Below, piece after piece: positions 1 through 64,000 of a DNA stretch of 64,000 bases. Below the pieces are notes generated by a model, which had not been told where the DNA came from, did not search any database, and saw only the letters and a program-made list of their open reading frames with translations. The translations under genes were made by a program, and so were the position numbers. The DNA is from Methylophilaceae bacterium LSUCC0717 (GTDB lineage Bacteria; Pseudomonadota; Gammaproteobacteria; Burkholderiales; Methylophilaceae), in the NCBI GenBank assembly GCA_024919195.1, contig CP103436.1, forward strand, positions 310,001-374,000, written 5' to 3'. Position 1 is the first letter of the stretch. Each line of letters begins with the position of its first letter.

Positions 1-133
1 ACTGGATGAAAAGATCATTGCCGTAATTCAATTCAATTACTTTTCCTGCAAAATTTACTAAATGGGGTTTTGTCCAGTCGTTTTGATGAAGAATATGATT
101 TACTCCATCGATTATTTTAGTTTTTACCATCAT
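1..133 (-). CDS. ubiJ: UbiJ-like SCP2-domain protein, N-terminal part (runs off the window)
   Basis: The first 43 or 44 codons of a minus-strand gene are present; the rest lies beyond base 1. It starts at ATG 133-131, which overlaps the ubiE stop as ATGA, or at the adjacent in-frame ATG at 130. The visible N-terminus reads MVKTKIIDGVNHILHQND and continues into a stretch ending in ELNYGNDLFIQ, typical of the lipid-binding SCP2 domain of UbiJ. UbiJ is an accessory protein of the aerobic ubiquinone biosynthesis complex. The call rests mainly on position directly after ubiE (ubiE-ubiJ-ubiB is a common order) plus weak N-terminal resemblance. Family identity is an inference because the diagnostic part is missing. 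Confidence 0.6.
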   Translation of the reverse strand, partial: MMVKTKIIDGVNHILHQNDWTKPHLVNFAGKVIELNYGNDLFIQ

Positions 134-864
134 GATTTATATCCAGAGTGAACGGCGACTACTCCTGCAGATAAATTGGTGTACGAAGTTTTACAAAACC
201 CAGCTTCATTAAGCATGCGTAACAATGTTTCTTGGTCCGGGTGCATACGAATTGATTCTGCTAAATATTGATAACTTTTTTCATCATTTGCAATTTGCTT
301 ACCAATTTTAGGAATGATCTTAAATGAAAAGAGGTCATAAATTTTTTCAAGTGAGGAGTGAATTTTAGAAAATTCAAGAATCACAATCTGACCTCCTGGC
401 TTGAGACATCTAAGAACTTCGTTTAACACAGACTGTTTATTGGTCATATTTCTTAATCCAAAACCAATACTGACCACATTAAATGAATTGTCAGGGAATG
501 GAATTTGTTCTGCGTTAATGAGCATGGAGGGAATTATTAAGCCATGATCAATAATTTTTTTTTGACCCTCTTCGAGCATGCTTTGATTTATGTCGCTGTG
601 AATGATAGATGCTTTTGGATTCTTTTTTTTGAATAAAATTGATAGATCTCCAGATCCTGCCGCAAGATCTAAAATATGATCATTATCTTTAATAGTGATA
701 TTTGTCGCAACATAGCGCTTCCATAATCGATGAAGCCCAAAAGACATGAGGTCATTCATTAAGTCATATTTGGAAGCAACCGACGAAAAGACTTCTTTGA
801 CTAATGGTTCTTTTTCTTCAATGTCGATTTCACTAAATCCAAAATGCGTTTTATTTTTTTTCAA
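130..864 (-). CDS. ubiE: Ubiquinone/menaquinone biosynthesis C-methyltransferase UbiE
   Basis: A 244-residue class I SAM-dependent methyltransferase that C-methylates the benzoquinol ring in ubiquinone (and demethylmenaquinol) synthesis. The N-terminal block FSSVASKYDLMNDLMSFGLH, the SAM-binding motif ILDLAAGSGDLS and the later VSIGFGLRNM segment are hallmarks of UbiE. Full length matches the family. The start overlaps the end of the DUF971 gene by 14 bases, and the stop overlaps the UbiJ-like start (ATGA), so the three form one translationally coupled minus-strand unit. Confidence is high. Confidence 0.96.
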   Translation of the reverse strand: MKKNKTHFGFSEIDIEEKEPLVKEVFSSVASKYDLMNDLMSFGLHRLWKRYVATNITIKDNDHILDLAAGSGDLSILFKKKNPKASIIHSDINQSMLEEGQKKIIDHGLIIPSMLINAEQIPFPDNSFNVVSIGFGLRNMTNKQSVLNEVLRCLKPGGQIVILEFSKIHSSLEKIYDLFSFKIIPKIGKQIANDEKSYQYLAESIRMHPDQETLLRMLNEAGFCKTSYTNLSAGVVAVHSGYKS

Positions 865-1204
865 AATGTTGTTTTAGTTTTATTTGATAGTCTTGCCATA
901 AAATATCATAATTTGATGCCAATTCATAAAGATAATCCCATGTATACAAGCCCGTGTCATGCCCATCACTGAAAATCAGTTTGACAGCATAATTCCCAAC
1001 AGGCTCAATAGCTTGAATTTCAACATTTTCTTTACCTGTCTGCAATACAGCCTCAGATGGGTGATGCCCTTGAACTTCTGCAGAAGGAGAATAAACTCTC
1101 AAAAACTCAGCTGAGAGCATGCATTCAGTGTTGTTGTTGAAGTTGATTTTTAGAAGCTTTTGATCTTGATGATAATTAATTTCAACAGGGACGGGGGCAG
1201 ACAC
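851..1204 (-). CDS. DUF971 family protein (GBBH-like N-terminal domain)
   Basis: A 117-residue protein with the DUF971 / gamma-butyrobetaine hydroxylase N-terminal-like fold: LLKINFNNNTECMLSAEFLRVYSPSAE is followed by VGNYAVKLIFSDGHD and TGLYTWDYLYEL, the conserved HDTGLYTWDYL-type signature. In eukaryotic hydroxylases this domain binds zinc; the bacterial stand-alone version has no firmly established function, with links to Fe-S protein maturation suggested for some. It precedes ubiE by overlap, an arrangement common in betaproteobacteria. Function remains unassigned. Confidence 0.85.
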   Translation of the reverse strand: MSAPVPVEINYHQDQKLLKINFNNNTECMLSAEFLRVYSPSAEVQGHHPSEAVLQTGKENVEIQAIEPVGNYAVKLIFSDGHDTGLYTWDYLYELASNYDILWQDYQIKLKQHFEKK

Positions 1205-1211
1205 AATAAAA

Positions 1212-2057
1212 CTACATTAAACTTTTTAATTTTTTTAAAGCGTTTTGCTCTATTTGTCTAATTCTTTCTGCAGACACACCTAGCTCATCAGCTAATTCAT
1301 GGAGTGTTTTAGATTTTTCTTCATTTAACCATCTAGATTCTAGAACGTAACGACTTCGCTCATCAATCGATTTAATCGCATTAGATAATGCTGAAAGATT
1401 ATTAGATTCAGACTCTTTAGAAATTAACTGTTTGACTGGGTCTGCGTTTTCATCTTGCAAATAAGATATGGGGCGAAATACTTCATCTTCATTATCTTCA
1501 TCTTGGTAGTCAAGAGCGATTTCATTACCGTTAAAACGATATTCCATTTCTTTGACATCGGATTCTTTTACATTTAACTCTTTTGCTATTTCTTTGATTT
1601 CCTCTTGCTTGAGGGGTTGTAATGTTTTTTTCATGCTGCGGAGATTAAAGAATAATTTTCTTTGAGCCTTGGTAGTGGCTGTTTTAACCAAACGCCAATT
1701 ACGGACGACAAACTCCTGAATTTCTGCCTTGATCCAGTACATCGCAAATGAGACCAGCCTGACCCCTCGAGATGGATCAAATCTTTTCACAGCCTTCATT
1801 AAACCAATATTTCCTTCTTGGACAAGGTCTGCCTGATTTAAACCATAACCTGAATAGGAGCGAGCAATTTTTATTACCAGCCTTAAATGAGACATAATTA
1901 ATTGTCGAGCCGCATTAAGATCATTTTCTTCATGTAGTTTTTTTGCTAAATTCATCTCTTCTTGTTCGGTAAGCAAAGGAATCGCCTGTACCTGCTGTTG
2001 GTACAAGTCAAAGCTATCCAAAGACGGACTTAAAGGTATGGTTAAAGCGTTATTCAT
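1212..2057 (-). CDS. rpoH: RNA polymerase heat-shock sigma factor RpoH (sigma-32)
   Basis: A 281-residue sigma-70 family factor. Region 2 (about residues 52-120) includes the core-binding segment DLVQEGNIGLMKAVKRFDP and the -10 recognition helix FAMYWIKAEIQEFVVRNWRLVK. The exact RpoH box QRKLFFNLR lies at residues 132-140 and separates it from RpoD and RpoS. Region 4 ends with a helix-turn-helix (LADELGVSAERIRQIEQNALKKLK). It directs transcription of heat-shock genes, presumably including grpE-dnaK-dnaJ in this window. Its promoter carries a perfect CIRCE operator, so it is probably repressed by HrcA. It sits beside ftsX-ftsE-ftsY as in many proteobacteria. Confidence 0.97.
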   Translation of the reverse strand: MNNALTIPLSPSLDSFDLYQQQVQAIPLLTEQEEMNLAKKLHEENDLNAARQLIMSHLRLVIKIARSYSGYGLNQADLVQEGNIGLMKAVKRFDPSRGVRLVSFAMYWIKAEIQEFVVRNWRLVKTATTKAQRKLFFNLRSMKKTLQPLKQEEIKEIAKELNVKESDVKEMEYRFNGNEIALDYQDEDNEDEVFRPISYLQDENADPVKQLISKESESNNLSALSNAIKSIDERSRYVLESRWLNEEKSKTLHELADELGVSAERIRQIEQNALKKLKSLM

Positions 2058-2088
2058 AAAAATAATTTCCTTAATATCTTATGTTATT

Positions 2089-2115
2089 TTAGCACTCTAT
2101 AACTAAGAGTGCTAA
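2089..2115. promoter_or_regulatory. CIRCE operator (HrcA binding site) on the rpoH promoter
   Basis: A perfect inverted repeat: TTAGCACTC (2089-2097), a 9-base spacer, GAGTGCTAA (2107-2115). This matches the established CIRCE consensus at all 18 arm positions with the canonical N9 spacing. It lies 32-58 bases upstream of the rpoH start codon and abuts the predicted -10 element, the position expected for a repressor that blocks initiation. A complete hrcA gene is encoded at 27979-28986. Confidence 0.96.
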
Positions 2116-2143
2116 TTTTAGATAAAAGTTCACTTAAAATCAA
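2115..2143 (-). promoter_or_regulatory. Predicted sigma-70-type promoter of rpoH
   Basis: On the minus strand TTGATT (2143-2138), a 17-base spacer and TAAAAT (2120-2115) form a near-consensus vegetative promoter. The last T of the -10 is the first base of the CIRCE element, so the start of transcription would fall inside the operator. This is read from sequence only; no transcript data. Confidence 0.75.
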
Positions 2144-2147
2144 TGAT

Positions 2148-3056
2148 TTAACTATTATTTTTTACTTTTGATAGGGTGCGATTTGTAGAAAAATATGAGG
2201 CGAGCCAACCGATGACAATAGTAAGCATTATCATTGCCAAATAATGAGTGATGAGTAAATCATTAATGGAAATATTGAAGCCGAGGATAGACTCGATAAC
2301 GTAGGCATAATAGTTAAAAATAAAGATCATTAACTTGATGATCGCTATTGCGACAATTGCCCCGCCGATTCCATAAAATATTCCTGTATAAAGGAAAGGC
2401 CGTCTAATAAACGCATTTGATGCTCCAATGAGCTTGCTGACTTCTATTTCATCTTTAAATGATAAAGCTTGCAATCTGATGGTATTGCCGATAATGACAG
2501 CCAATACACTTAATAATAGGATTCCTAAAAAGTTAATAATGAGTTCACCTAAAGATAAAATGGAATTCAGTTTATTCACCCAAGCAGAGTCCAATAAAAC
2601 ATCGTCTATGATGGCAAATTCTTTCAGTTCTTTGACAAGGTAATCAATTTCATTTTCATCCAATGTTGCTAAGGATAAGTAGAAACTATCCGGTAGTGGG
2701 TTTTTTTCAATCAGGCTATCCCCATCAATCATAATTTTTTTCTGTAATTTAACCCAAGCGTCTTCTTTTTTTTCAAAGGTAATTTTACTAACAATGGGTT
2801 GCTCTTTCAGGAAGCTGGTAAACGTTTTAAGGTCATCATCTTTATACTCGTTTATTAAAAAGATGCTTATTTCCGCAGAGTATTCAATTTGTGAAGAGGC
2901 TTGCTTTATATTTTCCAAAAATAGTAGTGCAGACATCGGCAGGCAGGTTGTGATGCCAATAATGAGAAACATCACCAGACTTGCAGCCTTGGCATAAAAT
3001 AATCGGCGTAAAGCCACTTTAAATGCTTCGATGTGATTAAGCAGGTAGTTGATCAT
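2148..3056 (-). CDS. ftsX: Cell division protein FtsX (ABC transporter-like permease)
   Basis: A 302-residue inner-membrane protein with four hydrophobic segments: one near the N-terminus (SLVMFLIIGITTCLPMSALL) and three in the C-terminal half, with a periplasmic domain of roughly 120 residues between the first and second. FtsX pairs with FtsE and activates peptidoglycan hydrolysis at the septum through EnvC/NlpD-type amidase activators; a NlpD-like protein is encoded at 57000. Its start overlaps the end of ftsE by 20 bases. Confidence 0.95.
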   Translation of the reverse strand: MINYLLNHIEAFKVALRRLFYAKAASLVMFLIIGITTCLPMSALLFLENIKQASSQIEYSAEISIFLINEYKDDDLKTFTSFLKEQPIVSKITFEKKEDAWVKLQKKIMIDGDSLIEKNPLPDSFYLSLATLDENEIDYLVKELKEFAIIDDVLLDSAWVNKLNSILSLGELIINFLGILLLSVLAVIIGNTIRLQALSFKDEIEVSKLIGASNAFIRRPFLYTGIFYGIGGAIVAIAIIKLMIFIFNYYAYVIESILGFNISINDLLITHYLAMIMLTIVIGWLASYFSTNRTLSKVKNNS

Positions 3057-3717
3057 AAGGCTGTTGATTTAATTTGAGTTGTCCGTTTTCAAGATGTATA
3101 TGTTTAAAGCGCATAGGAATATTTGGTAGCTCGTGAGTTGAGATAATTACTGTAACCCCGACTTGTTGAAAGCTGAAAAAAATATTCATAATGTCGTTTG
3201 CGTAACCTTTGTCTAGGTTTCCTGTTGGCTCATCGGCAATAATAATACTCGGACGACACACAATCGCTCTTGCTATAGCCAAACGCTGTTGCTCTCCACC
3301 TGATAAAGTAATGGGCATCATTCTTTCTTTATTAAGAAGTCCCACTTTATCAAGAGCAGCCCTAATCCTTTTTTCTGCTTCCTCACCAAAGATATTGTTG
3401 ACCGCTAAGGGCAGGGCCACATTTTCATAGCAGTTGCGGTCATACAATAACTTATGATCTTGAAACACCATGCCAAACTTCTTTCTGATCCTATTGAGCG
3501 TATTATCTTTTGCTTGTGCAAGATTAAAATTTTCAAAGATGACTGTTCCTGATGATGGTTTTTCAATAGAGGATAGTACTTTTAGGAGTGTTGATTTGCC
3601 GGCACCAGAAGCTCCGGTAACAAACACTAGCTCTCCAGGAAGTATTTCAAAGCTTACATTCTGAAGCGCCTCTTGATAACCAGGATACCTTTTATATACT
3701 TGATCAAAGCGTATCAT
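3037..3717 (-). CDS. ftsE: Cell division ATP-binding protein FtsE
   Basis: A 226-residue ABC ATPase. Walker A GASGAGKS is at residues 35-42, the ABC signature LSGGEQQR and Walker B IIIADEPTGNLD follow, and a switch histidine occurs in STHE. It powers FtsX in the divisome-linked control of septal hydrolases. The start overlaps the ftsY stop by 4 bases and the end overlaps ftsX, so ftsY-ftsE-ftsX is one coupled unit. Confidence 0.96.
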   Translation of the reverse strand: MIRFDQVYKRYPGYQEALQNVSFEILPGELVFVTGASGAGKSTLLKVLSSIEKPSSGTVIFENFNLAQAKDNTLNRIRKKFGMVFQDHKLLYDRNCYENVALPLAVNNIFGEEAEKRIRAALDKVGLLNKERMMPITLSGGEQQRLAIARAIVCRPSIIIADEPTGNLDKGYANDIMNIFFSFQQVGVTVIISTHELPNIPMRFKHIHLENGQLKLNQQPYDQLPA

Positions 3718-4868
3718 TCCAGCATTCCCTCTGCATAATCTTCAGCACTAAATATTTTAAGGTCATCAATTTTCTCCCCAACACCAATAAATCTTAAGGG
3801 TATCGGCTGTTCTTTTGCTATCGCCGCAACAATTCCTCCCTTAGCTGTGCCATCAAGTTTAGTCATGATTAATCCGGTTAATGAAACAGCCTCATTGAAA
3901 ACTTTTATTTGATTGATGGCATTTTGACCTGTATTAGCATCTAAAACTAAGATGGTTTCATGTGGAGCTGTTTCGTCGAATTTCTGAATAACTTTTTTGA
4001 TTTTAGCCAGTTCATCTATGAGGTGTTTTTGAGTTGGGAGTCGACCAGCAGTATCAGCAATAACAATATCTATTCCCTTAGCTTTAGCTGATTGCATTGC
4101 ATCAAAAATAACCGCACTTGGATCTCCGGTGTCTTGAGATATTACGGTGACGTTGTTTCGATCGCCCCAAACTTGAAGTTGTTCTTTTGCTGCGGCACGG
4201 AAAGTATCACCAGCCGCAATTAGAACACTCTTACCTTCATCTAATAGTAGTTTAGTTAATTTACCAATGGTGGTCGTTTTACCAGCACCATTAACCCCTA
4301 CAACCAGAATCACGAAAGGTGTGGTTTCAATATGAATTAATGGTTTTTCTATTTGCTGCAGAAGCTCCGATAGGATTTTTTTAAGCAAATTTTTTAATTG
4401 TGCTCCATCCTCTAACTTTTCCTTTTTTACCCTGTCTTTTAATTCAGTAATAATTTGTTGCGTGGCTGCGTAACCAACATCCGCTGCAATCAAAGTCATT
4501 TCAAGTTCGTCATAAAATTCTTGATCAATTTTTTTCGTAAATGATAAAGCAGACAAATTGTCACTAATGGCATCTCTTGTTTTTTTTAGACCTTGCTTAA
4601 TTTTTTCAGCAAATGAAAGCTTTTCTTCTTTTTTAGGCGTTTCTTCTTGATCTTTTAAAGGCTTTGTTTCAATTTTTTTAGCTGGTTTTAATTGTGCTGT
4701 TTCATTTTTAGGTTTGATTTTTTTATTTGACTCTTTTTTTTCTGTTTTTGGTTTTGTAACAGTAGATTTTTTAGGCTCTGTTTTGGGCTTGGTTGTTTTT
4801 TTGACAGGTTTGGAATCAGTTTTCTTTGATTCATCACCTTTAAAAAGTTTTTTTAGGAAATCAAACAT
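3714..4868 (-). CDS. ftsY: Signal recognition particle receptor FtsY
   Basis: A 384-residue SRP receptor GTPase that docks ribosome-SRP complexes at the inner membrane. Residues 1 to about 95 form a highly charged, Lys/Glu/Thr-rich linker (A domain) after a short amphipathic start MFDFLKKLFKGDE. The NG domain follows, with the G1 loop GVNGAGKTTT at 191-200, then GDTFRAAAKEQL, DTAGR and TKLDGTAKGG. Length and motif order are normal. First gene of the minus-strand ftsY-ftsE-ftsX unit, divergent from the M16 peptidase genes. Confidence 0.97.
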   Translation of the reverse strand: MFDFLKKLFKGDESKKTDSKPVKKTTKPKTEPKKSTVTKPKTEKKESNKKIKPKNETAQLKPAKKIETKPLKDQEETPKKEEKLSFAEKIKQGLKKTRDAISDNLSALSFTKKIDQEFYDELEMTLIAADVGYAATQQIITELKDRVKKEKLEDGAQLKNLLKKILSELLQQIEKPLIHIETTPFVILVVGVNGAGKTTTIGKLTKLLLDEGKSVLIAAGDTFRAAAKEQLQVWGDRNNVTVISQDTGDPSAVIFDAMQSAKAKGIDIVIADTAGRLPTQKHLIDELAKIKKVIQKFDETAPHETILVLDANTGQNAINQIKVFNEAVSLTGLIMTKLDGTAKGGIVAAIAKEQPIPLRFIGVGEKIDDLKIFSAEDYAEGMLE

Positions 4869-4958
4869 AATTTCTTTATGATGTGAGCGAACTTACTTTA
4901 TGTTTAACGGTCATTGATAATGATTATAGCAAACATTAACCTCTATCATTTCAATATT

Positions 4959-6275
4959 ATGCGAATTTTATTAAGTCTTTTTTCATTATTATTTTGTTTT
5001 TCACTCTCAGCCGCTGCTCAAGAATTAAAACTTGAGAATGGCATGAGAATTATTGTTAATGAAGATCATAGAGCTCCTGTTGTCGTTTCACAAGTTTGGT
5101 ATCAAGCAGGTAGTATCGATGAAGTCAATGGCAAAACAGGTGTGGCTCACGTATTAGAGCACATGATGTTTAAGGGCACCAAGTCAACTAAGCCTGGCGA
5201 ATTTTCAGAAATTATTGCTCGTGCGGGCGGTAGAGAAAATGCTTTTACTGGCACTGACTACACATGCTACTTTCAAACAATGGAGAAATCTCAGCTAGAA
5301 CTGTCATTTAAAATGGAATCGGATCGCATGCAAAATCTTGTGATCTCAGCAGAAGAGTTTGACAAAGAAATTAAGGTTGTCATGGAAGAACGTCGCTGGA
5401 GAACTGAAGATAAACCTGAAGGAAAATTAAATGAAACTTTTAATGCGTTAGCATTTAAGGCACATCCTTATGGAAGACCAATTGTTGGGTGGATGAATGA
5501 TTTAGAATCCATGACCTATGAAGATGCATTGGAGTGGTATAACAATTGGTATGCACCGAACAACGCAATATTGGTTGTCTCTGGCGATGTAAACCCAACA
5601 GAAGTTTTTGATTTAGCAAAGAAATATTTTGCCAAATTGCCGTCCAAGGAAACACCTTCTAGAAAACCACAGGTAGAGCCAGTTCAAAAAGGAATGGTCC
5701 GCGCTGAACTGAAAGCGGCAAGCAAATTACCCATGCTCCAAATGGGTTATAAGGTTCCATTGCTAAGCAAACAAGATGTTAACAACGATACAACCGCATT
5801 TGCCTTGGAAGTTCTTGCTGGTGTTTTATCGGGAACCTCAACAGCCAGAATACAAAAAGAATTAGTGCAGTCTGGCAAATCACTCAGTGCTTATGCAAGT
5901 TACCCAATGTTATCAAGAGGAGATGTTGGAACTTTTGAATTTGTTGTGACCTTAAATAATGGTGTTGAGGTTAATGATGTTGAAAATATTATTAAGGCAG
6001 AATTAAAAAAAATAGCTAATGAAGGCGTTACTGATCAAGAATTAGCTCGCGTGAAAGCTAACGTGATTGCAGGCGATGTTTATGAAAAGGATTCAATGTT
6101 CTATCAAGCGATGATTATCGGCCAGCTTGAAACAATGGGCTACTCGTATAAGATCAAAGATGATTACATTGAAAATATCAAAAAGATTACATCTGATGAC
6201 GTTAAAAAGGTTGTTAAGGAATTTTTTAAAGATGATACTTTAACGGTTGTTCATCTGAAACCAGAATCGGTTTAG
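4959..6275 (+). CDS. M16 family zinc metallopeptidase (catalytically competent partner)
   Basis: A 438-residue periplasmic peptidase of the pitrilysin/insulinase family. I start it at ATG 4959 because this gives a clean signal peptide (MRILLSLFSLLFCFSLSAAA). An upstream in-frame TTG at 4914 would bury that signal. The inverted zinc motif HVLEH (H64, E67, H68) is intact and the third ligand lies in VVMEER near residue 144. Two M16 lobes are visible, with WYNNWYAPNNAILVVSGD joining them. It pairs with the following gene, which lacks the motif. Substrate unknown. Confidence 0.92.
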   Translation: MRILLSLFSLLFCFSLSAAAQELKLENGMRIIVNEDHRAPVVVSQVWYQAGSIDEVNGKTGVAHVLEHMMFKGTKSTKPGEFSEIIARAGGRENAFTGTDYTCYFQTMEKSQLELSFKMESDRMQNLVISAEEFDKEIKVVMEERRWRTEDKPEGKLNETFNALAFKAHPYGRPIVGWMNDLESMTYEDALEWYNNWYAPNNAILVVSGDVNPTEVFDLAKKYFAKLPSKETPSRKPQVEPVQKGMVRAELKAASKLPMLQMGYKVPLLSKQDVNNDTTAFALEVLAGVLSGTSTARIQKELVQSGKSLSAYASYPMLSRGDVGTFEFVVTLNNGVEVNDVENIIKAELKKIANEGVTDQELARVKANVIAGDVYEKDSMFYQAMIIGQLETMGYSYKIKDDYIENIKKITSDDVKKVVKEFFKDDTLTVVHLKPESV

Positions 6276-6293
6276 GTCAAACTTAGGAGTTTT

Positions 6294-7583
6294 ATGAGAG
6301 TTTTATTATCAATTTTTTGTTTATTTTTTTCATCGATTCTTTATGCAAATATCAACATCGATTTCTGGAAGACAGAAAATGGAGTCAGAGTGTATTTTGT
6401 CGAATCTCATGAGCTACCAATTGTTGATATCAAAATTAACTTTGATGCTGGTTCAGCAAGAGATCCCAAGGGACAATATGGCGTTGCTAACCTGACTAAT
6501 TACTTAATGTTACTTGGCGCAGGTGATTTGGACGAAAATCAGATAAGTAATCGTTTTTCTGACATCGGGGCTACCCTTGGAGGTGGCATCGACCGCGATC
6601 ATGCACAGCTTTCAATTAGAACTTTATCTGATAAAAAAATATTTTCTCAGGCACTAGATACTTTTAAGCTTGTGCTGACAAAACCATCCTTTGCGGATGA
6701 TGTTTTTGAGCGCGAGAAAAAGAGTACATTATCTTTAATTGATCAATCAAAAACTCAGCCTGATTCATTGGGTAAAAATGCATTTTCTAAAGCACTCTAT
6801 GGAGACCACCCATACAGCTACCCTGAAGAGGGACTTGCTGAATCAGTATCAAAGTTAACTCGGAATAATATTATTGATTTTTACAATCAGTTCTACTCCT
6901 CTCAAAACGCATCTATTGTGATTGTTGGAGATTTAAGTAAAACTGAAGCAGAAAAAGTTGTCAATGATCTAACATCACATCTAAAAGACTATGGACATGC
7001 TCCAATTCCTGAGGTGGTAGAAAATGAGCCCCAAAATGTTTCGATAGAGCACCCAGCACAGCAGGCCCATTTGTTTTATGGAATGCCTTCAATGGTGAGA
7101 TTAGATAAAGACTTCTATCCTTTATATGTTGGCAATTACATTGTTGGAGGTGGCGGTTTTGTTTCTCGTCTGACTGGGGAGGTCAGAGAGAAAAATGGGT
7201 TAGTTTACAGCGTGTACTCTTACTTCATGCCCTTAACTCAAAAGGGGCCTTTTCAAATTGGCTTGCAGACTAAAAAATCTCAAATGAATGATGCTCTCAA
7301 ATTGGTGAATCAGGTAATGAAGGATTTTATTGAAAAAGGACCAACCAAGGAAGAATTAAAAGATGCGAAGATGAATTTAATTGGTGGATTCCCTTTAAGA
7401 CTCGATAGTAATAAAAAAATCGCTGAGTATATTTCCATGATGGCTATCTATAATTACCCCATTGATTATCTTGAAAGCTTCGCTAAAAATATTGATAAGG
7501 TAACCATCGAAGATATTAAAGATGCTTTTCAAAGAAGGATAGATATGTCAAGATTCTCAACAGTTATTGTTGGGAATTCTTAA
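6294..7583 (+). CDS. M16 family peptidase-like protein, zinc motif lost
   Basis: A 429-residue homologue of the preceding gene with a signal peptide (MRVLLSIFCLFFSSILYA). Where the partner has HVLEH this protein has NLTNY (66-70), so all catalytic zinc residues are gone. It retains the glycine-rich loop in YIVGGGGFVSRLTGEVREKNGLVYSVYS. In two-subunit M16 systems an active and an inactive subunit form a heterodimer, with the glycine-rich loop of the inactive one helping to hold substrate; that is the likely arrangement here. The stop TAA is directly followed by the presumed rsmD start. Confidence 0.9.
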   Translation: MRVLLSIFCLFFSSILYANINIDFWKTENGVRVYFVESHELPIVDIKINFDAGSARDPKGQYGVANLTNYLMLLGAGDLDENQISNRFSDIGATLGGGIDRDHAQLSIRTLSDKKIFSQALDTFKLVLTKPSFADDVFEREKKSTLSLIDQSKTQPDSLGKNAFSKALYGDHPYSYPEEGLAESVSKLTRNNIIDFYNQFYSSQNASIVIVGDLSKTEAEKVVNDLTSHLKDYGHAPIPEVVENEPQNVSIEHPAQQAHLFYGMPSMVRLDKDFYPLYVGNYIVGGGGFVSRLTGEVREKNGLVYSVYSYFMPLTQKGPFQIGLQTKKSQMNDALKLVNQVMKDFIEKGPTKEELKDAKMNLIGGFPLRLDSNKKIAEYISMMAIYNYPIDYLESFAKNIDKVTIEDIKDAFQRRIDMSRFSTVIVGNS

Positions 7584-8120
7584 ATCACAAGCTCAGTTAA
7601 AATTATTGCAGGGTCATTAAAAGGGAGAAATATTTCTTTTCATGACAATGAAAATACAAGGCCTACCTTAGGAAGGGTCAAAGAAACCCTATTTAATTGG
7701 TTGACTCCCTTCATTGATGGAGCCACTTGTCTTGATTTATTTGCAGGCTCTGGAAGTTTAGGTTTTGAAGCCATATCAAGAGGCGCACAGGCATGCCAAT
7801 TTATAGATCAGTCAAAAGCAAACATTGAGCAAATTAATTTAAACATCAAATCACTTCACATCACAAATTGCACAACTGAGATTTCTGAGGCATATAAATA
7901 CGTAACGCATACTGACCAAAGATATGATATCGTTTTTTTTGACCCCCCTTACAAATCTAATTGTTATGATTGGCTAGACCTGGCATTAGAAAAATTATTA
8001 AAACCTGACGGTATAATATACATCGAATCCGCAACTAAAATTGAATTAGAGAGTTTATGTATGATTCGTGAAAAAAAGACCAAAACTTTGTTTTATGGAA
8101 TTTATAAATATGATCGATAA
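7584..8120 (+). CDS. rsmD: 16S rRNA (guanine(966)-N(2))-methyltransferase RsmD, non-canonical start
   Basis: SAM-dependent methyltransferase acting on G966 of 16S rRNA. Motifs: LDLFAGSGSLGFEAISRGA (SAM site), FIDQS, and the catalytic DPPY in IVFFDPPYKS. The conserved RsmD N-terminus (VKIIAGSLKGRNI, then RPTLGRVKETLFNWL) is encoded in frame upstream of the first canonical start, TTG 7701. There is no ATG, GTG or TTG between the stop at 7581-7583 and 7701. The reading frame must therefore begin at a rare codon; ATC 7584, directly after the M16 stop and 8 bases past a GGGA, is the best candidate (ATT at 7602 or 7605 are alternatives). Full length would be about 178 residues, normal for RsmD. The 3' end overlaps coaD by 11 bases. 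Confidence 0.85.
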   Translation: MTSSVKIIAGSLKGRNISFHDNENTRPTLGRVKETLFNWLTPFIDGATCLDLFAGSGSLGFEAISRGAQACQFIDQSKANIEQINLNIKSLHITNCTTEISEAYKYVTHTDQRYDIVFFDPPYKSNCYDWLDLALEKLLKPDGIIYIESATKIELESLCMIREKKTKTLFYGIYKYDR

Positions 8121-8586
8121 AATTATTTATCCTGGCTCATTTGATCCAATTACAAAAGGGCATGAAAATATCATCAATCAACTACAGAACCTTGCATCGG
8201 TCGTTATCGTTGCTATTGCCGAAGATAATGATAAAAATTCCTTATATAGCATTGATCAACGACTAAATCTTCTTAATGAGTTATACCAAAATCATGCAAA
8301 TATTGAAGTAATCTCCTACTCAGGATTGACTGTTGATTTGGCCAAAAAAAATGATGTCAGTGTTATTGCAAGGGGTTTAAGAAATGAAATTGATTTTGCT
8401 TATGAGAGAGATTTAAGTGATATGAATCAAAAAATTGATGGGAGTGTAAGAACGATATTTCTTCAATCTGATCCATCTTTAAGATCTATCTCGTCCTCCT
8501 TGGTGAGGCAACTAATCGATCTAAATAAAGACCTGTCTCCATTTTTGTCAAAAAAAATTACTAATTTGATTAACGCATGGCGCTAA
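8110..8586 (+). CDS. coaD: Phosphopantetheine adenylyltransferase CoaD
   Basis: A 158-residue nucleotidyltransferase that adenylates 4'-phosphopantetheine, the penultimate step of coenzyme A synthesis. It opens with the family signature IYPGSFDPITKGHENII (the TxGH motif) and has RGLRNEIDFAYERDLS and RSISSSLVR near the end. The start ATG 8110 is preferred over an upstream in-frame GTG (8068) because the family begins directly before YPGSFDP. It overlaps the end of rsmD, a common coupling in proteobacteria. Confidence 0.95.
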   Translation: MIDKIIYPGSFDPITKGHENIINQLQNLASVVIVAIAEDNDKNSLYSIDQRLNLLNELYQNHANIEVISYSGLTVDLAKKNDVSVIARGLRNEIDFAYERDLSDMNQKIDGSVRTIFLQSDPSLRSISSSLVRQLIDLNKDLSPFLSKKITNLINAWR

Positions 8587-8834
8587 AAATTACAGAAGAG
8601 TGCATTAATTGTGATGTTTGTGAACCCGTTTGTCCTAATCAGGCAATCTATATGGGCGAACAAATATACGAGATTAATCCTAATTTATGTACGGAGTGTG
8701 TTGGACATTTTGAAATTCCGCAATGTGTGGATATTTGCCCTATTGACTGCATTCCAAAAGATGAAAACTATATTGAGACAGATGATCAGCTATATCAGAA
8801 ATACTTACAATTAAGTAAAAAGGAGCCTAAATGA
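8577..8834 (+). CDS. YfhL-type 2[4Fe-4S] ferredoxin
   Basis: An 85-residue bacterial ferredoxin. First cluster motif: C9-C12-C15-C19 (ECINCDVCEPVCP). Second motif: C38-C41, then C50, C54 and C58, with an expanded loop between C41 and C50, as in the YfhL/Alvin-type low-potential ferredoxins. It carries single electrons to unidentified partners. It overlaps coaD by 10 bases at its start and gloA by 4 at its end; rsmD-coaD-fdx is a familiar order in betaproteobacteria. Confidence 0.93.
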   Translation: MALKITEECINCDVCEPVCPNQAIYMGEQIYEINPNLCTECVGHFEIPQCVDICPIDCIPKDENYIETDDQLYQKYLQLSKKEPK

Positions 8835-9220
8835 GAATTTTACATACAATGCTGAGGGTAAATAACCTTGATGAGTCAGTTGAATTTTATAAGAATTTTT
8901 TTGGAATGCAATTATTGAGGAAGCATGATTTTCCAGAGGGTAAATTTTCATTAGCATTTATTGGGTATGGCAATGAGCAAGATCATACCGTTATAGAATT
9001 AACTCATAACTGGGATACAAGCTCTTATGATCTTGGCAATGGGTATGGGCATATTGCCATTGAAGTCGATGATGCCTATCAAGTATGCGAGGAAATTAAA
9101 TCAAAAGGCGGTAAAGTTGTGAGAGAAGCTGGCCCCATGATGCATGGCACGACAGTTATTGCATTTATAGAGGACCCAAATGGGTATAAGGTTGAGCTAA
9201 TACAAAAGGGGACGTATTAA
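8831..9220 (+). CDS. gloA: Lactoylglutathione lyase (glyoxalase I)
   Basis: A 129-residue vicinal-oxygen-chelate enzyme that isomerises the methylglyoxal-glutathione hemithioacetal to S-lactoylglutathione. It starts RILHTMLRVNNLDESVEFYKNFFGM and has VIELTHNWD, GYGHIAIEVDD and IAFIEDPNGYKVELI, which carry the His/Glu metal ligands of the family. The short length and sequence fit the nickel-dependent GloA type. It ends one base before the convergent dnaJ stop, with no visible terminator between. Confidence 0.93.
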   Translation: MRILHTMLRVNNLDESVEFYKNFFGMQLLRKHDFPEGKFSLAFIGYGNEQDHTVIELTHNWDTSSYDLGNGYGHIAIEVDDAYQVCEEIKSKGGKVVREAGPMMHGTTVIAFIEDPNGYKVELIQKGTY

Positions 9221-10354
9221 TTAATCAAAAAAGTCTCTTACTTTGTCAACCCAGCTTTTTGACCTTGGGCTGTGTTTTCCACTATCAGCCTGATTTAGGT
9301 CTTCAAGTTCTCTTAAAATTTCTTTTTGTCTTTCGGTCAGTTTTACAGGAGTTTCAACGACCACATGGCATAAAAGGTCACCTGTGTAATTTTCCCGAAC
9401 AGGCTTAATACCTTTACCTTTTAGCCTAAAAGTTGCCCCTGTTTGGGTTTCTTGTGGGATTTTCATCTTTGCGTTGCCACCTAGTGTGGGAATCTCAACA
9501 TCACCACCCAAAGCTGCTACTGAAAAGCTTATTGGTAATTCGCAGTGTAAGTCAGCTCCATCTCTTTCAAAAATGGCATGCTTTTTTAATGCAACAACCA
9601 CATACAAGTCGCCAGATGGGCCGCCATTAACTCCAGCTTCACCTTCATTACTTAGACGAATTCTATCTCCCTCATCCACACCGGCTGGTATTTTTACAGA
9701 TAGCGTTTTAGATTCTTTAACTCTTCCTGAACCTGAACAATCATTGCATGGATCATTGATTACCTTTCCAGAACCCTGACATTTTGGACATGTTTGTTGT
9801 ACTGAAAAAAATCCTTGTTGCATTCTAACTTGTCCATGACCGCCGCAAGTTCCGCATGTGGACGGTTGTGTTCCTTTTTTTGCACCACTTCCTGAACATG
9901 TTTTACATTGTGACAACACAGGAATTCTAATTTTCTTTTCAGTCCCTTGTGCTGCTTCTTCAAGGGTTATTTCTAGGTTGTATCTTAAATCTGCTCCTCG
10001 ATAGACATTTGATTTTCCTGATCCTGATCGACCGCCACCAAAGATATCGCCAAAAATATCTCCGAAAGCATCCCCAAAATCTGAAAATCCGCCTTGAAAG
10101 CCACCTGGTCCTCCACCCATCGATTGATCGACGCCAGCATGACCAAATTGATCATAGGCAGATTTTTTTTGAGGGTCGCTTAAGATTTCATAGGCTTCCT
10201 TAACCTCTTTAAAGCTTTCTTCCGCTTTTGGATTATCTGGATTTCTATCTGGATGAAATTTCATTGCAAGCTTTTTAAATGCTTTTTTGATTTCATCTCC
10301 AGATGCATCTCGGTTGAGTCCAAGAATTTCGTAATAATCTCTTTTTGAAGCCAT
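9221..10354 (-). CDS. dnaJ: Chaperone protein DnaJ
   Basis: A 377-residue type I Hsp40. J-domain with HPD in [11 protein letters not shown]; a Gly/Phe-rich linker (about 70-120); four zinc-finger CxxCxGxG repeats ([32 protein letters not shown]); then the substrate-binding C-terminal domain. It delivers clients to DnaK and stimulates its ATPase. Last gene of the grpE-dnaK-dnaJ unit, separated from dnaK by 57 bases that contain a strong stem-loop. Confidence 0.98.
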
Positions 10355-10371
10355 ATTTACCTAAATATTGA

Positions 10372-10392
10372 TGGCCTGGAGTTACCAGGCCA
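10372..10392. other. Stem-loop between dnaK and dnaJ
   Basis: TGGCCTGG (10372-10379), loop AGTTA, CCAGGCCA (10385-10392): a perfect 8-bp GC-rich stem. On the minus-strand transcript it lies after the dnaK stop and just upstream of dnaJ. No T-run follows, so it is not a standard terminator. It may set RNA stability or processing so that DnaK outnumbers DnaJ; that role is an inference. Confidence 0.7.
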
Positions 10393-10411
10393 GATTGAGT
10401 CTATAAGGATA

Positions 10412-12358
10412 TTACTTATCCTCTTCTTTTTTTTCTTCGTTTACTTCTTCAAATTCAGCATCAACTACATCACCATCAACTGTTTTTTCTGAATTTGCAT
10501 CAGCAGAGTCTGCCTGTTGATTTTGACCAGATTGATTTTGCTGAGAGGCATAAACTTTTTCACCAAATTTTTGTGCTGACTCGGCCAATGCTTTTGATTT
10601 TTCTTCAATTTTGGCCTTATCATCTGATGAAATTGCCTCTTCTAAATCTTTAACAGCAGCTTCAATTTTTTCTTTTTCACCATCTTCTAATTTATCAGCA
10701 TGATCAGTCATTGATTTTTTAGTACCGTGGATTAGTGCTTCTGCAGAATTTTTTGCATCAACAAGCTCTTTGAGCTTTTTATCCTCTTCTGCATATTTCG
10801 CAGCATCTTCTTCCATTTTCTTAATTTCTTCTTCACTTAATCCACTATTAGCCTTAATGGTAATTTTATTTTCTTTACCTGTCGCCTTATCTTTTGCTGA
10901 TACATTTAATATACCGTTAGCATCAATATCAAATGTAACTTCAATTTGTGGAGTTCCTCTGGCAGCAGGTGGAATGTCTGTTAAATTAAATTGCCCAAGA
11001 CTCTTATTGCCACTCGCCATCTCTCTCTCACCTTGAAGGACATGGATAGTTACAGCACTTTGGTTATCTTCAGCAGTGGAGAAGACTTGCGAAGCCTTGG
11101 TTGGAATAGTAGTATTTTTCTTGATTAGCTTGGTACAAACACCACCTAATGTTTCAATACCTAGACTTAATGGCGTTACATCCAGCAATAGAACATCTTT
11201 AACATCTCCTTGAAGGACGCCACCCTGAACTGCAGCACCCACTGCAACAGCCTCATCGGGGTTAACATCTTTTCTTGGGTCAACATTAAAGATCGACTTA
11301 ACTTTTTCTTGCACTTTGGGCATACGAGTTTGACCACCAACAAGAATGACATCTGAAATATCTGAACTGGATAAGCCAGCATCTTGCATCGCTTGCTCAC
11401 AGGGCGCAGCAGTTCTTTCAATTAAATCTTCAACTAATGATTCAAATTTTGAACGTGTGATTTTTACAACCAAGTGTTTTGGACCGGATGCGTCTGCAGT
11501 GATGTATGGTAAGTTCACCTCAGTTTGTGAACTGCTTGATAGTTCAATTTTTGCTTTTTCGGCAGCCTCTTTAAGACGCTGTTTTGCAAGCATATCCTGG
11601 GTTAAATCTACACCGTTTTCTTTTTTAAATTCTTCAGCGAGGTAATCAATAATTCTATTGTCAAAATCTTCACCACCTAGGAATGTATCCCCGTTCGTTG
11701 AAAGAACTTCAAACTGATGTTCACCGTCTACACTTGATATTTCAATGATAGAAACATCAAAAGTTCCGCCACCAAGGTCATAAACAGCAATTTTTCTGTC
11801 ACCCTCTTGTTTGTCTAAACCAAAAGCTAGCGCAGCAGCAGTTGGTTCGTTAATTATTCGTTTGACCTCAAGACCAGCAATTCGTCCAGCATCTTTTGTC
11901 GCTTGTCTTTGACTGTCATTAAAATATGCAGGAACTGTGATAACAGCCTCTGTCACTTCTTCACCCAGATATTCTTCTGCTGTTCTTTTCATTTTTTTTA
12001 AGATTTCAGCTGAGACTTGTGGTGGAGCTACTTTTTCTCCATTAACCTCAACCCAGGCATCACCGTTATCTGCTTTGGCAATAGTGTATGGCATTAATTT
12101 AATATCTTTTTGAACCTCATCTTCTTCAAAACGTCTTCCGATAAGTCGCTTAACAGCATAAAGGGTATTTTTAGGGTTTGTCACCGCTTGACGTTTAGCA
12201 GGGGCACCTGTCAGAATTTCTCCACCATCTTGATAAGCGATAATAGAAGGCGTTGTTCTATTTCCTTCTGAGTTCTCGATTACTTTCGGCTTTCCGCTCT
12301 CCATGACTGCTACGCAAGAGTTGGTTGTTCCTAAATCAATTCCAATAATTTTTGCCAT
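10412..12358 (-). CDS. dnaK: Chaperone protein DnaK (Hsp70)
   Basis: A 648-residue Hsp70. The nucleotide-binding domain opens with [18 protein letters not shown] and contains [30 protein letters not shown] and [11 protein letters not shown]. The linker and substrate-binding domain begin around [20 protein letters not shown]-terminal helical lid and an acidic tail ending [12 protein letters not shown] complete it. Refolds and holds client proteins with DnaJ and GrpE. The 65 bases upstream, between grpE and dnaK, contain CTTGAAA but no clear matching -10, so it is probably mostly read from the grpE promoter. Confidence 0.99.
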
Positions 12359-12423
12359 TATATTTTTTCCTTCAAATATTTATTACTTATTAATGTTGAG
12401 ATGATTAATAAAATTTTCAAGTG

Positions 12424-12978
12424 TTAATCATTATTTTTAACTACTGAGACCATTGCTGGCCTAATAACTCTGTCATTCAGTTTGTAACCCTTTTGTAATA
12501 CGCTTAATACCGTGTTAGATTCTTGCTCTTTTGATTCAACCATAGACATTGCTTGATGTTCATTTGGGTCAAATTTTTCACCTATCGGATTGATTTCAAC
12601 AATATTAAATTTTTCAAAAACAGCATTGAGCTGCTTTAGTGTTAATTCAACACCATCGATTAAGATCTTGTTGTCCACATTATCAGATCCTAGTGAGGCC
12701 TCTAAACTATCTTTTACTGATAATAATTCTTGACTAAAACCTTCGATTGCAAACTTTCTAGTTTTATCAGCTTCTTCATAGCTTCTTCTTCGAATATTTT
12801 CTGCTTCAGCTTTCGCATATAAAACTTGATTCTTAAGGTCCTCAATTTGCTCTAATAAGTCATCAGATTGAGTTTCAATCTCCTGACTTTCCTTATTAGC
12901 ACTTTCCTTTGATATATTCTGATCTTCATTTTGATCAAGTTCTTCAGTGAGATTTTTTTCTTTTTTGTCGTTTGCCAT
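12424..12978 (-). CDS. grpE: Nucleotide exchange factor GrpE
   Basis: A 184-residue DnaK co-chaperone that releases ADP. The N-terminal 40 residues are charged and disordered-looking, followed by a long coiled-coil (LLEQIEDLKNQVLYAKAEAENIRRR) and a beta-domain with the conserved GEKFDPNEHQAMSMVESKE block and VLQKGYKLNDRVIRPAMVSV. First gene of the grpE-dnaK-dnaJ unit; a sigma-32-like promoter lies just upstream. Confidence 0.97.
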   Translation of the reverse strand: MANDKKEKNLTEELDQNEDQNISKESANKESQEIETQSDDLLEQIEDLKNQVLYAKAEAENIRRRSYEEADKTRKFAIEGFSQELLSVKDSLEASLGSDNVDNKILIDGVELTLKQLNAVFEKFNIVEINPIGEKFDPNEHQAMSMVESKEQESNTVLSVLQKGYKLNDRVIRPAMVSVVKNND

Positions 12979-13015
12979 ATACCTAACCGAGTTTAAAAAA
13001 TTAATTACAGTTCAA

Positions 13016-13043
13016 ATATAGGTATGGAAAGGTAAATTTCAAG
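13016..13043 (-). promoter_or_regulatory. Candidate sigma-32 promoter of grpE-dnaK-dnaJ
   Basis: On the minus strand CTTGAAA (13043-13037), a 13-base spacer and ACCTATAT (13023-13016). The -35 matches the sigma-32 consensus CTTGAAA exactly and the -10 matches CCCCATNT at five of seven defined positions. The -35 overlaps the waaC stop codon. It lies about 38 bases upstream of the grpE start. RpoH is encoded at 1212-2057. Confidence 0.6.
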
Positions 13044-13974
13044 CTAAATCATTAAATTTTTTGAAAATATCTTCAGGGAGGGGGGTATTATTTAATGAGC
13101 CCATGTTAAATGCAGGGGTTATTGTACTTTTTACGCCAGTAAGGTTCGAATTACTGAATGTATAAATTCCAATTGTCGGTATATCCAGCGATGAGGCAAG
13201 GTGCGTTAAACCGGTATCAACCCCAATTGCAAAACGTGTGGATGCAATTTTTTTTGCCAATTGATCAATATTTGCTTTCTCGAGAATTTCACAATTTGTT
13301 GTTTGATCATAGATCGCCAAGCATTCTTCATATTCTTTTACATTTCCCCAGGGAAGAATAATTTTATAATTATCTCGCTCAAATAAGCGTGCCAACGTAA
13401 TCCAGTGTTCAAGAGGCCATTTCTTTTGAACATTGCTTGTCCCAGTAATAAATAAAATGCTGTGAGGGTCTGTATGATCTTTTTTTAAATTATAAGAAAA
13501 AGAAATATCATCCTGGTCTATTTCATAATTCATTGACTTAGCTACAAGCAGTCTATTTCTATTAATTGCATGTATTTTTTTTTCAATCCCAAAGGTATTT
13601 TTATAAAAATAACTAGCAAAGCTCTCTTTAATTGAATTCTTATTAAAACCAAAAGAGTTCAGCGATCTGCACATTATTCCAGTTCTAAGAAGACCTTGAA
13701 GGTCAATGACATAATCATAATTTTCTTTTTTAATTAAATGCCTGAGTTGAAAGAATTCACTGTATGAAATTTTTTTAAATAAGTTTTTTTTCCAACTTCG
13801 AAATTTACTTACTAAAGTTTTTTGCACTGGAAATAAATTTAACAAACTAGAAAATGATTCTTCAACAAGCCAATGTATCTCTGCATCGACATGATTTCTT
13901 CTTAAATCACTTATAATAGAGTTAGCGTGGACAATGTCACCTAATGATGATGTTTTGATAATCAAGACTTTCAT
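13039..13974 (-). CDS. waaC: Lipopolysaccharide heptosyltransferase I
   Basis: A 311-residue GT9 enzyme that adds the first L-glycero-D-manno-heptose to Kdo of the LPS inner core. The N-terminus KVLIIKTSSLGDIVHANSII is characteristic of WaaC, and the donor-site region ANIDQLAKKIASTRFAIGVDTGLTHLASSLDIPTIGIY carries the GVDTGLTHLA signature. Its start lies only 18 bases from the divergent glycosyltransferase gene at 13993. The donor is made by hldE and hldD, and waaF is encoded further along (23438). Confidence 0.93.
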   Translation of the reverse strand: MKVLIIKTSSLGDIVHANSIISDLRRNHVDAEIHWLVEESFSSLLNLFPVQKTLVSKFRSWKKNLFKKISYSEFFQLRHLIKKENYDYVIDLQGLLRTGIMCRSLNSFGFNKNSIKESFASYFYKNTFGIEKKIHAINRNRLLVAKSMNYEIDQDDISFSYNLKKDHTDPHSILFITGTSNVQKKWPLEHWITLARLFERDNYKIILPWGNVKEYEECLAIYDQTTNCEILEKANIDQLAKKIASTRFAIGVDTGLTHLASSLDIPTIGIYTFSNSNLTGVKSTITPAFNMGSLNNTPLPEDIFKKFNDLA

Positions 13975-13992
13975 ACAGAAATTATAAACTAA

Positions 13993-14967
13993 ATGAAAAG
14001 AATTCTTATTTTAACTAAGGGTATACAAGCTTCATCCTCTAGGGATAGAGCTCTTGTCTATGGTGATTTACTTAAAAGCGATAAAGTATATTATCATCAC
14101 ATAGGGCTATCCAAAAGACCTTTGAATTATCTCAAATCAATCATAAAAGCACCTACTTTTGACGTTATATTTTTACAAAGAAAATTAGTACCAAGATTTT
14201 TTTTTAAAATTCTAAGAATTTTCTCAAAAAAAATTATTTATGATTTTGATGATGCAATTTTTTTGAATTCAGATGGCGGAATATCAAACCATAAATTCAA
14301 AAAATTTTCTTATATATGTTGCAATAGCGATTTAATTTTTGCAGGAAATGAGTTTCTAAAAAAACAAGCAGAAAAATTCAATAAAAAAACCTTCTTACTG
14401 CCAACATGCCTTGATATATCGAAATACAATCTAAAAGCTGAAAAAGATAAACATTTTTTTGATCTTGTTTGGATTGGATCAAAAAGTACTAGTAAATATT
14501 TAATTGAAATTATCCCTTTTTTAGAGAAAGCTAATGAGCAATTAAAAGATTTAAGATTGATCAATATTTCTGATATTAAATTAGAAAGCGGCTTAATAAA
14601 AATTAAAAATGTTACATGGACTGAACCAGGTCAGTATAGAGAAATCAAATCTGCTAAGGTTGGATTAGCTCCTCTAGACAATTCGAATTGGAGTAAAGGA
14701 AAATGTGCTTTTAAACTACTTCAATATGCATCAGCTGGTTTACCAATAGTATCTTCTAATTTTGGTTATAACAGTACATTGATTAAAGAATATGAGTCTG
14801 GGATGCTAGTAAATAAAGGATCTGACTGGGTAAGTAATATTGCAAAATTAAGATCTGATGTGGCAATTAGAAAAAAATATGCAAAAAATGCTCTTAACAT
14901 GTCAAAAAATTTTGACATCAATATCAACTATGAAAAAATGAAAAAGATTATTAAAGATGTCTTGTAA
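13993..14967 (+). CDS. Glycosyltransferase, GT4/GT1-like (probable LPS core)
   Basis: A 324-residue GT-B fold protein. The N-terminal half has a Rossmann-like start (KRILILTKGIQASSSRDRALVYGDLL) and IIYDFDDAIF. The C-terminal donor domain contains the retaining-GT signature region GKCAFKLLQYASAGLPIVSSNFGYN. It probably adds a sugar to the LPS core, because it opens an operon with a WaaP-type kinase and lies back to back with waaC; by position it resembles waaG of pseudomonads, though identity with WaaG is not clear from sequence. The gene is clearly AT-richer than the housekeeping genes. Confidence 0.8.
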   Translation: MKRILILTKGIQASSSRDRALVYGDLLKSDKVYYHHIGLSKRPLNYLKSIIKAPTFDVIFLQRKLVPRFFFKILRIFSKKIIYDFDDAIFLNSDGGISNHKFKKFSYICCNSDLIFAGNEFLKKQAEKFNKKTFLLPTCLDISKYNLKAEKDKHFFDLVWIGSKSTSKYLIEIIPFLEKANEQLKDLRLINISDIKLESGLIKIKNVTWTEPGQYREIKSAKVGLAPLDNSNWSKGKCAFKLLQYASAGLPIVSSNFGYNSTLIKEYESGMLVNKGSDWVSNIAKLRSDVAIRKKYAKNALNMSKNFDININYEKMKKIIKDVL

Positions 14968-15808
14968 TTTTTATCAAATTGCATATTCAGAAGAATCACT
15001 GAGGCCAATTCATCCTGGTTTTAAAATTTTTAATCAAATTGGTAAACCATATGTAGATGAGAGAGAAACATCTCATATGATTGATTTTTTTGATGCGGGA
15101 TATGTAAAAGATGATGGAAATTTTTATTCACTTGTTTCTCCAAAATTTATAAATAAATTAAAGGTTAATATTACTGACCTCAATTTATTTATTAATCATA
15201 ACGATGAGCGTGACTTAATCTTATTTAATACTGATCCTAAATGGGCTTATTTTTTCTTTAATGCATGGGATCAGGGGGAAAGTTTTCATAAAGGTTTGAA
15301 AAAAATAGCAGGACTGCTTAATGACACCAGTAATTTTATTAGATTTGATTCAAGGCATGATCCAAAAAATCTAGTTTATTCTAACTACTGGGCAGCTAAG
15401 TATTCCTTTTGGAAAAAATATGTTTTTGAGCTCAAAAAAACAAGAAATAAAATTTTAAGCATGAAATCTGATAAAAAAAAGTTATTTTATAGAAAAGCTG
15501 AAAACCACTTTGCTCCAATTTATCCTTTTGTTATGGAGAGAATGTTATCTAACTATTTAATAAAAAACCCAAAAATAAATTATTCAAATTACCCTTATAG
15601 TAAATTTCAGGTTATAAAAATGGCCACGAACATTACTGATAAGGTTATATTGTGGAAATACATCGATATAATTAAAACGCTTGATAATAATAAAGATTAC
15701 AAAAGCTTAAAATCAGTATTAAAGAACTTAAATTTCTTAAGATCAAAAGTAAAGCATCAAAATTTTTTAGGAAGATTGTTAACTAATGTTAACCTTTTAT
15801 TCAAATAA
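14957..15808 (+). CDS. Unrecognised protein of the LPS core operon
   Basis: A 283-residue protein I do not recognise. It has no signal peptide, no membrane segment and no motif I can tie to a known enzyme. It is rich in aromatic and basic residues (for example PKWAYFFFNAWDQGESFHKG and SNYWAAKYSFWKKYVFELKK). The N-terminal region DERETSHMIDFFDAGYVKDDG is acidic; the C-terminal third is Lys/Asn-rich. It overlaps the preceding glycosyltransferase by 11 bases and the following WaaP-type gene by 23, so it is translationally coupled to both and probably acts in LPS core synthesis. A divergent glycosyltransferase or kinase partner are possibilities I cannot decide between. Confidence 0.75.
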   Translation: MSCNFYQIAYSEESLRPIHPGFKIFNQIGKPYVDERETSHMIDFFDAGYVKDDGNFYSLVSPKFINKLKVNITDLNLFINHNDERDLILFNTDPKWAYFFFNAWDQGESFHKGLKKIAGLLNDTSNFIRFDSRHDPKNLVYSNYWAAKYSFWKKYVFELKKTRNKILSMKSDKKKLFYRKAENHFAPIYPFVMERMLSNYLIKNPKINYSNYPYSKFQVIKMATNITDKVILWKYIDIIKTLDNNKDYKSLKSVLKNLNFLRSKVKHQNFLGRLLTNVNLLFK

Positions 15809-16556
15809 AAAAGACTTCAAAGATTCTAGTTTTTTAGATCTATTCAATGTGAATGGAAAAACAATTCGCTCTGGCGCTAATAGAGAAACATTAGAATTCT
15901 TATTTAAAAATAAAAAATATTTTATAAAGAGGTTTTCAAATGGGTCTATCTTACAAAATATTTTAAATAAAATGGGTTTTGTTAAGGATGTTAGCAATGC
16001 TAGAAATGAGTTTGAGGCTTATCATATTTTAAAAGAAATTGGCGTAGAGACTGCAAAATTGGTTTGTTATGGGGATGAAAAAAAACTTTTTTGTAATCGT
16101 TCTTTTGTTATATCTGAGAAAATAGAGAATTTTGAACAATTAGACTTTTTCTTTAGTAGAGCAAAATATCGTAAATATCATAAAAATCATCAAGATCAGA
16201 TTTATAAAAAAGTAGTTCAAATCATCAATAAGCTTCATCAGAATGGAATTGTCCATCATGATCTTTATCTGTGCCATTTTTTACTAGACCTAAATTCATT
16301 GGAGAATAAAAAAAATATTAAAATATATTTGATTGATTTCCATAGGCTTCAAAAAAATAAAAGAGTACCCTCGGGAAGACTAATTAAAGAATTAGGAGAT
16401 TTATTATTTTCAGTAAAGTATTTTGCTAATGAAGAACTCTTCCAAGAAATTCTTCTTTCCGATTATGGCAATAAAAATTTTATTGAAACTTATAAGCTAA
16501 ATATCCAGCAGAGGGCCAAATTAATGTTAGAAAAATATAAAAATAAATATGGTTGA
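15786..16556 (+). CDS. waaP: WaaP/RfaP-type LPS core heptose kinase
   Basis: A 256-residue protein-kinase-like enzyme. The catalytic loop GIVHHDLYLCHFLL (catalytic D159) closely resembles the HRDxYxCHFLL motif of RfaP/WaaP. The metal-binding loop is LIDFHRLQ (D184), again RfaP-like. An ATP-site lysine is plausible in YFIKRF. WaaP phosphorylates heptose I of the inner core in the cytoplasm, adding negative charge that stabilises the outer membrane. Starts 23 bases inside the preceding gene and its end overlaps the next by 8 bases. Other core kinases of the same fold cannot be excluded. Confidence 0.82.
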   Translation: MLTFYSNKKDFKDSSFLDLFNVNGKTIRSGANRETLEFLFKNKKYFIKRFSNGSILQNILNKMGFVKDVSNARNEFEAYHILKEIGVETAKLVCYGDEKKLFCNRSFVISEKIENFEQLDFFFSRAKYRKYHKNHQDQIYKKVVQIINKLHQNGIVHHDLYLCHFLLDLNSLENKKNIKIYLIDFHRLQKNKRVPSGRLIKELGDLLFSVKYFANEELFQEILLSDYGNKNFIETYKLNIQQRAKLMLEKYKNKYG

Positions 16557-17835
16557 TATTAGCAACATAAAATCTTCAAAAATCCTAAGAGAAATCCCTG
16601 GTAAAAGGAGAGTTGTTGACGCAATAATAGATGGAGAAAAAGTTATTGTTAAATACTTTAATAAAAGAAGCGAGTATTTAAAAGAGCTTAGTGGCGTATT
16701 AAATTTTAATGAGGCTGATATCCCAACCCCTAAGGTTTTCTCATTTGGAATAATATCAAATGAATACTATATAATTTTTCAAAAAATTGATGATGCCTTA
16801 ACAGTAGATCAATTTTTAAATAGCAATGAAAATTTAAGATCCAAACAAGCTGTTTTAAAAAAAGTATTAGATTTAAATAAAAAAATGTATGAAAAAAATA
16901 TTATTCAGCTAGACAATTACTTCAAAAATTACCTTTATTCAAATGGTAAGATTTATTTGATTGATGGAGGTCTTGTTAAGAAGGTAAGATTTTTTAAATT
17001 TATTAGAAAGTTTTTAAATTTCAGTCTGATTTCATCAAAAATAAATCCTGAGTTTCTTTCAAAAAAAACAAGATTTTATAAGAATAATTTTGTTGAATTA
17101 TTGCATAAAAAATTCCTAGATTTTTACTTGTATAAAGGAATAACTAATTTTCAAAAAAAAACACTTCGAAACTCATCGCAATTTGAAAAAAAATCTAGTT
17201 TAAATTATTTACTATTAAAGCAAAGAAACTTCAATTTTGACTTTAATAACATTGATAATTTTTTAATGAATGCTGAAATTATTAAGAATGGCAATACATG
17301 CACTGTTTTTCGTCATGAGAATCTAGTTATTAAAAGATACAATATTAAAAGTGTATGGCATTTCATTAAAACCCAATTTATTAAATCAAGAGGGAAGAAC
17401 TCGTGGCAAATTTCAAATGCATTTCAATTACAGAACCTTCCATGCCCTAAACCTTTTTTTTATTATGAAAAAAGATTCTTTTTTTTAAGATTAACAAGCT
17501 ATTTTGCTATGGAAAGAATTAATGGTGAAAATATTGTAAGTTATCAAGAGTCATTACAAAAAAATATTCAAAATGAAAATCTTAAAAAAGATATTTTTAA
17601 ACTTTTTAATACACTCAAATATTATAAATTTATCCATGGCGACTTAAAGAAAACAAATATTTTAGTCGATAATAAAATGCAAATAATGATGATTGATTTT
17701 GATAAATCATTTTTCTCAATGAGCCAATCCATATATAATTACAAAATTAAAAATCAGATTGCTCGTTTTCTCTCAAATTGGAAAAACAAATCAAAATTTC
17801 TAACAGCTATTAGGTCTTTGGAAAAAATAATATGA
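16549..17835 (+). CDS. Tandem kinase-like protein, two LPS-kinase-type domains
   Basis: A 428-residue protein containing two small kinase-like modules. Module 1 (about 1-190): candidate ATP lysine in KVIVKYF (K35), catalytic loop QLDNYFKNYL with D122 and N127 but Gln in place of the usual His, and metal loop LIDGG (D139). Module 2 (about 240-428): VIKRYNIK, a canonical catalytic loop HGDLKKTNIL (H363, D365, N370) and metal loop MIDFDKS (D383). Both keep the Asp/Asn/Asp catalytic set. It sits between a WaaP-type kinase and a carbamoyltransferase, so it probably phosphorylates one or two positions of the LPS core. In Pseudomonas two separate kinase genes (wapP, wapQ) follow waaP; a fusion of such genes is an attractive inference. 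Confidence 0.75.
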   Translation: MVDISNIKSSKILREIPGKRRVVDAIIDGEKVIVKYFNKRSEYLKELSGVLNFNEADIPTPKVFSFGIISNEYYIIFQKIDDALTVDQFLNSNENLRSKQAVLKKVLDLNKKMYEKNIIQLDNYFKNYLYSNGKIYLIDGGLVKKVRFFKFIRKFLNFSLISSKINPEFLSKKTRFYKNNFVELLHKKFLDFYLYKGITNFQKKTLRNSSQFEKKSSLNYLLLKQRNFNFDFNNIDNFLMNAEIIKNGNTCTVFRHENLVIKRYNIKSVWHFIKTQFIKSRGKNSWQISNAFQLQNLPCPKPFFYYEKRFFFLRLTSYFAMERINGENIVSYQESLQKNIQNENLKKDIFKLFNTLKYYKFIHGDLKKTNILVDNKMQIMMIDFDKSFFSMSQSIYNYKIKNQIARFLSNWKNKSKFLTAIRSLEKII

Positions 17836-19556
17836 AAATCTTAGGAATATCAGGCGTCCTTGGACATGACGCTTCAGCTGCATTGATTATAGATGGAAAA
17901 ATTGTAGCGGCTGCTGAAGAAGAGAGGTTTATTAGGGATAAGCATGCTAAAAATTTATTCCCCGTTGAAGCTGCAAAATATTGTTTAAATGAAGGTGGAT
18001 TGAACCCTGAGGAAGTCGATATTGTGACATTCCCCTATGCAAAAATTCCTTTTTTCAGCAAAGCTCGTTGGCATTATGCAAAAAGATATTGGTATGCACC
18101 TGATAGAGCTCTTGATGCTATCTTCAATGGAAATCGCAGATTCAGAAGGAACTTAAACAAAGCAAAAGATTTAATGACTTCATTAAATATTAATAAAGCA
18201 GAATTAATACCTGTGGAGCACCATTTGTCACATGCATCAAGCGCTTATCATTTGTCAGGGTTTAAAGAAAAAACTGCCATCGTGGGCATTGACGGAAAAG
18301 GGGAATACGCTACGACTTTTTTTGGCTATGGAGAAAATGGAAAAATACATAAAATAAAAGAATTTTATGACCCTGAATCTCTTGGCGGCCTTTATGGAGC
18401 CATTACTGAATTTTTAGGTTTTGATATGCTGGATGGTGAGTTCAAAGTGATGGGCATGGCTCCATATGGAGACCCATCATTGTATGATTTTTCAAATTTA
18501 GTTTCTTTTAAAAATGGACAATTAAAGGTTAATACGGATCTAGTTAACGTAATAGGCTTGAGAAGATATAAAGAAAATGGAAAAGGGTATTATTTTTCAC
18601 CAAAGTTTGTGGATATGTATGGTAAAAAAAGAAGTGGTGATGAAATTGATTTACCTTATATCCATTATGCAGCATCCATTCAAAATAAACTTGAAGAAAT
18701 TGCTCTTCAAATGATTGACTACTACCTTGGAGACATCATCAGGGAAACTGGAAAAATATGCATGGCTGGCGGCGTCGCACTGAATGTAAAACTTAACCAA
18801 AAAATTATTGATCTGCCATACGTCAAAGAATTATTTGTGCAACCTGCATCAGGGGATTCTGGAACTTCACTTGGAGCCGCTACATATGTATCTTCAATCC
18901 ATGACAATAAAACCAATTCCATTAAAAAAATGGAGCATGTTTACTTGGGCCCTAGTTATTCATCAAAAGAATGCTTAGATGCATGTAAAAATCATAGCTC
19001 TAAACCAAAATTTACAAAAATTAGCGATCCGGCAAAAGTTGGAGCAGAAATTTTAGCTGCTGGGAATCCTTTAGCATGGTTTCAAGGTCGAATGGAATTT
19101 GGACCAAGAGCGCTCGGATGTCGAAGCATCCTTGGTGATCCAACGACACCTAAGATATCGGATAAAATCAACGAGCAAATAAAATACAGGGAGCGTTGGA
19201 GACCTTTTTGTCCAAGTATTTTAGAAGAATATGCTGAATCCATTATTGGATCCAAGCATCCATCCCCATTTATGACATTCACATTTAATGTTCAGCCGGA
19301 ATGGATTAAAAAAATACCTGAAGTAGTGCATGAGGATAAAACAATAAGAGTTCAGGTTGTGAATGAAAAAACAAATAAAGTATACTATCAGCTTCTTAAA
19401 AACTTTATGTCCCTTAAAGGCGTGCCGGTTGTCCTAAATACATCATTAAATAGAAGAGGTGAACCAATGGTCTGCTCTCCTGAAGATGCTTTAAACATGT
19501 TTTTTGGATGTGATTTAGAATTTATGATTATGGAAAATATATTAGTAACAAAATAA
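17832..19556 (+). CDS. Carbamoyltransferase, NodU/CmcH family (probable LPS heptose carbamoylation)
   Basis: A 574-residue O-carbamoyltransferase. The Kae1-like domain begins KILGISGVLGHDASAALIIDG and has the EEERFIRDKHAKNLFP and HHLSHASSAYHLSGF blocks; the C-terminal YrdC-like part contains WFQGRMEFGPRALGCRSILGDP and VPVVLNTSLNRRGEP. The family transfers a carbamoyl group from carbamoyl phosphate to a sugar hydroxyl through carbamoyl-adenylate. Position after two LPS kinase genes (start overlaps by ATGA) suggests it carbamoylates core heptose, as the wapO product does in Pseudomonas aeruginosa. carAB in this window make the carbamoyl phosphate. Its base composition is nearer the genome norm than the four genes before it. 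Confidence 0.88.
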   Translation: MKILGISGVLGHDASAALIIDGKIVAAAEEERFIRDKHAKNLFPVEAAKYCLNEGGLNPEEVDIVTFPYAKIPFFSKARWHYAKRYWYAPDRALDAIFNGNRRFRRNLNKAKDLMTSLNINKAELIPVEHHLSHASSAYHLSGFKEKTAIVGIDGKGEYATTFFGYGENGKIHKIKEFYDPESLGGLYGAITEFLGFDMLDGEFKVMGMAPYGDPSLYDFSNLVSFKNGQLKVNTDLVNVIGLRRYKENGKGYYFSPKFVDMYGKKRSGDEIDLPYIHYAASIQNKLEEIALQMIDYYLGDIIRETGKICMAGGVALNVKLNQKIIDLPYVKELFVQPASGDSGTSLGAATYVSSIHDNKTNSIKKMEHVYLGPSYSSKECLDACKNHSSKPKFTKISDPAKVGAEILAAGNPLAWFQGRMEFGPRALGCRSILGDPTTPKISDKINEQIKYRERWRPFCPSILEEYAESIIGSKHPSPFMTFTFNVQPEWIKKIPEVVHEDKTIRVQVVNEKTNKVYYQLLKNFMSLKGVPVVLNTSLNRRGEPMVCSPEDALNMFFGCDLEFMIMENILVTK

Positions 19557-19568
19557 ATACTTTAGATT

Positions 19569-21386
19569 ATGAAAAATTTAATACTTGAATTAGCTGAAAA
19601 AATTAAAGAGAAAAGCAGACCGACTCGATCAGCTTACCTTAAAAGATTAAAAGCAATGAAAAATAGAGATCGAGGCTCTGATCGTCTTGGTTGCGCAAAT
19701 GTAGCTCATGCGTTCGCTTCATTATCACCCGATAAAAGACTCACTATTGTTCAAGAAAAGAAGCCTAATTTAGCAGTTGTTACAGCGTACAACGATATGC
19801 TGTCAGCCCATAAACCTTACGAGGATTACCCGGAGCTAATCAGAACTGTTGCTAGCGAAAACGGCTCTACTGTGCAAGTTGCAGCTGGTGTTCCAGCCAT
19901 GTGTGATGGTGTGACCCAGGGGGAGCCTGGTATGGAATTAAGTTTATTTTCAAGAGACACGATTGCCATGAGTACTTCAGTTGGTTTATCGCATGATGTT
20001 TTTGACGGATCATTACTGTTAGGTATTTGTGACAAAATTGTTCCTGGACTACTCATAGGAGCATTACATTTTGGACACTTGCCAGCCATATTTATTCCTG
20101 CTGGGCCTATGTCAACTGGTATAGATAACACATCAAAATCGAAGGTTAGGGAGCAATATGCACTTGGCAAGGTTGGAAGAAAAGAGCTGCTTGACTCTGA
20201 ATCTAAAGCATATCACGGCGAGGGTACATGTACGTTTTATGGAACAGCGAACAGCAATCAAATGTTGTTAGAGGCGATGGGTCTTCATGTCCCTGGAGCG
20301 GCATTTATTCATCCAAGAGACGATGCACGAAATGAATTAACTTCTGAAGCAGTTCGAATGTTGATAAAAAATGTTAATGATACTAAAACATCATTTGCCT
20401 TAGGTGAAATGGTTGATGAGAAAGTGATTATTAACGCAATGGCTGCTTTATTGGCAACGGGTGGATCAACAAATCACTTAATCCACTGGGTTGCTATTGC
20501 CAGAGCTGCAGGAATAGTGATTGATTGGACTGATTTTCATGAGCTTGCGAAAGCTGTGCCTTTATTAGCCAGTGTCTACCCAAATGGCGTAGCCGATGTT
20601 AATGAGTTTCAAGAAGCAGGCGGCCCAAGTTTTGTTATCAGAGAATTATTAGAAAATGGCTGCATGTTTAATGATGTATTAACTGTTGCTGGACCTGGTA
20701 TGGAAAAATATGGACAAAAATTATCTGTAACCGGAAAGACTCTATCATGGACTGATTTCCCCAAGTCATCTGGTGATGAAACTATTGTGAGAACACATGA
20801 TAAACCATTCTCAGAAACTGGTGGTTTAAAACTATTAAAAGGAAATGTAGGCCGGTCTGTTATGAAGACATCTGCTATCCCAGAAGATAAATACATTATT
20901 GAGGGGCCAGCGATGATCTTTGATTCTCAGGAGGAATTACTTGAGGCATTTGATGAAGGAAAGCTGGAAAGAGATTTTATTGCGGTTGTTCGTTTTCAAG
21001 GGCCAAAAGCAAATGGGATGCCTGAGCTTCATAAACTGACGCCACCTTTATCCGTTTTGCAAAATAAAGGATTTAAGGTTGCTATTGTGACCGATGGCAG
21101 AATGAGTGGTGCATCAGGAAAAGTTCCGGCAGCGATTCATATGAGCCCAGAAGCTGCATTAGGTGGAGCCATTGCTAAAATTCGCGAGGGTGATATGTTA
21201 AGAATTAATGCCACCGTTGGCTCATTAAATATTTTAGTGGATGAAGACACATGGTTTGAAAGAAAGGTAGAAACACTTTCTGAAAATAAAAAACAAAATA
21301 ATAGCCACGGCATGGGTCGAGAGCTTTTTGGAGCCTTAAGAAAAAATGTATTAACCGCCGAAGAAGGTGCAGTCACTTGGATTTAA
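19569..21386 (+). CDS. edd: 6-phosphogluconate dehydratase
   Basis: A 605-residue IlvD/Edd family dehydratase with a 4Fe-4S cluster that converts 6-phosphogluconate to KDPG. AVVTAYNDMLSAHKPYEDYP, VPAMCDGVTQGEPGMELSLFSRD, LLGICDKIVPGLLIGALHFGHLP and VTDGRMSGASGKVPAAIHMSPEA are Edd blocks, and the length separates it from the shorter IlvD. First enzyme of the Entner-Doudoroff pathway; eda follows 13 bases downstream. In RuMP-cycle methylotrophs this pair cleaves hexose phosphate to pyruvate and triose phosphate. Confidence 0.97.
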   Translation: MKNLILELAEKIKEKSRPTRSAYLKRLKAMKNRDRGSDRLGCANVAHAFASLSPDKRLTIVQEKKPNLAVVTAYNDMLSAHKPYEDYPELIRTVASENGSTVQVAAGVPAMCDGVTQGEPGMELSLFSRDTIAMSTSVGLSHDVFDGSLLLGICDKIVPGLLIGALHFGHLPAIFIPAGPMSTGIDNTSKSKVREQYALGKVGRKELLDSESKAYHGEGTCTFYGTANSNQMLLEAMGLHVPGAAFIHPRDDARNELTSEAVRMLIKNVNDTKTSFALGEMVDEKVIINAMAALLATGGSTNHLIHWVAIARAAGIVIDWTDFHELAKAVPLLASVYPNGVADVNEFQEAGGPSFVIRELLENGCMFNDVLTVAGPGMEKYGQKLSVTGKTLSWTDFPKSSGDETIVRTHDKPFSETGGLKLLKGNVGRSVMKTSAIPEDKYIIEGPAMIFDSQEELLEAFDEGKLERDFIAVVRFQGPKANGMPELHKLTPPLSVLQNKGFKVAIVTDGRMSGASGKVPAAIHMSPEAALGGAIAKIREGDMLRINATVGSLNILVDEDTWFERKVETLSENKKQNNSHGMGRELFGALRKNVLTAEEGAVTWI

Positions 21387-21399
21387 ATAAAGGAAATTA

Positions 21400-22023
21400 A
21401 TGAATACAAAAGATTTAGCTAGTTATGGTCCCGTTATACCAGTTATTGTGATTAACAAAATTGACGATGCATTGCCTATCGCAGAAGCACTTTTAGAAGG
21501 TGGTATTAAGGTTCTTGAGATAACAATGCGTTCAGAATGTGCTCTTGATGCAATAGAATTAATCTCAAGCAAACTGCCAGAAGCAATTACTGGAGCTGGA
21601 ACTTTAAGGACTAAGTCTGACGCTGTTCAAGCGAAAAATGCCGGATCAAAATTTGCGGTCAGCCCCGGATTTACTTCAGAATTATCAGACGAATGTAAAA
21701 GAATTGACCTTCCTTTACTTCCAGGCGTATCCACTGGGAGTGAAGTTATGATGGCTGCAGACCAAGGTTATGATTTCTTAAAACTTTTTCCTGCCGTAGC
21801 CGTTGGTGGTATAAACTTATTGAAAGGATTTGCAGGACCTTTCTCAAATATTCAATTTTGCCCAACAGGTGGAGTAAAAGTAGAAACAGCACCCGAGTTT
21901 TTAAGATTACCTAATGTACCAGTCTGTGGTGGAACTTGGTTAACACCCAATGACTTAGTTGATAATAAAGATTGGGCTGGAATTACCAAGCTTGCTGCCG
22001 AGGCTGCATCTATAAAAGTGTAA
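21400..22023 (+). CDS. eda: 2-keto-3-deoxy-6-phosphogluconate aldolase
   Basis: A 207-residue class I aldolase that splits KDPG into pyruvate and glyceraldehyde 3-phosphate. VIPVIVINKIDDALPIAEALLEGGIKVLEITMRS, the general-base Glu region AITGAGTLRT and the Schiff-base lysine segment DFLKLFPAVAVGG are clear, followed by the phosphate-binding FCPTGGV. Its stop overlaps the start of the HAD gene (TAATG). Confidence 0.97.
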   Translation: MNTKDLASYGPVIPVIVINKIDDALPIAEALLEGGIKVLEITMRSECALDAIELISSKLPEAITGAGTLRTKSDAVQAKNAGSKFAVSPGFTSELSDECKRIDLPLLPGVSTGSEVMMAADQGYDFLKLFPAVAVGGINLLKGFAGPFSNIQFCPTGGVKVETAPEFLRLPNVPVCGGTWLTPNDLVDNKDWAGITKLAAEAASIKV

Positions 22024-22679
22024 TGGATCTCACAAAATACAACACCATCATATTTGATTGTGATGGTGTGTTATTAAATTCAAACTTTAAAAAATCTGAA
22101 GCCTATAGATACGCAGCTATTGATTTTGGTGCAACGAAAGAACAAGCTGAAAAATTAGTTCAATATCATGTTGAAAATACCGGTATTTCAAGATACGTAA
22201 AATTTGAATATTTCCTTACAAATATATTGCAACAGTCATTTAATGAAGAGAACTTTAGCTTTCTAATTAAATCTTTAAATCATCATGTGTTGAAAATATT
22301 AAATGATTGTGAAGTAGCAACTGGATTAGATAAGTTGAGAGAGTTGACAAAAAATCAGCATTGGATGGTGATGAGTGGAGGAGATCAGGAAGAGGTAAGA
22401 ACAATTTTAGCTTCAAAGCATCTTGAACATCTGTTTGATTATGGGATTTACGGAAGCCCAGATTCAAAACACGATATAGTAAAACACCATCTTGAAAATA
22501 ACCATGATTTTATGCCAGCTATTTTTTTTGGCGATGCGGAATATGACATTAAAACTGCTAAAAATTTTAATCTCGATTTTATTTTTATTTCAGGATGGAG
22601 TGATTTTAGTGCCTGGGAAGAAACAGTAAAGAGAGAAAACATTAAGTCTGTTAAGCATCTGAAAGATTTAATTGTCTAA
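22023..22679 (+). CDS. HAD superfamily hydrolase (phosphatase/phosphomutase-like)
   Basis: A 218-residue haloacid-dehalogenase fold protein. Motif I is FDCDGVLLNSN (nucleophile Asp), motif II sits in WMVMSGGDQEE, and motifs III/IV in KHDIVKHH and FFGDAEYDIKTAKN. A helical cap follows motif I, as in phosphoglycolate phosphatase and beta-phosphoglucomutase. The start at ATG 22023 overlaps the eda stop by one base; an in-frame start inside eda is possible but gives no family-like sequence. The substrate is likely a phosphorylated sugar, but I cannot name it. The 3' end overlaps the convergent GT2 gene by 12 bases. Confidence 0.82.
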   Translation: MDLTKYNTIIFDCDGVLLNSNFKKSEAYRYAAIDFGATKEQAEKLVQYHVENTGISRYVKFEYFLTNILQQSFNEENFSFLIKSLNHHVLKILNDCEVATGLDKLRELTKNQHWMVMSGGDQEEVRTILASKHLEHLFDYGIYGSPDSKHDIVKHHLENNHDFMPAIFFGDAEYDIKTAKNFNLDFIFISGWSDFSAWEETVKRENIKSVKHLKDLIV

Positions 22680-23456
22680 GGTATCATCTTTTAAAATTTC
22701 TTTAATTTCATTTCTATTCATGTAGCCGAAATAATCTTTGATCACTTTGTTAGCAGAACGAATTCCAAATTCATCATTAATTGCCTGGGTGGCGTGATTG
22801 ATATGATTTACATATTTATTTAAAAAATTAGATTCCAAAAAAATCATTTTATATCCAGCATGGATTAGTTTTTTATGAAGAACTTTACCCGCACTTTCAT
22901 TCTGATCTGAAAAAGATGAGTTCACTTTTTTAATAAGATCTGTTTTGTAAATTGCACAATGGCTTCTGAGATAATGGTAGTCTTTATTAAAACGTTGATT
23001 ATTAGTCTTATTTTTTTGTAATTTTTTGAATAGGTATTCGATATGCTTACCTAACCTTTGAAAAATATTTTTGTGTTCAAGCTTCCAAGACCCAACACCA
23101 GCAACAGCAGGATCATCAAAAGGCTGCATCAGAATATTAAGCCAGTTCGGATGGATCATAAAGGTATCCGTATGAATTACAATGACATAAGGGCTTTTTA
23201 TTTTGTTAAATGCTAAATCTAACGCTCTGGCATGGGACATTGGTCCGCCTTCGTTTGGAATCCCATCCCTATGAATAAATTTAATCCATTTTAAACTTTT
23301 AAGATATTTTGAGGATTCATCATTTGAATTGTTATCAACGACAATAACATCTGCATGATTTAAATCTGTATTTTTTCTTAGCAATCTGAGACAAACTTTT
23401 GTTAATTGGTATGTTTTGTAGTTTGGAACGATTATTGTTACTTGTTTAGTAGGCAT
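22668..23456 (-). CDS. Glycosyltransferase family 2 (probable LPS core/outer core)
   Basis: A 262-residue GT-A enzyme. KQVTIIVPNYKTYQLTKVCLRLLRKN is the family start, VIVVDNNSNDES the first nucleotide-sugar site and VIHTDTFMIHPNW the DxD-like region (HTD). No membrane segments. It lies last in the hrcA-hemH-hldD-hldE-waaF string and overlaps waaF by 19 bases, which favours a role in LPS assembly. Donor and acceptor cannot be read from sequence. Confidence 0.85.
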   Translation of the reverse strand: MPTKQVTIIVPNYKTYQLTKVCLRLLRKNTDLNHADVIVVDNNSNDESSKYLKSLKWIKFIHRDGIPNEGGPMSHARALDLAFNKIKSPYVIVIHTDTFMIHPNWLNILMQPFDDPAVAGVGSWKLEHKNIFQRLGKHIEYLFKKLQKNKTNNQRFNKDYHYLRSHCAIYKTDLIKKVNSSFSDQNESAGKVLHKKLIHAGYKMIFLESNFLNKYVNHINHATQAINDEFGIRSANKVIKDYFGYMNRNEIKEILKDDTLDN

Positions 23457-24442
23457 ATGATTCTTTTAGAAATTTCTTTTTCATCGATTTTGTTCATGCA
23501 GTCAAAATGTTTCAGTGGACAGCGTCTTTCAAAGCAAGGACTGCAATCAAGATTTAAATAATTAATTACTGCATCACTATTTAGTGGAGGTGTATTGCTT
23601 GGGTCTGAGGATCCAAAGAAGCTATCTTGAGGAATATTAAGAGCTGCTGCGATATGCATTAACCCAGAATCATTACTCAAAAAATATTGAGCACAAGCAA
23701 TTACATCAATGCATTCACCTAGAGATGTTTTACCAGTAATATCAAAACATCTATATTTTGTAAGTTTATTTATTTCATGATTTATTGTTTTGTCATTTGC
23801 AGAACCGATTAGCAAGATATTGTAATTCTCTTTAATTAAATTATTTGCTATATATGCATATTTTTCTGAAGGTAAGATTTTGGCGGGACCATATTCTGCA
23901 CCACCAGAAATAATGACAAGATTTTCTATTGGAATTCTATTTTTTTTTAAAAAATTTTCACCATTTTTTTTATTGCTCACAATTTTTGGGTTAATTACTT
24001 TAGGTGATAGGTATGAATTATTTTTTGATAGATTTGTAAATTTGCGAATCGTAGGGTCGGAATTATTTTTAAGAACATTATTTAAAAATAATGATCTCAA
24101 TTCACCAACATATCCAGTTCGTAATGGTATGTTTGAAAAAGTAATATTCAGCAATGATTTAAAGGTATTGATGAGGAATATACATTCATCATAACTTTCT
24201 TGTCTTAATTTAATACTTAGACTTAACCTTTTAAAAAAATCGAACTTTCCATGATTAAACTCAAGAGGTATTAATTTATCAATTTCAGGAAATCTTGATC
24301 CGATATCCATAGACCACCTAGGAGCCGCCAAATGAACTTCACAATAAGGATTTCTTTTTTTTAAATTTACGAATAAGGAATGGGCCATTACCATATCACC
24401 CACCCAGGATGGACCAAAAATTAGAATCTTTTCATTTTTCAC
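23438..24442 (-). CDS. waaF: Lipopolysaccharide heptosyltransferase II
   Basis: A 334-residue GT9 enzyme that adds the second heptose of the LPS inner core. KILIFGPSWVGDMVMAHSLFVNLKKRNP is the WaaF start, and FLSNDSGLMHIAAALNIPQDSFFGSSDPSNTPP carries the NDSGLMH donor site. The C-terminal cysteine set CSPCFERRCPLKHFDCM is typical of the WaaF subfamily. Translationally coupled to hldE (11-base overlap) and the GT2 gene. Confidence 0.94.
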   Translation of the reverse strand: MKNEKILIFGPSWVGDMVMAHSLFVNLKKRNPYCEVHLAAPRWSMDIGSRFPEIDKLIPLEFNHGKFDFFKRLSLSIKLRQESYDECIFLINTFKSLLNITFSNIPLRTGYVGELRSLFLNNVLKNNSDPTIRKFTNLSKNNSYLSPKVINPKIVSNKKNGENFLKKNRIPIENLVIISGGAEYGPAKILPSEKYAYIANNLIKENYNILLIGSANDKTINHEINKLTKYRCFDITGKTSLGECIDVIACAQYFLSNDSGLMHIAAALNIPQDSFFGSSDPSNTPPLNSDAVINYLNLDCSPCFERRCPLKHFDCMNKIDEKEISKRIICLLNK

Positions 24443-25892
24443 TATGGTTTATTTTTTTTATTATATTTGTGCTGCTTTGACCTGGAATAAGGTCAATTAA
24501 CATTACTTCCCCAGCCCATTTTTTTACTTCTTTATGTCCAACCACCTCTTTTACTTTATAGTCATTTCCTTTGATTAGAAAATGAGGTTGGATTGTTTTA
24601 ATTAGCTTAATCGGTGTATTTTCATTAAAAAATACTATTGCATCGACTGAGGATAGTCCAGATAAAACCTGAGCTCGATTTTGCTGATCAACAATTGGTC
24701 TAGATGAGCCTTTAATCTTTTTAATTGAGCTATCTGTATTAAGGCCTAGTATTAAGAAATCAACATTCTTTTTAGCTTCATTAAGATAGGAAACATGACC
24801 GGAGTGGAGAATATCGAAACAGCCATTAGTAAATCCAATGGTTTTTCCTTGCTTTTTGAGTTGGACAGCTTTGCTTTTCATTTCATCAAGCTTAAATATT
24901 TTATTACTCGCAAGATTGGTGTCCTTAGTAACAAAAAAGTCCTTTAGTTCTTCAAGAGATACAGGTTCTGTTCCAATTTTACTGATGACTGTTCCTGCAG
25001 CGATATTAGCTAAAGTTAATGAACTTTCAATATTAAAGCCTGCATGCAATGAGACAGCAATTGATGAAATAACTGAGTCGCCAGCACCAGAAACATCAAA
25101 TACTTGTTTGGGTGAAACAGCAGGAAATTTCTTATGACATTCATCTGAGTAAAGGTTAATTCCATTTTCACCATTTGTTTCGATTATGTTTCTAATATTA
25201 TTTTCTTTTCTTATTTTATTAAGAGTTTTTTCGTGATGGATGCCATCTTCCACATTCGTAAAATATAATGCTTCTTTTTTATTGGGCGTTACAGCAAAAG
25301 CATTTTTGTATTTAGAAATATCACTCCCTTTAGGGTCAACAAGCACAGGAATGTTTTCTTTATTAGCTTTAGAAATGATTTTTTGACACAATGCAGGAGA
25401 TAAGAAGCCTTTGCCATAATCGGATAGAATAATGACTGATATTTTTTTGTTAATTTTGTTTATGATTTTTGATTCTTCTAATTTCGTTAATGAAATTAGT
25501 TTCGCATCAAAGTCTTGTCTTAATAATTGTTGATTACCAACAACGCTCCTAATTTTTGTGGTTGTTACATCATTTTTTTTAAAAATAATGTTTGAGGTAA
25601 TTTTTTTTTGCTTCAGAAGTTCCAACAATAATTCACCACTTTTGTCTTTAGCTACTGATGAAACAAGAGAGGTTTTGACTCCAAAATTAATAATATTGTT
25701 AACAACATTCGCAGCGCCACCTAATTTATTTTCAATTTCTTTTACGCTAAATATTGGAACTGGAGCCTCTGGTGATATTCGATCAATCGACCCAAAGTAA
25801 TACTGATCAAGCATTGCATCACCTATTACTAAAATATTTTTTTTGTTATGTTTTATTCGAGTGAGAAAATCGTTAAAGATTAATTTATTCAT
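24432..25892 (-). CDS. hldE: Bifunctional heptose kinase/adenylyltransferase HldE
   Basis: A 486-residue two-domain enzyme for ADP-heptose synthesis. Residues 1 to about 320 are a PfkB-type kinase (VIGDAMLDQYYFG, GGAANVVNN, and the catalytic FDVSGAGDSVIS) that phosphorylates D-glycero-D-manno-heptose 7-phosphate. From about 350 a cytidylyltransferase-fold domain (FTNGCFDILHSGHVSYLNEAK, HxGH motif) adenylates the product. Domains are full length and fused as in enterobacteria. It overlaps hldD by 4 and waaF by 11 bases. Confidence 0.96.
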   Translation of the reverse strand: MNKLIFNDFLTRIKHNKKNILVIGDAMLDQYYFGSIDRISPEAPVPIFSVKEIENKLGGAANVVNNIINFGVKTSLVSSVAKDKSGELLLELLKQKKITSNIIFKKNDVTTTKIRSVVGNQQLLRQDFDAKLISLTKLEESKIINKINKKISVIILSDYGKGFLSPALCQKIISKANKENIPVLVDPKGSDISKYKNAFAVTPNKKEALYFTNVEDGIHHEKTLNKIRKENNIRNIIETNGENGINLYSDECHKKFPAVSPKQVFDVSGAGDSVISSIAVSLHAGFNIESSLTLANIAAGTVISKIGTEPVSLEELKDFFVTKDTNLASNKIFKLDEMKSKAVQLKKQGKTIGFTNGCFDILHSGHVSYLNEAKKNVDFLILGLNTDSSIKKIKGSSRPIVDQQNRAQVLSGLSSVDAIVFFNENTPIKLIKTIQPHFLIKGNDYKVKEVVGHKEVKKWAGEVMLIDLIPGQSSTNIIKKINHSEK

Positions 25893-26869
25893 AGATATTG
25901 ATCTTTTTGTGATAAATAATTTTGGTAATAATCTGACACTCCAGAGTTAAGATCATTAAAATTTAAATCGTATCCGGTTTCAACAAGCTTATCAATTTTT
26001 GCTTCAGTAAAATACTGGTATTTTCCATCCAGATCAGAAGGCATATCAATGAATTTAATTTGTTCGATTGAAGCTTGATGATTTTTTATGAGAGATTGAG
26101 CTAGTTCATAAAAAGTTTGAGCTTTGCCTGTGCCTATATTAAATAACCCGCTTATTTTTTTTGTATTAAGTAAATGGATCATGGCTGAGACAGCATCTTT
26201 GACATAAATAAAATCTCTTAACTGACCACCATCTTCATATTGTGGATTATTACTTTTGAAAAGCTTAATTAATCCCTCATTACTAATTTGATTGAACGCA
26301 TGATAAACAACGCTCGCCATACGACCTTTATGATATTCATTTGGACCATATACATTAAAAAATTTACAGCCAGCCCAGTAAGGTGGACATAGATTATTTT
26401 CTGCCATACCCAAGGCCCAGCGATCAAAAAAATATTTGGAGTATCCGTAGGCATTTAATGGCTTTAAGCCTGAATTTAAATCATCATCATATCCTTGTGA
26501 ACCATCTCCGTATGTTGCCGCTGAACTGGCATAGATAAAGGGTATTTTTTTTTCTGTACAGTATGACCATAATTTTTGTGAAAAACGAATATTATCTTTA
26601 ATGAGCTTAGAAAAAATCTTTTCAGTGGTAGCGCTGATTGCCCCCATGTGAATAATGGCATCAATTTTTTTTGCATCAATTTGTTTTAGTGTTGTTAATA
26701 ATTCATCTTTTTTGACAAAATCTAGGTACTTTCTTTTACTAAAATTCTTTTCTTGATTCTCGTGGGCAAGATCATCGCAAAGAATAAGATCATTTTCACC
26801 TAAGATGCTATTAAGATGCCATGCAGCAACACTTCCAATCATCCCTGCTGCGCCAGTGATGATAATCAT
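25889..26869 (-). CDS. hldD: ADP-L-glycero-D-manno-heptose 6-epimerase
   Basis: A 326-residue short-chain dehydrogenase-type epimerase converting ADP-D-glycero-heptose into the L-glycero form used by WaaC and WaaF. The NAD(P) site is IITGAAGMIGSVAAWHLN; the catalytic YxxxK is in AYGYSKYFFDRW; CKFFNVYGPNEYHKGRMASVVYHAF is a signature of the HldD family. It overlaps hemH upstream and hldE downstream by 4 bases each. Confidence 0.96.
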   Translation of the reverse strand: MIIITGAAGMIGSVAAWHLNSILGENDLILCDDLAHENQEKNFSKRKYLDFVKKDELLTTLKQIDAKKIDAIIHMGAISATTEKIFSKLIKDNIRFSQKLWSYCTEKKIPFIYASSAATYGDGSQGYDDDLNSGLKPLNAYGYSKYFFDRWALGMAENNLCPPYWAGCKFFNVYGPNEYHKGRMASVVYHAFNQISNEGLIKLFKSNNPQYEDGGQLRDFIYVKDAVSAMIHLLNTKKISGLFNIGTGKAQTFYELAQSLIKNHQASIEQIKFIDMPSDLDGKYQYFTEAKIDKLVETGYDLNFNDLNSGVSDYYQNYLSQKDQYL

Positions 26870-27978
26870 GATAGCTTTTTCACCTTTTCAAAAGCTATTT
26901 TTGTTTCTTTAGATGCTTTGCTCATTTTAGATGCTGAATATTTGTTATCAATCCATCCCTGAAGATGGGCTTTTGCGATTTCAAACATGGCATTAATCCA
27001 CTCTTCGGAATCATTCAATGCTGGAATATATCTGTATTTTTTTGGATCTCCTCCATGTTCTGAGAATATCTCTCTGCCTTCCATATTAATTTCTTCAAGA
27101 GTTTCAAGACAATCACTTGAGAAGCCTGGACATAATACATCTACACGAATATCTTTTTCACTTCCCAATTCTTTAATGACTTCTGAAAAGTATGGTTTCA
27201 GCCATTCTGCTTTGCCAAACCTGGACTGGAAGGTTACTTGATATTGTTGCTCTTTTAATTTGAGAGCTGTAGTCAGCAATCTTGCGGTTTTATAACATTC
27301 ACAATGATAAGGGTCGCCTTGTAAAAGTGATTTTTTTGGAACCCCATGAAAACTCATAATAAGCTTATTTGGTTTAGATTTTTGCTGCCAAAACTTTGTA
27401 ATGGAATGTTTAAGCGCGTCGATATAAGCAGGATGGTCATGGTAGTTACGAATTACCCTTATTTCTGGAATATTTCGCGTTTTGATTAACTTTTTGAATA
27501 GTCCATCCATGGCAGCTCCAGTCGAGGATGAAGCATATTGCGGATAAAGAGGAAAAAAAAGAATCTTATTACAATTTTTTTCTTTAAGTTTATCAATTGC
27601 ATTTGCGATTGAAGGTTGCCCATAACTCATGCCGATTTCAATTTCAATTGGCTGTTTAATATTTTTTTGAATAAGTTTATTAAAGGCTTCTTTTTGTTTT
27701 TTTAAATTGACATAAAGAGGAGATCCTTGCTTGGTCCATATCGATTTATATTTTGCTGCACTTGCTTTAGGACGAAAAACCAAGATAATAAAATGAAGAA
27801 TCCAGCACCAAATAAACCGAGGAATCTCTACAACTCTTCTATCCATAAGAAATTGTTGAAGATATTTACGTAACGCTCCGGAGGTTGGTTTTTCTGGTGT
27901 CCCGAGATTGGCTAGAATGATTCCAACTTTGGGCTCGTCTCCGTGAGTGTATTTAGGTTCCTTATTGTAATAGGCCAT
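26866..27978 (-). CDS. hemH: Ferrochelatase
   Basis: A 370-residue enzyme that inserts Fe2+ into protoporphyrin IX, the last step of haem synthesis. VGIILANLGTPEKPTSGALRKYLQQFL, FFPLYPQYASSSTGA, LIMSFHGVPKKSL (catalytic His) and VLCPGFSSDCLETLEEI (Glu) are the family blocks. It lies between hrcA (1 base upstream) and hldD, an arrangement in which hrcA and hemH often adjoin in betaproteobacteria. Confidence 0.96.
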   Translation of the reverse strand: MAYYNKEPKYTHGDEPKVGIILANLGTPEKPTSGALRKYLQQFLMDRRVVEIPRFIWCWILHFIILVFRPKASAAKYKSIWTKQGSPLYVNLKKQKEAFNKLIQKNIKQPIEIEIGMSYGQPSIANAIDKLKEKNCNKILFFPLYPQYASSSTGAAMDGLFKKLIKTRNIPEIRVIRNYHDHPAYIDALKHSITKFWQQKSKPNKLIMSFHGVPKKSLLQGDPYHCECYKTARLLTTALKLKEQQYQVTFQSRFGKAEWLKPYFSEVIKELGSEKDIRVDVLCPGFSSDCLETLEEINMEGREIFSEHGGDPKKYRYIPALNDSEEWINAMFEIAKAHLQGWIDNKYSASKMSKASKETKIAFEKVKKLS

Positions 27979-28986
27979 TTATATTTTTTTTTGGTGATTA
28001 TTTAAGCTTAGCAGTTTAGCAGTTATGTCAACAATTGGAATAACCCTTTCATAAGCCATTCTTGTTGGGCCTATGACACCCAAAGATCCAATAACCTCTC
28101 CATCTACTTCATATGGCGATGTAATAATGCTACATTCATCAAGGCCGTGATAGCCCGATTCTTCTCCAATAAAAATTTGCACCCCAGAAGAATTCTGACT
28201 TTTTTCAAGAAGATCCATGAGCGTATTTTTTTTATCAAAAATTTGAATAATTTTTTTTAGACTGCCTAAATCTTTAGCAAGCTCTTCATTATCAATCAAA
28301 TTTTCTTTACCGCTAATAAAAATATTTTCATAATTATTTGGATTGGAGTTATCCATTGCGGACTGCATCAGATCGTACATCCTTTTCTTTGTTTCATTGA
28401 TTTCTTTAGCGATCTTTTCAAATGATTCCTCAATCGTTAGTCCAGAGTAATTCTTGGTAAAGTAGTTTGAAATTTCAACCAATTCATGAGGCGAGTAATC
28501 TTTATCTACTTTAAGAATTTTATTCATTACTTGCCCATCGCTAGTAACTAAAATCGCCAAAATTTGATTGGAAGATAAATTAATAAATTCGATATGTTTA
28601 AACGTATTTTTTTTCAACTTGGGTATGAGAATCAATCCTGCATGATGAGTGAGGCTGGATAAAGTATCTGCAATAGTATTGGATACGTTTTGCATATTAT
28701 TCATTTTTTCAGAGATAAGATTTATCTCTTGCACAGTTGGATCTTTGTAAGTGAGTAAAGTATCCACAAAGTACCTGTAACCTTTTTTTGTAGGAATTCT
28801 CCCTGCAGATGTATGAGGGCTAGATATAAAACCTTGATCCTCAAGAGTTTTCATAATATTTCTTATACTTGCCGGACTTAGATCAACTTCAGCATGACTG
28901 GATAAAGTTTTAGAACCAACGGGCGCACCATCAGCAATATGCTGGCTTATTAAAACTTTTAGAAGCTGTTGTGATCTTGTATCCAT
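27979..28986 (-). CDS. hrcA: Heat-inducible transcription repressor HrcA
   Basis: A 335-residue winged-helix repressor. The DNA-binding domain reads RSQQLLKVLISQHIADGAPVGSKTL, then LSPASIRNIMKTLEDQGFISSPHTSAGRIPTKKGYRYFVDTL, the classic HrcA wing; the GAF-like dimerisation domain follows. It binds CIRCE. The only CIRCE element I found in this window is on the rpoH promoter (2089-2115). None is seen in front of hrcA itself or grpE/dnaK, so it seems not to autoregulate here. Its activity normally depends on GroEL, which is not in the window. Confidence 0.96.
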   Translation of the reverse strand: MDTRSQQLLKVLISQHIADGAPVGSKTLSSHAEVDLSPASIRNIMKTLEDQGFISSPHTSAGRIPTKKGYRYFVDTLLTYKDPTVQEINLISEKMNNMQNVSNTIADTLSSLTHHAGLILIPKLKKNTFKHIEFINLSSNQILAILVTSDGQVMNKILKVDKDYSPHELVEISNYFTKNYSGLTIEESFEKIAKEINETKKRMYDLMQSAMDNSNPNNYENIFISGKENLIDNEELAKDLGSLKKIIQIFDKKNTLMDLLEKSQNSSGVQIFIGEESGYHGLDECSIITSPYEVDGEVIGSLGVIGPTRMAYERVIPIVDITAKLLSLNNHQKKI

Positions 28987-29078
28987 CTATTTATGAATAT
29001 TGAATAATTAGTAGTTATTATTTAAATAGATTAAAATTATTGATTCAATTATATCAAGTAAATACATTTGGTTACTTT

Positions 29079-29939
29079 ATGAACTTTAAAAAAATTGTCA
29101 TTATTGGAAAATACAATAACCTTAAAGAAGACCTCAGCTTTTTGGATAAGCTAAAAGGCCTTATAAAGTTTATAGACAATCAAGGGCTTCAAGTATTCGT
29201 TGAGGAAAAAACACAGCAGCAATTCAAAGTTAACCAATATCAATCAATTACCTTGGCTGAGTGTAGTAATGTAGACCTAATTATTGTGTTAGGTGGTGAT
29301 GGAACTATGCTGGGAGTCGCTAGAGCTGTTTCTCATCTCAATGTCCCTATTGTAGGTATCAATCAAGGACGATTTGGTTTTTTAGCCGACGTTAGTTTTG
29401 ATGGCATGGAAAATGAACTATCTCAAATCTTACAAGGTGCGTATGAACTTGATAAACGCATGCTTTTGCAAGTAAAAGTATCGAGAGACGGTAATCTAAT
29501 ATATGAATCTATTGCTTTTAACGATGTTGTTATTAAAAGTGGCTCGCGATTAATTGAATTGGAATTGAGCGTGGATCAGAAATTGCTTCATAAACAAAGA
29601 TCGGATGGAATAATTATTGCAACACCTACAGGAACCACAGCTTATGCATTGTCTGCAGGTGGCCCAATTCTTCACCCGACAATTGATGCCGTTTCGATTG
29701 TTCCCATCAGTCCTCATACCCTTAGTAATAGGCCCATCGCATTAGACGCAACAAAACCCATATCTGCAAAAATTATTGATATGGATGAAGGTTTTCTGAG
29801 TGTGGATGGTCAAATAAAATTTCCGTTAGACATCAGAGATAAAATCTCAATTAATAAGTCGAAAAATACAATTACTATCCTCCATCCCAAAGATTATTGT
29901 TATTTTGAGATGCTCCGAAATAAATTAAACTGGGGTTAA
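29079..29939 (+). CDS. nadK: NAD kinase
   Basis: A 286-residue enzyme that phosphorylates NAD to NADP. LIIVLGGDGTMLGVARAV carries the GGDG motif; PTGTTAYALSAGGPILHP binds NAD. I start at ATG 29079 (MNFKKIVIIGKYNN), the normal family N-terminus; the upstream TTG 29040 would add 13 residues without similarity. Divergent from hrcA with a 92-base gap and followed 4 bases later by recN. Confidence 0.95.
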   Translation: MNFKKIVIIGKYNNLKEDLSFLDKLKGLIKFIDNQGLQVFVEEKTQQQFKVNQYQSITLAECSNVDLIIVLGGDGTMLGVARAVSHLNVPIVGINQGRFGFLADVSFDGMENELSQILQGAYELDKRMLLQVKVSRDGNLIYESIAFNDVVIKSGSRLIELELSVDQKLLHKQRSDGIIIATPTGTTAYALSAGGPILHPTIDAVSIVPISPHTLSNRPIALDATKPISAKIIDMDEGFLSVDGQIKFPLDIRDKISINKSKNTITILHPKDYCYFEMLRNKLNWG

Positions 29940-29943
29940 AGAG

Positions 29944-31590
29944 GTGTTAACCAATCTGCACATTCAGGATTATGTCATCGTAGATGAGCTTAATCTTTCA
30001 TTTGAAAAAGGATTTATCGGGCTGACAGGAGAAACTGGTGCGGGTAAGTCAATTTTGATTGATGCACTGTCCTTATCTTTAGGCGCAAGAAGTGAAAGTG
30101 GGTTAATTAGAAAAGGTTGTGAAAAAGCTGAAATTATTACGGAGTTTGATATAAAAAATAATCAAGCTGTAATCGAATGGTTAAAAGACAATGATTTGTA
30201 TGATGATGATTCTTTGTTACTCAGGCGTATTATATTTTCAGATGGAAGATCCAAGGCTTATATTAACTCAATCCCCAGTCCAATATCCAAATTAAAAGAT
30301 GTCAGTGAGTTATTAATTGATATTTATAGTCAAAACTCATTTCATTCTTTAACTCAACCCAAAACTCAATTAAGTATTTTGGATGAGTATGCAGACACAA
30401 CGAATCTTGAAAAAAAATCACAACAACTTTTTCATGAATGGAAAAGTTTAGAAAAAAGAAAAAGAGAATTTGATGAGAATAAAATAAAAATTCATGAAGA
30501 ATACGAAGATCTTCAAATTAAAATCAAGGAATACAAAGATTTAAATTTTAGCTTTGATCATTGGGAACAAGTTCAGTTGGATCATAAGAAGTTATCCAAC
30601 GCAAAAGAATTAATCAGCCTCATTCAACAGTGCCTGAGTTATATGAATAATGAAGATTTCTCAGCCTCTGGTATTTTAAAAGATTTAAATAAATTGTTAT
30701 CTGAGGCCGCTCAACTTGACAAGCATCTTAACGAGGACTTGAATCTTTCTAATGAGATACTAATTCAAGCTAGCGAGCTGGAAAGAAATTTAAATAATTA
30801 TTTAAGTAAATTCAATGATGATGAAGAAAGGGTTAGAGAAATTGAAGATTATATTCAAGGAGTCTTTAACTTTTCCAGAAAATATCACATACAACCTGAG
30901 TTGTTCGAAAATGAATCATTAAATTGGTTCAAGAGATTTGATGAAATTGCAACATTATTTGAGGAAAATCAATTTGCAGAATTAGAAAAAAAAGCATTTG
31001 ATGATTATTTAATTAATGCAAAAAATTTATCTGAAAAGAGAGCGATAGCGGCAAAAAATTTAGGCAGTGAAATCTCACTATTGTTAAATCAACTTTCTTT
31101 CTCTAATGCTGATTTTAAAATTGATTTAGAAAAAATAGAACCTGGAGCCTCAGGGATCGATCAAGTTAAATTTTTAATAAAAACATACAAGGGTGCTGAT
31201 TTTTCTCCAATTGCAAAAACAGCCTCAGGTGGCGAGTTATCAAGAATAAGCTTAGCAATTAGAGTGGCCTCAGCAAAAAATACAAATGTTCCAGTGATGA
31301 TTTTTGACGAGGTCGATGTTGGTATCGGCGGAGGCGTTGCGGAAGTGGTTGGGAATCTCCTAAATCAATTAGGGAGCCAACATCAAGTCTTTTCAATTAC
31401 CCACTTAGCTCAAGTCGTATCAAAGGCCAACTTCCATTTTAAAGTGCATAAAGAAGAATCTGGAGAAACAGCGATTTCTAAAATATTTATTCTTGATACT
31501 GAGGAAAGGATTAAAGAAACAGCCAGAATGATTGGTGGATTAGAAATTACTGAAACAACCTTGATGCATGCGAAAGAGCTGCTAAGCTAA
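29944..31590 (+). CDS. recN: DNA repair protein RecN
   Basis: A 548-residue SMC-like ATPase for double-strand break repair. Walker A GETGAGKSILIDALSLSLG near the N-terminus, long coiled-coil arms in the middle (about 150-360), ABC signature ASGGELSRISLAI and Walker B VMIFDEVDVGIGG near the C-terminus. The start codon is GTG 29944, overlapped by an AAGAGG Shine-Dalgarno at the nadK end. nadK-recN is a conserved pair. Confidence 0.96.
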   Translation: MLTNLHIQDYVIVDELNLSFEKGFIGLTGETGAGKSILIDALSLSLGARSESGLIRKGCEKAEIITEFDIKNNQAVIEWLKDNDLYDDDSLLLRRIIFSDGRSKAYINSIPSPISKLKDVSELLIDIYSQNSFHSLTQPKTQLSILDEYADTTNLEKKSQQLFHEWKSLEKRKREFDENKIKIHEEYEDLQIKIKEYKDLNFSFDHWEQVQLDHKKLSNAKELISLIQQCLSYMNNEDFSASGILKDLNKLLSEAAQLDKHLNEDLNLSNEILIQASELERNLNNYLSKFNDDEERVREIEDYIQGVFNFSRKYHIQPELFENESLNWFKRFDEIATLFEENQFAELEKKAFDDYLINAKNLSEKRAIAAKNLGSEISLLLNQLSFSNADFKIDLEKIEPGASGIDQVKFLIKTYKGADFSPIAKTASGGELSRISLAIRVASAKNTNVPVMIFDEVDVGIGGGVAEVVGNLLNQLGSQHQVFSITHLAQVVSKANFHFKVHKEESGETAISKIFILDTEERIKETARMIGGLEITETTLMHAKELLS

Positions 31591-31591
31591 A

Positions 31592-32017
31592 TTACTTTTT
31601 GTGTGGGCACGGTTTTTTGTTACAGTCTCCATACAGATACAATGAGTGATCAATGATTGTAAATCCATTATCTTCTGCAATTGTTTTTTGTCTTTTTTCA
31701 ATTTCACTATCAACAAATTCAACAACGTGACCACATTGAAGGCAAACAATATGATCATGGTGAGATTCTTCATTGAGCTCATAGACTGCTTTGCCACTTT
31801 CAAAATGGTGTTTTAGGAGTAATCCGGCTTGCTCAAACTGGGTCAATACTCGATAAATGGTGGCCAGTCCAATATCCTCGCCATTATTAATCATTATTTT
31901 GTAAATTTCTTCAGCAGAGAGATGTTTTTCGCGGTTGTTCTCAAATATATTCAAAACTCGTAAACGAGGAATGGTTGCTTTTAAGCCTGTTTTTTTAAAA
32001 TCAACATGGTCTTCCAT
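31592..32017 (-). CDS. fur: Ferric uptake regulator Fur
   Basis: A 141-residue metal-dependent repressor. LKATIPRLRVLNIFENN begins the winged helix and DIGLATIYRVLTQFEQAGLL is the recognition helix. SHHDHIVCLQCGHVVEF gives the His/Cys metal sites, with YGDCNKKPCPH at the C-terminus. I use ATG 32017; an upstream TTG (32032) would add five residues. It is divergent from bamE, the usual arrangement in betaproteobacteria, and no clear Fur box is seen in the 84-base gap. Confidence 0.95.
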   Translation of the reverse strand: MEDHVDFKKTGLKATIPRLRVLNIFENNREKHLSAEEIYKIMINNGEDIGLATIYRVLTQFEQAGLLLKHHFESGKAVYELNEESHHDHIVCLQCGHVVEFVDSEIEKRQKTIAEDNGFTIIDHSLYLYGDCNKKPCPHKK

Positions 32018-32101
32018 AATTTTTCCAGACAATGAATTTATTTAACAATCATCATGGTATATTATTCAGGCTTAATGTTCAAAAATTTTATAAATCAATA
32101 A

Positions 32102-32980
32102 ATGCGCTACCGTCATCTTATATTTTTTCTTACTTTCATTTTTTTAACTGCCTGCTCTGTTAAAAGTCCAATAGATTACTTCGAGGCAAAGATATATAAA
32201 TTAGACGTTCAGCAAGGAAATATAATTAAAGCTGAAATGCTGATGGGTTTAAAGCCAGGAATGACCAGAGCCCAAGTAAAGTATGTTCTTGGGACCCCAT
32301 TGATTCAGGATTCTTTCCATGAAAATCGCTGGGATTATATTTACAAGATGATTAAAGATGATCGATTAATTGAAGAGCGACATGTTGTAGTCCGTTTCGA
32401 GGATGATGAATTAGTTGATATCAAAGGAGATATTATCCAATCTAATGATATATTGATTGGTGCTGAAACAGAAAAACAATCCAAAGTCATTACTCTCTCA
32501 GAAGCTGACTACGAAGAGCAAAAAAAGGATAAAAATTCTATACTTAGTCGACTTAAATTTTGGGAAGATGAAGCTGATCAAAAGACTGAGGAATCAACTA
32601 TAAAAATCTCGAAGGAAGAGTTGGAAGAAGAGAAAAAAGACAGCAAATCCCTTTTAAGCCGTCTTAAATTCTGGGAAAGTGAAACTGAAGATGGGTTGAT
32701 AAAAGATATGCAAACTGAGAAAGAGTCAAAAGCCGTTGCAATCGAAGAAAAGCCTGTTGATGTAATTCAAGAAGATGAGAATTTACTTACCAAGGAGGAG
32801 CCTGAGAAGATTATTTCAGAGCAAGATGATATTGATGTGGTTAATAGTAAAGAGAAAAAATATGTGATTGATGAAACTCAGTCAATGAGTTCATCGGTCA
32901 AGGACGATATAATAAAATCCTTACCCGATGAATCCGATCCCAAATATTTTGAGTTATTATTAGAAAAAATTGGTTTTTAA
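32102..32980 (+). CDS. bamE: Outer membrane assembly lipoprotein BamE with a long acidic C-terminal tail
   Basis: A 292-residue lipoprotein. Signal peptide ends at a lipobox LTAC (C18). Residues 20 to about 112 are a normal BamE/SmpA domain (IIKAEMLMGLKPGMTRAQVKYVLGTP and NRWDYIYKM), which supports BamA in outer membrane protein insertion. The remaining 180 residues are unusual for the family: Glu/Lys/Asp-rich, low complexity, with a repeated block ILSRLKFWEDE (147-157) and LLSRLKFWESE (184-194). Typical BamE proteins are about 110-170 residues. The tail may be disordered; its role is unknown. dapB starts 2 bases after its stop. Confidence 0.9.
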   Translation: MRYRHLIFFLTFIFLTACSVKSPIDYFEAKIYKLDVQQGNIIKAEMLMGLKPGMTRAQVKYVLGTPLIQDSFHENRWDYIYKMIKDDRLIEERHVVVRFEDDELVDIKGDIIQSNDILIGAETEKQSKVITLSEADYEEQKKDKNSILSRLKFWEDEADQKTEESTIKISKEELEEEKKDSKSLLSRLKFWESETEDGLIKDMQTEKESKAVAIEEKPVDVIQEDENLLTKEEPEKIISEQDDIDVVNSKEKKYVIDETQSMSSSVKDDIIKSLPDESDPKYFELLLEKIGF

Positions 32981-32982
32981 TT

Positions 32983-33786
32983 ATGAGTAAAATAAAAGTT
33001 ATTATCCTTGGCGCCTCTGGCAAGATGGGGCAAATGTTAATTCAAGAAACCATTAACGATGATGAATTAATATTAGTTGGAGCGCATGATATCGCTAGCA
33101 GTCATGCCATGGGAAAAGATGCCGGTTATTTTATTGGCAAAGAAACTAAAGTTTTGATTCAAGACAATATTGATCATCTTCTATCTGAAAGCGATGTGAT
33201 TATTGACTTTACTCGACCAGAAGGAACAATGGAATTTCTTAAAAAAGCATCTGATCATAAAACCTCTTATGTTATTGGAACAACAGGATTCAACTCATCG
33301 GAGTTGGATTTGATCCATCAGTACAGCCAACACATTCCAATTTGTATGGCTCCGAATATGAGTGTTGGTGTGAATGTCCTCATCTCTTTGGTTGAGAAAG
33401 CTGCTGAACTTCTTCCTGAATATGATTTTGAAGTGGTTGAGGCTCATCATAAACACAAAGTAGATGCACCATCAGGAACCGCTTTAAGACTGGGTCAAGC
33501 GGCAGCCGATGGATTAAACATATCGTTAGAAAAAAATGCGATCTACACACGACATGGCCGTGAAGAGAAAAGAAGAAATAATGAAATCGGTTTTTCTACG
33601 ATTAGGGCCGGGGATATTGTTGGCGAACATACTGTGCTCATCGCTGGTAATGGTGAGAGAATTGAATTGACTCATAAAGCTACTAGCCGTTTAAATTTTG
33701 CATCAGGTGCTTTAAAGGCAGCTAAGTTTGTTGCAAATCAAAAACCAAAATTATTTGATATGCAGGAAGTGTTAAATTTAAAATAA
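32983..33786 (+). CDS. dapB: 4-hydroxy-tetrahydrodipicolinate reductase
   Basis: A 267-residue NAD(P)H-dependent reductase of lysine and diaminopimelate synthesis. The nucleotide site is VIILGASGKMGQMLIQE; the signature EAHHKHKVDAPSGTALRLG contains the catalytic His and Lys. FTRPEGTMEFL and TTGFNSSEL are also typical. Follows bamE closely; carA lies 113 bases downstream behind its own promoter. Confidence 0.97.
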   Translation: MSKIKVIILGASGKMGQMLIQETINDDELILVGAHDIASSHAMGKDAGYFIGKETKVLIQDNIDHLLSESDVIIDFTRPEGTMEFLKKASDHKTSYVIGTTGFNSSELDLIHQYSQHIPICMAPNMSVGVNVLISLVEKAAELLPEYDFEVVEAHHKHKVDAPSGTALRLGQAAADGLNISLEKNAIYTRHGREEKRRNNEIGFSTIRAGDIVGEHTVLIAGNGERIELTHKATSRLNFASGALKAAKFVANQKPKLFDMQEVLNLK

Positions 33787-33787
33787 G

Positions 33788-33806
33788 TTGGATTTAATTA
33801 ATCCAA
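33788..33806 (+). terminator. Possible weak terminator after dapB
   Basis: TTGGATT (33788-33794), loop TAATT, AATCCAA (33800-33806) form a 7-bp stem right after the dapB stop, followed by a short T-rich run (TTTATT). The stem is AT-rich, so termination would be weak. It separates the bamE-dapB pair from the carA promoter. Confidence 0.4.
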
Positions 33807-33810
33807 TTTA

Positions 33811-33839
33811 TTGAACGACACCTAAATTTCTAATATAAT
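33811..33839 (+). promoter_or_regulatory. Predicted carAB promoter
   Basis: TTGAAC (33811-33816), a 17-base spacer and a perfect TATAAT (33834-33839). The carA start is 60 bases downstream of the -10. No PyrR-like or arginine operator was recognised in the leader. Confidence 0.7.
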
Positions 33840-33899
33840 TCAGAAGTTTGAAAGTTATTCTTTTAAACACCCCTAGATTAATTAACACAGGAGTGTTCT

Positions 33900-35039
33900 T
33901 TGTCGGAAAAAATACCGGCTCTTCTAATTCTTAAAGATGGAACAAGGTTCCATGGCACATCAATTGGCGCAAACACTTCTTCAGTTGGCGAAGTTGTATT
34001 TAATACTTCAATTACCGGCTACCAAGAAATTCTTACTGACCCATCTTATGCAGAGCAGATTGTTACCTTAACCTACCCCCATATTGGGAACACAGGGACA
34101 AATAATGAAGATTATGAAAGTAACTTGCCTTATTGCAAAGGGTTGATTGTTCATAGCGTGTCACCATTGAGTTCAAACTTTAGGAATCAAAAAGACCTTG
34201 TTACATTTTTAAAAGAACATAACATTCCAGCCATTACTGACTTAGATACCAGAAAATTAACTAGACACATCAGAAACAATGGAGCTCAGCCAGGATTGAT
34301 CTTAATAGGAGAAGATCAAGACGATTTAAGTATGTTAGATACTTTCCCCGGATTGTCTGGCATGGATCTTGCAAAAGTGGTTTCAACAAAAAAACAATAT
34401 GCTTTCAATGAGGGGGAGTGGTCTTTAGGTGAAGGACACAAACACATTTCTGAAACACAATTCAAGGTTGTGGCATATGACTTTGGAATTAAAAAAAATA
34501 TTTTAAGGATGCTAGCTTCCCGTGGAGCTGATTTAATTGTTGTTCCTGCTGAAACGGATTTTCAAGAGGTTTTAAAATTAAATCCTGATGGAATTTTTCT
34601 ATCTAATGGACCCGGTGATCCAGAGCCATGCGAATATGCTATCAAAAATATTAAAGAATTTTTAAAGCAATCCATTCCAATTTTCGGAATTTGTTTAGGA
34701 CACCAATTGCTTTCATTAGCTCTTGGGGCGCAAACCAAAAAAATGAAATTTGGTCATCATGGTGCCAACCATCCTGTACAAGATTTAAACTCAAAAAAAG
34801 TTTTTATTACCAGTCAAAATCACGGATTTACGGTAGATGAAAGTTCGCTGAATGATAATATTGTCGTAACTCATAAATCACTGTTTGATCAAACAATTCA
34901 AGGGATTGAGTCAAAAAATAAATTAGCTTTTAGTTTTCAGGGCCATCCAGAAGCAAGTCCAGGACCTACCGAGATGGCTTATTTATTCGATCAGTTTTTT
35001 TCTAATATGCAAGCCCATAAAGGAGAGTTGATTGGCTAA
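33900..35039 (+). CDS. carA: Carbamoyl-phosphate synthase small (glutaminase) subunit
   Basis: A 379-residue amidotransferase subunit that releases ammonia from glutamine for CarB. The N-terminal domain has [36 protein letters not shown]; the class I glutaminase domain has [15 protein letters not shown] (nucleophile Cys) and [13 protein letters not shown] (His and Glu). The start is TTG 33900, set by a good AGGAG six bases upstream (33889-33893). The stop overlaps carB by 8 bases. Confidence 0.96.
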
Positions 35040-38000
35040 AAGAGAAGATATTCAATCTATCCTAATTATTGGCGCTGGTCCGATAGTGATTGGCCAGGCA
35101 TGTGAGTTTGATTATTCTGGCGCGCAAGCTTGTAAAGCATTAAAAGAAGAAGGCTATAGAGTGATTCTGGTTAATTCTAATCCAGCTACGATCATGACCG
35201 ATCCTAACCTTGCAGATGCCACTTATATTGAGCCAATTCAATGGGACATTGTTGAAAAGATTATTGCCAAAGAAAATCCCGACGCCATTTTGCCCACCAT
35301 GGGAGGTCAGACTGCGTTGAATTGTGCCCTTGATCTAGATCGGCATGGAATTTTAGAAAAATACAACGTAGAACTTATTGGTGCTTCAAAACAAGCGATC
35401 GATAAAGCCGAAGATCGTCAATTGTTTAAAGAAGCTATGAATAAAATTGGTCTATCTTCTGCGCGATCTGCTATAGCGCACAGCATGGAAGAGGCTCATC
35501 AAGTGCAGGCTTCCATAGGATACCCTGTCATTATCAGACCATCTTTTACTATGGGTGGCAGCGGCGGAGGGATTGCCTACAATAAGGATGAATTTATTGA
35601 AATCTGCGAGCGTGGGCTAGACGCATCACCAACCAATGAGCTTTTGATTGAAGAGTCCTTATTGGGTTGGAAAGAATATGAAATGGAAGTTGTCAGAGAT
35701 AAAAATGATAACTGCATTATTATCTGCTCTATTGAAAATCTCGACCCTATGGGTGTTCATACGGGGGACTCTATTACGGTTGCTCCAGCTCAAACGCTTA
35801 CGGATAAAGAGTATCAAATCATGCGATCTGCCTCGATTGCAGTTCTCAGAGAAATTGGAGTAGATACAGGCGGTTCAAACGTTCAATTTGCAATCAATCC
35901 TGCAGATGGTCGGATGGTGGTGATTGAGATGAACCCACGAGTATCTCGTTCATCGGCGTTAGCATCCAAGGCAACTGGTTTCCCTATTGCCAAAATTGCC
36001 GCAAAGTTAGCGGTTGGTTATACGTTGGATGAATTAAAAAATGATATTACTGGAGGTCAAACGCCAGCTTCGTTTGAACCAACTATAGACTATGTTGTAA
36101 CCAAAATACCACGCTTTGCTTTTGAAAAGTTTCCTAAAGCAGATAGTCATCTGACGACACAAATGAAGTCTGTTGGCGAGGTCATGGCTATTGGCAGAAC
36201 GTTTCAGGAATCATTTCAGAAAGCATTAAGAGGGTTAGAAATTGGAGTTGACGGTCTTGATACAACGACTGATGATAAAGATTTAATCATTAAAGAACTG
36301 AGACAGCCTGGGCCGGAAAGAATTTGGTATTTGGCTGATGGGTTTAGACTAGGGATGACGGTTGAAGAAATTCACGAGCAATCAAAAATTGATCCATGGT
36401 TTTTAATCCAAATACAAGAAATTATTGAATTAGAAAAAGATCTTCACAATAAAGACATAGAATCTATAGAGCCTCAATCTTTAAAAGAATTAAAAAAGAA
36501 AGGTTTCTCTGATGCTCGATTGTCACATTTATTGAATACCACTCAATCAGCAATTCGATCCTTTCGTGAACAGCATCATATTCGACCTATTTACAAAAGA
36601 GTAGATACTTGTGCCGCTGAATTTGAGACTTCTACAGCATACATGTATTCCAGTTACGATGAGGAGTGTGAGGCTTTACCGAGCAAAAACAAAAAAGTTA
36701 TGATCCTTGGCGGCGGACCAAATCGAATTGGTCAGGGTATCGAATTTGATTATTGTTGTGTTCACGCATCCTATGCTTTAAAAGAAGAAGGATACGAAAC
36801 AATCATGGTGAATTGTAATCCGGAGACCGTTTCTACAGATTACGACACTTCGGATCGTTTGTATTTTGAGCCGGTAACCCTTGAAGATGTTTTGGAAATT
36901 ATTCATATTGAAAATCCAGATGGGGTCATTGTTCAATATGGAGGACAAACACCTCTAAAGCTTGCCAAGGGCCTTGAAGCGGCCGGAGTAAAGATCATTG
37001 GAACGACACCAGAGGACATTGATGTCGCTGAGGATAGAGAGAGATTCCAAAAGATTCTCGTTGATTTAGGCTTAAATCAGCCTCCAAATCGAACAGCAAG
37101 AACCCCTGAAGAAGCCATTCAGTTGGCTGCTGAAATAGGATATCCATTGGTGGTCAGACCGAGCTATGTGCTTGGCGGTCGCGCAATGGAAATTGTGCAT
37201 GAGGAGTCAGATTTACAAAGATACATGACTGAGGCTGTCAAAGTCTCTCATGAATCTCCAGTCTTGCTTGATCGGTTTTTGAATGATGCTCAAGAAATTG
37301 ATGTGGACGCGATATCAGATGGTGAGGATGTTGTTGTTGGTGGGATTATGCAACACATTGAACAAGCTGGGGTGCATTCAGGTGACTCGGCATGCTCACT
37401 TCCGCCTTTTGATTTGAGTGGAACGATCCAAAAAGATTTAATTAAACAGACGAAAATGCTTGCTAAGGCACTTAAAGTTAATGGCTTGATGAATATTCAA
37501 TTTGCCATTCAAGGAGATACAATTTACATTCTTGAAGTAAACCCTAGAGCCTCAAGAACAGTCCCCTTTGTGTCAAAGGCGATTGGAAAACCTCTTGCCA
37601 AAATTGCGGCCAAAGTCATGGTTGGGCAATCGCTCAAAAGTCAGAACTTTACTAAAGAAATTACCCCGCAATTTTACTCAGTTAAAGAAGCTGTTTTCCC
37701 ATTTATTAAATTCCCTGGCGTGGATACGATTCTTGGCCCAGAAATGAAATCAACGGGCGAAGTCATGGGGACTGGAGATACATTTGCTGAAGCGTTTATT
37801 AAATCACAATTAGGTGCTAGCACGACACTGCCTTTTAAAGGAAAAGCTTTCTTAAGTGTTCGCAAGGAAGATCATGAAAATATTATTGACATAGCGCAAG
37901 CTCTGGCTAAATTAGGATTTGATCTAGTGGCCACAGATGGTACAGCGAGATCTATTCAAAGCCATGGGTTAATGGTCCAAAGAATCAACAAAGTAGCCCA

Positions 38001-38226
38001 AGGCAGACCCCATATTGTTGACATGATTAAGAATAAAGAAATTGATTTTATTGTTAACATTACTGAGGATAAGAAAGCGATTGCTGATTCTTATACTATT
38101 AGACGCAATGCGTTGATGAATAAAGTCACTTATTACACCACTTTGGCTGGAGCGAAGGCTGCATGCATAGGTATGTCTTTTGTGGATGAGCTTCAAGTGA
38201 ATAGCCTACAAAGCTTGCATAAGTAA
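35032..38226 (+). CDS. carB: Carbamoyl-phosphate synthase large subunit
   Basis: A 1064-residue enzyme with two homologous ATP-grasp halves ([20 protein letters not shown] in the first, [20 protein letters not shown] in the second), an oligomerisation region between them and a C-terminal MGS-like allosteric domain (about 930-1064). It makes carbamoyl phosphate for pyrimidines and arginine, and here possibly also for LPS carbamoylation. Start TTG 35032 ([22 protein letters not shown]) is supported by AGGAGAG just upstream; the start lies inside carA. Confidence 0.98.
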
Positions 38227-38301
38227 TATTCAATCTTTAAAATCCAGATATACTTCATAAGTATCAAATTAAGTTTTTAAATTATCTATTAAGGTTAATA
38301 A

Positions 38302-38781
38302 ATGGCAGGTCAAATCCCAATGACGCGAAATGGTGTTGAGCGTTTAAAAAAAGAATTACATCAGTTAAAGAGTCAAGATCGTCCGAATATTATTCAGGCG
38401 ATTGCTGAAGCTCGTGCGCAGGGAGATTTGTCAGAAAACGCGGAATATGAGTCAGCCAAAGAGCGACAAGGTTTTATTGAAGGCCGCATTGCAGAGATTG
38501 AGGCTAAATTATCTAATGTCCAGATTATTGACCCCTCAGCACTGAATGCAGATGGTAAGTGTGTCTTTGGTGCCACCATTGAACTAGAGGATTTGGATGA
38601 AGAAAAATCATTTACCTATCAAATTGTTGGTGAGGATGAAGCAGATATCAAGGCAAATAAAATTTCGATTAGTTCACCATTGGCTCGAGCATTAATTGGC
38701 AAAGAAGATGGCGATGTGGTTGAGGTGGAAACACCTGGTGGGCAAAAAACATATGAAATTACTAATGTAAGTTATATTTAA
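38302..38781 (+). CDS. greA: Transcription elongation factor GreA
   Basis: A 159-residue factor that rescues backtracked RNA polymerase. The N-terminal coiled coil includes [31 protein letters not shown] with the acidic D/E tip residues; the C-terminal FKBP-like domain ends in [25 protein letters not shown]. It often follows carAB. The 75-base gap from carB holds a short AT-rich hairpin but no convincing terminator. Confidence 0.97.
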
Positions 38782-38785
38782 ATTT

Positions 38786-39220
38786 ATGGGATATTTTCTT
38801 AAACTCTTTTTATCAATTTGGGCTGGGTCGCTCTGGTGGATGATTATTGTGGCCAAGGTGTTATTCGATAAAATCCCAACAGCTTTTTTAGCTGGAGTTG
38901 TTGCAGGGCAACTATTTCATTACTTGAGTTACTTTAGTATTGGGATGTCCGTTTTGATTTTTTTTCATTTATTTAAATATCATGGATGGTCCGCAATAAA
39001 ATCAAGTCAATTTTGGCTCATTTTTTTCATAGCCGTAATTGTTCTGGTAAATTTTTTTGGAATTCAGCCCACACTAGAAGCATTGAAAATCAATGCACAA
39101 CCCAAAGAAGTTATGGAAAGTATCTTTGCTGATCGTTTTGCTATGTGGCATGGTATCTCTAGCATCTCTTTTTTGATTCAGACTATATTAGTCACTGTAT
39201 TAATGCTCAGGTGGCGTTAA
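38786..39220 (+). CDS. DUF4149 (TMEM205-like) membrane protein
   Basis: A 144-residue protein with four predicted membrane helices (near residues 7-25, 45-65, 75-95 and 122-142). The pattern GSLWWMIIVAKVLFDKIPTAFLAGVVAGQLF and the CxxF/H-rich helix spacing fit the DUF4149 family, often found beside greA in betaproteobacteria. No biochemical role is established. Its end overlaps the convergent yhbY by 4 bases. Confidence 0.75.
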   Translation: MGYFLKLFLSIWAGSLWWMIIVAKVLFDKIPTAFLAGVVAGQLFHYLSYFSIGMSVLIFFHLFKYHGWSAIKSSQFWLIFFIAVIVLVNFFGIQPTLEALKINAQPKEVMESIFADRFAMWHGISSISFLIQTILVTVLMLRWR

Positions 39221-39504
39221 ATAGAGAACTTGCTTTCTTCGTCTTTTTGCTTAAAGATAACTGCCTGTTTGCCGATCAATTGAACGAATTCCGACTCTGT
39301 CGCTTGGCAAATTTGTTTGGCAATTTCTAATCGATCTTGTTTTGTATCCGACTGAACTTGTATTTTGATTAACTCATGAAAATTTATAGTGTTGGCTATT
39401 TCAGAAATGACCTGATTCGTGATACCTTTTGAACCTACAGAGACTGTTGTTTTGAGGTGGTGGGCTTCAGCTTTTAATGCCTTGATTTGTTTATTATTTA
39501 ACAT
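39217..39504 (-). CDS. yhbY: YhbY family RNA-binding (CRM domain) protein
   Basis: A 95-residue CRM-domain protein associated with 50S ribosomal precursor particles. LNNKQIKALKAEAHHLKTTVSVGSKGITNQVISEIANTINFHELIKIQV includes the GxxG-like loop GSKG. It is divergent from rlmE, which modifies 23S rRNA; yhbY, rlmE and ftsH are neighbours in many proteobacteria, consistent with a shared role in ribosome maturation. Confidence 0.93.
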   Translation of the reverse strand: MLNNKQIKALKAEAHHLKTTVSVGSKGITNQVISEIANTINFHELIKIQVQSDTKQDRLEIAKQICQATESEFVQLIGKQAVIFKQKDEESKFSI

Positions 39505-39536
39505 GATTTCTTAATAAAAATAACATTGTATCAGAC

Positions 39537-40154
39537 ATGAAAAAAACAAGAACCAAAAAAAACTGGATTAGAGAGCATTTATCCGATGAATTTGTCAAGC
39601 GAGCGCAAAAAGATGGATTTCGGTCCCGTGCAGCGTATAAATTTATTGAAATGAATGACAAGTATCACTTAATACGTCCTAATGATCGCATTGTGGATTT
39701 GGGTTCAGCACCTGGAAGCTGGTCTCAGGCAGCAAGCTCACTAATATCAAATAATGGAAAAATTTTTGCAATCGACTTGTTGCCGATGGATGATGTTAAA
39801 AATACTACTTTTATTCAGGGTGATTTTCGTGAGTTTTCCATATTACAAAAACTTGAAGAATTACTTGAAAATACTGCTGTAGACCTTGTAATTTCTGATA
39901 TGGCCCCCAATATTAGTGGTATAAAAAGTCGCGATCAGGCCATGATTAACGATTTGAATGACTTGTCATTGGAATTTGCCTCAGATTGGTTGAAACCAAA
40001 GGGGCATTTTATGGTCAAGACTTTCATGGGAAGCGGTTTTGAGGACTATGTTAAAAAATTAAGAAGTCTTTTTAACACAGTAAAGATTGAAAAACCAGAT
40101 TCCTCTCGAGACAGAAGTGCAGAATTCTTTTTAATTGGTCTCGAAAAAAGATAG
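39537..40154 (+). CDS. rlmE: 23S rRNA (uridine(2552)-2'-O)-methyltransferase RlmE (FtsJ)
   Basis: A 205-residue methyltransferase of the K-D-K-E type. FRSRAAYKFIEMNDKYHLI carries the first Lys, VDLGSAPGSWSQAASSLI binds SAM, DLVISDMAPNISG has the catalytic Asp, and FMVKTFMGSGFEDY the second Lys. It 2'-O-methylates U2552 in the ribosomal A loop. Starts 33 bases from yhbY and lies just before ftsH, the standard order. Confidence 0.96.
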   Translation: MKKTRTKKNWIREHLSDEFVKRAQKDGFRSRAAYKFIEMNDKYHLIRPNDRIVDLGSAPGSWSQAASSLISNNGKIFAIDLLPMDDVKNTTFIQGDFREFSILQKLEELLENTAVDLVISDMAPNISGIKSRDQAMINDLNDLSLEFASDWLKPKGHFMVKTFMGSGFEDYVKKLRSLFNTVKIEKPDSSRDRSAEFFLIGLEKR

Positions 40155-40190
40155 AATAAGAATAAATTACGCAATTTTAAAGGAAATGAT

Positions 40191-42086
40191 TTGAACAACA
40201 ATACGTTAAAAACGATCTTAGTTTGGTTAGCCATTGGTGCACTTATGATGATGATCTTTAATCAATTTTCACCAGCGAATCGCTTTGAAACTAAACTTGT
40301 CTATTCTCAGTTTATGGAGCAAGTAAAGTCAGGAAACATTTCTAAGGTTGAAATTGATGGCCGGAATATTAATGGCATTACTGCGGATGGTAAGAGATTC
40401 TCAACCTACTCACCAACAGATCCATGGATGGTCTCTGATTTGTTAAAAAATAACGTGATTGTTGAGGCTAAACCAGAAGAAAAACAATCTATGCTGATGA
40501 GTATTTTTATTTCTTGGTTCCCGATGATTCTGCTCATTGGTGTATGGATTTTCTTTATGAAGCAAATGCAAGGCGGAGGAAAGGGTGGCGGCCCCTTCTC
40601 ATTTGGTAAAAGTAAGGCGCGACAGCTAGACCAAACCACCAATAAGACAACGTTTGCTGATGTTGCTGGATGCGATGAAGCCAAAGAAGAAGTCACCGAG
40701 TTGGTGGATTTCCTAAGAGATCCCAATAAATTCCATAAGTTAGGTGGCAGGATCCCTCGAGGCGTTCTTATGGTAGGCCCTCCGGGTACGGGGAAGACTT
40801 TGCTAGCGCGAGCAATTGCGGGTGAAGCCAAAGTCCCTTTTTACACGATTTCTGGATCTGACTTTGTAGAGATGTTCGTAGGTGTTGGTGCAGCTCGAGT
40901 AAGAGATATGTTTGAGCAAGCCAAAAAAAATTCTCCGTGTATTGTCTTCATTGACGAAATTGATGCAGTGGGTAGGCACCGTGGCGCCGGTATGGGTGGT
41001 GGAAATGATGAGCGTGAGCAAACGTTAAACCAACTTCTAGTTGAGATGGATGGCTTTGAGGCAAATTCAGGGGTGATTGTTATTGCGGCAACTAACCGTG
41101 CTGATGTTCTTGATAAAGCGTTATTACGACCTGGACGATTTGACCGTCAAGTAGCCGTGTCTTTACCAGACATCAAAGGCCGTGAGCAAATTCTAAATGT
41201 GCACATGAGAAAAATACCAAGTGATGCTGATGTGAAAGCAGACATTTTAGCGAGAGGCACTCCTGGATTCTCAGGCGCTGATTTGGCTAACTTAGTTAAT
41301 GAAGCTGCTTTATTCGCTGCACGTCGTTCTCATCGTACTGTGACCATGCAAGATTTTGAAGATGCTAAAGATAAAATCTACATGGGCCCTGAGCGTAAAT
41401 CACTAGTGATGCAAGAAGACGAAAGAATTAATACCGCTTATCATGAATCTGGACATGCAATTGTAGCTAAGTCATTACCAAAGGCAGACCCTGTGCACAA
41501 AGTGACTATCATGCCTAGAGGCTGGGCTTTAGGTTTGACATGGCAACTGCCGGAATTTGATCGATTTAGTAACTTCAAAGATAAAATGCTTGAAGAAATT
41601 TCCATCTTATTTGGCGGTCGAATTGCAGAAGAAGTTTTCATGAAGCAGATGTCGACAGGCGCATCAAATGACTTTGAGAGAGCAACCAAGCTGGCACGTG
41701 ACATGGTGACCAAATACGGCATGTCTGACAAGTTAGGTACGATGGTGTACAGCGATGATCAAAATGAATCAACCTTTGGCATGCCTTCCAAAACTATTTC
41801 TGAAGCGACACAACAAAAAGTGGATGCAGAAGTAAGACGAATTTTGGATGAGCAGTATGTGGTGGCTAGAAAAATTATTGAAAAAAATAAAAAGAAGGTG
41901 GAAGCAATGGCTAAGGCCTTACTGGAGTATGAGACCATTGACTTTGAACAAATCAATGACATCATGGCTGGCAAAAAAGTGAGAGCACCTAAACCAGCAG
42001 ATTCTGGTAAATCTCCATCTGGCGATAAAGGCACAGGTTCTGGTCCAGCGGTAACTTCTCCGCAACCATCCGCAAAATCCAAGTAA
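40191..42086 (+). CDS. ftsH: ATP-dependent zinc metalloprotease FtsH
   Basis: A 631-residue inner-membrane AAA+ protease. Two membrane helices (about 7-25 and 101-124) flank a periplasmic domain. Walker A GPPGTGKT, Walker [12 protein letters not shown] and the SRH region [18 protein letters not shown] are present. The zinc motif is HESGH (418-422); most FtsH have HEAGH, but the HExxH ligands are intact. Start TTG 40191 follows AAAGGAAATGA. It degrades membrane proteins and, in well-studied species, RpoH and LpxC. The C-terminal tail is Pro/Ser/Gly/Lys-rich. Confidence 0.97.
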
Positions 42087-42089
42087 AAT

Positions 42090-42116
42090 ACAGGGTAATT
42101 AACACGATTACCCTGT
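42090..42116 (+). promoter_or_regulatory. Perfect hairpin abutting the folP start codon
   Basis: ACAGGGTAAT (42090-42099), loop TAACACG, ATTACCCTGT (42107-42116): a 10-bp perfect stem whose last base touches the folP ATG (42117). It lies between ftsH and folP, only 3 bases after the ftsH stop. No T-run follows. The only AGGG in reach is locked in the stem. A role in mRNA processing or in control of folP translation is plausible but unproven. Confidence 0.65.
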
Positions 42117-42929
42117 ATGAATTTTTCATCATTCATTGAGAACTCAACCCGTCCAATTATTATGGGCGTGCTTAATATCACCCCAGACTCATTCTCTGAT
42201 GGCGGCCTCTTTATCGATCCAGACAGCGCCATCAAGCAAGCAAAAAAAATGATTAATGAAGGCGCTGATATTATAGATGTTGGTGGTGAGTCATCACGAC
42301 CCGGAGCAAAGCCAGTGACTTTGGAAGAAGAGCTTCGAAGAATTGGCCCGATTATTACTGCTCTGAAAAAAGAAACCTCAACCTTTATTTCGGTCGACAC
42401 TTATAAACCAGAGGCGATGAAGTTTGCCCTAGATCATGAGGTGGATGTAATTAACGACATCAAAGCATTAAGCGAAAAAGATTCGATTAAAACAGTAAAA
42501 GATTACCCCAACAGCATGGTCTGTTTGATGCACATGCAAGGTACGCCAGAAACAATGCAGGATAATCCCCATTATGCAACAAACATCACAGAGGAGATAA
42601 AACAGTTTCTTCTAGACCGACTAAATGTATGTATCGCTGATGGCATTCATAGAGATAGAATCATTCTTGATCCAGGTTTTGGTTTTGGAAAAACTTTTGT
42701 TGATAACTGGGAAATTTATCAAAATCTTGAGACAATTGCAGAATTGAATACACCACTGCTTATCGCCATATCGAGGAAAAGTATGCTAAAAAAAATAGTG
42801 GGCGATGATTTACAAAGACTTGATGATGCAACAGGTTTTTTTTCATCGATGGTAAATATTAAAAACCCTTTAATTATCAGAACACATAATGTTGCTGTGA
42901 CAAAAAAATATCTGGAAAGAAATATATGA
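42117..42929 (+). CDS. folP: Dihydropteroate synthase
   Basis: A 270-residue TIM-barrel enzyme that condenses p-aminobenzoate with dihydropterin pyrophosphate in folate synthesis; the sulfonamide target. IMGVLNITPDSFSDGG, IIDVGGESSRPGAKPV and LDPGFGFGKT are the family signatures. The start follows a hairpin with no free Shine-Dalgarno. ftsH-folP-glmM is the conserved order, and its end overlaps glmM by 4 bases. Confidence 0.96.
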   Translation: MNFSSFIENSTRPIIMGVLNITPDSFSDGGLFIDPDSAIKQAKKMINEGADIIDVGGESSRPGAKPVTLEEELRRIGPIITALKKETSTFISVDTYKPEAMKFALDHEVDVINDIKALSEKDSIKTVKDYPNSMVCLMHMQGTPETMQDNPHYATNITEEIKQFLLDRLNVCIADGIHRDRIILDPGFGFGKTFVDNWEIYQNLETIAELNTPLLIAISRKSMLKKIVGDDLQRLDDATGFFSSMVNIKNPLIIRTHNVAVTKKYLERNI

Positions 42930-44257
42930 GGAAGTATTTTGGTACTGATGGAATACGTGGCAGGGCAGGCAAATTTCCAATTACAGTAGACTTTTTTACA
43001 AAGCTTGGTTTTGCCGCAGGTAAAGTCTTAACGAAAGATAACCAGTCATCAAGTAAACCAAAAGTAATTATTGGAAAAGACACTCGTGAGTCAGGCTATA
43101 TGTTGGAATCAGCTCTGGAGGCTGGTTTTTCTGCTGCTGGTGTGGATGTTTTTTTAACAGGGCCCATTCCAACCCCAGCCATAGCCTATCTTACAAAAGC
43201 CCTAAGAGCGCAAATTGGGGTAGTGATTTCTGCATCCCATAATTTATATCAGGACAATGGGATTAAATTTTTTTCAAGCAATGGCCTGAAGTTAGATGAT
43301 GAGATTGAACTTGAGATAGAAAAAACGATTGATGGGATTGAGAATTTAGATTCTGAAAATATCGGCAAAGCAAAAAGGGTGGATGATGCTCAAGGTCGTT
43401 ATGTAGAGTTTTGTAAAAATACATTTCCTAAAGACCTATCGCTAGAAGGCCTAAAAATTGTCCTGGATTGTTCGCATGGAGCGACTTATCAAGTTGCCCC
43501 AAAAATTTTTACAGAATTAGGGGCTGATATTCATACTATTGGTGTTGGTCCTAATGGAACAAATATTAACGATGGATGTGGGTCAACATCACTTGAGTTA
43601 TTAAGATCAGAAGTAAAGAAAATAAATGCTGATCTTGGTATCGCTTTTGATGGCGATGGCGATCGCGTGCTGATGGTCAATTCCAATGGCGATAAAGTGG
43701 ATGGGGATCAACTCCTGTTTATTATTGTTCGTGCAGCCTTTGAGGAGAATCATTTTGATAGCGGTGTGGTCGGGACTCTGATGACTAATTTAGCTTTTGA
43801 AGAGAACATGAAAGAACTAGGAATTGGTTTTTCTAGGTCAGGAGTGGGTGATCGGTATGTATCCGAAATGATGCAGGAAAAAAATTGGATCTATGGCGGC
43901 GAAAATTCAGGCCACATTTTATTAAAAGATTTTCATACCACAGGTGATGGAATCATATCTGCATTGCAAGTTCTTAAAGCTATTAAAAAAAGACAAATAA
44001 GTTTTGATCAAGCCGTATCAGAAATTAACCTATATCCTCAAATTTTATTAAATATCCCAATCGATAAAGAGATTGATTTAGAGGCTGACGAAATACAAAG
44101 CTCAATTCGTGAGGCTGAAAAAATAATGAACAATAATGGGCGAGTTTTGTTACGCAAATCAGGAACAGAGCCATTGGTTCGAATTATGACTGAAGGAAAA
44201 GATAAAAATCTTGCTCTAAAAGCTGCTCAAATGATTAAAAAAGTTATCGAAGTTTAA
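42926..44257 (+). CDS. glmM: Phosphoglucosamine mutase
   Basis: A 443-residue alpha-D-phosphohexomutase making glucosamine 1-phosphate for UDP-GlcNAc, and so for peptidoglycan and LPS. The N-terminus KYFGTDGIRGRAGKFPIT is diagnostic; the phosphoserine loop is GVVISASHNLYQDNGIKFF; the metal loop is AFDGDGDRVLMV; the substrate loop GGENSGH; the phosphate-binding loop RKSGTEPLVRIMTEG. It ends 2 bases before the convergent TPR gene's stop. Confidence 0.97.
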   Translation: MRKYFGTDGIRGRAGKFPITVDFFTKLGFAAGKVLTKDNQSSSKPKVIIGKDTRESGYMLESALEAGFSAAGVDVFLTGPIPTPAIAYLTKALRAQIGVVISASHNLYQDNGIKFFSSNGLKLDDEIELEIEKTIDGIENLDSENIGKAKRVDDAQGRYVEFCKNTFPKDLSLEGLKIVLDCSHGATYQVAPKIFTELGADIHTIGVGPNGTNINDGCGSTSLELLRSEVKKINADLGIAFDGDGDRVLMVNSNGDKVDGDQLLFIIVRAAFEENHFDSGVVGTLMTNLAFEENMKELGIGFSRSGVGDRYVSEMMQEKNWIYGGENSGHILLKDFHTTGDGIISALQVLKAIKKRQISFDQAVSEINLYPQILLNIPIDKEIDLEADEIQSSIREAEKIMNNNGRVLLRKSGTEPLVRIMTEGKDKNLALKAAQMIKKVIEV

Positions 44258-44259
44258 AT

Positions 44260-45930
44260 TTACGCATCAATTTGACTTTTAATATATTGAAACTCATTCT
44301 TCCAATTATTTTCATTTTTTTGATTTACTATTTCAACACTTGGATACCATAAGGAATTTTTTGTGGGGCTTACCCAGTAATGAAATTGTTTTACTCCACT
44401 ACAAGACAATAAAAAAGTTTTTTTACCAAGAGCGCCTGCAATATGTGCATTGACATTTGATGAAGTAACAACATAATCACAGCAATCAATTAAAGCAGCT
44501 AGATTATCAATATCATTAAATAGATCATAACCAAAGTCTAAAACATTCATGTCATTTAGAATTTTTTCTTCTTCATGAGTAGTTCGATATTGAATATTTA
44601 CCAGGCTAAAGTCCTGAGAGGTTAATGAATGAAAATTTTTTAGCTCAATATTTTTTTTATCACTAGCATTACTTCTCCAACTTATTCCAATCGTTTTTTT
44701 TTGTAGCTTATGTTTAATTTCTAATTTTTTTTGATAATTCGAAATTAAATATTTATTATGTTCTGGAAAATCTAATTGATTTTTTCTAAAAAATTTTCCT
44801 AAATTACCAACTGGAATATGGTAATCAAAAAAATCATCATTAGTGATTTTGTCCATTTCCAATATATTGATATTTTCAAAAGATTTTTTCATTAATTTAA
44901 CAATTTTTTTTGATAGACATGCGTAATATACTTTATTGCAAAATTTCAAAGTATCTTGAAGCATTGATGAATAAAGAATTTCATCACCAATACCTTGTTC
45001 TCCCCAAATAAGAAGGCTGTTAGCAATTTCTCCGTTCCAAAGATTTTTCTTAGTACTTATCATTTTCTTTCTAAATGAATCAATATTCCATCTTGCTTCA
45101 TAATTTAGCCAGCCGTTTTTGAAATCTAAAGTTTTTAATTGAATGATTCCTAGATTCATTTTATTAGAACTATTTTTTCTAATACGTTGCGATTTTTCTA
45201 AATACTCTATTGCTTTGGATGTGTTCCCTATATCCTCAAAGAAAACACCATAATTATTGTATGTTAAGGCAAGATACTCATTTTTTTCTATTGCAAGGCT
45301 TAACGCTTCTTTGATGTAAATTTCAGACTTACCATAGTCTCCTAATTTTCTACAAATTGTTGAAAGATTATTGAGAATTTTAATGTTATTTTTTTCTAAT
45401 TTAAGCGCCTCTTGAAAGTAATTCAAAGATTTTTTATATTCGTTTAGGCCTTGCATGACCAATCCAAATAAGTTTAAAACATCTGGAGAATAATCAGTTT
45501 GGATTAGTTTTTTTAGAATTTCTTGTGCTTCATTAAATAATCCAATAGTTTCAAGGATGTTGGCTTTATTAAATAAACTGTCTTTATCTGATGGGTTGAT
45601 TTCAATTGCCTTGTCTAAATGAGTTAAAGCTTCTTTATACATAAGCTTTTTTTCATAAATTATGCTTAGATTATAATGAATATCTGACTGACTATCAAAA
45701 AGGCTTACAGACTTAATAAAATAATTCAGTGCATTTTCATCATCATCAATTCTTAATGAAATTAAACCTGCAAAGTTAAGAAAGGGGTAGTATTTTTCAG
45801 AATCAATAAACGGAATGATGGGTTGAAGCTTTTGCAATGCAGTCTTAAAATTATTTTTAGCATAAAGTTTTTGTGCGTCTTCCCAAATCTCATTTAAATC
45901 TTGATCACTAGGTAATGACAAATTAACCAA
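44260..45930 (-). CDS. TPR protein with a C-terminal glycosyltransferase-like domain
   Basis: About 556 residues. The N-terminal 300 residues hold tandem tetratricopeptide repeats (for example [47 protein letters not shown]). The C-terminal part has [14 protein letters not shown] and [19 protein letters not shown], and ends in a segment with [23 protein letters not shown], resembling GT9/O-GlcNAc-transferase-like putative glycosyltransferases with TPRs. I use TTG 45930, overlapping the pstB stop by 8 bases; upstream in-frame ATG 45996 would lie deep inside pstB. It follows pstB where phoU would often be. Acceptor unknown. Very AT-rich. Confidence 0.75.
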
Positions 45931-46699
45931 ACTTTCCTGTAATGTAATCTTCGGTTTCTTTTTTTGATGGTTTTGTAAAAATGGTGTCAGTTTCATCAAA
46001 CTCAATCATCTCACCAAGATACATATAGGCAGTGTAATCTGAAATACGAGCCGCTTGTTGCATGTTGTGAGTCACAATTAAAATAGTTAATTTTTTCTTT
46101 AGCTCACTCATTAATTCTTCGATATTTACTGTGGCAATAGGATCAAGTGCTGACGTAGGCTCATCAAACAACATGATCTCGGGATCTGTAGCTAGGGCTC
46201 TTGCAATACATAAACGTTGCTGTTGCCCACCTGAAAGGTTGTAAGCTAAATCTTGCAAGCGGTCTTTAACTTCATTCCATAATGATGCACCTTTGAGTGC
46301 CTCTTCTACCTTGTCGTCAAGAAGTCGTTTGTTATTTTCACCGCGAACTCTTAATCCGTAGGCAACATTTTCATAAATGGACTTAGGAAAAGGGTTTGGT
46401 TTTTGGAAGACCATACTAATTCTCATACGAACTTCAATTGGGTCTACTTTTTTATCCAAAATATTTGTATTGTCAGGATGAAGAATAATTTCACCATTAT
46501 ATTTGTTACCTGCATAAAGATCATGCATGCGATTAAATGATCTAAGGAAAGTTGACTTACCACATCCTGATGGCCCAATAAGAGCAGTTATTTTCTTTTC
46601 ATACAATGGAATATTAATGTCTTTGAGAGCATGAGTTCCATCTGCATAGTGAAAGTTAAAATTTTTCGATTCTGCTTTTATTATTTCTTTTCTTGCCAT
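45923..46699 (-). CDS. pstB: Phosphate import ATP-binding protein PstB
   Basis: A 258-residue ABC ATPase energising phosphate uptake. Walker [25 protein letters not shown], signature [16 protein letters not shown] and Walker [17 protein letters not shown] are classic PstB. I start at ATG 46699 ([16 protein letters not shown]); longer in-frame starts run into pstA. Last pst gene; no phoU follows, and the next gene is a TPR/glycosyltransferase. Confidence 0.96.
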
Positions 46700-46718
46700 G
46701 ATATTTATATTCCTAAGA

Positions 46719-47657
46719 TTACCATTTAATTTTTTTACGAATACTGTAACGAAGTTTAATTGCAATACCATTCATTAACAATGTAAGAATGATAATTACC
46801 GCACCTGTTGCTGCAGCATTGATATGAAATGCATGCTCAGGTCTTGAAATCCAGTTAAACATTTGGATTGGTAAAACAGTAAAACCTGCCTCAAGCCATG
46901 CGAAATTAAAAAATGGAGCAACATCAGTCACGGGCGATGGAGGTAAAAACGCAATAAAAGTTAAGGCCCCAATAGTAATGACTGGCGCTGTTTCCCCAAT
47001 GGCTCTTGCCATACCAATAATAATTCCAGTCAGCACGCCACCCATGGCATATTGTAAAACATGATGAAGCGTTACTTGCCATTTTGTAGCTCCAACAGCG
47101 TATGCTGCTTCTCTGATATGAACCGGAATGGCTCTAATCGCCTCCCTCGTTGAAACGATGACAATAGGGAGCATTAAAAGTGATAAGGTTAAGCCAGCCG
47201 TCAATATACTTTGCCCTAAGCCGAATTCATAGACAAACAATCCTAAAGCCAACAGACCATAGATAATTGAAGGAACGCCAGCAAGATTAGCAACATTAAT
47301 TTCAATGAGATCAGCGAACCAACCTTTTTTTGCATATTCTTCTAAATAAATACCTGAGGCAACACCCATTGGTACCGCTACGAAAAAGGTAACAATAAGA
47401 ACTAATGCGGAACCAACCCAGGCAGATAAAATACCAGCTCCTTCGGGTTTTCTAGATGGAAAATTGCTAAAGAACTCAAGATTTATTTTTGGATAACCAT
47501 CAATGACCAGATCAAGAAATAATATCAATAGAGCAATGGCAAGACTACCAATTATAAATAAACCTATATAAGAAAAAATACGATCATTTTTTTTATGTTT
47601 TTTAATTAACGCTCTGATGGCGTTTAAGTTATCTTCATGACCGGTAACTTTTGACAT
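46719..47657 (-). CDS. pstA: Phosphate transport permease PstA
   Basis: A 312-residue inner-membrane permease with about six helices and the binding-protein-dependent permease (EAA) loop in [56 protein letters not shown] is typical of PstA. Pairs with PstC. It starts 3 bases after the pstC stop. Confidence 0.95.
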
Positions 47658-47660
47658 TGT

Positions 47661-48584
47661 TTAATATCTCTCCGTAAATTTTTTACGTGTCCATTGACCT
47701 AAAATATTCAGTGATAGGGTCATGATGAACAATACGATTCCAGCAGCAAAAATACTCTGGTAACCAATGCCGCCATGCTCAAGATCTCCAAGAGCAACAG
47801 AAACAATGTAGGCAGTTATGGTTGCTGCACTTTCAACAGGGTTAAAGGTGAAGTTAGGTTGCTGTCCTGCGGCGATAGCCACGATCATTGTCTCACCAAT
47901 ACCACGACTGACGGCAAGAATGTAAGCAGCAACAATACCCGATGTTGCAGCAGGCATAACTACAGACACTGCTGTTTGGAATCTTGTAGCACCCATGGCG
48001 TATGCACCTTCACGCATTGCCATAGGAACTGCTCGCATAGCGTCTTCTGCAACAGAAGCAATGTATGGAACAATCATGATACCCATTACAATACCTGGTC
48101 CCAGCATATTAAATGTTGGAAGATCTGGGTAAATTTTTTGTAATAAAGGCGTGACTAACAATAAAGCAAAATATCCAAACACCACAGTTGGAACACCAAC
48201 TAATAACTCTAGAACAGGTTTGATTGTCTCTCTAATTTTATGAGAGGCAAACTCTGATAGATAAACGGCTGTAATTGTGCCAAGCGGAACAGCCACCAAA
48301 AGCGCGATACCAGTAATTGTGAGAGTGCCTGAGACCAATGGAAGAATTCCATAATTTTTTCTTTCAAAATTTGGGGTCCATACGGTTGATGTTAAGAATT
48401 CTTTTAATGAAACAGCTTCAAAAAAAGGAAATGATTCGGTAACTAATATGAATACGATCCCAAAAGTAATTAGGATAGCAACTATACCTGACAACATTAA
48501 CGCTATTTCAATAAGTCTTTCAACAAAATTACGACGAATATTTTTGGCTAATGCAGGACTAATTTTTGGATTATTCTTCGCCAT
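47661..48584 (-). CDS. pstC: Phosphate transport permease PstC
   Basis: A 307-residue permease with about six membrane helices. VPLGTITAVYLSEFASHKIRETIKPVLELLVGVPTVVFGYFAL and the EAA loop VPMAMREGAYAMGATRFQTAVSVVMPA are PstC signatures. It lies 119 bases after pstS, separated by a strong hairpin that should lower its expression relative to the binding protein. Confidence 0.95.
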   Translation of the reverse strand: MAKNNPKISPALAKNIRRNFVERLIEIALMLSGIVAILITFGIVFILVTESFPFFEAVSLKEFLTSTVWTPNFERKNYGILPLVSGTLTITGIALLVAVPLGTITAVYLSEFASHKIRETIKPVLELLVGVPTVVFGYFALLLVTPLLQKIYPDLPTFNMLGPGIVMGIMIVPYIASVAEDAMRAVPMAMREGAYAMGATRFQTAVSVVMPAATSGIVAAYILAVSRGIGETMIVAIAAGQQPNFTFNPVESAATITAYIVSVALGDLEHGGIGYQSIFAAGIVLFIMTLSLNILGQWTRKKFTERY

Positions 48585-48647
48585 GAATTTTTAAAGGTCA
48601 GTTGTAAAACGCATCATAATTATTACATATTATTTCGGTGATAGAAC

Positions 48648-48682
48648 AAAAAAAAGGGTTAAAAATATAACCCCTTTTTTTT
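48648..48682 (-). terminator. Terminator-like hairpin between pstS and pstC
   Basis: On the minus strand a run of eight A and GGGGTTA pairs with TAACCC and eight T around a short AT loop; one G is unpaired. The T-run (48655-48648) makes it an intrinsic terminator in the direction of pstS. Partial read-through would give high PstS and lower PstCAB, a common pattern for binding-protein operons. Confidence 0.8.
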
Positions 48683-48703
48683 GTAACAATTTGCTATAAA
48701 AAC

Positions 48704-49693
48704 TTAGTCAGTTGCTTTTTCTAAAATTTCTTTAACTGACAAACCAATAGCCGGACCATCTTTAAATGCGGTACCAGTTTTTAGTGATTTATAGTGATTA
48801 TTAATAGCAGCATATTCTTCATTAGAGAATGGAACATAACCCACTTCTTTTGAAAGTTTACCTGCATTTTTAAGATAGAATTCTACAAACTTTTTAACTT
48901 TTGGATCAAAAGCAGCTTTGGTTGCGTTTAAATAAATAAATAGAGGACGTGACAGAGGATTGTATGAGCCATCCATCACTGTTTCAAGAGAAGGCTCTAC
49001 AAACTTGCCTTCTTTGTTTTTTACTTTAACCGCACCAAGTTTATCTTTGTTTTCAACATAGTAAGCTAGACCAAAATAACCCATGCCGCCTTTGTCACCA
49101 GCCACACCCTGAACAAGAACATTATCATCTTCTGATGCAGTAAAGTCACCGCGAATAGATTTAGATTTTTTAATGATTGCTTCTGTAAAATAATCAAATG
49201 TTCCTGAATCTGCACCAGGGCCATATAATTTTAATGGTTGATCAGGAAAACCTTCACGAACCTGATTCCAGTTCATCACCTTACCTTGAGCATCAGGACC
49301 CCATGCTTTCTTTAATTCTTCTGGTGTCATTTCAGCTGCCCAGTCATTATCTTTATTGATAACTACAGTAAGAGCATCAAAAGCTACTGGGATTTCAATA
49401 AATGAGATACCAGCTTCATTACATTTTGCAATTTCTTTTGCTTTAATTGGTCTAGACGCATCTGAAATCACTGTTTCACCTCGGCAAAACTTTTTAAAAC
49501 CACCACCTGTACCTGAAACACCAACAGTTACTTTAATCCCTGTTTCTTTTTGAAATTCTTCAGCCACAGCTTCAGTAATTGGGTAAACGGTTGACGAACC
49601 ATCAATTTTGACGATATCTGCAGCGAACACTGAAGTAGAAATTACAGTAGTTGCTACAGTCGCTAATACAGCTTTTCTTAAGGTTAAAACCAT
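48704..49693 (-). CDS. pstS: Periplasmic phosphate-binding protein PstS
   Basis: A 329-residue solute-binding protein. Signal peptide MVLTLRKAVLATVATTVISTSVFA; the mature protein starts ADIVKIDGSSTVYPITEAVAEEF, the phosphate-binding PstS signature. VGVSGTGGGFKKFCRGETVISDASRPIK and YGPGADSGTFDYF line the phosphate site. Start ATG 49693 is set by AGGAG 7 bases upstream and the signal peptide; a longer in-frame start overlaps the PHO box and is rejected. First gene of pstSCAB. Confidence 0.96.
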   Translation of the reverse strand: MVLTLRKAVLATVATTVISTSVFAADIVKIDGSSTVYPITEAVAEEFQKETGIKVTVGVSGTGGGFKKFCRGETVISDASRPIKAKEIAKCNEAGISFIEIPVAFDALTVVINKDNDWAAEMTPEELKKAWGPDAQGKVMNWNQVREGFPDQPLKLYGPGADSGTFDYFTEAIIKKSKSIRGDFTASEDDNVLVQGVAGDKGGMGYFGLAYYVENKDKLGAVKVKNKEGKFVEPSLETVMDGSYNPLSRPLFIYLNATKAAFDPKVKKFVEFYLKNAGKLSKEVGYVPFSNEEYAAINNHYKSLKTGTAFKDGPAIGLSVKEILEKATD

Positions 49694-49730
49694 GTAAACG
49701 CTCCTGTTAATTAGAATTTTTAGTATGCAT

Positions 49731-49764
49731 ATTTTATGAATTATATATGACACTTTTATGACAA
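49731..49764 (-). promoter_or_regulatory. PHO box and promoter of pstS
   Basis: On the minus strand TTGTCATAAAAGTGTCAT (49764-49747) is a PhoB box: two TGTCAT half sites 11 bases apart, close to the enterobacterial consensus. Ten bases further is TAAAAT (49736-49731) as the -10. PhoB normally replaces the -35 in this geometry. The pstS start is 37 bases below the -10. phoB/phoR are not in this window. Confidence 0.9.
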
Positions 49765-49823
49765 TTTTATGTTTACTAAAAAAAGGTTAAAATGACGCAA
49801 AAAATTATAACTAAATTTAAAAT

Positions 49824-50928
49824 ATGGAAGCTGAAAAACTTAATCAATTGAAAACAACCTTATCTGAAATCGATGATCGATTTTCAGCACTCAGGAGCTA
49901 TCTTTGACCTCGATAACAAAAAAGAACAGCTTAAAGAACTCACTCGCCAACAAGAGGATCCTAAAATCTGGGAGGATCATTCACTTAGTCAAAAAATTGG
50001 TAAAGAAAAAAGAATTTTAGAAGATACGATTCAAGAATTTGAACTGTTGAATACGGGCATAGAGAATAACAAAGAGCTGTTTGATTTAGCGTTTGAGGAA
50101 AGTGACGACTCTACGCTTGACGATTTATTTCAAGACACAATTAATTTAGAAAAAAAACTGGGTCAATTGGAGTTTAAACGAATGTTTTCAAACCCTCTTG
50201 ATCCTAATAATTGTTTTATTGATTTTCAATCTGGCAGTGGCGGAACGGAAGCTCAAGATTGGGCTAACATGCTGCTAAGAATGTACTTGAGATACTGTGA
50301 GGAAAAAGGCTTCAAGGTTGAGGTGATGGAAATCACCGAAGGTGAAGTTGCTGGGATTAAGGGAGCTACGATTAAAATCTTAGGAGATTATGCCTATGGT
50401 TACTTTAGAACAGAAACTGGCATTCATCGATTGGTCAGAAAATCACCCTTTGACTCAGGTAGCAGAAGACATACCTCTTTTGCTGGAGTGAATGTATATC
50501 CAGAAATTGATGAGACAGTAGAAATTGACATTAATCCTGCGGATTTAAGAATTGATACTTATCGGGCTTCCGGAGCAGGAGGCCAACATATCAATAAAAC
50601 AGATTCTGCTGTTAGAATTACGCATGAGCCAAGTGGCGTTGTTGTGCAGTGTCAGAATGATCGATCACAGCATCGTAATAAAGCTCAGGCGATGGATATG
50701 CTCAAGGCTCAGCTTTACCGAATTGAGCTAGATAAGAGAAATGAAGAAAAACAGGCGATGGAAGATGCTAAATCAGACATTGGCTGGGGCCATCAAATTA
50801 GAAGTTATGTGCTGGATCAATCAAGAATTAAAGACCTCAGGACAGGTGTTGAGGTGGGAAACACTCAAGGTGTTCTAGATGGTAATCTAGATCCATTTAT
50901 TACAGAAAGTTTAAAGCAAGGGGTTTAA
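49824..50928 (+). CDS. prfB: Peptide chain release factor 2 (programmed +1 frameshift)
   Basis: RF2 recognises UGA and UAA. Translation starts at ATG 49824, reads 27 codons to an in-frame TGA (49905-49907) and must shift +1 at CTT-TGA-C to continue at GAC 49906. The total product is 367 residues, normal for RF2. The main frame holds the GGQ motif in [28 protein letters not shown]. Anticodon-mimic SPF is seen in [11 protein letters not shown]. Divergent from pstS; lysS follows one base after the stop. Confidence 0.96.
49893..49907 (+). promoter_or_regulatory. prfB autoregulatory frameshift site
   Basis: An internal Shine-Dalgarno AGGAG (49893-49897) stands just ahead of TAT CTT TGA C. The slippery CTT and the poor-context TGA-C are identical to the well-known prfB site. 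Low RF2 makes the ribosome pause at UGA and slip, restoring RF2 synthesis. Confidence 0.95.
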
Positions 50929-50929
50929 G

Positions 50930-52441
50930 TTGGAAAATAAAGAAAATCAAATAGTAGATGAAAACTCGATTATTCAAGAACGTCGAAATAAGCTGGCTGA
51001 GCTAAGAAAAGTTGGCGTTGCTTTTCCAAATAACTTTAAGCCTGAACATGATTCCTCACAATTGCATAAAGAATATGATGAATTTGATAAGCCAACCCTA
51101 GAAGAAAAAAATATTGAAGTTGTTGTTGCTGGGCGAATGATGCTAAAAAGAGTGATGGGTAAGGCAAGCTTTGCGACGATTCAGGATCGAACCGGTCGCA
51201 TTCAATTGTATGTCGCCAGAGATCTTATTAATAATGAGGACAATCCTGAATTATATTCTTCATTTAAAAAATGGGATATGGGAGATATTATTGGCGCCAA
51301 AGGGAAGCTCTTTAAAACAAATACTGGTGAATTAACGATTGAGGTCACCGAAATTTGTTTATTAACAAAATCTTTACGACCAATGCCAGAAAAGTTTCAT
51401 GGACTGCAAGATCAGGAGATGAAATATCGTCAGCGTTATGTCGACCTAATGGTTAATCAAGAGACGAAAGATACTTTTTTTACCAGATCCAAAGCCATCC
51501 AATCTATTCGCGAATTTATGGTCAACAATAAATTTCTAGAGGTCGAAACACCAATGTTGCATCCAATTCCGGGTGGTGCGAGTGCAAAACCCTTTGTGAC
51601 TCACCACAACGCATTGGATATGGAAATGTTTATGCGTATTGCTCCAGAGCTATATTTAAAGAGATTGGTGGTAGGTGGTTTTGATCGTGTGTTTGAAATT
51701 AATCGAAATTTTCGTAATGAAGGCTTAAGTGTTCGACATAACCCTGAATTTACTATGATGGAGTTTTATGCTGCTTACGCTGACTATCAATGGCTAATGA
51801 CATTTACTGAGGACTGTATTCGTTCCAGTATCACAGGATGTGGGGTGGATTTAAAACTCACCTATCAAGACAAAGATATAGACTTTTCACAGCCATTTGA
51901 TCGTTTAACACTGGTGCAAGCGATTGAAAAATACAATAACCAATTCAAATCTGAAGACCTTCTTAATGCTGAATTTATTGAGCAAACTCTCCAAAAGATG
52001 GGGGAAGATCTTCCACCAAATCGATCATTGGGATCGCTTCAATTAGCTCTATTTGAAGCAGTCGCTGAGGAACATCTTTGGAACCCAACGTTTATTATCG
52101 ATTATCCAACTGAAGTATCACCCTTGGCCAGAGCGTCAGATAGCGATCCAGCTATCACGGAGCGTTTTGAATTATTTATCGCAGGCCGAGAAATAGCTAA
52201 TGGTTTTTCTGAGCTTAATGACCCTGAAGAACAGTCAGAACGTTTTAAAAAACAAGTGGAACAAAAAGAAGCTGGCGATGATGAGGCGATGTATTACGAT
52301 GCAGACTTTATCCGTGCTCTTGAGTATGGCATGCCTCCGGCAGGCGGATGCGGAATTGGGATTGATCGCTTAATTATGTTGATTACTAATAAACCAAGTA
52401 TTAGAGATGTTATTTTATTTCCACACATGAGGCCAGAATAA
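50930..52441 (+). CDS. lysS: Lysyl-tRNA synthetase (class II)
   Basis: A 503-residue class II synthetase. An N-terminal OB-fold anticodon-binding domain (about 60-160; [32 protein letters not shown]) precedes the catalytic core with motif 1 ([21 protein letters not shown]), motif 2 ([26 protein letters not shown]) and motif 3 ([15 protein letters not shown]). Start TTG 50930, one base after the prfB stop; prfB-lysS is a conserved pair. Confidence 0.97.
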
Positions 52442-52443
52442 TT

Positions 52444-53067
52444 ATGTACATGCACCCTGAAATTGATCGTGATCAAATGAGCCCGAAACAGGCAATTGAA
52501 ATTTTGCAACAAGGCAACGAACGTTTTGTAAATAATGTTAAACGACAGCACGATATGTTGAGTGTGCGAGATGAGCTCAAAGATAAACAGCATCCCTTTG
52601 CTTCAATATTGAGTTGTAGTGACTCCAGAACGACGGTGGAGCTTATTTTTGATCAAAACCTGGGAGATATTTTTTCGGTCAGGTTGGCAGGTAATGTTGC
52701 CTCAACTTTAGCTATTGGTAGTTTAGAATTTTCAACTCAGTATCTGGGTTCAAAGCTGGTGGTAGTCATGGGCCATAGCAATTGTGGTGCGGTCAAAGCG
52801 GCATGCGATCATTTTAAAGGAGGTAACATCGGAGAAATTATTGAAATGATAGATCCGGCAGTGGGTCACGAAAAGACTATCTCTTCTGAACGAAATTCAT
52901 CAAATACCTCTTTCGTTGAAAAAGTCTGCTGGCATAACGTTCATGAACAGATCAATAACATCAAACAAAATAGCGATATTATCAATAAAATGGTTGAAGA
53001 TAATCGCATTGCTCTTGTGGGAGCAGTTTATGATTTGGCCAACGGAGCAGTCAAATTCGATATCTAA
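52444..53067 (+). CDS. can: Beta-class carbonic anhydrase
   Basis: A 207-residue zinc enzyme interconverting CO2 and bicarbonate. Zinc ligands C58 (with D60-R62 in CSDSR), H111 and C114 (HSNCGA) are intact. No signal peptide, so it is cytoplasmic; it supplies bicarbonate for carboxylases and for CarB. It starts 2 bases after lysS and may be co-transcribed. A second ATG at 52450 is an alternative start. Confidence 0.95.
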   Translation: MYMHPEIDRDQMSPKQAIEILQQGNERFVNNVKRQHDMLSVRDELKDKQHPFASILSCSDSRTTVELIFDQNLGDIFSVRLAGNVASTLAIGSLEFSTQYLGSKLVVVMGHSNCGAVKAACDHFKGGNIGEIIEMIDPAVGHEKTISSERNSSNTSFVEKVCWHNVHEQINNIKQNSDIINKMVEDNRIALVGAVYDLANGAVKFDI

Positions 53068-53117
53068 AAATTAGTGTTGTTAAAACACAACATTGATTGA
53101 ATTTCATTATCAATCTT

Positions 53118-53147
53118 CACTTTTATGATGAATATGTCATAAAAGTG
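53118..53147. repeat. Inverted repeat overlapping the porin PHO box
   Basis: CACTTTTATGA (53118-53128) and its exact reverse complement TCATAAAAGTG (53137-53147) are separated by 8 bases. The right arm is part of the PHO box, so the left arm is a PHO-like element in opposite orientation. It may give a second, inverted PhoB contact or be a remnant of duplication. Confidence 0.6.
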
Positions 53148-53167
53148 TCACATTAACTTCCTAAAAT
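53134..53167 (+). promoter_or_regulatory. PHO box and promoter of the porin gene
   Basis: ATGTCATAAAAGTGTCAC (53134-53151) shares the central 16 bases with the pstS PHO box. Ten bases later is TAAAAT (53162-53167), the same -10 and spacing as at pstS. The porin start lies 59 bases below the -10, after an AGGAG Shine-Dalgarno. The leader also holds an AT-only hairpin (53180-53199) before a T-run, too weak to call a terminator. Confidence 0.88.
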
Positions 53168-53225
53168 TTAAATAGTTTCAAAACTTAGTTATAAGTTTTT
53201 TTTTGTTTATTTTTAGGAGATCATA

Positions 53226-54881
53226 ATGAACAACAAGATTTTAACTGGTGCAGTTTCAGCAGCAGTGTTGTCGTTATCAGGCATGGTTTATGCTGACACG
53301 ACAGAAGACCTTGTGAATGCTTTAGTGACTAAAGGTGTTTTAACTGAGGAAGAGGGCGCTCTTCTTTCTAAAGGTCATGATAAGAAAAAAGCAAACACAC
53401 CGGTTGTAAAAAATAAAGGTGGTAAATTTTCAATTCAAAGCGCTGACGGCAAAAATGAAATCGCTTTAACAGGTCGTATGCACTTTGATTACAGAAATTC
53501 AGACCTAGATGAAAATGACTTTGGTGATGGTGATGGACACAATGAAGAATATGACATTGATGGTAAATCTACCTCACCATCAGAGTTTGAAATGCGTCGA
53601 GCTCGTATTGGCATTAAGGGCAAATTAGATGGTATGTGGAAATATGATGTTGTATTAAACGGTGTGGGTAAATCAACAAATGTTTTAGATACAGCGTCTT
53701 TAACCTGGGCTGCTATGAAGCCTTTTCAGATTCAAGTTGGTCGTTTCAAACAAGCGTTTAACTTAGAAGGTTTAACCAGTTCGAATGACATTGACTTTAA
53801 TGAACGTTCATTTATGAACCAAATTTCCCCACACAAGAAGTTAGGTATTGCATTCAAGGGTGAGCCCACTAAAGGTATGACCTATGCAATGACAAAGTAC
53901 CAAGAAGGTTATAAGAATAATGTGATTGAAGATGAAAATAACTACTCTGGTCGATTAACTTACAACTGGGCTGAAGCTAACAAGATTAAAGACTCAATCT
54001 TCCATGTGGGTATTGCTGGCTTTACTGAAGATTATTCACAAAAAGCTAAAACTTCTTCAAACGGTAATAGTGCGCAAAGCTCTTACACTGTGAACCAAAG
54101 TGCCTCATTGACAGTTACCTCTGTAACTGGAGGTACAGATTTTGCCACTACTCACTCACGTTTATTTAAATTTAAGAGTGCAGGCCGCGGCTATTCCCCA
54201 TTGGCAGCATTAGACGTTCAAGGTGAATATCTAACTGGTGGTGGTGCTAGTGAGCATGCCAAATCAGCTGTGCATCATGAAAACCGTTTTGCTGCTTTAG
54301 AAGGTATTTTTGCAAAAGGCCCTTTCAAATTACAAGGCGAATACGGTAGAGGTAAGTTTGAAGGTAAGAATGAGATCCGAGGTAATGGAGCTGAGGCAGA
54401 TGTTGAAATTGGATACATTTCTGCTAACTACATGTTAACTGGTGAGCATTATTCAAAATCATATAAGGGCGGTAAGATGAAGGGTATTAAAATAAATAAT
54501 CCTTTCGATTTTGAAAATGGAACTGGTACTGGTGCATGGGAAATTGGAGCCCGTTATGAATACTTAGGTATTGATGATGCAAAGATTACTAACGTAAGTT
54601 CATACGATGAAAACCGTGCGCGTGGAGCATGGGATTGTGGCACTACAAGTGCAACATATGGAACTGGAACAACTGGAACAAATACTTTAAGTGGTTGTGA
54701 TGTAAGTATTCATCAATATACTGTCGGATTGAAGTGGATAGCTAATCCAAATGTTCTTGCAAAAGTTTCATTGACATATTCAGACTATGGTGATGATTTG
54801 ATTGCCCCAGACTTTGCTGATAGTGGTGAAAAGTTTGATTCAGAAACATTACTTCAAACTCGTGTTCAGTGGATGTTCTAA
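53226..54881 (+). CDS. Phosphate-selective-type outer membrane porin (OprP/OprO family)
   Basis: A 551-residue porin. Signal peptide MNNKILTGAVSAAVLSLSGMVYA; a short helical segment DLVNALVTKGVLTEEEGALLSKG, typical of OprO/OprP-like porins, precedes the barrel. FEMRRARIGIKGKLDGMWKYDVVLNG and IQVGRFKQAFNLEGLTSSNDIDF are conserved family blocks. The protein ends in RVQWMF, the terminal Phe needed for BAM recognition. Anion choice cannot be proven from sequence, but the PHO box strongly suggests phosphate. Residues about 270-310 form a Ser/Thr-rich loop. A terminator follows. Confidence 0.9.
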   Translation: MNNKILTGAVSAAVLSLSGMVYADTTEDLVNALVTKGVLTEEEGALLSKGHDKKKANTPVVKNKGGKFSIQSADGKNEIALTGRMHFDYRNSDLDENDFGDGDGHNEEYDIDGKSTSPSEFEMRRARIGIKGKLDGMWKYDVVLNGVGKSTNVLDTASLTWAAMKPFQIQVGRFKQAFNLEGLTSSNDIDFNERSFMNQISPHKKLGIAFKGEPTKGMTYAMTKYQEGYKNNVIEDENNYSGRLTYNWAEANKIKDSIFHVGIAGFTEDYSQKAKTSSNGNSAQSSYTVNQSASLTVTSVTGGTDFATTHSRLFKFKSAGRGYSPLAALDVQGEYLTGGGASEHAKSAVHHENRFAALEGIFAKGPFKLQGEYGRGKFEGKNEIRGNGAEADVEIGYISANYMLTGEHYSKSYKGGKMKGIKINNPFDFENGTGTGAWEIGARYEYLGIDDAKITNVSSYDENRARGAWDCGTTSATYGTGTTGTNTLSGCDVSIHQYTVGLKWIANPNVLAKVSLTYSDYGDDLIAPDFADSGEKFDSETLLQTRVQWMF

Positions 54882-54916
54882 TTCATTTGAATACTTAAAA
54901 ATCTCCTAAATTTTAG

Positions 54917-54943
54917 AGACCCGCTTTATGCGGGTCTTTTTTT
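54917..54943 (+). terminator. Intrinsic terminator after the porin gene
   Basis: AGACCCGC (54917-54924), loop TTTAT, GCGGGTCT (54930-54937), then a run of seven T (54937-54943). A strong rho-independent terminator 36 bases after the porin stop. It slightly overlaps the end of the convergent tadA gene. Confidence 0.95.
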
Positions 54944-55391
54944 ATCTTTTATCTTTAAAATAATTTTTTAAAAGAGTAGAGCATTCTGCTTCAAGGATGC
55001 CACCCTCAAATGAAGTATGATGATTGATCACCTTATTATTTACTAGCTGTTGATTAGGGTCACAACTATGAAATTTTGCATCATAGGCGCCAAAATATAC
55101 TTGCTTCACTCTGGCATGGAATATAGCACCCAAGCACATAATGCAAGGTTCCAAAGTGACATAGAGATTAACTTCAGGTAGGCGGTAATTAGATAAAGAA
55201 TGTGCTGCATCTCGTAACGCCATGATTTCAGCATGACAGGTGGGATCCGAGTTCTTGATCACCGAATTAAAACCGCGACCTATAATTTCATTATTTAAGG
55301 TGACTACTGCGCCGATAGGAATTTCATCTAACTCACGGGCCTTCTCTGCCTGATCTAAAGCTGCTCGCATAAACTGTGTATGATCGGTCAT
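54942..55391 (-). CDS. tadA: tRNA-specific adenosine deaminase TadA
   Basis: A 149-residue zinc deaminase converting A34 to inosine in tRNA-Arg(ACG). The zinc/catalytic motif is CHAEIMALRDAA (His and proton-shuttle Glu) with LEPCIMCLGAIFHARV supplying two Cys ligands. I start at ATG 55391 (MTDHTQFMRAALDQA), which matches the family N-terminus; an in-frame ATG at 55424 would add 11 Lys/Asn-rich residues. Confidence 0.94.
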   Translation of the reverse strand: MTDHTQFMRAALDQAEKARELDEIPIGAVVTLNNEIIGRGFNSVIKNSDPTCHAEIMALRDAAHSLSNYRLPEVNLYVTLEPCIMCLGAIFHARVKQVYFGAYDAKFHSCDPNQQLVNNKVINHHTSFEGGILEAECSTLLKNYFKDKR

Positions 55392-55443
55392 AAATTTTGA
55401 ATTAATTTTTTTATTTTTCATCATAATAACTGTTTAATAAACT

Positions 55444-56022
55444 ATGAGGAAAAAAGTGAAGCAACTAGTCTTTTTATTGGTCTTTATTTCATCATCCATT
55501 TTTGCACAATCGGGCACATACAAGGTGGATCCTGAACATAGTTTTGCGAATTGGAAGATCCGTCACGTGGTCTCTAAAACATCAGGTACCATACCAGACA
55601 TGACTGGAGATATGGTGATTAATCTGGACGACATGAGTCAATCAAAGATAAATGTGGAAATGAGTTTATTAAAGATTGATAGTGATCATAAGAAACGTGA
55701 TAACCATATCCAAGAAAAGAAATTTTTAAACACCTCAGTTTTTCCAACAATCACATTTAATAGCACCAAGATTGTGATGGAAGATGATACTAACGGAGTG
55801 GTGTCTGGAACGTTAGCGATGGGTGGGGTTGAAAAAACTCTAGATATCCCGTTCACATTACTTGGTTTTGGCGATGATCCTTGGGGTGGGTATCGCGTTG
55901 GACTGGAAGGAAACATTGATCTCAAAGCTTCTGATTTTGGCTACAGCTGGGGATTGAAAGAAAATAGCTCATTAGGTGATAAAATTGAGGTCAATTTATT
56001 GGTAGAAGGAATCAGGCAATAA
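55444..56022 (+). CDS. YceI family periplasmic protein
   Basis: A 192-residue protein with a signal peptide (MRKKVKQLVFLLVFISSSIFA) and a YceI-type lipocalin-like barrel: GTYKVDPEHSFANWKIRH at the start, DSDHKKRDNHIQEKKFLNTSVFPTITFNSTKI in the middle and LKASDFGYSW near the end. Family members bind isoprenoid-type lipids such as quinone precursors; the exact ligand is unknown. Divergent from tadA, 1 base before the nitroreductase gene. Confidence 0.92.
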   Translation: MRKKVKQLVFLLVFISSSIFAQSGTYKVDPEHSFANWKIRHVVSKTSGTIPDMTGDMVINLDDMSQSKINVEMSLLKIDSDHKKRDNHIQEKKFLNTSVFPTITFNSTKIVMEDDTNGVVSGTLAMGGVEKTLDIPFTLLGFGDDPWGGYRVGLEGNIDLKASDFGYSWGLKENSSLGDKIEVNLLVEGIRQ

Positions 56023-56023
56023 C

Positions 56024-56605
56024 ATGGAAAAGAAAGCACTGACACAAGTCCCTATTCATGACCTCATCGCTGACCGATGGAGTCCGCGTTCATTTGATCC
56101 CGAGTTCATTCTTGGTGACGATGACATTCATTCATTAATGGAAGCTGCTCGCTGGGCACCATCCTGCCGTGGTGAACAACCATGGAAATTTGTGTTGTTT
56201 AGCAAAAGTGATGCCACCATGTTTAGCCAGGCGTTGAATTGCTTATCCGTATCCAATCAGGACTGGGCAATGGATGCCGCTTTACTCATCATTACTACCA
56301 CCAACCGCTATTACCGGCATAATGATCAAGAAAATGGTTATGCCCATTATGACTTAGGCGCAGCCTCTGAAAATATTTGTCTTCAAGCGACGTCGATGGG
56401 TCTTGCGGCACATCAGATGGGCGGGTTTAGCAAAAATGATGCGAGAGAACTGGCGCAAGTTCCTGAGAATTATGATATTCTCTCGGTTATTGCAATTGGC
56501 AGACCTTTAGATCTAAATCAAACACGAGAAGAACTAAAAGAGCGTGAAGGAGCTGCTCGAAACAGATTACCGCTGGAAGAGATATTTAGCGTAAATAAAT
56601 TTTAA
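56024..56605 (+). CDS. Nitroreductase family protein
   Basis: A 193-residue FMN-dependent oxidoreductase-like protein. DRWSPRSFDPEFILGDDDIHSLMEAARWAPSCRGEQPWKFVLF is the FMN-binding N-terminus and LGAASENICLQATSMGLAAHQMGGF the central block. It is shorter than NfsA/NfsB but within the family range. The physiological substrate is unknown. Confidence 0.9.
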   Translation: MEKKALTQVPIHDLIADRWSPRSFDPEFILGDDDIHSLMEAARWAPSCRGEQPWKFVLFSKSDATMFSQALNCLSVSNQDWAMDAALLIITTTNRYYRHNDQENGYAHYDLGAASENICLQATSMGLAAHQMGGFSKNDARELAQVPENYDILSVIAIGRPLDLNQTREELKEREGAARNRLPLEEIFSVNKF

Positions 56606-56625
56606 TTGAATAATAGGAAAATTCG

Positions 56626-57003
56626 ATGGCAAAAGTATTAGAACTGACAACAAAAAATTTTAAAGACACGATAGAAAAAAATGATTTTGTGATTATTGAC
56701 TTCTGGGCTCCTTGGTGTGAACCATGTAAAAATTTCACGCCAATTTTTGAAAAGGCTGCGGAAGCAAATAAAGACATCGTTTTTGGTATGGTTGATGTGG
56801 AACAGCATCCAGAAATTGGTGAATACTTTGAAGTTGAAAAAATTCCTGGTTTATTGGTCGTTCGTGAAAAAGCAGGAATTCATGCTCAGGTTGGTGAAAT
56901 TGGCGCTCCAGCTTTTGATGAAATCATTAAGTGGGCCAGAGAGTACGACATGACCGCTGTGCGCGATTATATTGACAAACAAGAGCGTGGTGAATTTAAT
57001 TAA
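56626..57003 (+). CDS. Thioredoxin family protein with a CEPC active site
   Basis: A 125-residue thioredoxin-fold protein with no signal peptide. The active site is WCEPC (C31, C34) where thioredoxin has WCGPC; cis-Pro is P74 in KIPGLLV. The C-terminal extension (ITKWAREYD-like segment to RGEFN) is longer than in TrxA. Probably a specialised disulfide reductase. It overlaps the convergent nlpD stop by 4 bases. Confidence 0.9.
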   Translation: MAKVLELTTKNFKDTIEKNDFVIIDFWAPWCEPCKNFTPIFEKAAEANKDIVFGMVDVEQHPEIGEYFEVEKIPGLLVVREKAGIHAQVGEIGAPAFDEIIKWAREYDMTAVRDYIDKQERGEFN

Positions 57004-57866
57004 GTCCTGGATTTAAAGTAACTCATCGGATCCACCGACAATCCTTTTTTTCTGATCTCAAAATGTAGATGTATCTTTCCATCATCGGTCTGACCCATGG
57101 TGGAGATGATTTCTCCTGCACTAATTTTTTGACCCTCCGTGACTAGAAGTTCGCGGTTATGTCCATACACACTTAAGATATCGTCATCATGCTTAATGAT
57201 AATGAGTTTGCCATAGCCCTTTAAGTCTTCACCCGCATAAATGACGCGACCTTTAGCAATTGATTTAACTTCTTGACCGAGAGATCCCTCGATTAAGATT
57301 CCTTTCAACCCTTCATCTGGATTAAATGGCTTAGCCACATCTCCGTCAGTAGGCCACATAAAGCGATTAGCTAAAGATTCCGTATTTTTAGCTACAATTT
57401 CTTTGGTCTTTTCTACCGATTTTGAATTGTATATTTCTCGGGTCGCTACAGGTTCATTAATCTCAATGGGCTCGCCAATATCTTCTTGAGTTAATGGTTT
57501 CTCTTCAGCAATCACTTCGGAGGACTCATCATCAAACCTTGCGATTTCAACATTCTCTGATTTCGTTTCATTGCTTGCTGCCTCAGGATTGTTATCATTT
57601 CTTAGTAGATCAAAACGAATCTCTTCTCCCTCGCTAATCTTGTATGGTTTTTTAATATTATTAACCGCGGCTACATCTTTATAATCAAATCCACATTTAA
57701 GACTCAGGCTAAAAATAGTATCTCCCTTTTTAACTTTGTAGACATCGGGACATTTCTGGATGACATTTTTACTATTATCCACTGGCACAGTTTCGGGAAA
57801 CTTTGATGCGCATCCTTGAAAGAGGCTGATTATTAGAAGGAGTAAAAATAATTGTATTAATTTCAT
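57000..57866 (-). CDS. nlpD: NlpD-like LysM/M23 lipoprotein (amidase activator)
   Basis: A 288-residue lipoprotein. Signal and lipobox LFQGC (Cys 19), LysM domain (YKVKKGDTIFSLSLKCGFDYKDVAAVNNI), a charged linker and a C-terminal LytM/M23 domain. The late HxH pair is seen in KIHLHFEIRKKG, but the first zinc ligands are replaced (DEGLKGILIEG where active enzymes have HxGxD). Such degenerate proteins (NlpD/EnvC) activate amidases at division under FtsEX control. It follows surE by a 4-base overlap; no rpoS gene follows. Confidence 0.9.
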   Translation of the reverse strand: MKLIQLFLLLLIISLFQGCASKFPETVPVDNSKNVIQKCPDVYKVKKGDTIFSLSLKCGFDYKDVAAVNNIKKPYKISEGEEIRFDLLRNDNNPEAASNETKSENVEIARFDDESSEVIAEEKPLTQEDIGEPIEINEPVATREIYNSKSVEKTKEIVAKNTESLANRFMWPTDGDVAKPFNPDEGLKGILIEGSLGQEVKSIAKGRVIYAGEDLKGYGKLIIIKHDDDILSVYGHNRELLVTEGQKISAGEIISTMGQTDDGKIHLHFEIRKKGLSVDPMSYFKSRT

Positions 57867-58597
57867 ATTAAATTTTCTTTTAATAAATCCAATTTATTGA
57901 AGTTTGTTAGATCAGATATTATAGGAGAAATTGATACTTTTTCATTTTTAATTGCAAAAAAGTCTGTCCCAGGACCACCATCATTTGGTTCACCTGCCGC
58001 TCCGACCCAATACATTAGCTTGTTATTTTGATTGGGATGATGGATGATCGGTTCGGCCTTATGCCGCTTACCAAGACGGGTGATTTCTGTTCCTTTCAGT
58101 TGATCGTAAGGTAAATCTGGAACGTTAATGTTTAGTAACATCGATTGTTGTAAATTTTTTATTTTAGGAATCAGATTCAGCACCACCTGTCCAGCAGTGG
58201 CATAGTATTTTGGATCGTATTGGGACATGGATATCGCTAGTGATGGAATGTCTAACAGATAACCCTCCATGGCTGCCGCCACCGTACCAGAATAGATCGT
58301 ATCATCACCCATATTAGGTCCATCATTAATTCCGGATATCACCATGTCAGGTTTAAATTTTAAAAAACCAGACAATGCAATATGCACACAATCGGTTGGT
58401 GTGCCATTAATAAAGTAGATATTTTTTTTATGCTCCGTGATAGTGAGAGGATTCTTAAGAGTTAATGAGCTGCTAGAAGCACTTTTATTTTCTTCCGGAG
58501 CAACAATCACCACTTCTCCGATAGAGGAGAGGATGTGGGCTAGTTCATTTATTCCGGGAGCGAGATACCCATCATCATTGGATAGTAAGAATTTCAT
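57863..58597 (-). CDS. surE: 5'/3'-nucleotidase SurE
   Basis: A 244-residue metal-dependent nucleotidase. The metal site FLLSNDDGYLAPGINELAHIL (DD pair) is at the N-terminus, with VVIVAPEENKSASSSSLTL and VISGINDGPNMGDDTIYSGTVAAAMEG also typical. It removes phosphate from nucleoside monophosphates and short polyphosphates. Overlaps the DUF2069 gene and nlpD by 4 bases each. Confidence 0.96.
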   Translation of the reverse strand: MKFLLSNDDGYLAPGINELAHILSSIGEVVIVAPEENKSASSSSLTLKNPLTITEHKKNIYFINGTPTDCVHIALSGFLKFKPDMVISGINDGPNMGDDTIYSGTVAAAMEGYLLDIPSLAISMSQYDPKYYATAGQVVLNLIPKIKNLQQSMLLNINVPDLPYDQLKGTEITRLGKRHKAEPIIHHPNQNNKLMYWVGAAGEPNDGGPGTDFFAIKNEKVSISPIISDLTNFNKLDLLKENLI

Positions 58598-58908
58598 TTT
58601 TTAAAAATCAATATACTGGTAAAGAAAAAAACTACAGTCAGAATAACCTCGGTAATTGCAAATAACTGGCTTGGGATAGTCTCCGACCATGCCCTGACAA
58701 CACCTTCAATAAAAAATAAAATGATTATAAAGTTTATCCATTCGAGGGTATATAAATTTTTCTTGATTAATTGTCTCAGTGGTAAAACTAGAATCACGGC
58801 CTTAATGACCATCCACGATGACTCGCCTGAAGGGGTAAAAAAAAGCTCCCACAGCAGAGTGTTCAATATCAAGGTGATATAAGATAAAAGGTTGACCCAA
58901 ACGATCAT
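58594..58908 (-). CDS. DUF2069 small membrane protein
   Basis: A 104-residue protein with three or four hydrophobic helices (VNLLSYITLILNTLLWELFF, VIKAVILVLPLRQL, WINFIIILFFIEGVVRAW, VILTVVFFFTSILIF). EGVVRAWSE is a DUF2069 signature. Found beside wrbA in several beta- and gammaproteobacteria; function unknown. Overlaps wrbA and surE by 4 bases each. Confidence 0.85.
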   Translation of the reverse strand: MIVWVNLLSYITLILNTLLWELFFTPSGESSWMVIKAVILVLPLRQLIKKNLYTLEWINFIIILFFIEGVVRAWSETIPSQLFAITEVILTVVFFFTSILIFKK

Positions 58909-59462
58909 GATCGAAGTTTGATGGTTAATTCAGCAAGTCTTTTACCCTGGGCGTAAGCTATTTTTTCTTCCACAGACGTGACTGCCTGATCACCCACATG
59001 ACTAGCGCCGTAGGGTGTGCCGCCATCTTTTGTGGTATTTAATTCTTTGACTGAATATGGAACACCCATAATCAACATACCAAGATGCTGTAAGGGTATT
59101 TGCATACTCAACAAGGTAGCCTCATTACCTCCATGCAGAGAATGTGACGAGGTGAATACGGTTCCTACTTTTGTTTCAAGGCTACCCTTAAACCAAAGCG
59201 GAGTCAGCTCATCAATGAAATTTTTCATTGCTCCTGACATGTTGCCAAAGTGAGTCGGGCTTCCAAGGGCTAGCCCATCACATGCTTCTATTTCAGAAAG
59301 TTTGATTTCCGGGGCAAACATATTATTTTTAGGTTTATTGTTTGGGACAGTTCTTAGCTTTGCTTCTGCACCTGTGACGGAATTTACTCCACGAGCAATT
59401 TGTTGAGCCAGTTTATGAACCGAACCATCCTGCGAACAATAGAGAACTAATATATCAACCAT
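58905..59462 (-). CDS. wrbA: NAD(P)H:quinone oxidoreductase / flavodoxin-like WrbA
   Basis: A 185-residue flavodoxin-fold protein. ILVLYCSQDGSVHKLAQQIARG forms the FMN phosphate loop; CDGLALGSPTHFGNMSGAMKNFID and VGTVFTSSHSLHGGNEAT are WrbA blocks. It is slightly shorter than the E. coli protein. It reduces quinones by two electrons. First of a wrbA-DUF2069-surE-nlpD chain with 4-base overlaps throughout. Confidence 0.92.
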   Translation of the reverse strand: MVDILVLYCSQDGSVHKLAQQIARGVNSVTGAEAKLRTVPNNKPKNNMFAPEIKLSEIEACDGLALGSPTHFGNMSGAMKNFIDELTPLWFKGSLETKVGTVFTSSHSLHGGNEATLLSMQIPLQHLGMLIMGVPYSVKELNTTKDGGTPYGASHVGDQAVTSVEEKIAYAQGKRLAELTIKLRS

Positions 59463-59465
59463 CTT

Positions 59466-60833
59466 TTAAGATTTTTTTGCCAGCTTGTTGGCTAATCCAA
59501 TGTAGTTTTCAGGTCTTAAGTTTATAAGATCTTTTTTTACCTTTTGCGGAATATCTAAGTTTTGAATAAATGAATGCAATACTTGCTCGTTGATATGTTG
59601 GTTGCCACGAGTTAATGCTTTTAATTTCTCGTAAGGCTCAGGAATGCCATATCGACGCATCACCGTTTGTATTGGTTCTGCCAGAACTTCCCAGGCATGA
59701 TTCAGGTCGTCATCAATAACTTGTTTGTTAATTTCTAATTTATTCAGACCTTTCAGACATGAATTGATGGCTAAGTCATGATAGCCAAAACCCACTCCGA
59801 TATTTCTGAGAACTGTTGAGTCGCTCAAATCTCTTTGCCATCTTGAGATTGGTAATTTTTCACTCAAGTGATTCAGGATCGAGTTACTCAAGCCTAAATT
59901 TCCTTCAGAATTTTCAAAATCAATTGGATTGACCTTATGCGGCATAGTCGATGAACCTACCTCATTTTTCTTTAACTTTTGTTTAAAGTAACCCAAAGAA
60001 ATATAGCCCCATAAGTCACGATTGAAATCGATCAGTATGGTATTAATACGAGCTATGGTATTAAAAATTTCTGATAAAAAGTCGTGTGGCTCAATTTGAG
60101 TCGTCATCGGATTGTATGTCAGCCCCAGAGATTTAATGAAGTCTTTGGAATGTTGTTCCCAATTGACTTCAGGGTAAGCAACAACATGCGCATTGAAGTT
60201 ACCGACGGCCCCATTCATTTTTCCTAAATATTCTTGTTTTGCTAGCTGATTAATTTGTCTTTTCAATCTCGCTGCTACGTTTGCAAATTCTTTTCCCATG
60301 GTGGTTGGGCTAGCTGACTGACCGTGGGTTCTAGCAAGTATTGCGATGCCTGCATACTGTTTTGCATAGGACTGAATCTTTGCAAATATCTCACTCAGTC
60401 CAGGCAGGGTATTTTCATTCACAGCACGTTTTGTCATTAACGCATATGAGAGGTTATTAATATCTTCTGAGGTGCAGGCAAAATGAATAAATTCTAAATA
60501 TGGTGCAACATCTTTTTGCTTTTTTAAAGTTTTTTTCAGCCAGTATTCCACCGCCTTCACATCATGGTTGGTGATAGATTCAATCTGTTTAATTTCAGTA
60601 GCGTCTTTTTCAGAAAATTTATCAATAACGGACAGCAGCTTTTTTTGAGCACTCGCATTGAATTTTTTCACCTCTTTGATTTTTGGATTATTACCAAGAC
60701 TGATCAACCAATGTATCTCTACTTCAACTCGAGTCTTAATTAAACCAAACTCACTTAAGTGATTGCGTAAAGAATCAATTTGTTTAGCGTATCGTCCATC
60801 AAGAGGTGAGATATTCAAAAGAGGTGTGGCCAT
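59466..60833 (-). CDS. purB: Adenylosuccinate lyase
   Basis: A 455-residue fumarase/aspartase-family lyase acting twice in purine synthesis. LLNISPLDGRYAKQIDSLRNHLSEFGLIK is the PurB start, ARTHGQSASPTTMGKEFANVAARLKRQ the first active-site block and GSSTMPHKVNPIDFENSEGNLGLSN the catalytic Ser loop. Length and sequence are those of the proteobacterial PurB type. Divergent from acnB across 146 bases. Confidence 0.97.
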   Translation of the reverse strand: MATPLLNISPLDGRYAKQIDSLRNHLSEFGLIKTRVEVEIHWLISLGNNPKIKEVKKFNASAQKKLLSVIDKFSEKDATEIKQIESITNHDVKAVEYWLKKTLKKQKDVAPYLEFIHFACTSEDINNLSYALMTKRAVNENTLPGLSEIFAKIQSYAKQYAGIAILARTHGQSASPTTMGKEFANVAARLKRQINQLAKQEYLGKMNGAVGNFNAHVVAYPEVNWEQHSKDFIKSLGLTYNPMTTQIEPHDFLSEIFNTIARINTILIDFNRDLWGYISLGYFKQKLKKNEVGSSTMPHKVNPIDFENSEGNLGLSNSILNHLSEKLPISRWQRDLSDSTVLRNIGVGFGYHDLAINSCLKGLNKLEINKQVIDDDLNHAWEVLAEPIQTVMRRYGIPEPYEKLKALTRGNQHINEQVLHSFIQNLDIPQKVKKDLINLRPENYIGLANKLAKKS

Positions 60834-60979
60834 AATAATTTAGTTAAGTGACAGTTATTAAAGTCATATTTTACCTTACTTGCTTGGCGATGAGGCATTG
60901 TTGATAAAGAAAGTTTTTGGGAAATTAAAATATTTGCTCTAAAATAATGTTTTGACATGCGAACACAATAGACTTATTT

Positions 60980-63547
60980 ATGATTTTAGATACCTATAAA
61001 ACCCATACCAACGAAAGAAAAAAAGAACAACTCCCCCCATTACCTCTTAATCCTCAGCAAACTGCAGATTTAATAGAATACTTAAAAGATGAGACCCATC
61101 AAGACCTTGATGAAGCTCTCAATCTTCTTTTGCATAAAGTTCCAGCAGGCGTTGATCAAGCAGCTTATATTAAAGCTGGTTTTTTAAATGACATTGCAAA
61201 TAAGAAAATCACCTCAAGTGTCATATCGCCAGAAAAAGCAATTCAAGTATTAGGGACGATGTTGGGTGGATATAATGTTCAGGCTTTAGTCCCACTATTG
61301 GATAGTGAATTTGCTGATGAGGCAGTGAAAGCATTATCAAAAATAACTTTAGTCTTTGATGCATTTCATGATGTGGTAGAAAAACATAATTCGGGAAATA
61401 AATCTGCTACACAATTGCTTGAATCATGGGCCCAGGCAGATTGGTTTACTAGTAAAAATGAATTACCAAATGAAATTAAACTCACTGTATTCAAGGTGGA
61501 TGGTGAAACCAATACAGATGATTTATCACCAGCACAAAATGCTTGGTCACGTGCAGACATTCCGTTACATGCTCAATCTATGCTTATTAATAAAATGCCC
61601 GAGGGTTTGCAATTAATTGAAGATCTAAAAAAATTAGGTAATCCTTTGGCGTATGTGGGCGATGTGGTTGGAACTGGCTCATCAAGAAAATCTGCAATTA
61701 ATTCATTGCAGTGGCATATGGGAAATGAAATTCCATTTATTCCCAACAAACACACAGGAGGATATGTGTTTGGAAGTAAGATTGCTCCAATTTTCTTCAA
61801 TACTGCGGAAGACTCAGGAGCATTGCCAATTGAATGTGATGTCTCGAACCTAAATAATGGCGATGAAATCATTTTAAAAATTAACGACAAAATCATTTGT
61901 GATCTATCAGGAAATACGCTTGCCTCATTCGAACATAATCCGCCCACAATTCTTGATGAGGTTCGTGCTGGCGGAAGAATACCGCTCATTATAGGTCGTG
62001 GCTTGTCTGATAAATCAGCAGATATTTTAGGTGTTGATAAGCCTACAATTTTTGTCAGCAACATCAGCGAAAATAAGGACACACAACACGGGTATACGCT
62101 GGCACAAAAGATGGTGGGCAGAGCATGTGGTGTGGAGGGAGTCTTGCCAGGAACCTACTGTGAACCAAAAATTACATCGGTTGGATCTCAGGATACCACT
62201 GGAGCGATGACTCGAGATGAATTAAAAGAACTGGCTTGTTTAGGTTTTAGTGCTGACCTTGTCATGCAAAGCTTTTGCCATACTGCTGCTTATCCAAAAC
62301 CAGTGGATATTGATCTGCAACATACATTACCAGACTTTATTAGTAGTCGGGGAGGCGTGTCTTTAAAAGCAGGTGATGGGGTTATTCATTCTTGGTTAAA
62401 CCGAATGATTCTTCCTGATACAGTCGGTACCGGTGGAGATTCACATACAAGATTTCCAATCGGTATTTCATTCCCAGCAGGTTCTGGTTTAGTGGCTTTT
62501 GCAGCTGCACTAGGTGTCATGCCGTTGGATATGCCTGAGTCTGTTTTGGTAAGATTCAAAGGCAAAATGCAGCCAGGAATCACTCTGAGAGATTTAGTCA
62601 ATGCCATTCCATACCAGGCAATAAAAAATGGTGAACTGACAGTGGCTAAACAAGGTAAGAAAAATATTTTTAATGGCAGAATTTTGGAAATTGAGGGCTT
62701 ACCCGACTTAAAAGTAGAGCAGGCTTTTGAATTTGCTGATGCGTCGGCTGAACGCTCTGCTAATGGATGTACTGTCAGATTAAATAAAGAACCAATTATT
62801 GAGTATCTTGAGTCGAATATTGTATTGATGCAAAACCTAATTGCACAAGGCTACGAAGATAAACGAACCCTTGAGCGAAGAATTCAGAGCATGCAAGATT
62901 GGTTGAAAAACCCAGAACTTCTTGAGCCTGATGAAGATGCACAATACGCTTCTATTATTGAGATTGATTTGAATGAAATTACAGAGCCTTTAATTGCCTG
63001 TCCAAATGATCCAGATAACATTAAAACTTTATCTGAAATTCAAAACAATAAGATAGATGAAGTTTTCATTGGAAGTTGTATGACCAATATTGGACATTAT
63101 CGTGCTGCAGGAAAAGTATTGGAAAACCAAGGAGCAATATCGACAAGATTATGGGTTGCCCCACCCACACGAATGGATGAGGTCCAATTGAGAAAAGAAG
63201 GGTACTACTCTGTATTCGGCCAAGCTGGAGCACGAACTGAGTTACCAGGATGCAGTCTATGTATGGGTAATCAAGCCCGTGTTGAAAATGATGCTCATGT
63301 CTTTTCGACTAGTACACGAAACTTTGATAATCGAATGGGTAAGGGTGCACAGGTGTATTTAGGCTCAGCAGAACTGGCAGCTGTGTGTGCATTATTGGGA
63401 AAAATCCCAACGGTTGAAGAGTATCACCAGATTGTGAAAGAAAAGATCTCACCAATTGAGGATAACATTTATCAATACCTAAATTTCCATTTAATGGATG
63501 ACTATGTGGGCGATAAAAAAGTTATTGGGATTGCTGCAGCAAGTTAA
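60980..63547 (+). CDS. acnB: Aconitate hydratase B
   Basis: An 855-residue 4Fe-4S enzyme of the AcnB type: HEAT-like N-terminal domain (1 to about 160), swivel domain (about 170-380; VKFD-like [17 protein letters not shown]), then the catalytic domains. Cluster cysteines are in [11 protein letters not shown] and [46 protein letters not shown] binds substrate. It isomerises citrate and isocitrate. The 146-base upstream region has several AT-rich promoter-like stretches but none I can single out. Confidence 0.98.
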
Positions 63548-63555
63548 TTGATATT

Positions 63556-64000
63556 ATGCAATTTGATCCTAATTGCAAAAAATGTTCAAGGCTAGCAAAT
63601 TTTTTAGATAAGGTCAGTCAATCCAATCCAGATTACCATTGTCGTCCAGTGGCACCTTTTGGCGACATGAATCCTCAATTTTTAATTGTTGGACTTGCTC
63701 CAGGAATGCATGGCGCCAACAAAACTGGCCGGCCCTTTACGGGCGATTATGCAGGTATTCTTTTGTATGAGACCCTTAGTAAATTCGGTTTTTCTTCATC
63801 GCCAGAATCCGTCTCTGTAAAAGATGGGTTACAACTTTTTGGTGTTCGCATTACCAACGCAGTGAAATGTTTACCCCCAGAAAACAAGCCTACGACAAGT
63901 GAAATCAAACAATGCAACAATTACCTCGCTACTGAGATCAAGGAAATTAAAAATAAATTAATAATTTTGGCACTTGGGAAAATTGCCCATGAGGCGGTAT
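63556..64000 (+). CDS. Uracil-DNA glycosylase, family 5-like (N-terminal part)
   Basis: The first 148 codons of a gene that runs off the right edge. It begins at ATG 63556, 8 bases after the acnB stop. CKKCSRL with a later Cys (HCRP) suggests the 4Fe-4S-bound N-terminus, and the catalytic-motif region reads LIVGLAPGMHGANKTGRPFTGDYAG, a signature of the UDGb (family 5) group; RITNAVKCLPPENKPT follows. It removes uracil, and in family 5 also other deaminated bases, from DNA. The C-terminal motif is not visible. Confidence 0.88.
   Translation, partial: MQFDPNCKKCSRLANFLDKVSQSNPDYHCRPVAPFGDMNPQFLIVGLAPGMHGANKTGRPFTGDYAGILLYETLSKFGFSSSPESVSVKDGLQLFGVRITNAVKCLPPENKPTTSEIKQCNNYLATEIKEIKNKLIILALGKIAHEAV

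Follow-up and report, generated by a model that had tools for sequence, protein, structure and literature searches.

The rpoH control region

Which signals control the gene for the heat-shock sigma factor (rpoH, sigma32) when an operator of the repressor HrcA lies directly in front of it? The HrcA/CIRCE regulon comprises groESL and hrcA-grpE-dnaKJ, and a preliminary description of the DNA treated here had presented HrcA over rpoH as a departure from the usual targets. The window, that is, the whole stretch of 64,000 nucleotides that was analysed, covers bases 310001–374000 of the single-contig, 1.27-Mb genome of Methylophilaceae bacterium LSUCC0717 and has a GC content of 36%. Within it, rpoH is encoded at 1212–2057 on the minus strand (TIGR02392, 385.6 bits against a cut-off of 323.1; PRK06596); the product is 67% identical to RpoH of a named Methylophilaceae record (LD28-like). 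Upstream, on the same strand, lies ftsX (2148–3056), with ftsE (3037–3717) and then ftsY (3714–4868) beyond it, and the whole rpoH control region is contained in the 90-base interval from ftsX to rpoH.

An exact CIRCE (TTAGCACTC-N9-GAGTGCTAA) occupies 2089–2115 of this interval, 32 bases before the start of the rpoH ORF. It is the only match in the window at three or fewer mismatches, with 0.01 expected in 100 shuffles; origin as a chance repeat is ruled out by these shuffles together with the conservation of the site alongside hrcA. The repressor gene itself is located at 27979–28986 on the minus strand, adjoining hemH (TIGR00331, 320.3 bits against a cut-off of 197.2). The preliminary description had reported both the perfect operator and hrcA in the window, and had suggested a genome-wide scan and a comparison with related genomes.

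Searching the source genome at up to three mismatches returned three CIRCE matches: the exact sites at rpoH and, beyond the window limits, at groES, and one site with three mismatches (536274–536300; L003 1501–1527) inside an ABC-transporter-like ORF. None was found at hrcA, grpE, or dnaK in this search, as had been noted previously. The rpoH and groES sites (the latter at L002 1501–1527) are identical over all 27 bases, spacer included, when read in gene orientation. Such identity between the two sites also occurs in two relatives (G001 and G015), while spacer identity across genomes averages 2.7 of 9 bases. A further relative (G007) has a match with two mismatches whose sequence is similar to the ABC-transporter site of the source genome.

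Association of CIRCE at rpoH with hrcA

CIRCE was present at two or fewer mismatches in 58 of 61 genomes (the source genome and 60 relatives), with two sites in most; of the 55 rpoH upstream regions read from this sample, 53 contained CIRCE. A broader draw of 150 genomes from the order yielded 145 rpoH upstream regions (hereafter rows) from 144 genomes; five genomes were left out for want of an rpoH match over the cut-off (G042, G066, G081, G162, G163) and one for want of upstream DNA (G171), one genome contributed two rows (G083), and the order counts exclude ten family members that had belonged to the earlier sample. At up to four mismatches, 131 rows contained CIRCE. A genome with a broken, weak HrcA match (G121) was scored as lacking HrcA, and one whose HrcA is split over contigs and falls below the cut-off (G159) as encoding it. 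Under this scoring CIRCE precedes rpoH in 129 of 129 rows with HrcA and is absent from 14 of 16 rows without detected HrcA, counts that are not independent because the rows are kin; both exceptions (G088 and G180) are drafts with a completeness of 84%.

This co-occurrence of CIRCE before rpoH with hrcA throughout the order indicates that the repeat is an HrcA site, in agreement with the earlier placement of HrcA above rpoH. On this distribution, CIRCE at rpoH is a trait of the order at large, not peculiar to the source genome; with the named bacteria beyond the order described below, HrcA over rpoH is not rare. In two families, f20 (four genomes) and f41 (two), rpoH has no CIRCE and neither HrcA nor the envelope-stress sigma factor RpoE (sigmaE) was detected; as judged from gene content, this is a joint loss of both inputs.

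A putative sigmaE-type promoter overlapping CIRCE

If CIRCE is the operator, the promoter that it controls must be identified. The preliminary description had proposed TTGATT-N17-TAAAAT (2115–2143, minus strand; TTGATT at 2143–2138, TAAAAT at 2120–2115), and were this sigma70 pair the working promoter, CIRCE would lie just downstream of it and HrcA would be the sole input. Both hexamers are present and abut CIRCE, the −10 overlapping it by one base, and the pair occurs in 9 of the 25 genus members with CIRCE. Matches of this quality are nevertheless common in so AT-rich a genome: a scan of 601 bases gave six at 9 of 12 positions, where shuffles gave 3.2 ± 1.8, so that the match is weak evidence for a promoter. 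The pair is found in none of the 130 rows outside the genus, where CIRCE and the two elements discussed below are widely conserved. As a conserved promoter it is thus ruled out beyond part of the genus, and we regard it as unlikely to be the working promoter.

A different element lies upstream of CIRCE. GAACTT, a sigmaE-type −35, is found at 2126–2131 on the minus strand, 16 nt 5′ of CIRCE, preceded by T rather than G; TCTTA (2104–2108, minus strand), formed by the end of a CIRCE arm and the start of the spacer, lies 23 nt from the G of GAACTT and is the proposed −10 (TCnnA). The E. coli sigmaE consensus is GGAACTT/TCAAA, as quoted in PMC2893595, and the source genome encodes RpoE (TIGR02939, 307.9 bits, cut-off 236.15). 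Assignment of TCTTA as a −10 in this genome would follow from the spacing of rpoE promoters: upstream regions of rpoE in the same order from which the spacing was taken independently, contain GAAC[TC] followed by GTC in 22 of 29 loci; counted from the G, TC stands at +22/+23 in 21 of them and at +18 in one more. The rpoE upstream region of the source genome is itself ambiguous, with GTC at +18 and TC at +22.

The TC spacing taken from the rpoE regions was then applied to rpoH, at distances of 8–45 nt from CIRCE. A first scan, limited to 11–18 nt and to at least five of six matches to GAACTT, had recovered 83 of 122 rows, then 88 of 125 with drafts included, and the limits were widened after a second layout had come to light in Bordetella and other families. 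The wider rule, which was chosen after part of the data was known, identifies the element before rpoH in 98 of 122 RpoE-encoding rows and in 37 of 44 families. The same rule finds it at none of 29 groES CIRCE sites (30 loci fetched out of 58 matches, 29 of them with CIRCE) and in 2.2% of shuffles. Rows without RpoE lack the element in all six cases (0/6; Fisher p 1e-4); these represent three families, in two of which members with RpoE lack it as well, leaving f31 as the only real contrast. One genome with a split RpoE below the cut-off (G073) was scored as encoding it, and three drafts (G069, G158, G180) were assigned no RpoE status; two of the three (G069 and G158, RpoE below cut-off) have the element. 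Within the genus, RpoE status covers the source genome only.

The arrangement also extends to named genomes. A scan with the composite pattern GAACT-N10-14-RGCACTC-N9-GAGTGCTA matched at least 118 stretches, of which 80 were listed; among these 80, 67 lie directly before rpoH, two before groES, and one before hrcA, with eight before none of the seven query genes and two at contig ends. By record title, the rpoH-linked matches listed include Alcanivorax, Thioalkalivibrio, Dyella, Halothiobacillus, and Halieaceae, and the composite arrangement is therefore not confined to betaproteobacteria. When the phylum was scanned with the exact composite pattern, which is too strict to map the spread of the arrangement, 8 of 398 genomes matched: the source genome, three of its order, and four of its class, with no match in other classes among the 398.

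The position of CIRCE relative to the putative −35 is not constant. Where a [GA]AAC[TC] core lies 8–17 nt from CIRCE, it does so at 11 (3 rows), 13 (11 rows), 14 (1 row), 15 (54 rows), or 16 nt (25 rows), and 93 of the 94 rows have TC at +22/+23, the exception being the row at 14. In registers 15 and 16 the TC is part of the CIRCE arm; register 13 has it in spacer bases 1–2 (11/11 rows, six families), and register 11 in spacer bases 3–4 (3/3 rows, one family). A few families have the sigmaE promoter wholly upstream of CIRCE, at 27–43 nt, with its spacing kept; upstream of rpoH in Bordetella genomosp. 1, for example, GAACTC is followed by GTCGAA with TC at +22, and CIRCE comes directly after. 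Since CIRCE itself supplies the TC in registers 15 and 16, only the 11, 13, and 27–43 classes test the −10 independently. The registers differ while the −35/−10 spacing is constant, which indicates that the relative position of operator and promoter has changed. Within the genus the −35 lies one base farther away in 6 of 25 members (17 nt; TC at +24) and is absent in two of 25. Among the 67 listed rpoH matches in named genomes, TC is at +22/+23 in 60 and, with a spacing of 14, at +21 in the other seven.

GAACTT might instead be read by an activator or by an ECF sigma factor other than RpoE, or serve as an upstream element of a housekeeping promoter, which would leave HrcA control of rpoH unchanged. 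RpoE was judged by family search alone, and 24 of the 122 rows with RpoE have no such element, including all rows of f8, f9, f10, f13, f18, f39, and f51. However, the motif and its spacing match both the rpoE upstream regions of the same order and the E. coli consensus (PMC2893595), and SigE of B. bronchiseptica uses the rpoH promoter in vitro (PMC3490749). These points make a reader other than sigmaE improbable.

An extended −10 element built on CIRCE

The downstream side of CIRCE carries a second candidate promoter. The right arm together with the following AAT forms TGCTAAAAT (2086–2094, minus strand), an extended −10 with TG before the hexamer; TTAGCA in the left arm (2110–2115, minus strand) is a possible −35 partner at an 18-base spacing. 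The third base after CIRCE, which completes TGcTAnnnT, is T in 129 of 131 rpoH rows as compared with 13 of 29 groES sites, and likewise in 22 of 25 genus members and 65 of the 67 listed rpoH matches in named genomes. With the left-arm TTrGCA considered as a −35, TTnGCA-N18-TAnnnT with TG occurs outside the genus in 97 of 130 rows, as compared with 8 of 29 groES sites. Comparison of the two sets of sites thus shows that TGn-TAnnnT at rpoH is conserved beyond what CIRCE itself requires. Under a stricter AT rule the extended −10 is kept in five of six rows without RpoE, as would be expected of a housekeeping promoter.

The extended −10 also bears on a role of CIRCE mainly in RNA, as a stem-loop in the rpoH leader or a terminator rather than as a DNA operator. 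The repeat does score as terminator-like on the plus strand, yet no plus-strand gene runs into it here, and transcription from the extended −10 promoter would leave CIRCE untranscribed. A role in RNA would, moreover, not depend on HrcA, and CIRCE tracks the hrcA gene. We consider an RNA element very improbable.

Genomes without detected HrcA

Two genomes in which HrcA was not detected, which are individual cases and not a survey, show what can become of the region. In G070 (99% complete) CIRCE has decayed to five mismatches; GGAACTT, TC at +22, and TGATAAAAT are retained. Its sisters, G115 and G157, have HrcA and an exact CIRCE. In G151 (L236) a sigmaE-like element is kept, and behind it another perfect palindrome (CAGGCACT...AGTGCCTG) replaces CIRCE. 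Most other genomes listed as lacking HrcA have no such element near rpoH.

Proposed control of rpoH

This analysis establishes the CIRCE site, the conserved elements together with the distances between them, and the co-occurrence of CIRCE at rpoH and hrcA. From them we infer the use of either promoter in the source organism, the binding of HrcA, the repression of both promoters, and the logic of the circuit. The 90-base ftsX–rpoH interval would form a compact multi-input promoter in which CIRCE overlaps both a sigmaE promoter, with its −35 GAACTT upstream and its −10 TC on the CIRCE arm or spacer, and a housekeeping extended −10 promoter, whose TGcTAnnnT would consist of the right arm and three further bases. 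The operator appears to be part of the same promoter elements that it serves to block, and HrcA bound at CIRCE would exclude both holoenzymes. We think it quite probable that HrcA shuts the housekeeping and sigmaE promoters of rpoH together and so joins cytoplasmic and envelope stress.

HrcA requires the support of GroEL and, as established for HrcA elsewhere, loses activity when GroEL is drawn to unfolded protein. In the source organism, unfolded protein would accordingly draw GroEL off, HrcA would lose activity, and rpoH would be released; envelope stress would add sigmaE-driven transcription of rpoH through the same DNA. Damage inside the cell and damage to the envelope are thus probably both read at one short stretch of DNA. 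We also lean, with some reserve, toward a more general reading: across the order and in the named gammaproteobacteria, CIRCE may serve at once as HrcA operator, sigmaE −10, and housekeeping extended −10. Its having slid between registers of 11, 13, 15/16, and approximately 27–31 nt from the −35 while the promoter spacing stayed fixed would then mean that HrcA repression of sigmaE-driven rpoH transcription is under selection; full rpoH activity would require an overload of GroEL, and envelope stress would determine how high it rises.

The downstream genes suggest how such a signal would spread. The grpE, dnaK, and dnaJ cluster occupies 9221–12978. Sigma32-like promoters, each matching at 11 of 13 positions, precede grpE (12424–12978), as CTTGAAA-N13-ACCTAT at 13018–13043 on the minus strand, and dnaK (10412–12358), as CTTGAAA-N16-CAACAT at 12393–12421 on the minus strand; 40 of 2000 random 200-nt stretches (2%) reach such a match. 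No sigma32-like promoter at 10 or more of 13 positions was found before dnaJ, hrcA, or rpoH. In front of groES of the source genome, CTTGAAA-N14-CCCTAT is followed by CIRCE, and an exact CTTGAAA lies within 45 nt of CIRCE at 22 of 29 groES sites and in no rpoH row. The cascade drawn in the preliminary description, from HrcA through RpoH to grpE/dnaK/dnaJ, is plausible for grpE and dnaK with respect to these promoters but leaves out groESL, which is under CIRCE as well; with CIRCE and a sigma32-like promoter both at groESL, the circuit resembles a feed-forward loop more than a simple cascade. RpoH would drive groESL, grpE, and dnaK, HrcA would act on rpoH and directly on groESL, and the resulting coherent feed-forward loop would be closed by GroEL.

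Relation to known systems

Two parts of this proposal are already known, namely CIRCE before rpoH and sigmaE control of rpoH. The former has been in print since 2004 for Geobacter sulfurreducens (PMC545781, Table 8), with the same operator and target gene as in the source genome; there, CIRCE is also listed at hrcA-grpE-dnaKJ, where the source genome has none, and the rpoH entry names no sigmaE promoter in the part of that paper covered here. For the latter, SigE of B. bronchiseptica is reported to direct in vitro transcription from the fam (rpoH) promoter region, and a sigmaE-type promoter drives rpoH, as proposed here, both at E. coli rpoH P3 and at B. bronchiseptica fam (PMC3490749, as far as covered here). 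Neither HrcA nor CIRCE occurs in the B. bronchiseptica paper; a Bordetella species nevertheless has CIRCE directly after the sigmaE −10. HrcA is also not mentioned in PMC5343134. Within the same genomes, the groESL promoter has the same HrcA operator (all 27 bases identical in the source genome); at groES, however, CIRCE follows a sigma32-like promoter and not a sigmaE promoter as at rpoH. A 2003 study by Permina and Gelfand, the title of which reportedly spans the beta-, gamma-, and epsilonproteobacteria and both regulons, may list rpoH. Searches of open papers did not turn up the nesting of CIRCE in the sigmaE promoter of rpoH, the rule of registers, or an extended −10 formed from CIRCE, which is no proof of novelty.

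We know of no HrcA in E. coli, and the E. coli genome of our control set gave no match to it. Much of the heat control of sigma32 in E. coli acts on translation and stability; the present arrangement would, unlike E. coli, add a transcriptional gate on sigma32, and would do so in a genome of 1.27 Mb. The cytoplasmic system of HrcA and GroEL and the envelope system of sigmaE are proposed to meet on approximately 45 bases before the sigma32 gene. If this is true, two great folding-stress systems of Gram-negative bacteria converge on the gene of a third. The combination of fixed promoter spacing with a sliding operator also provides a test of selection on operator position.

Other observations on rpoH loci

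Several loci encountered in the survey depart from a single intact rpoH. Two members of family f33 (G069 and G114) have 15 matches each to the RpoH model, far above other sampled genomes. In one genus member (G029, 47% complete; L087) the rpoH match contains a stop codon, and the right arm of CIRCE is lost. The genome that contributed two rows to the order sample (G083) contains two full-length rpoH genes (L232 and L238), both of which have a CIRCE and a sigmaE-like element of their own.
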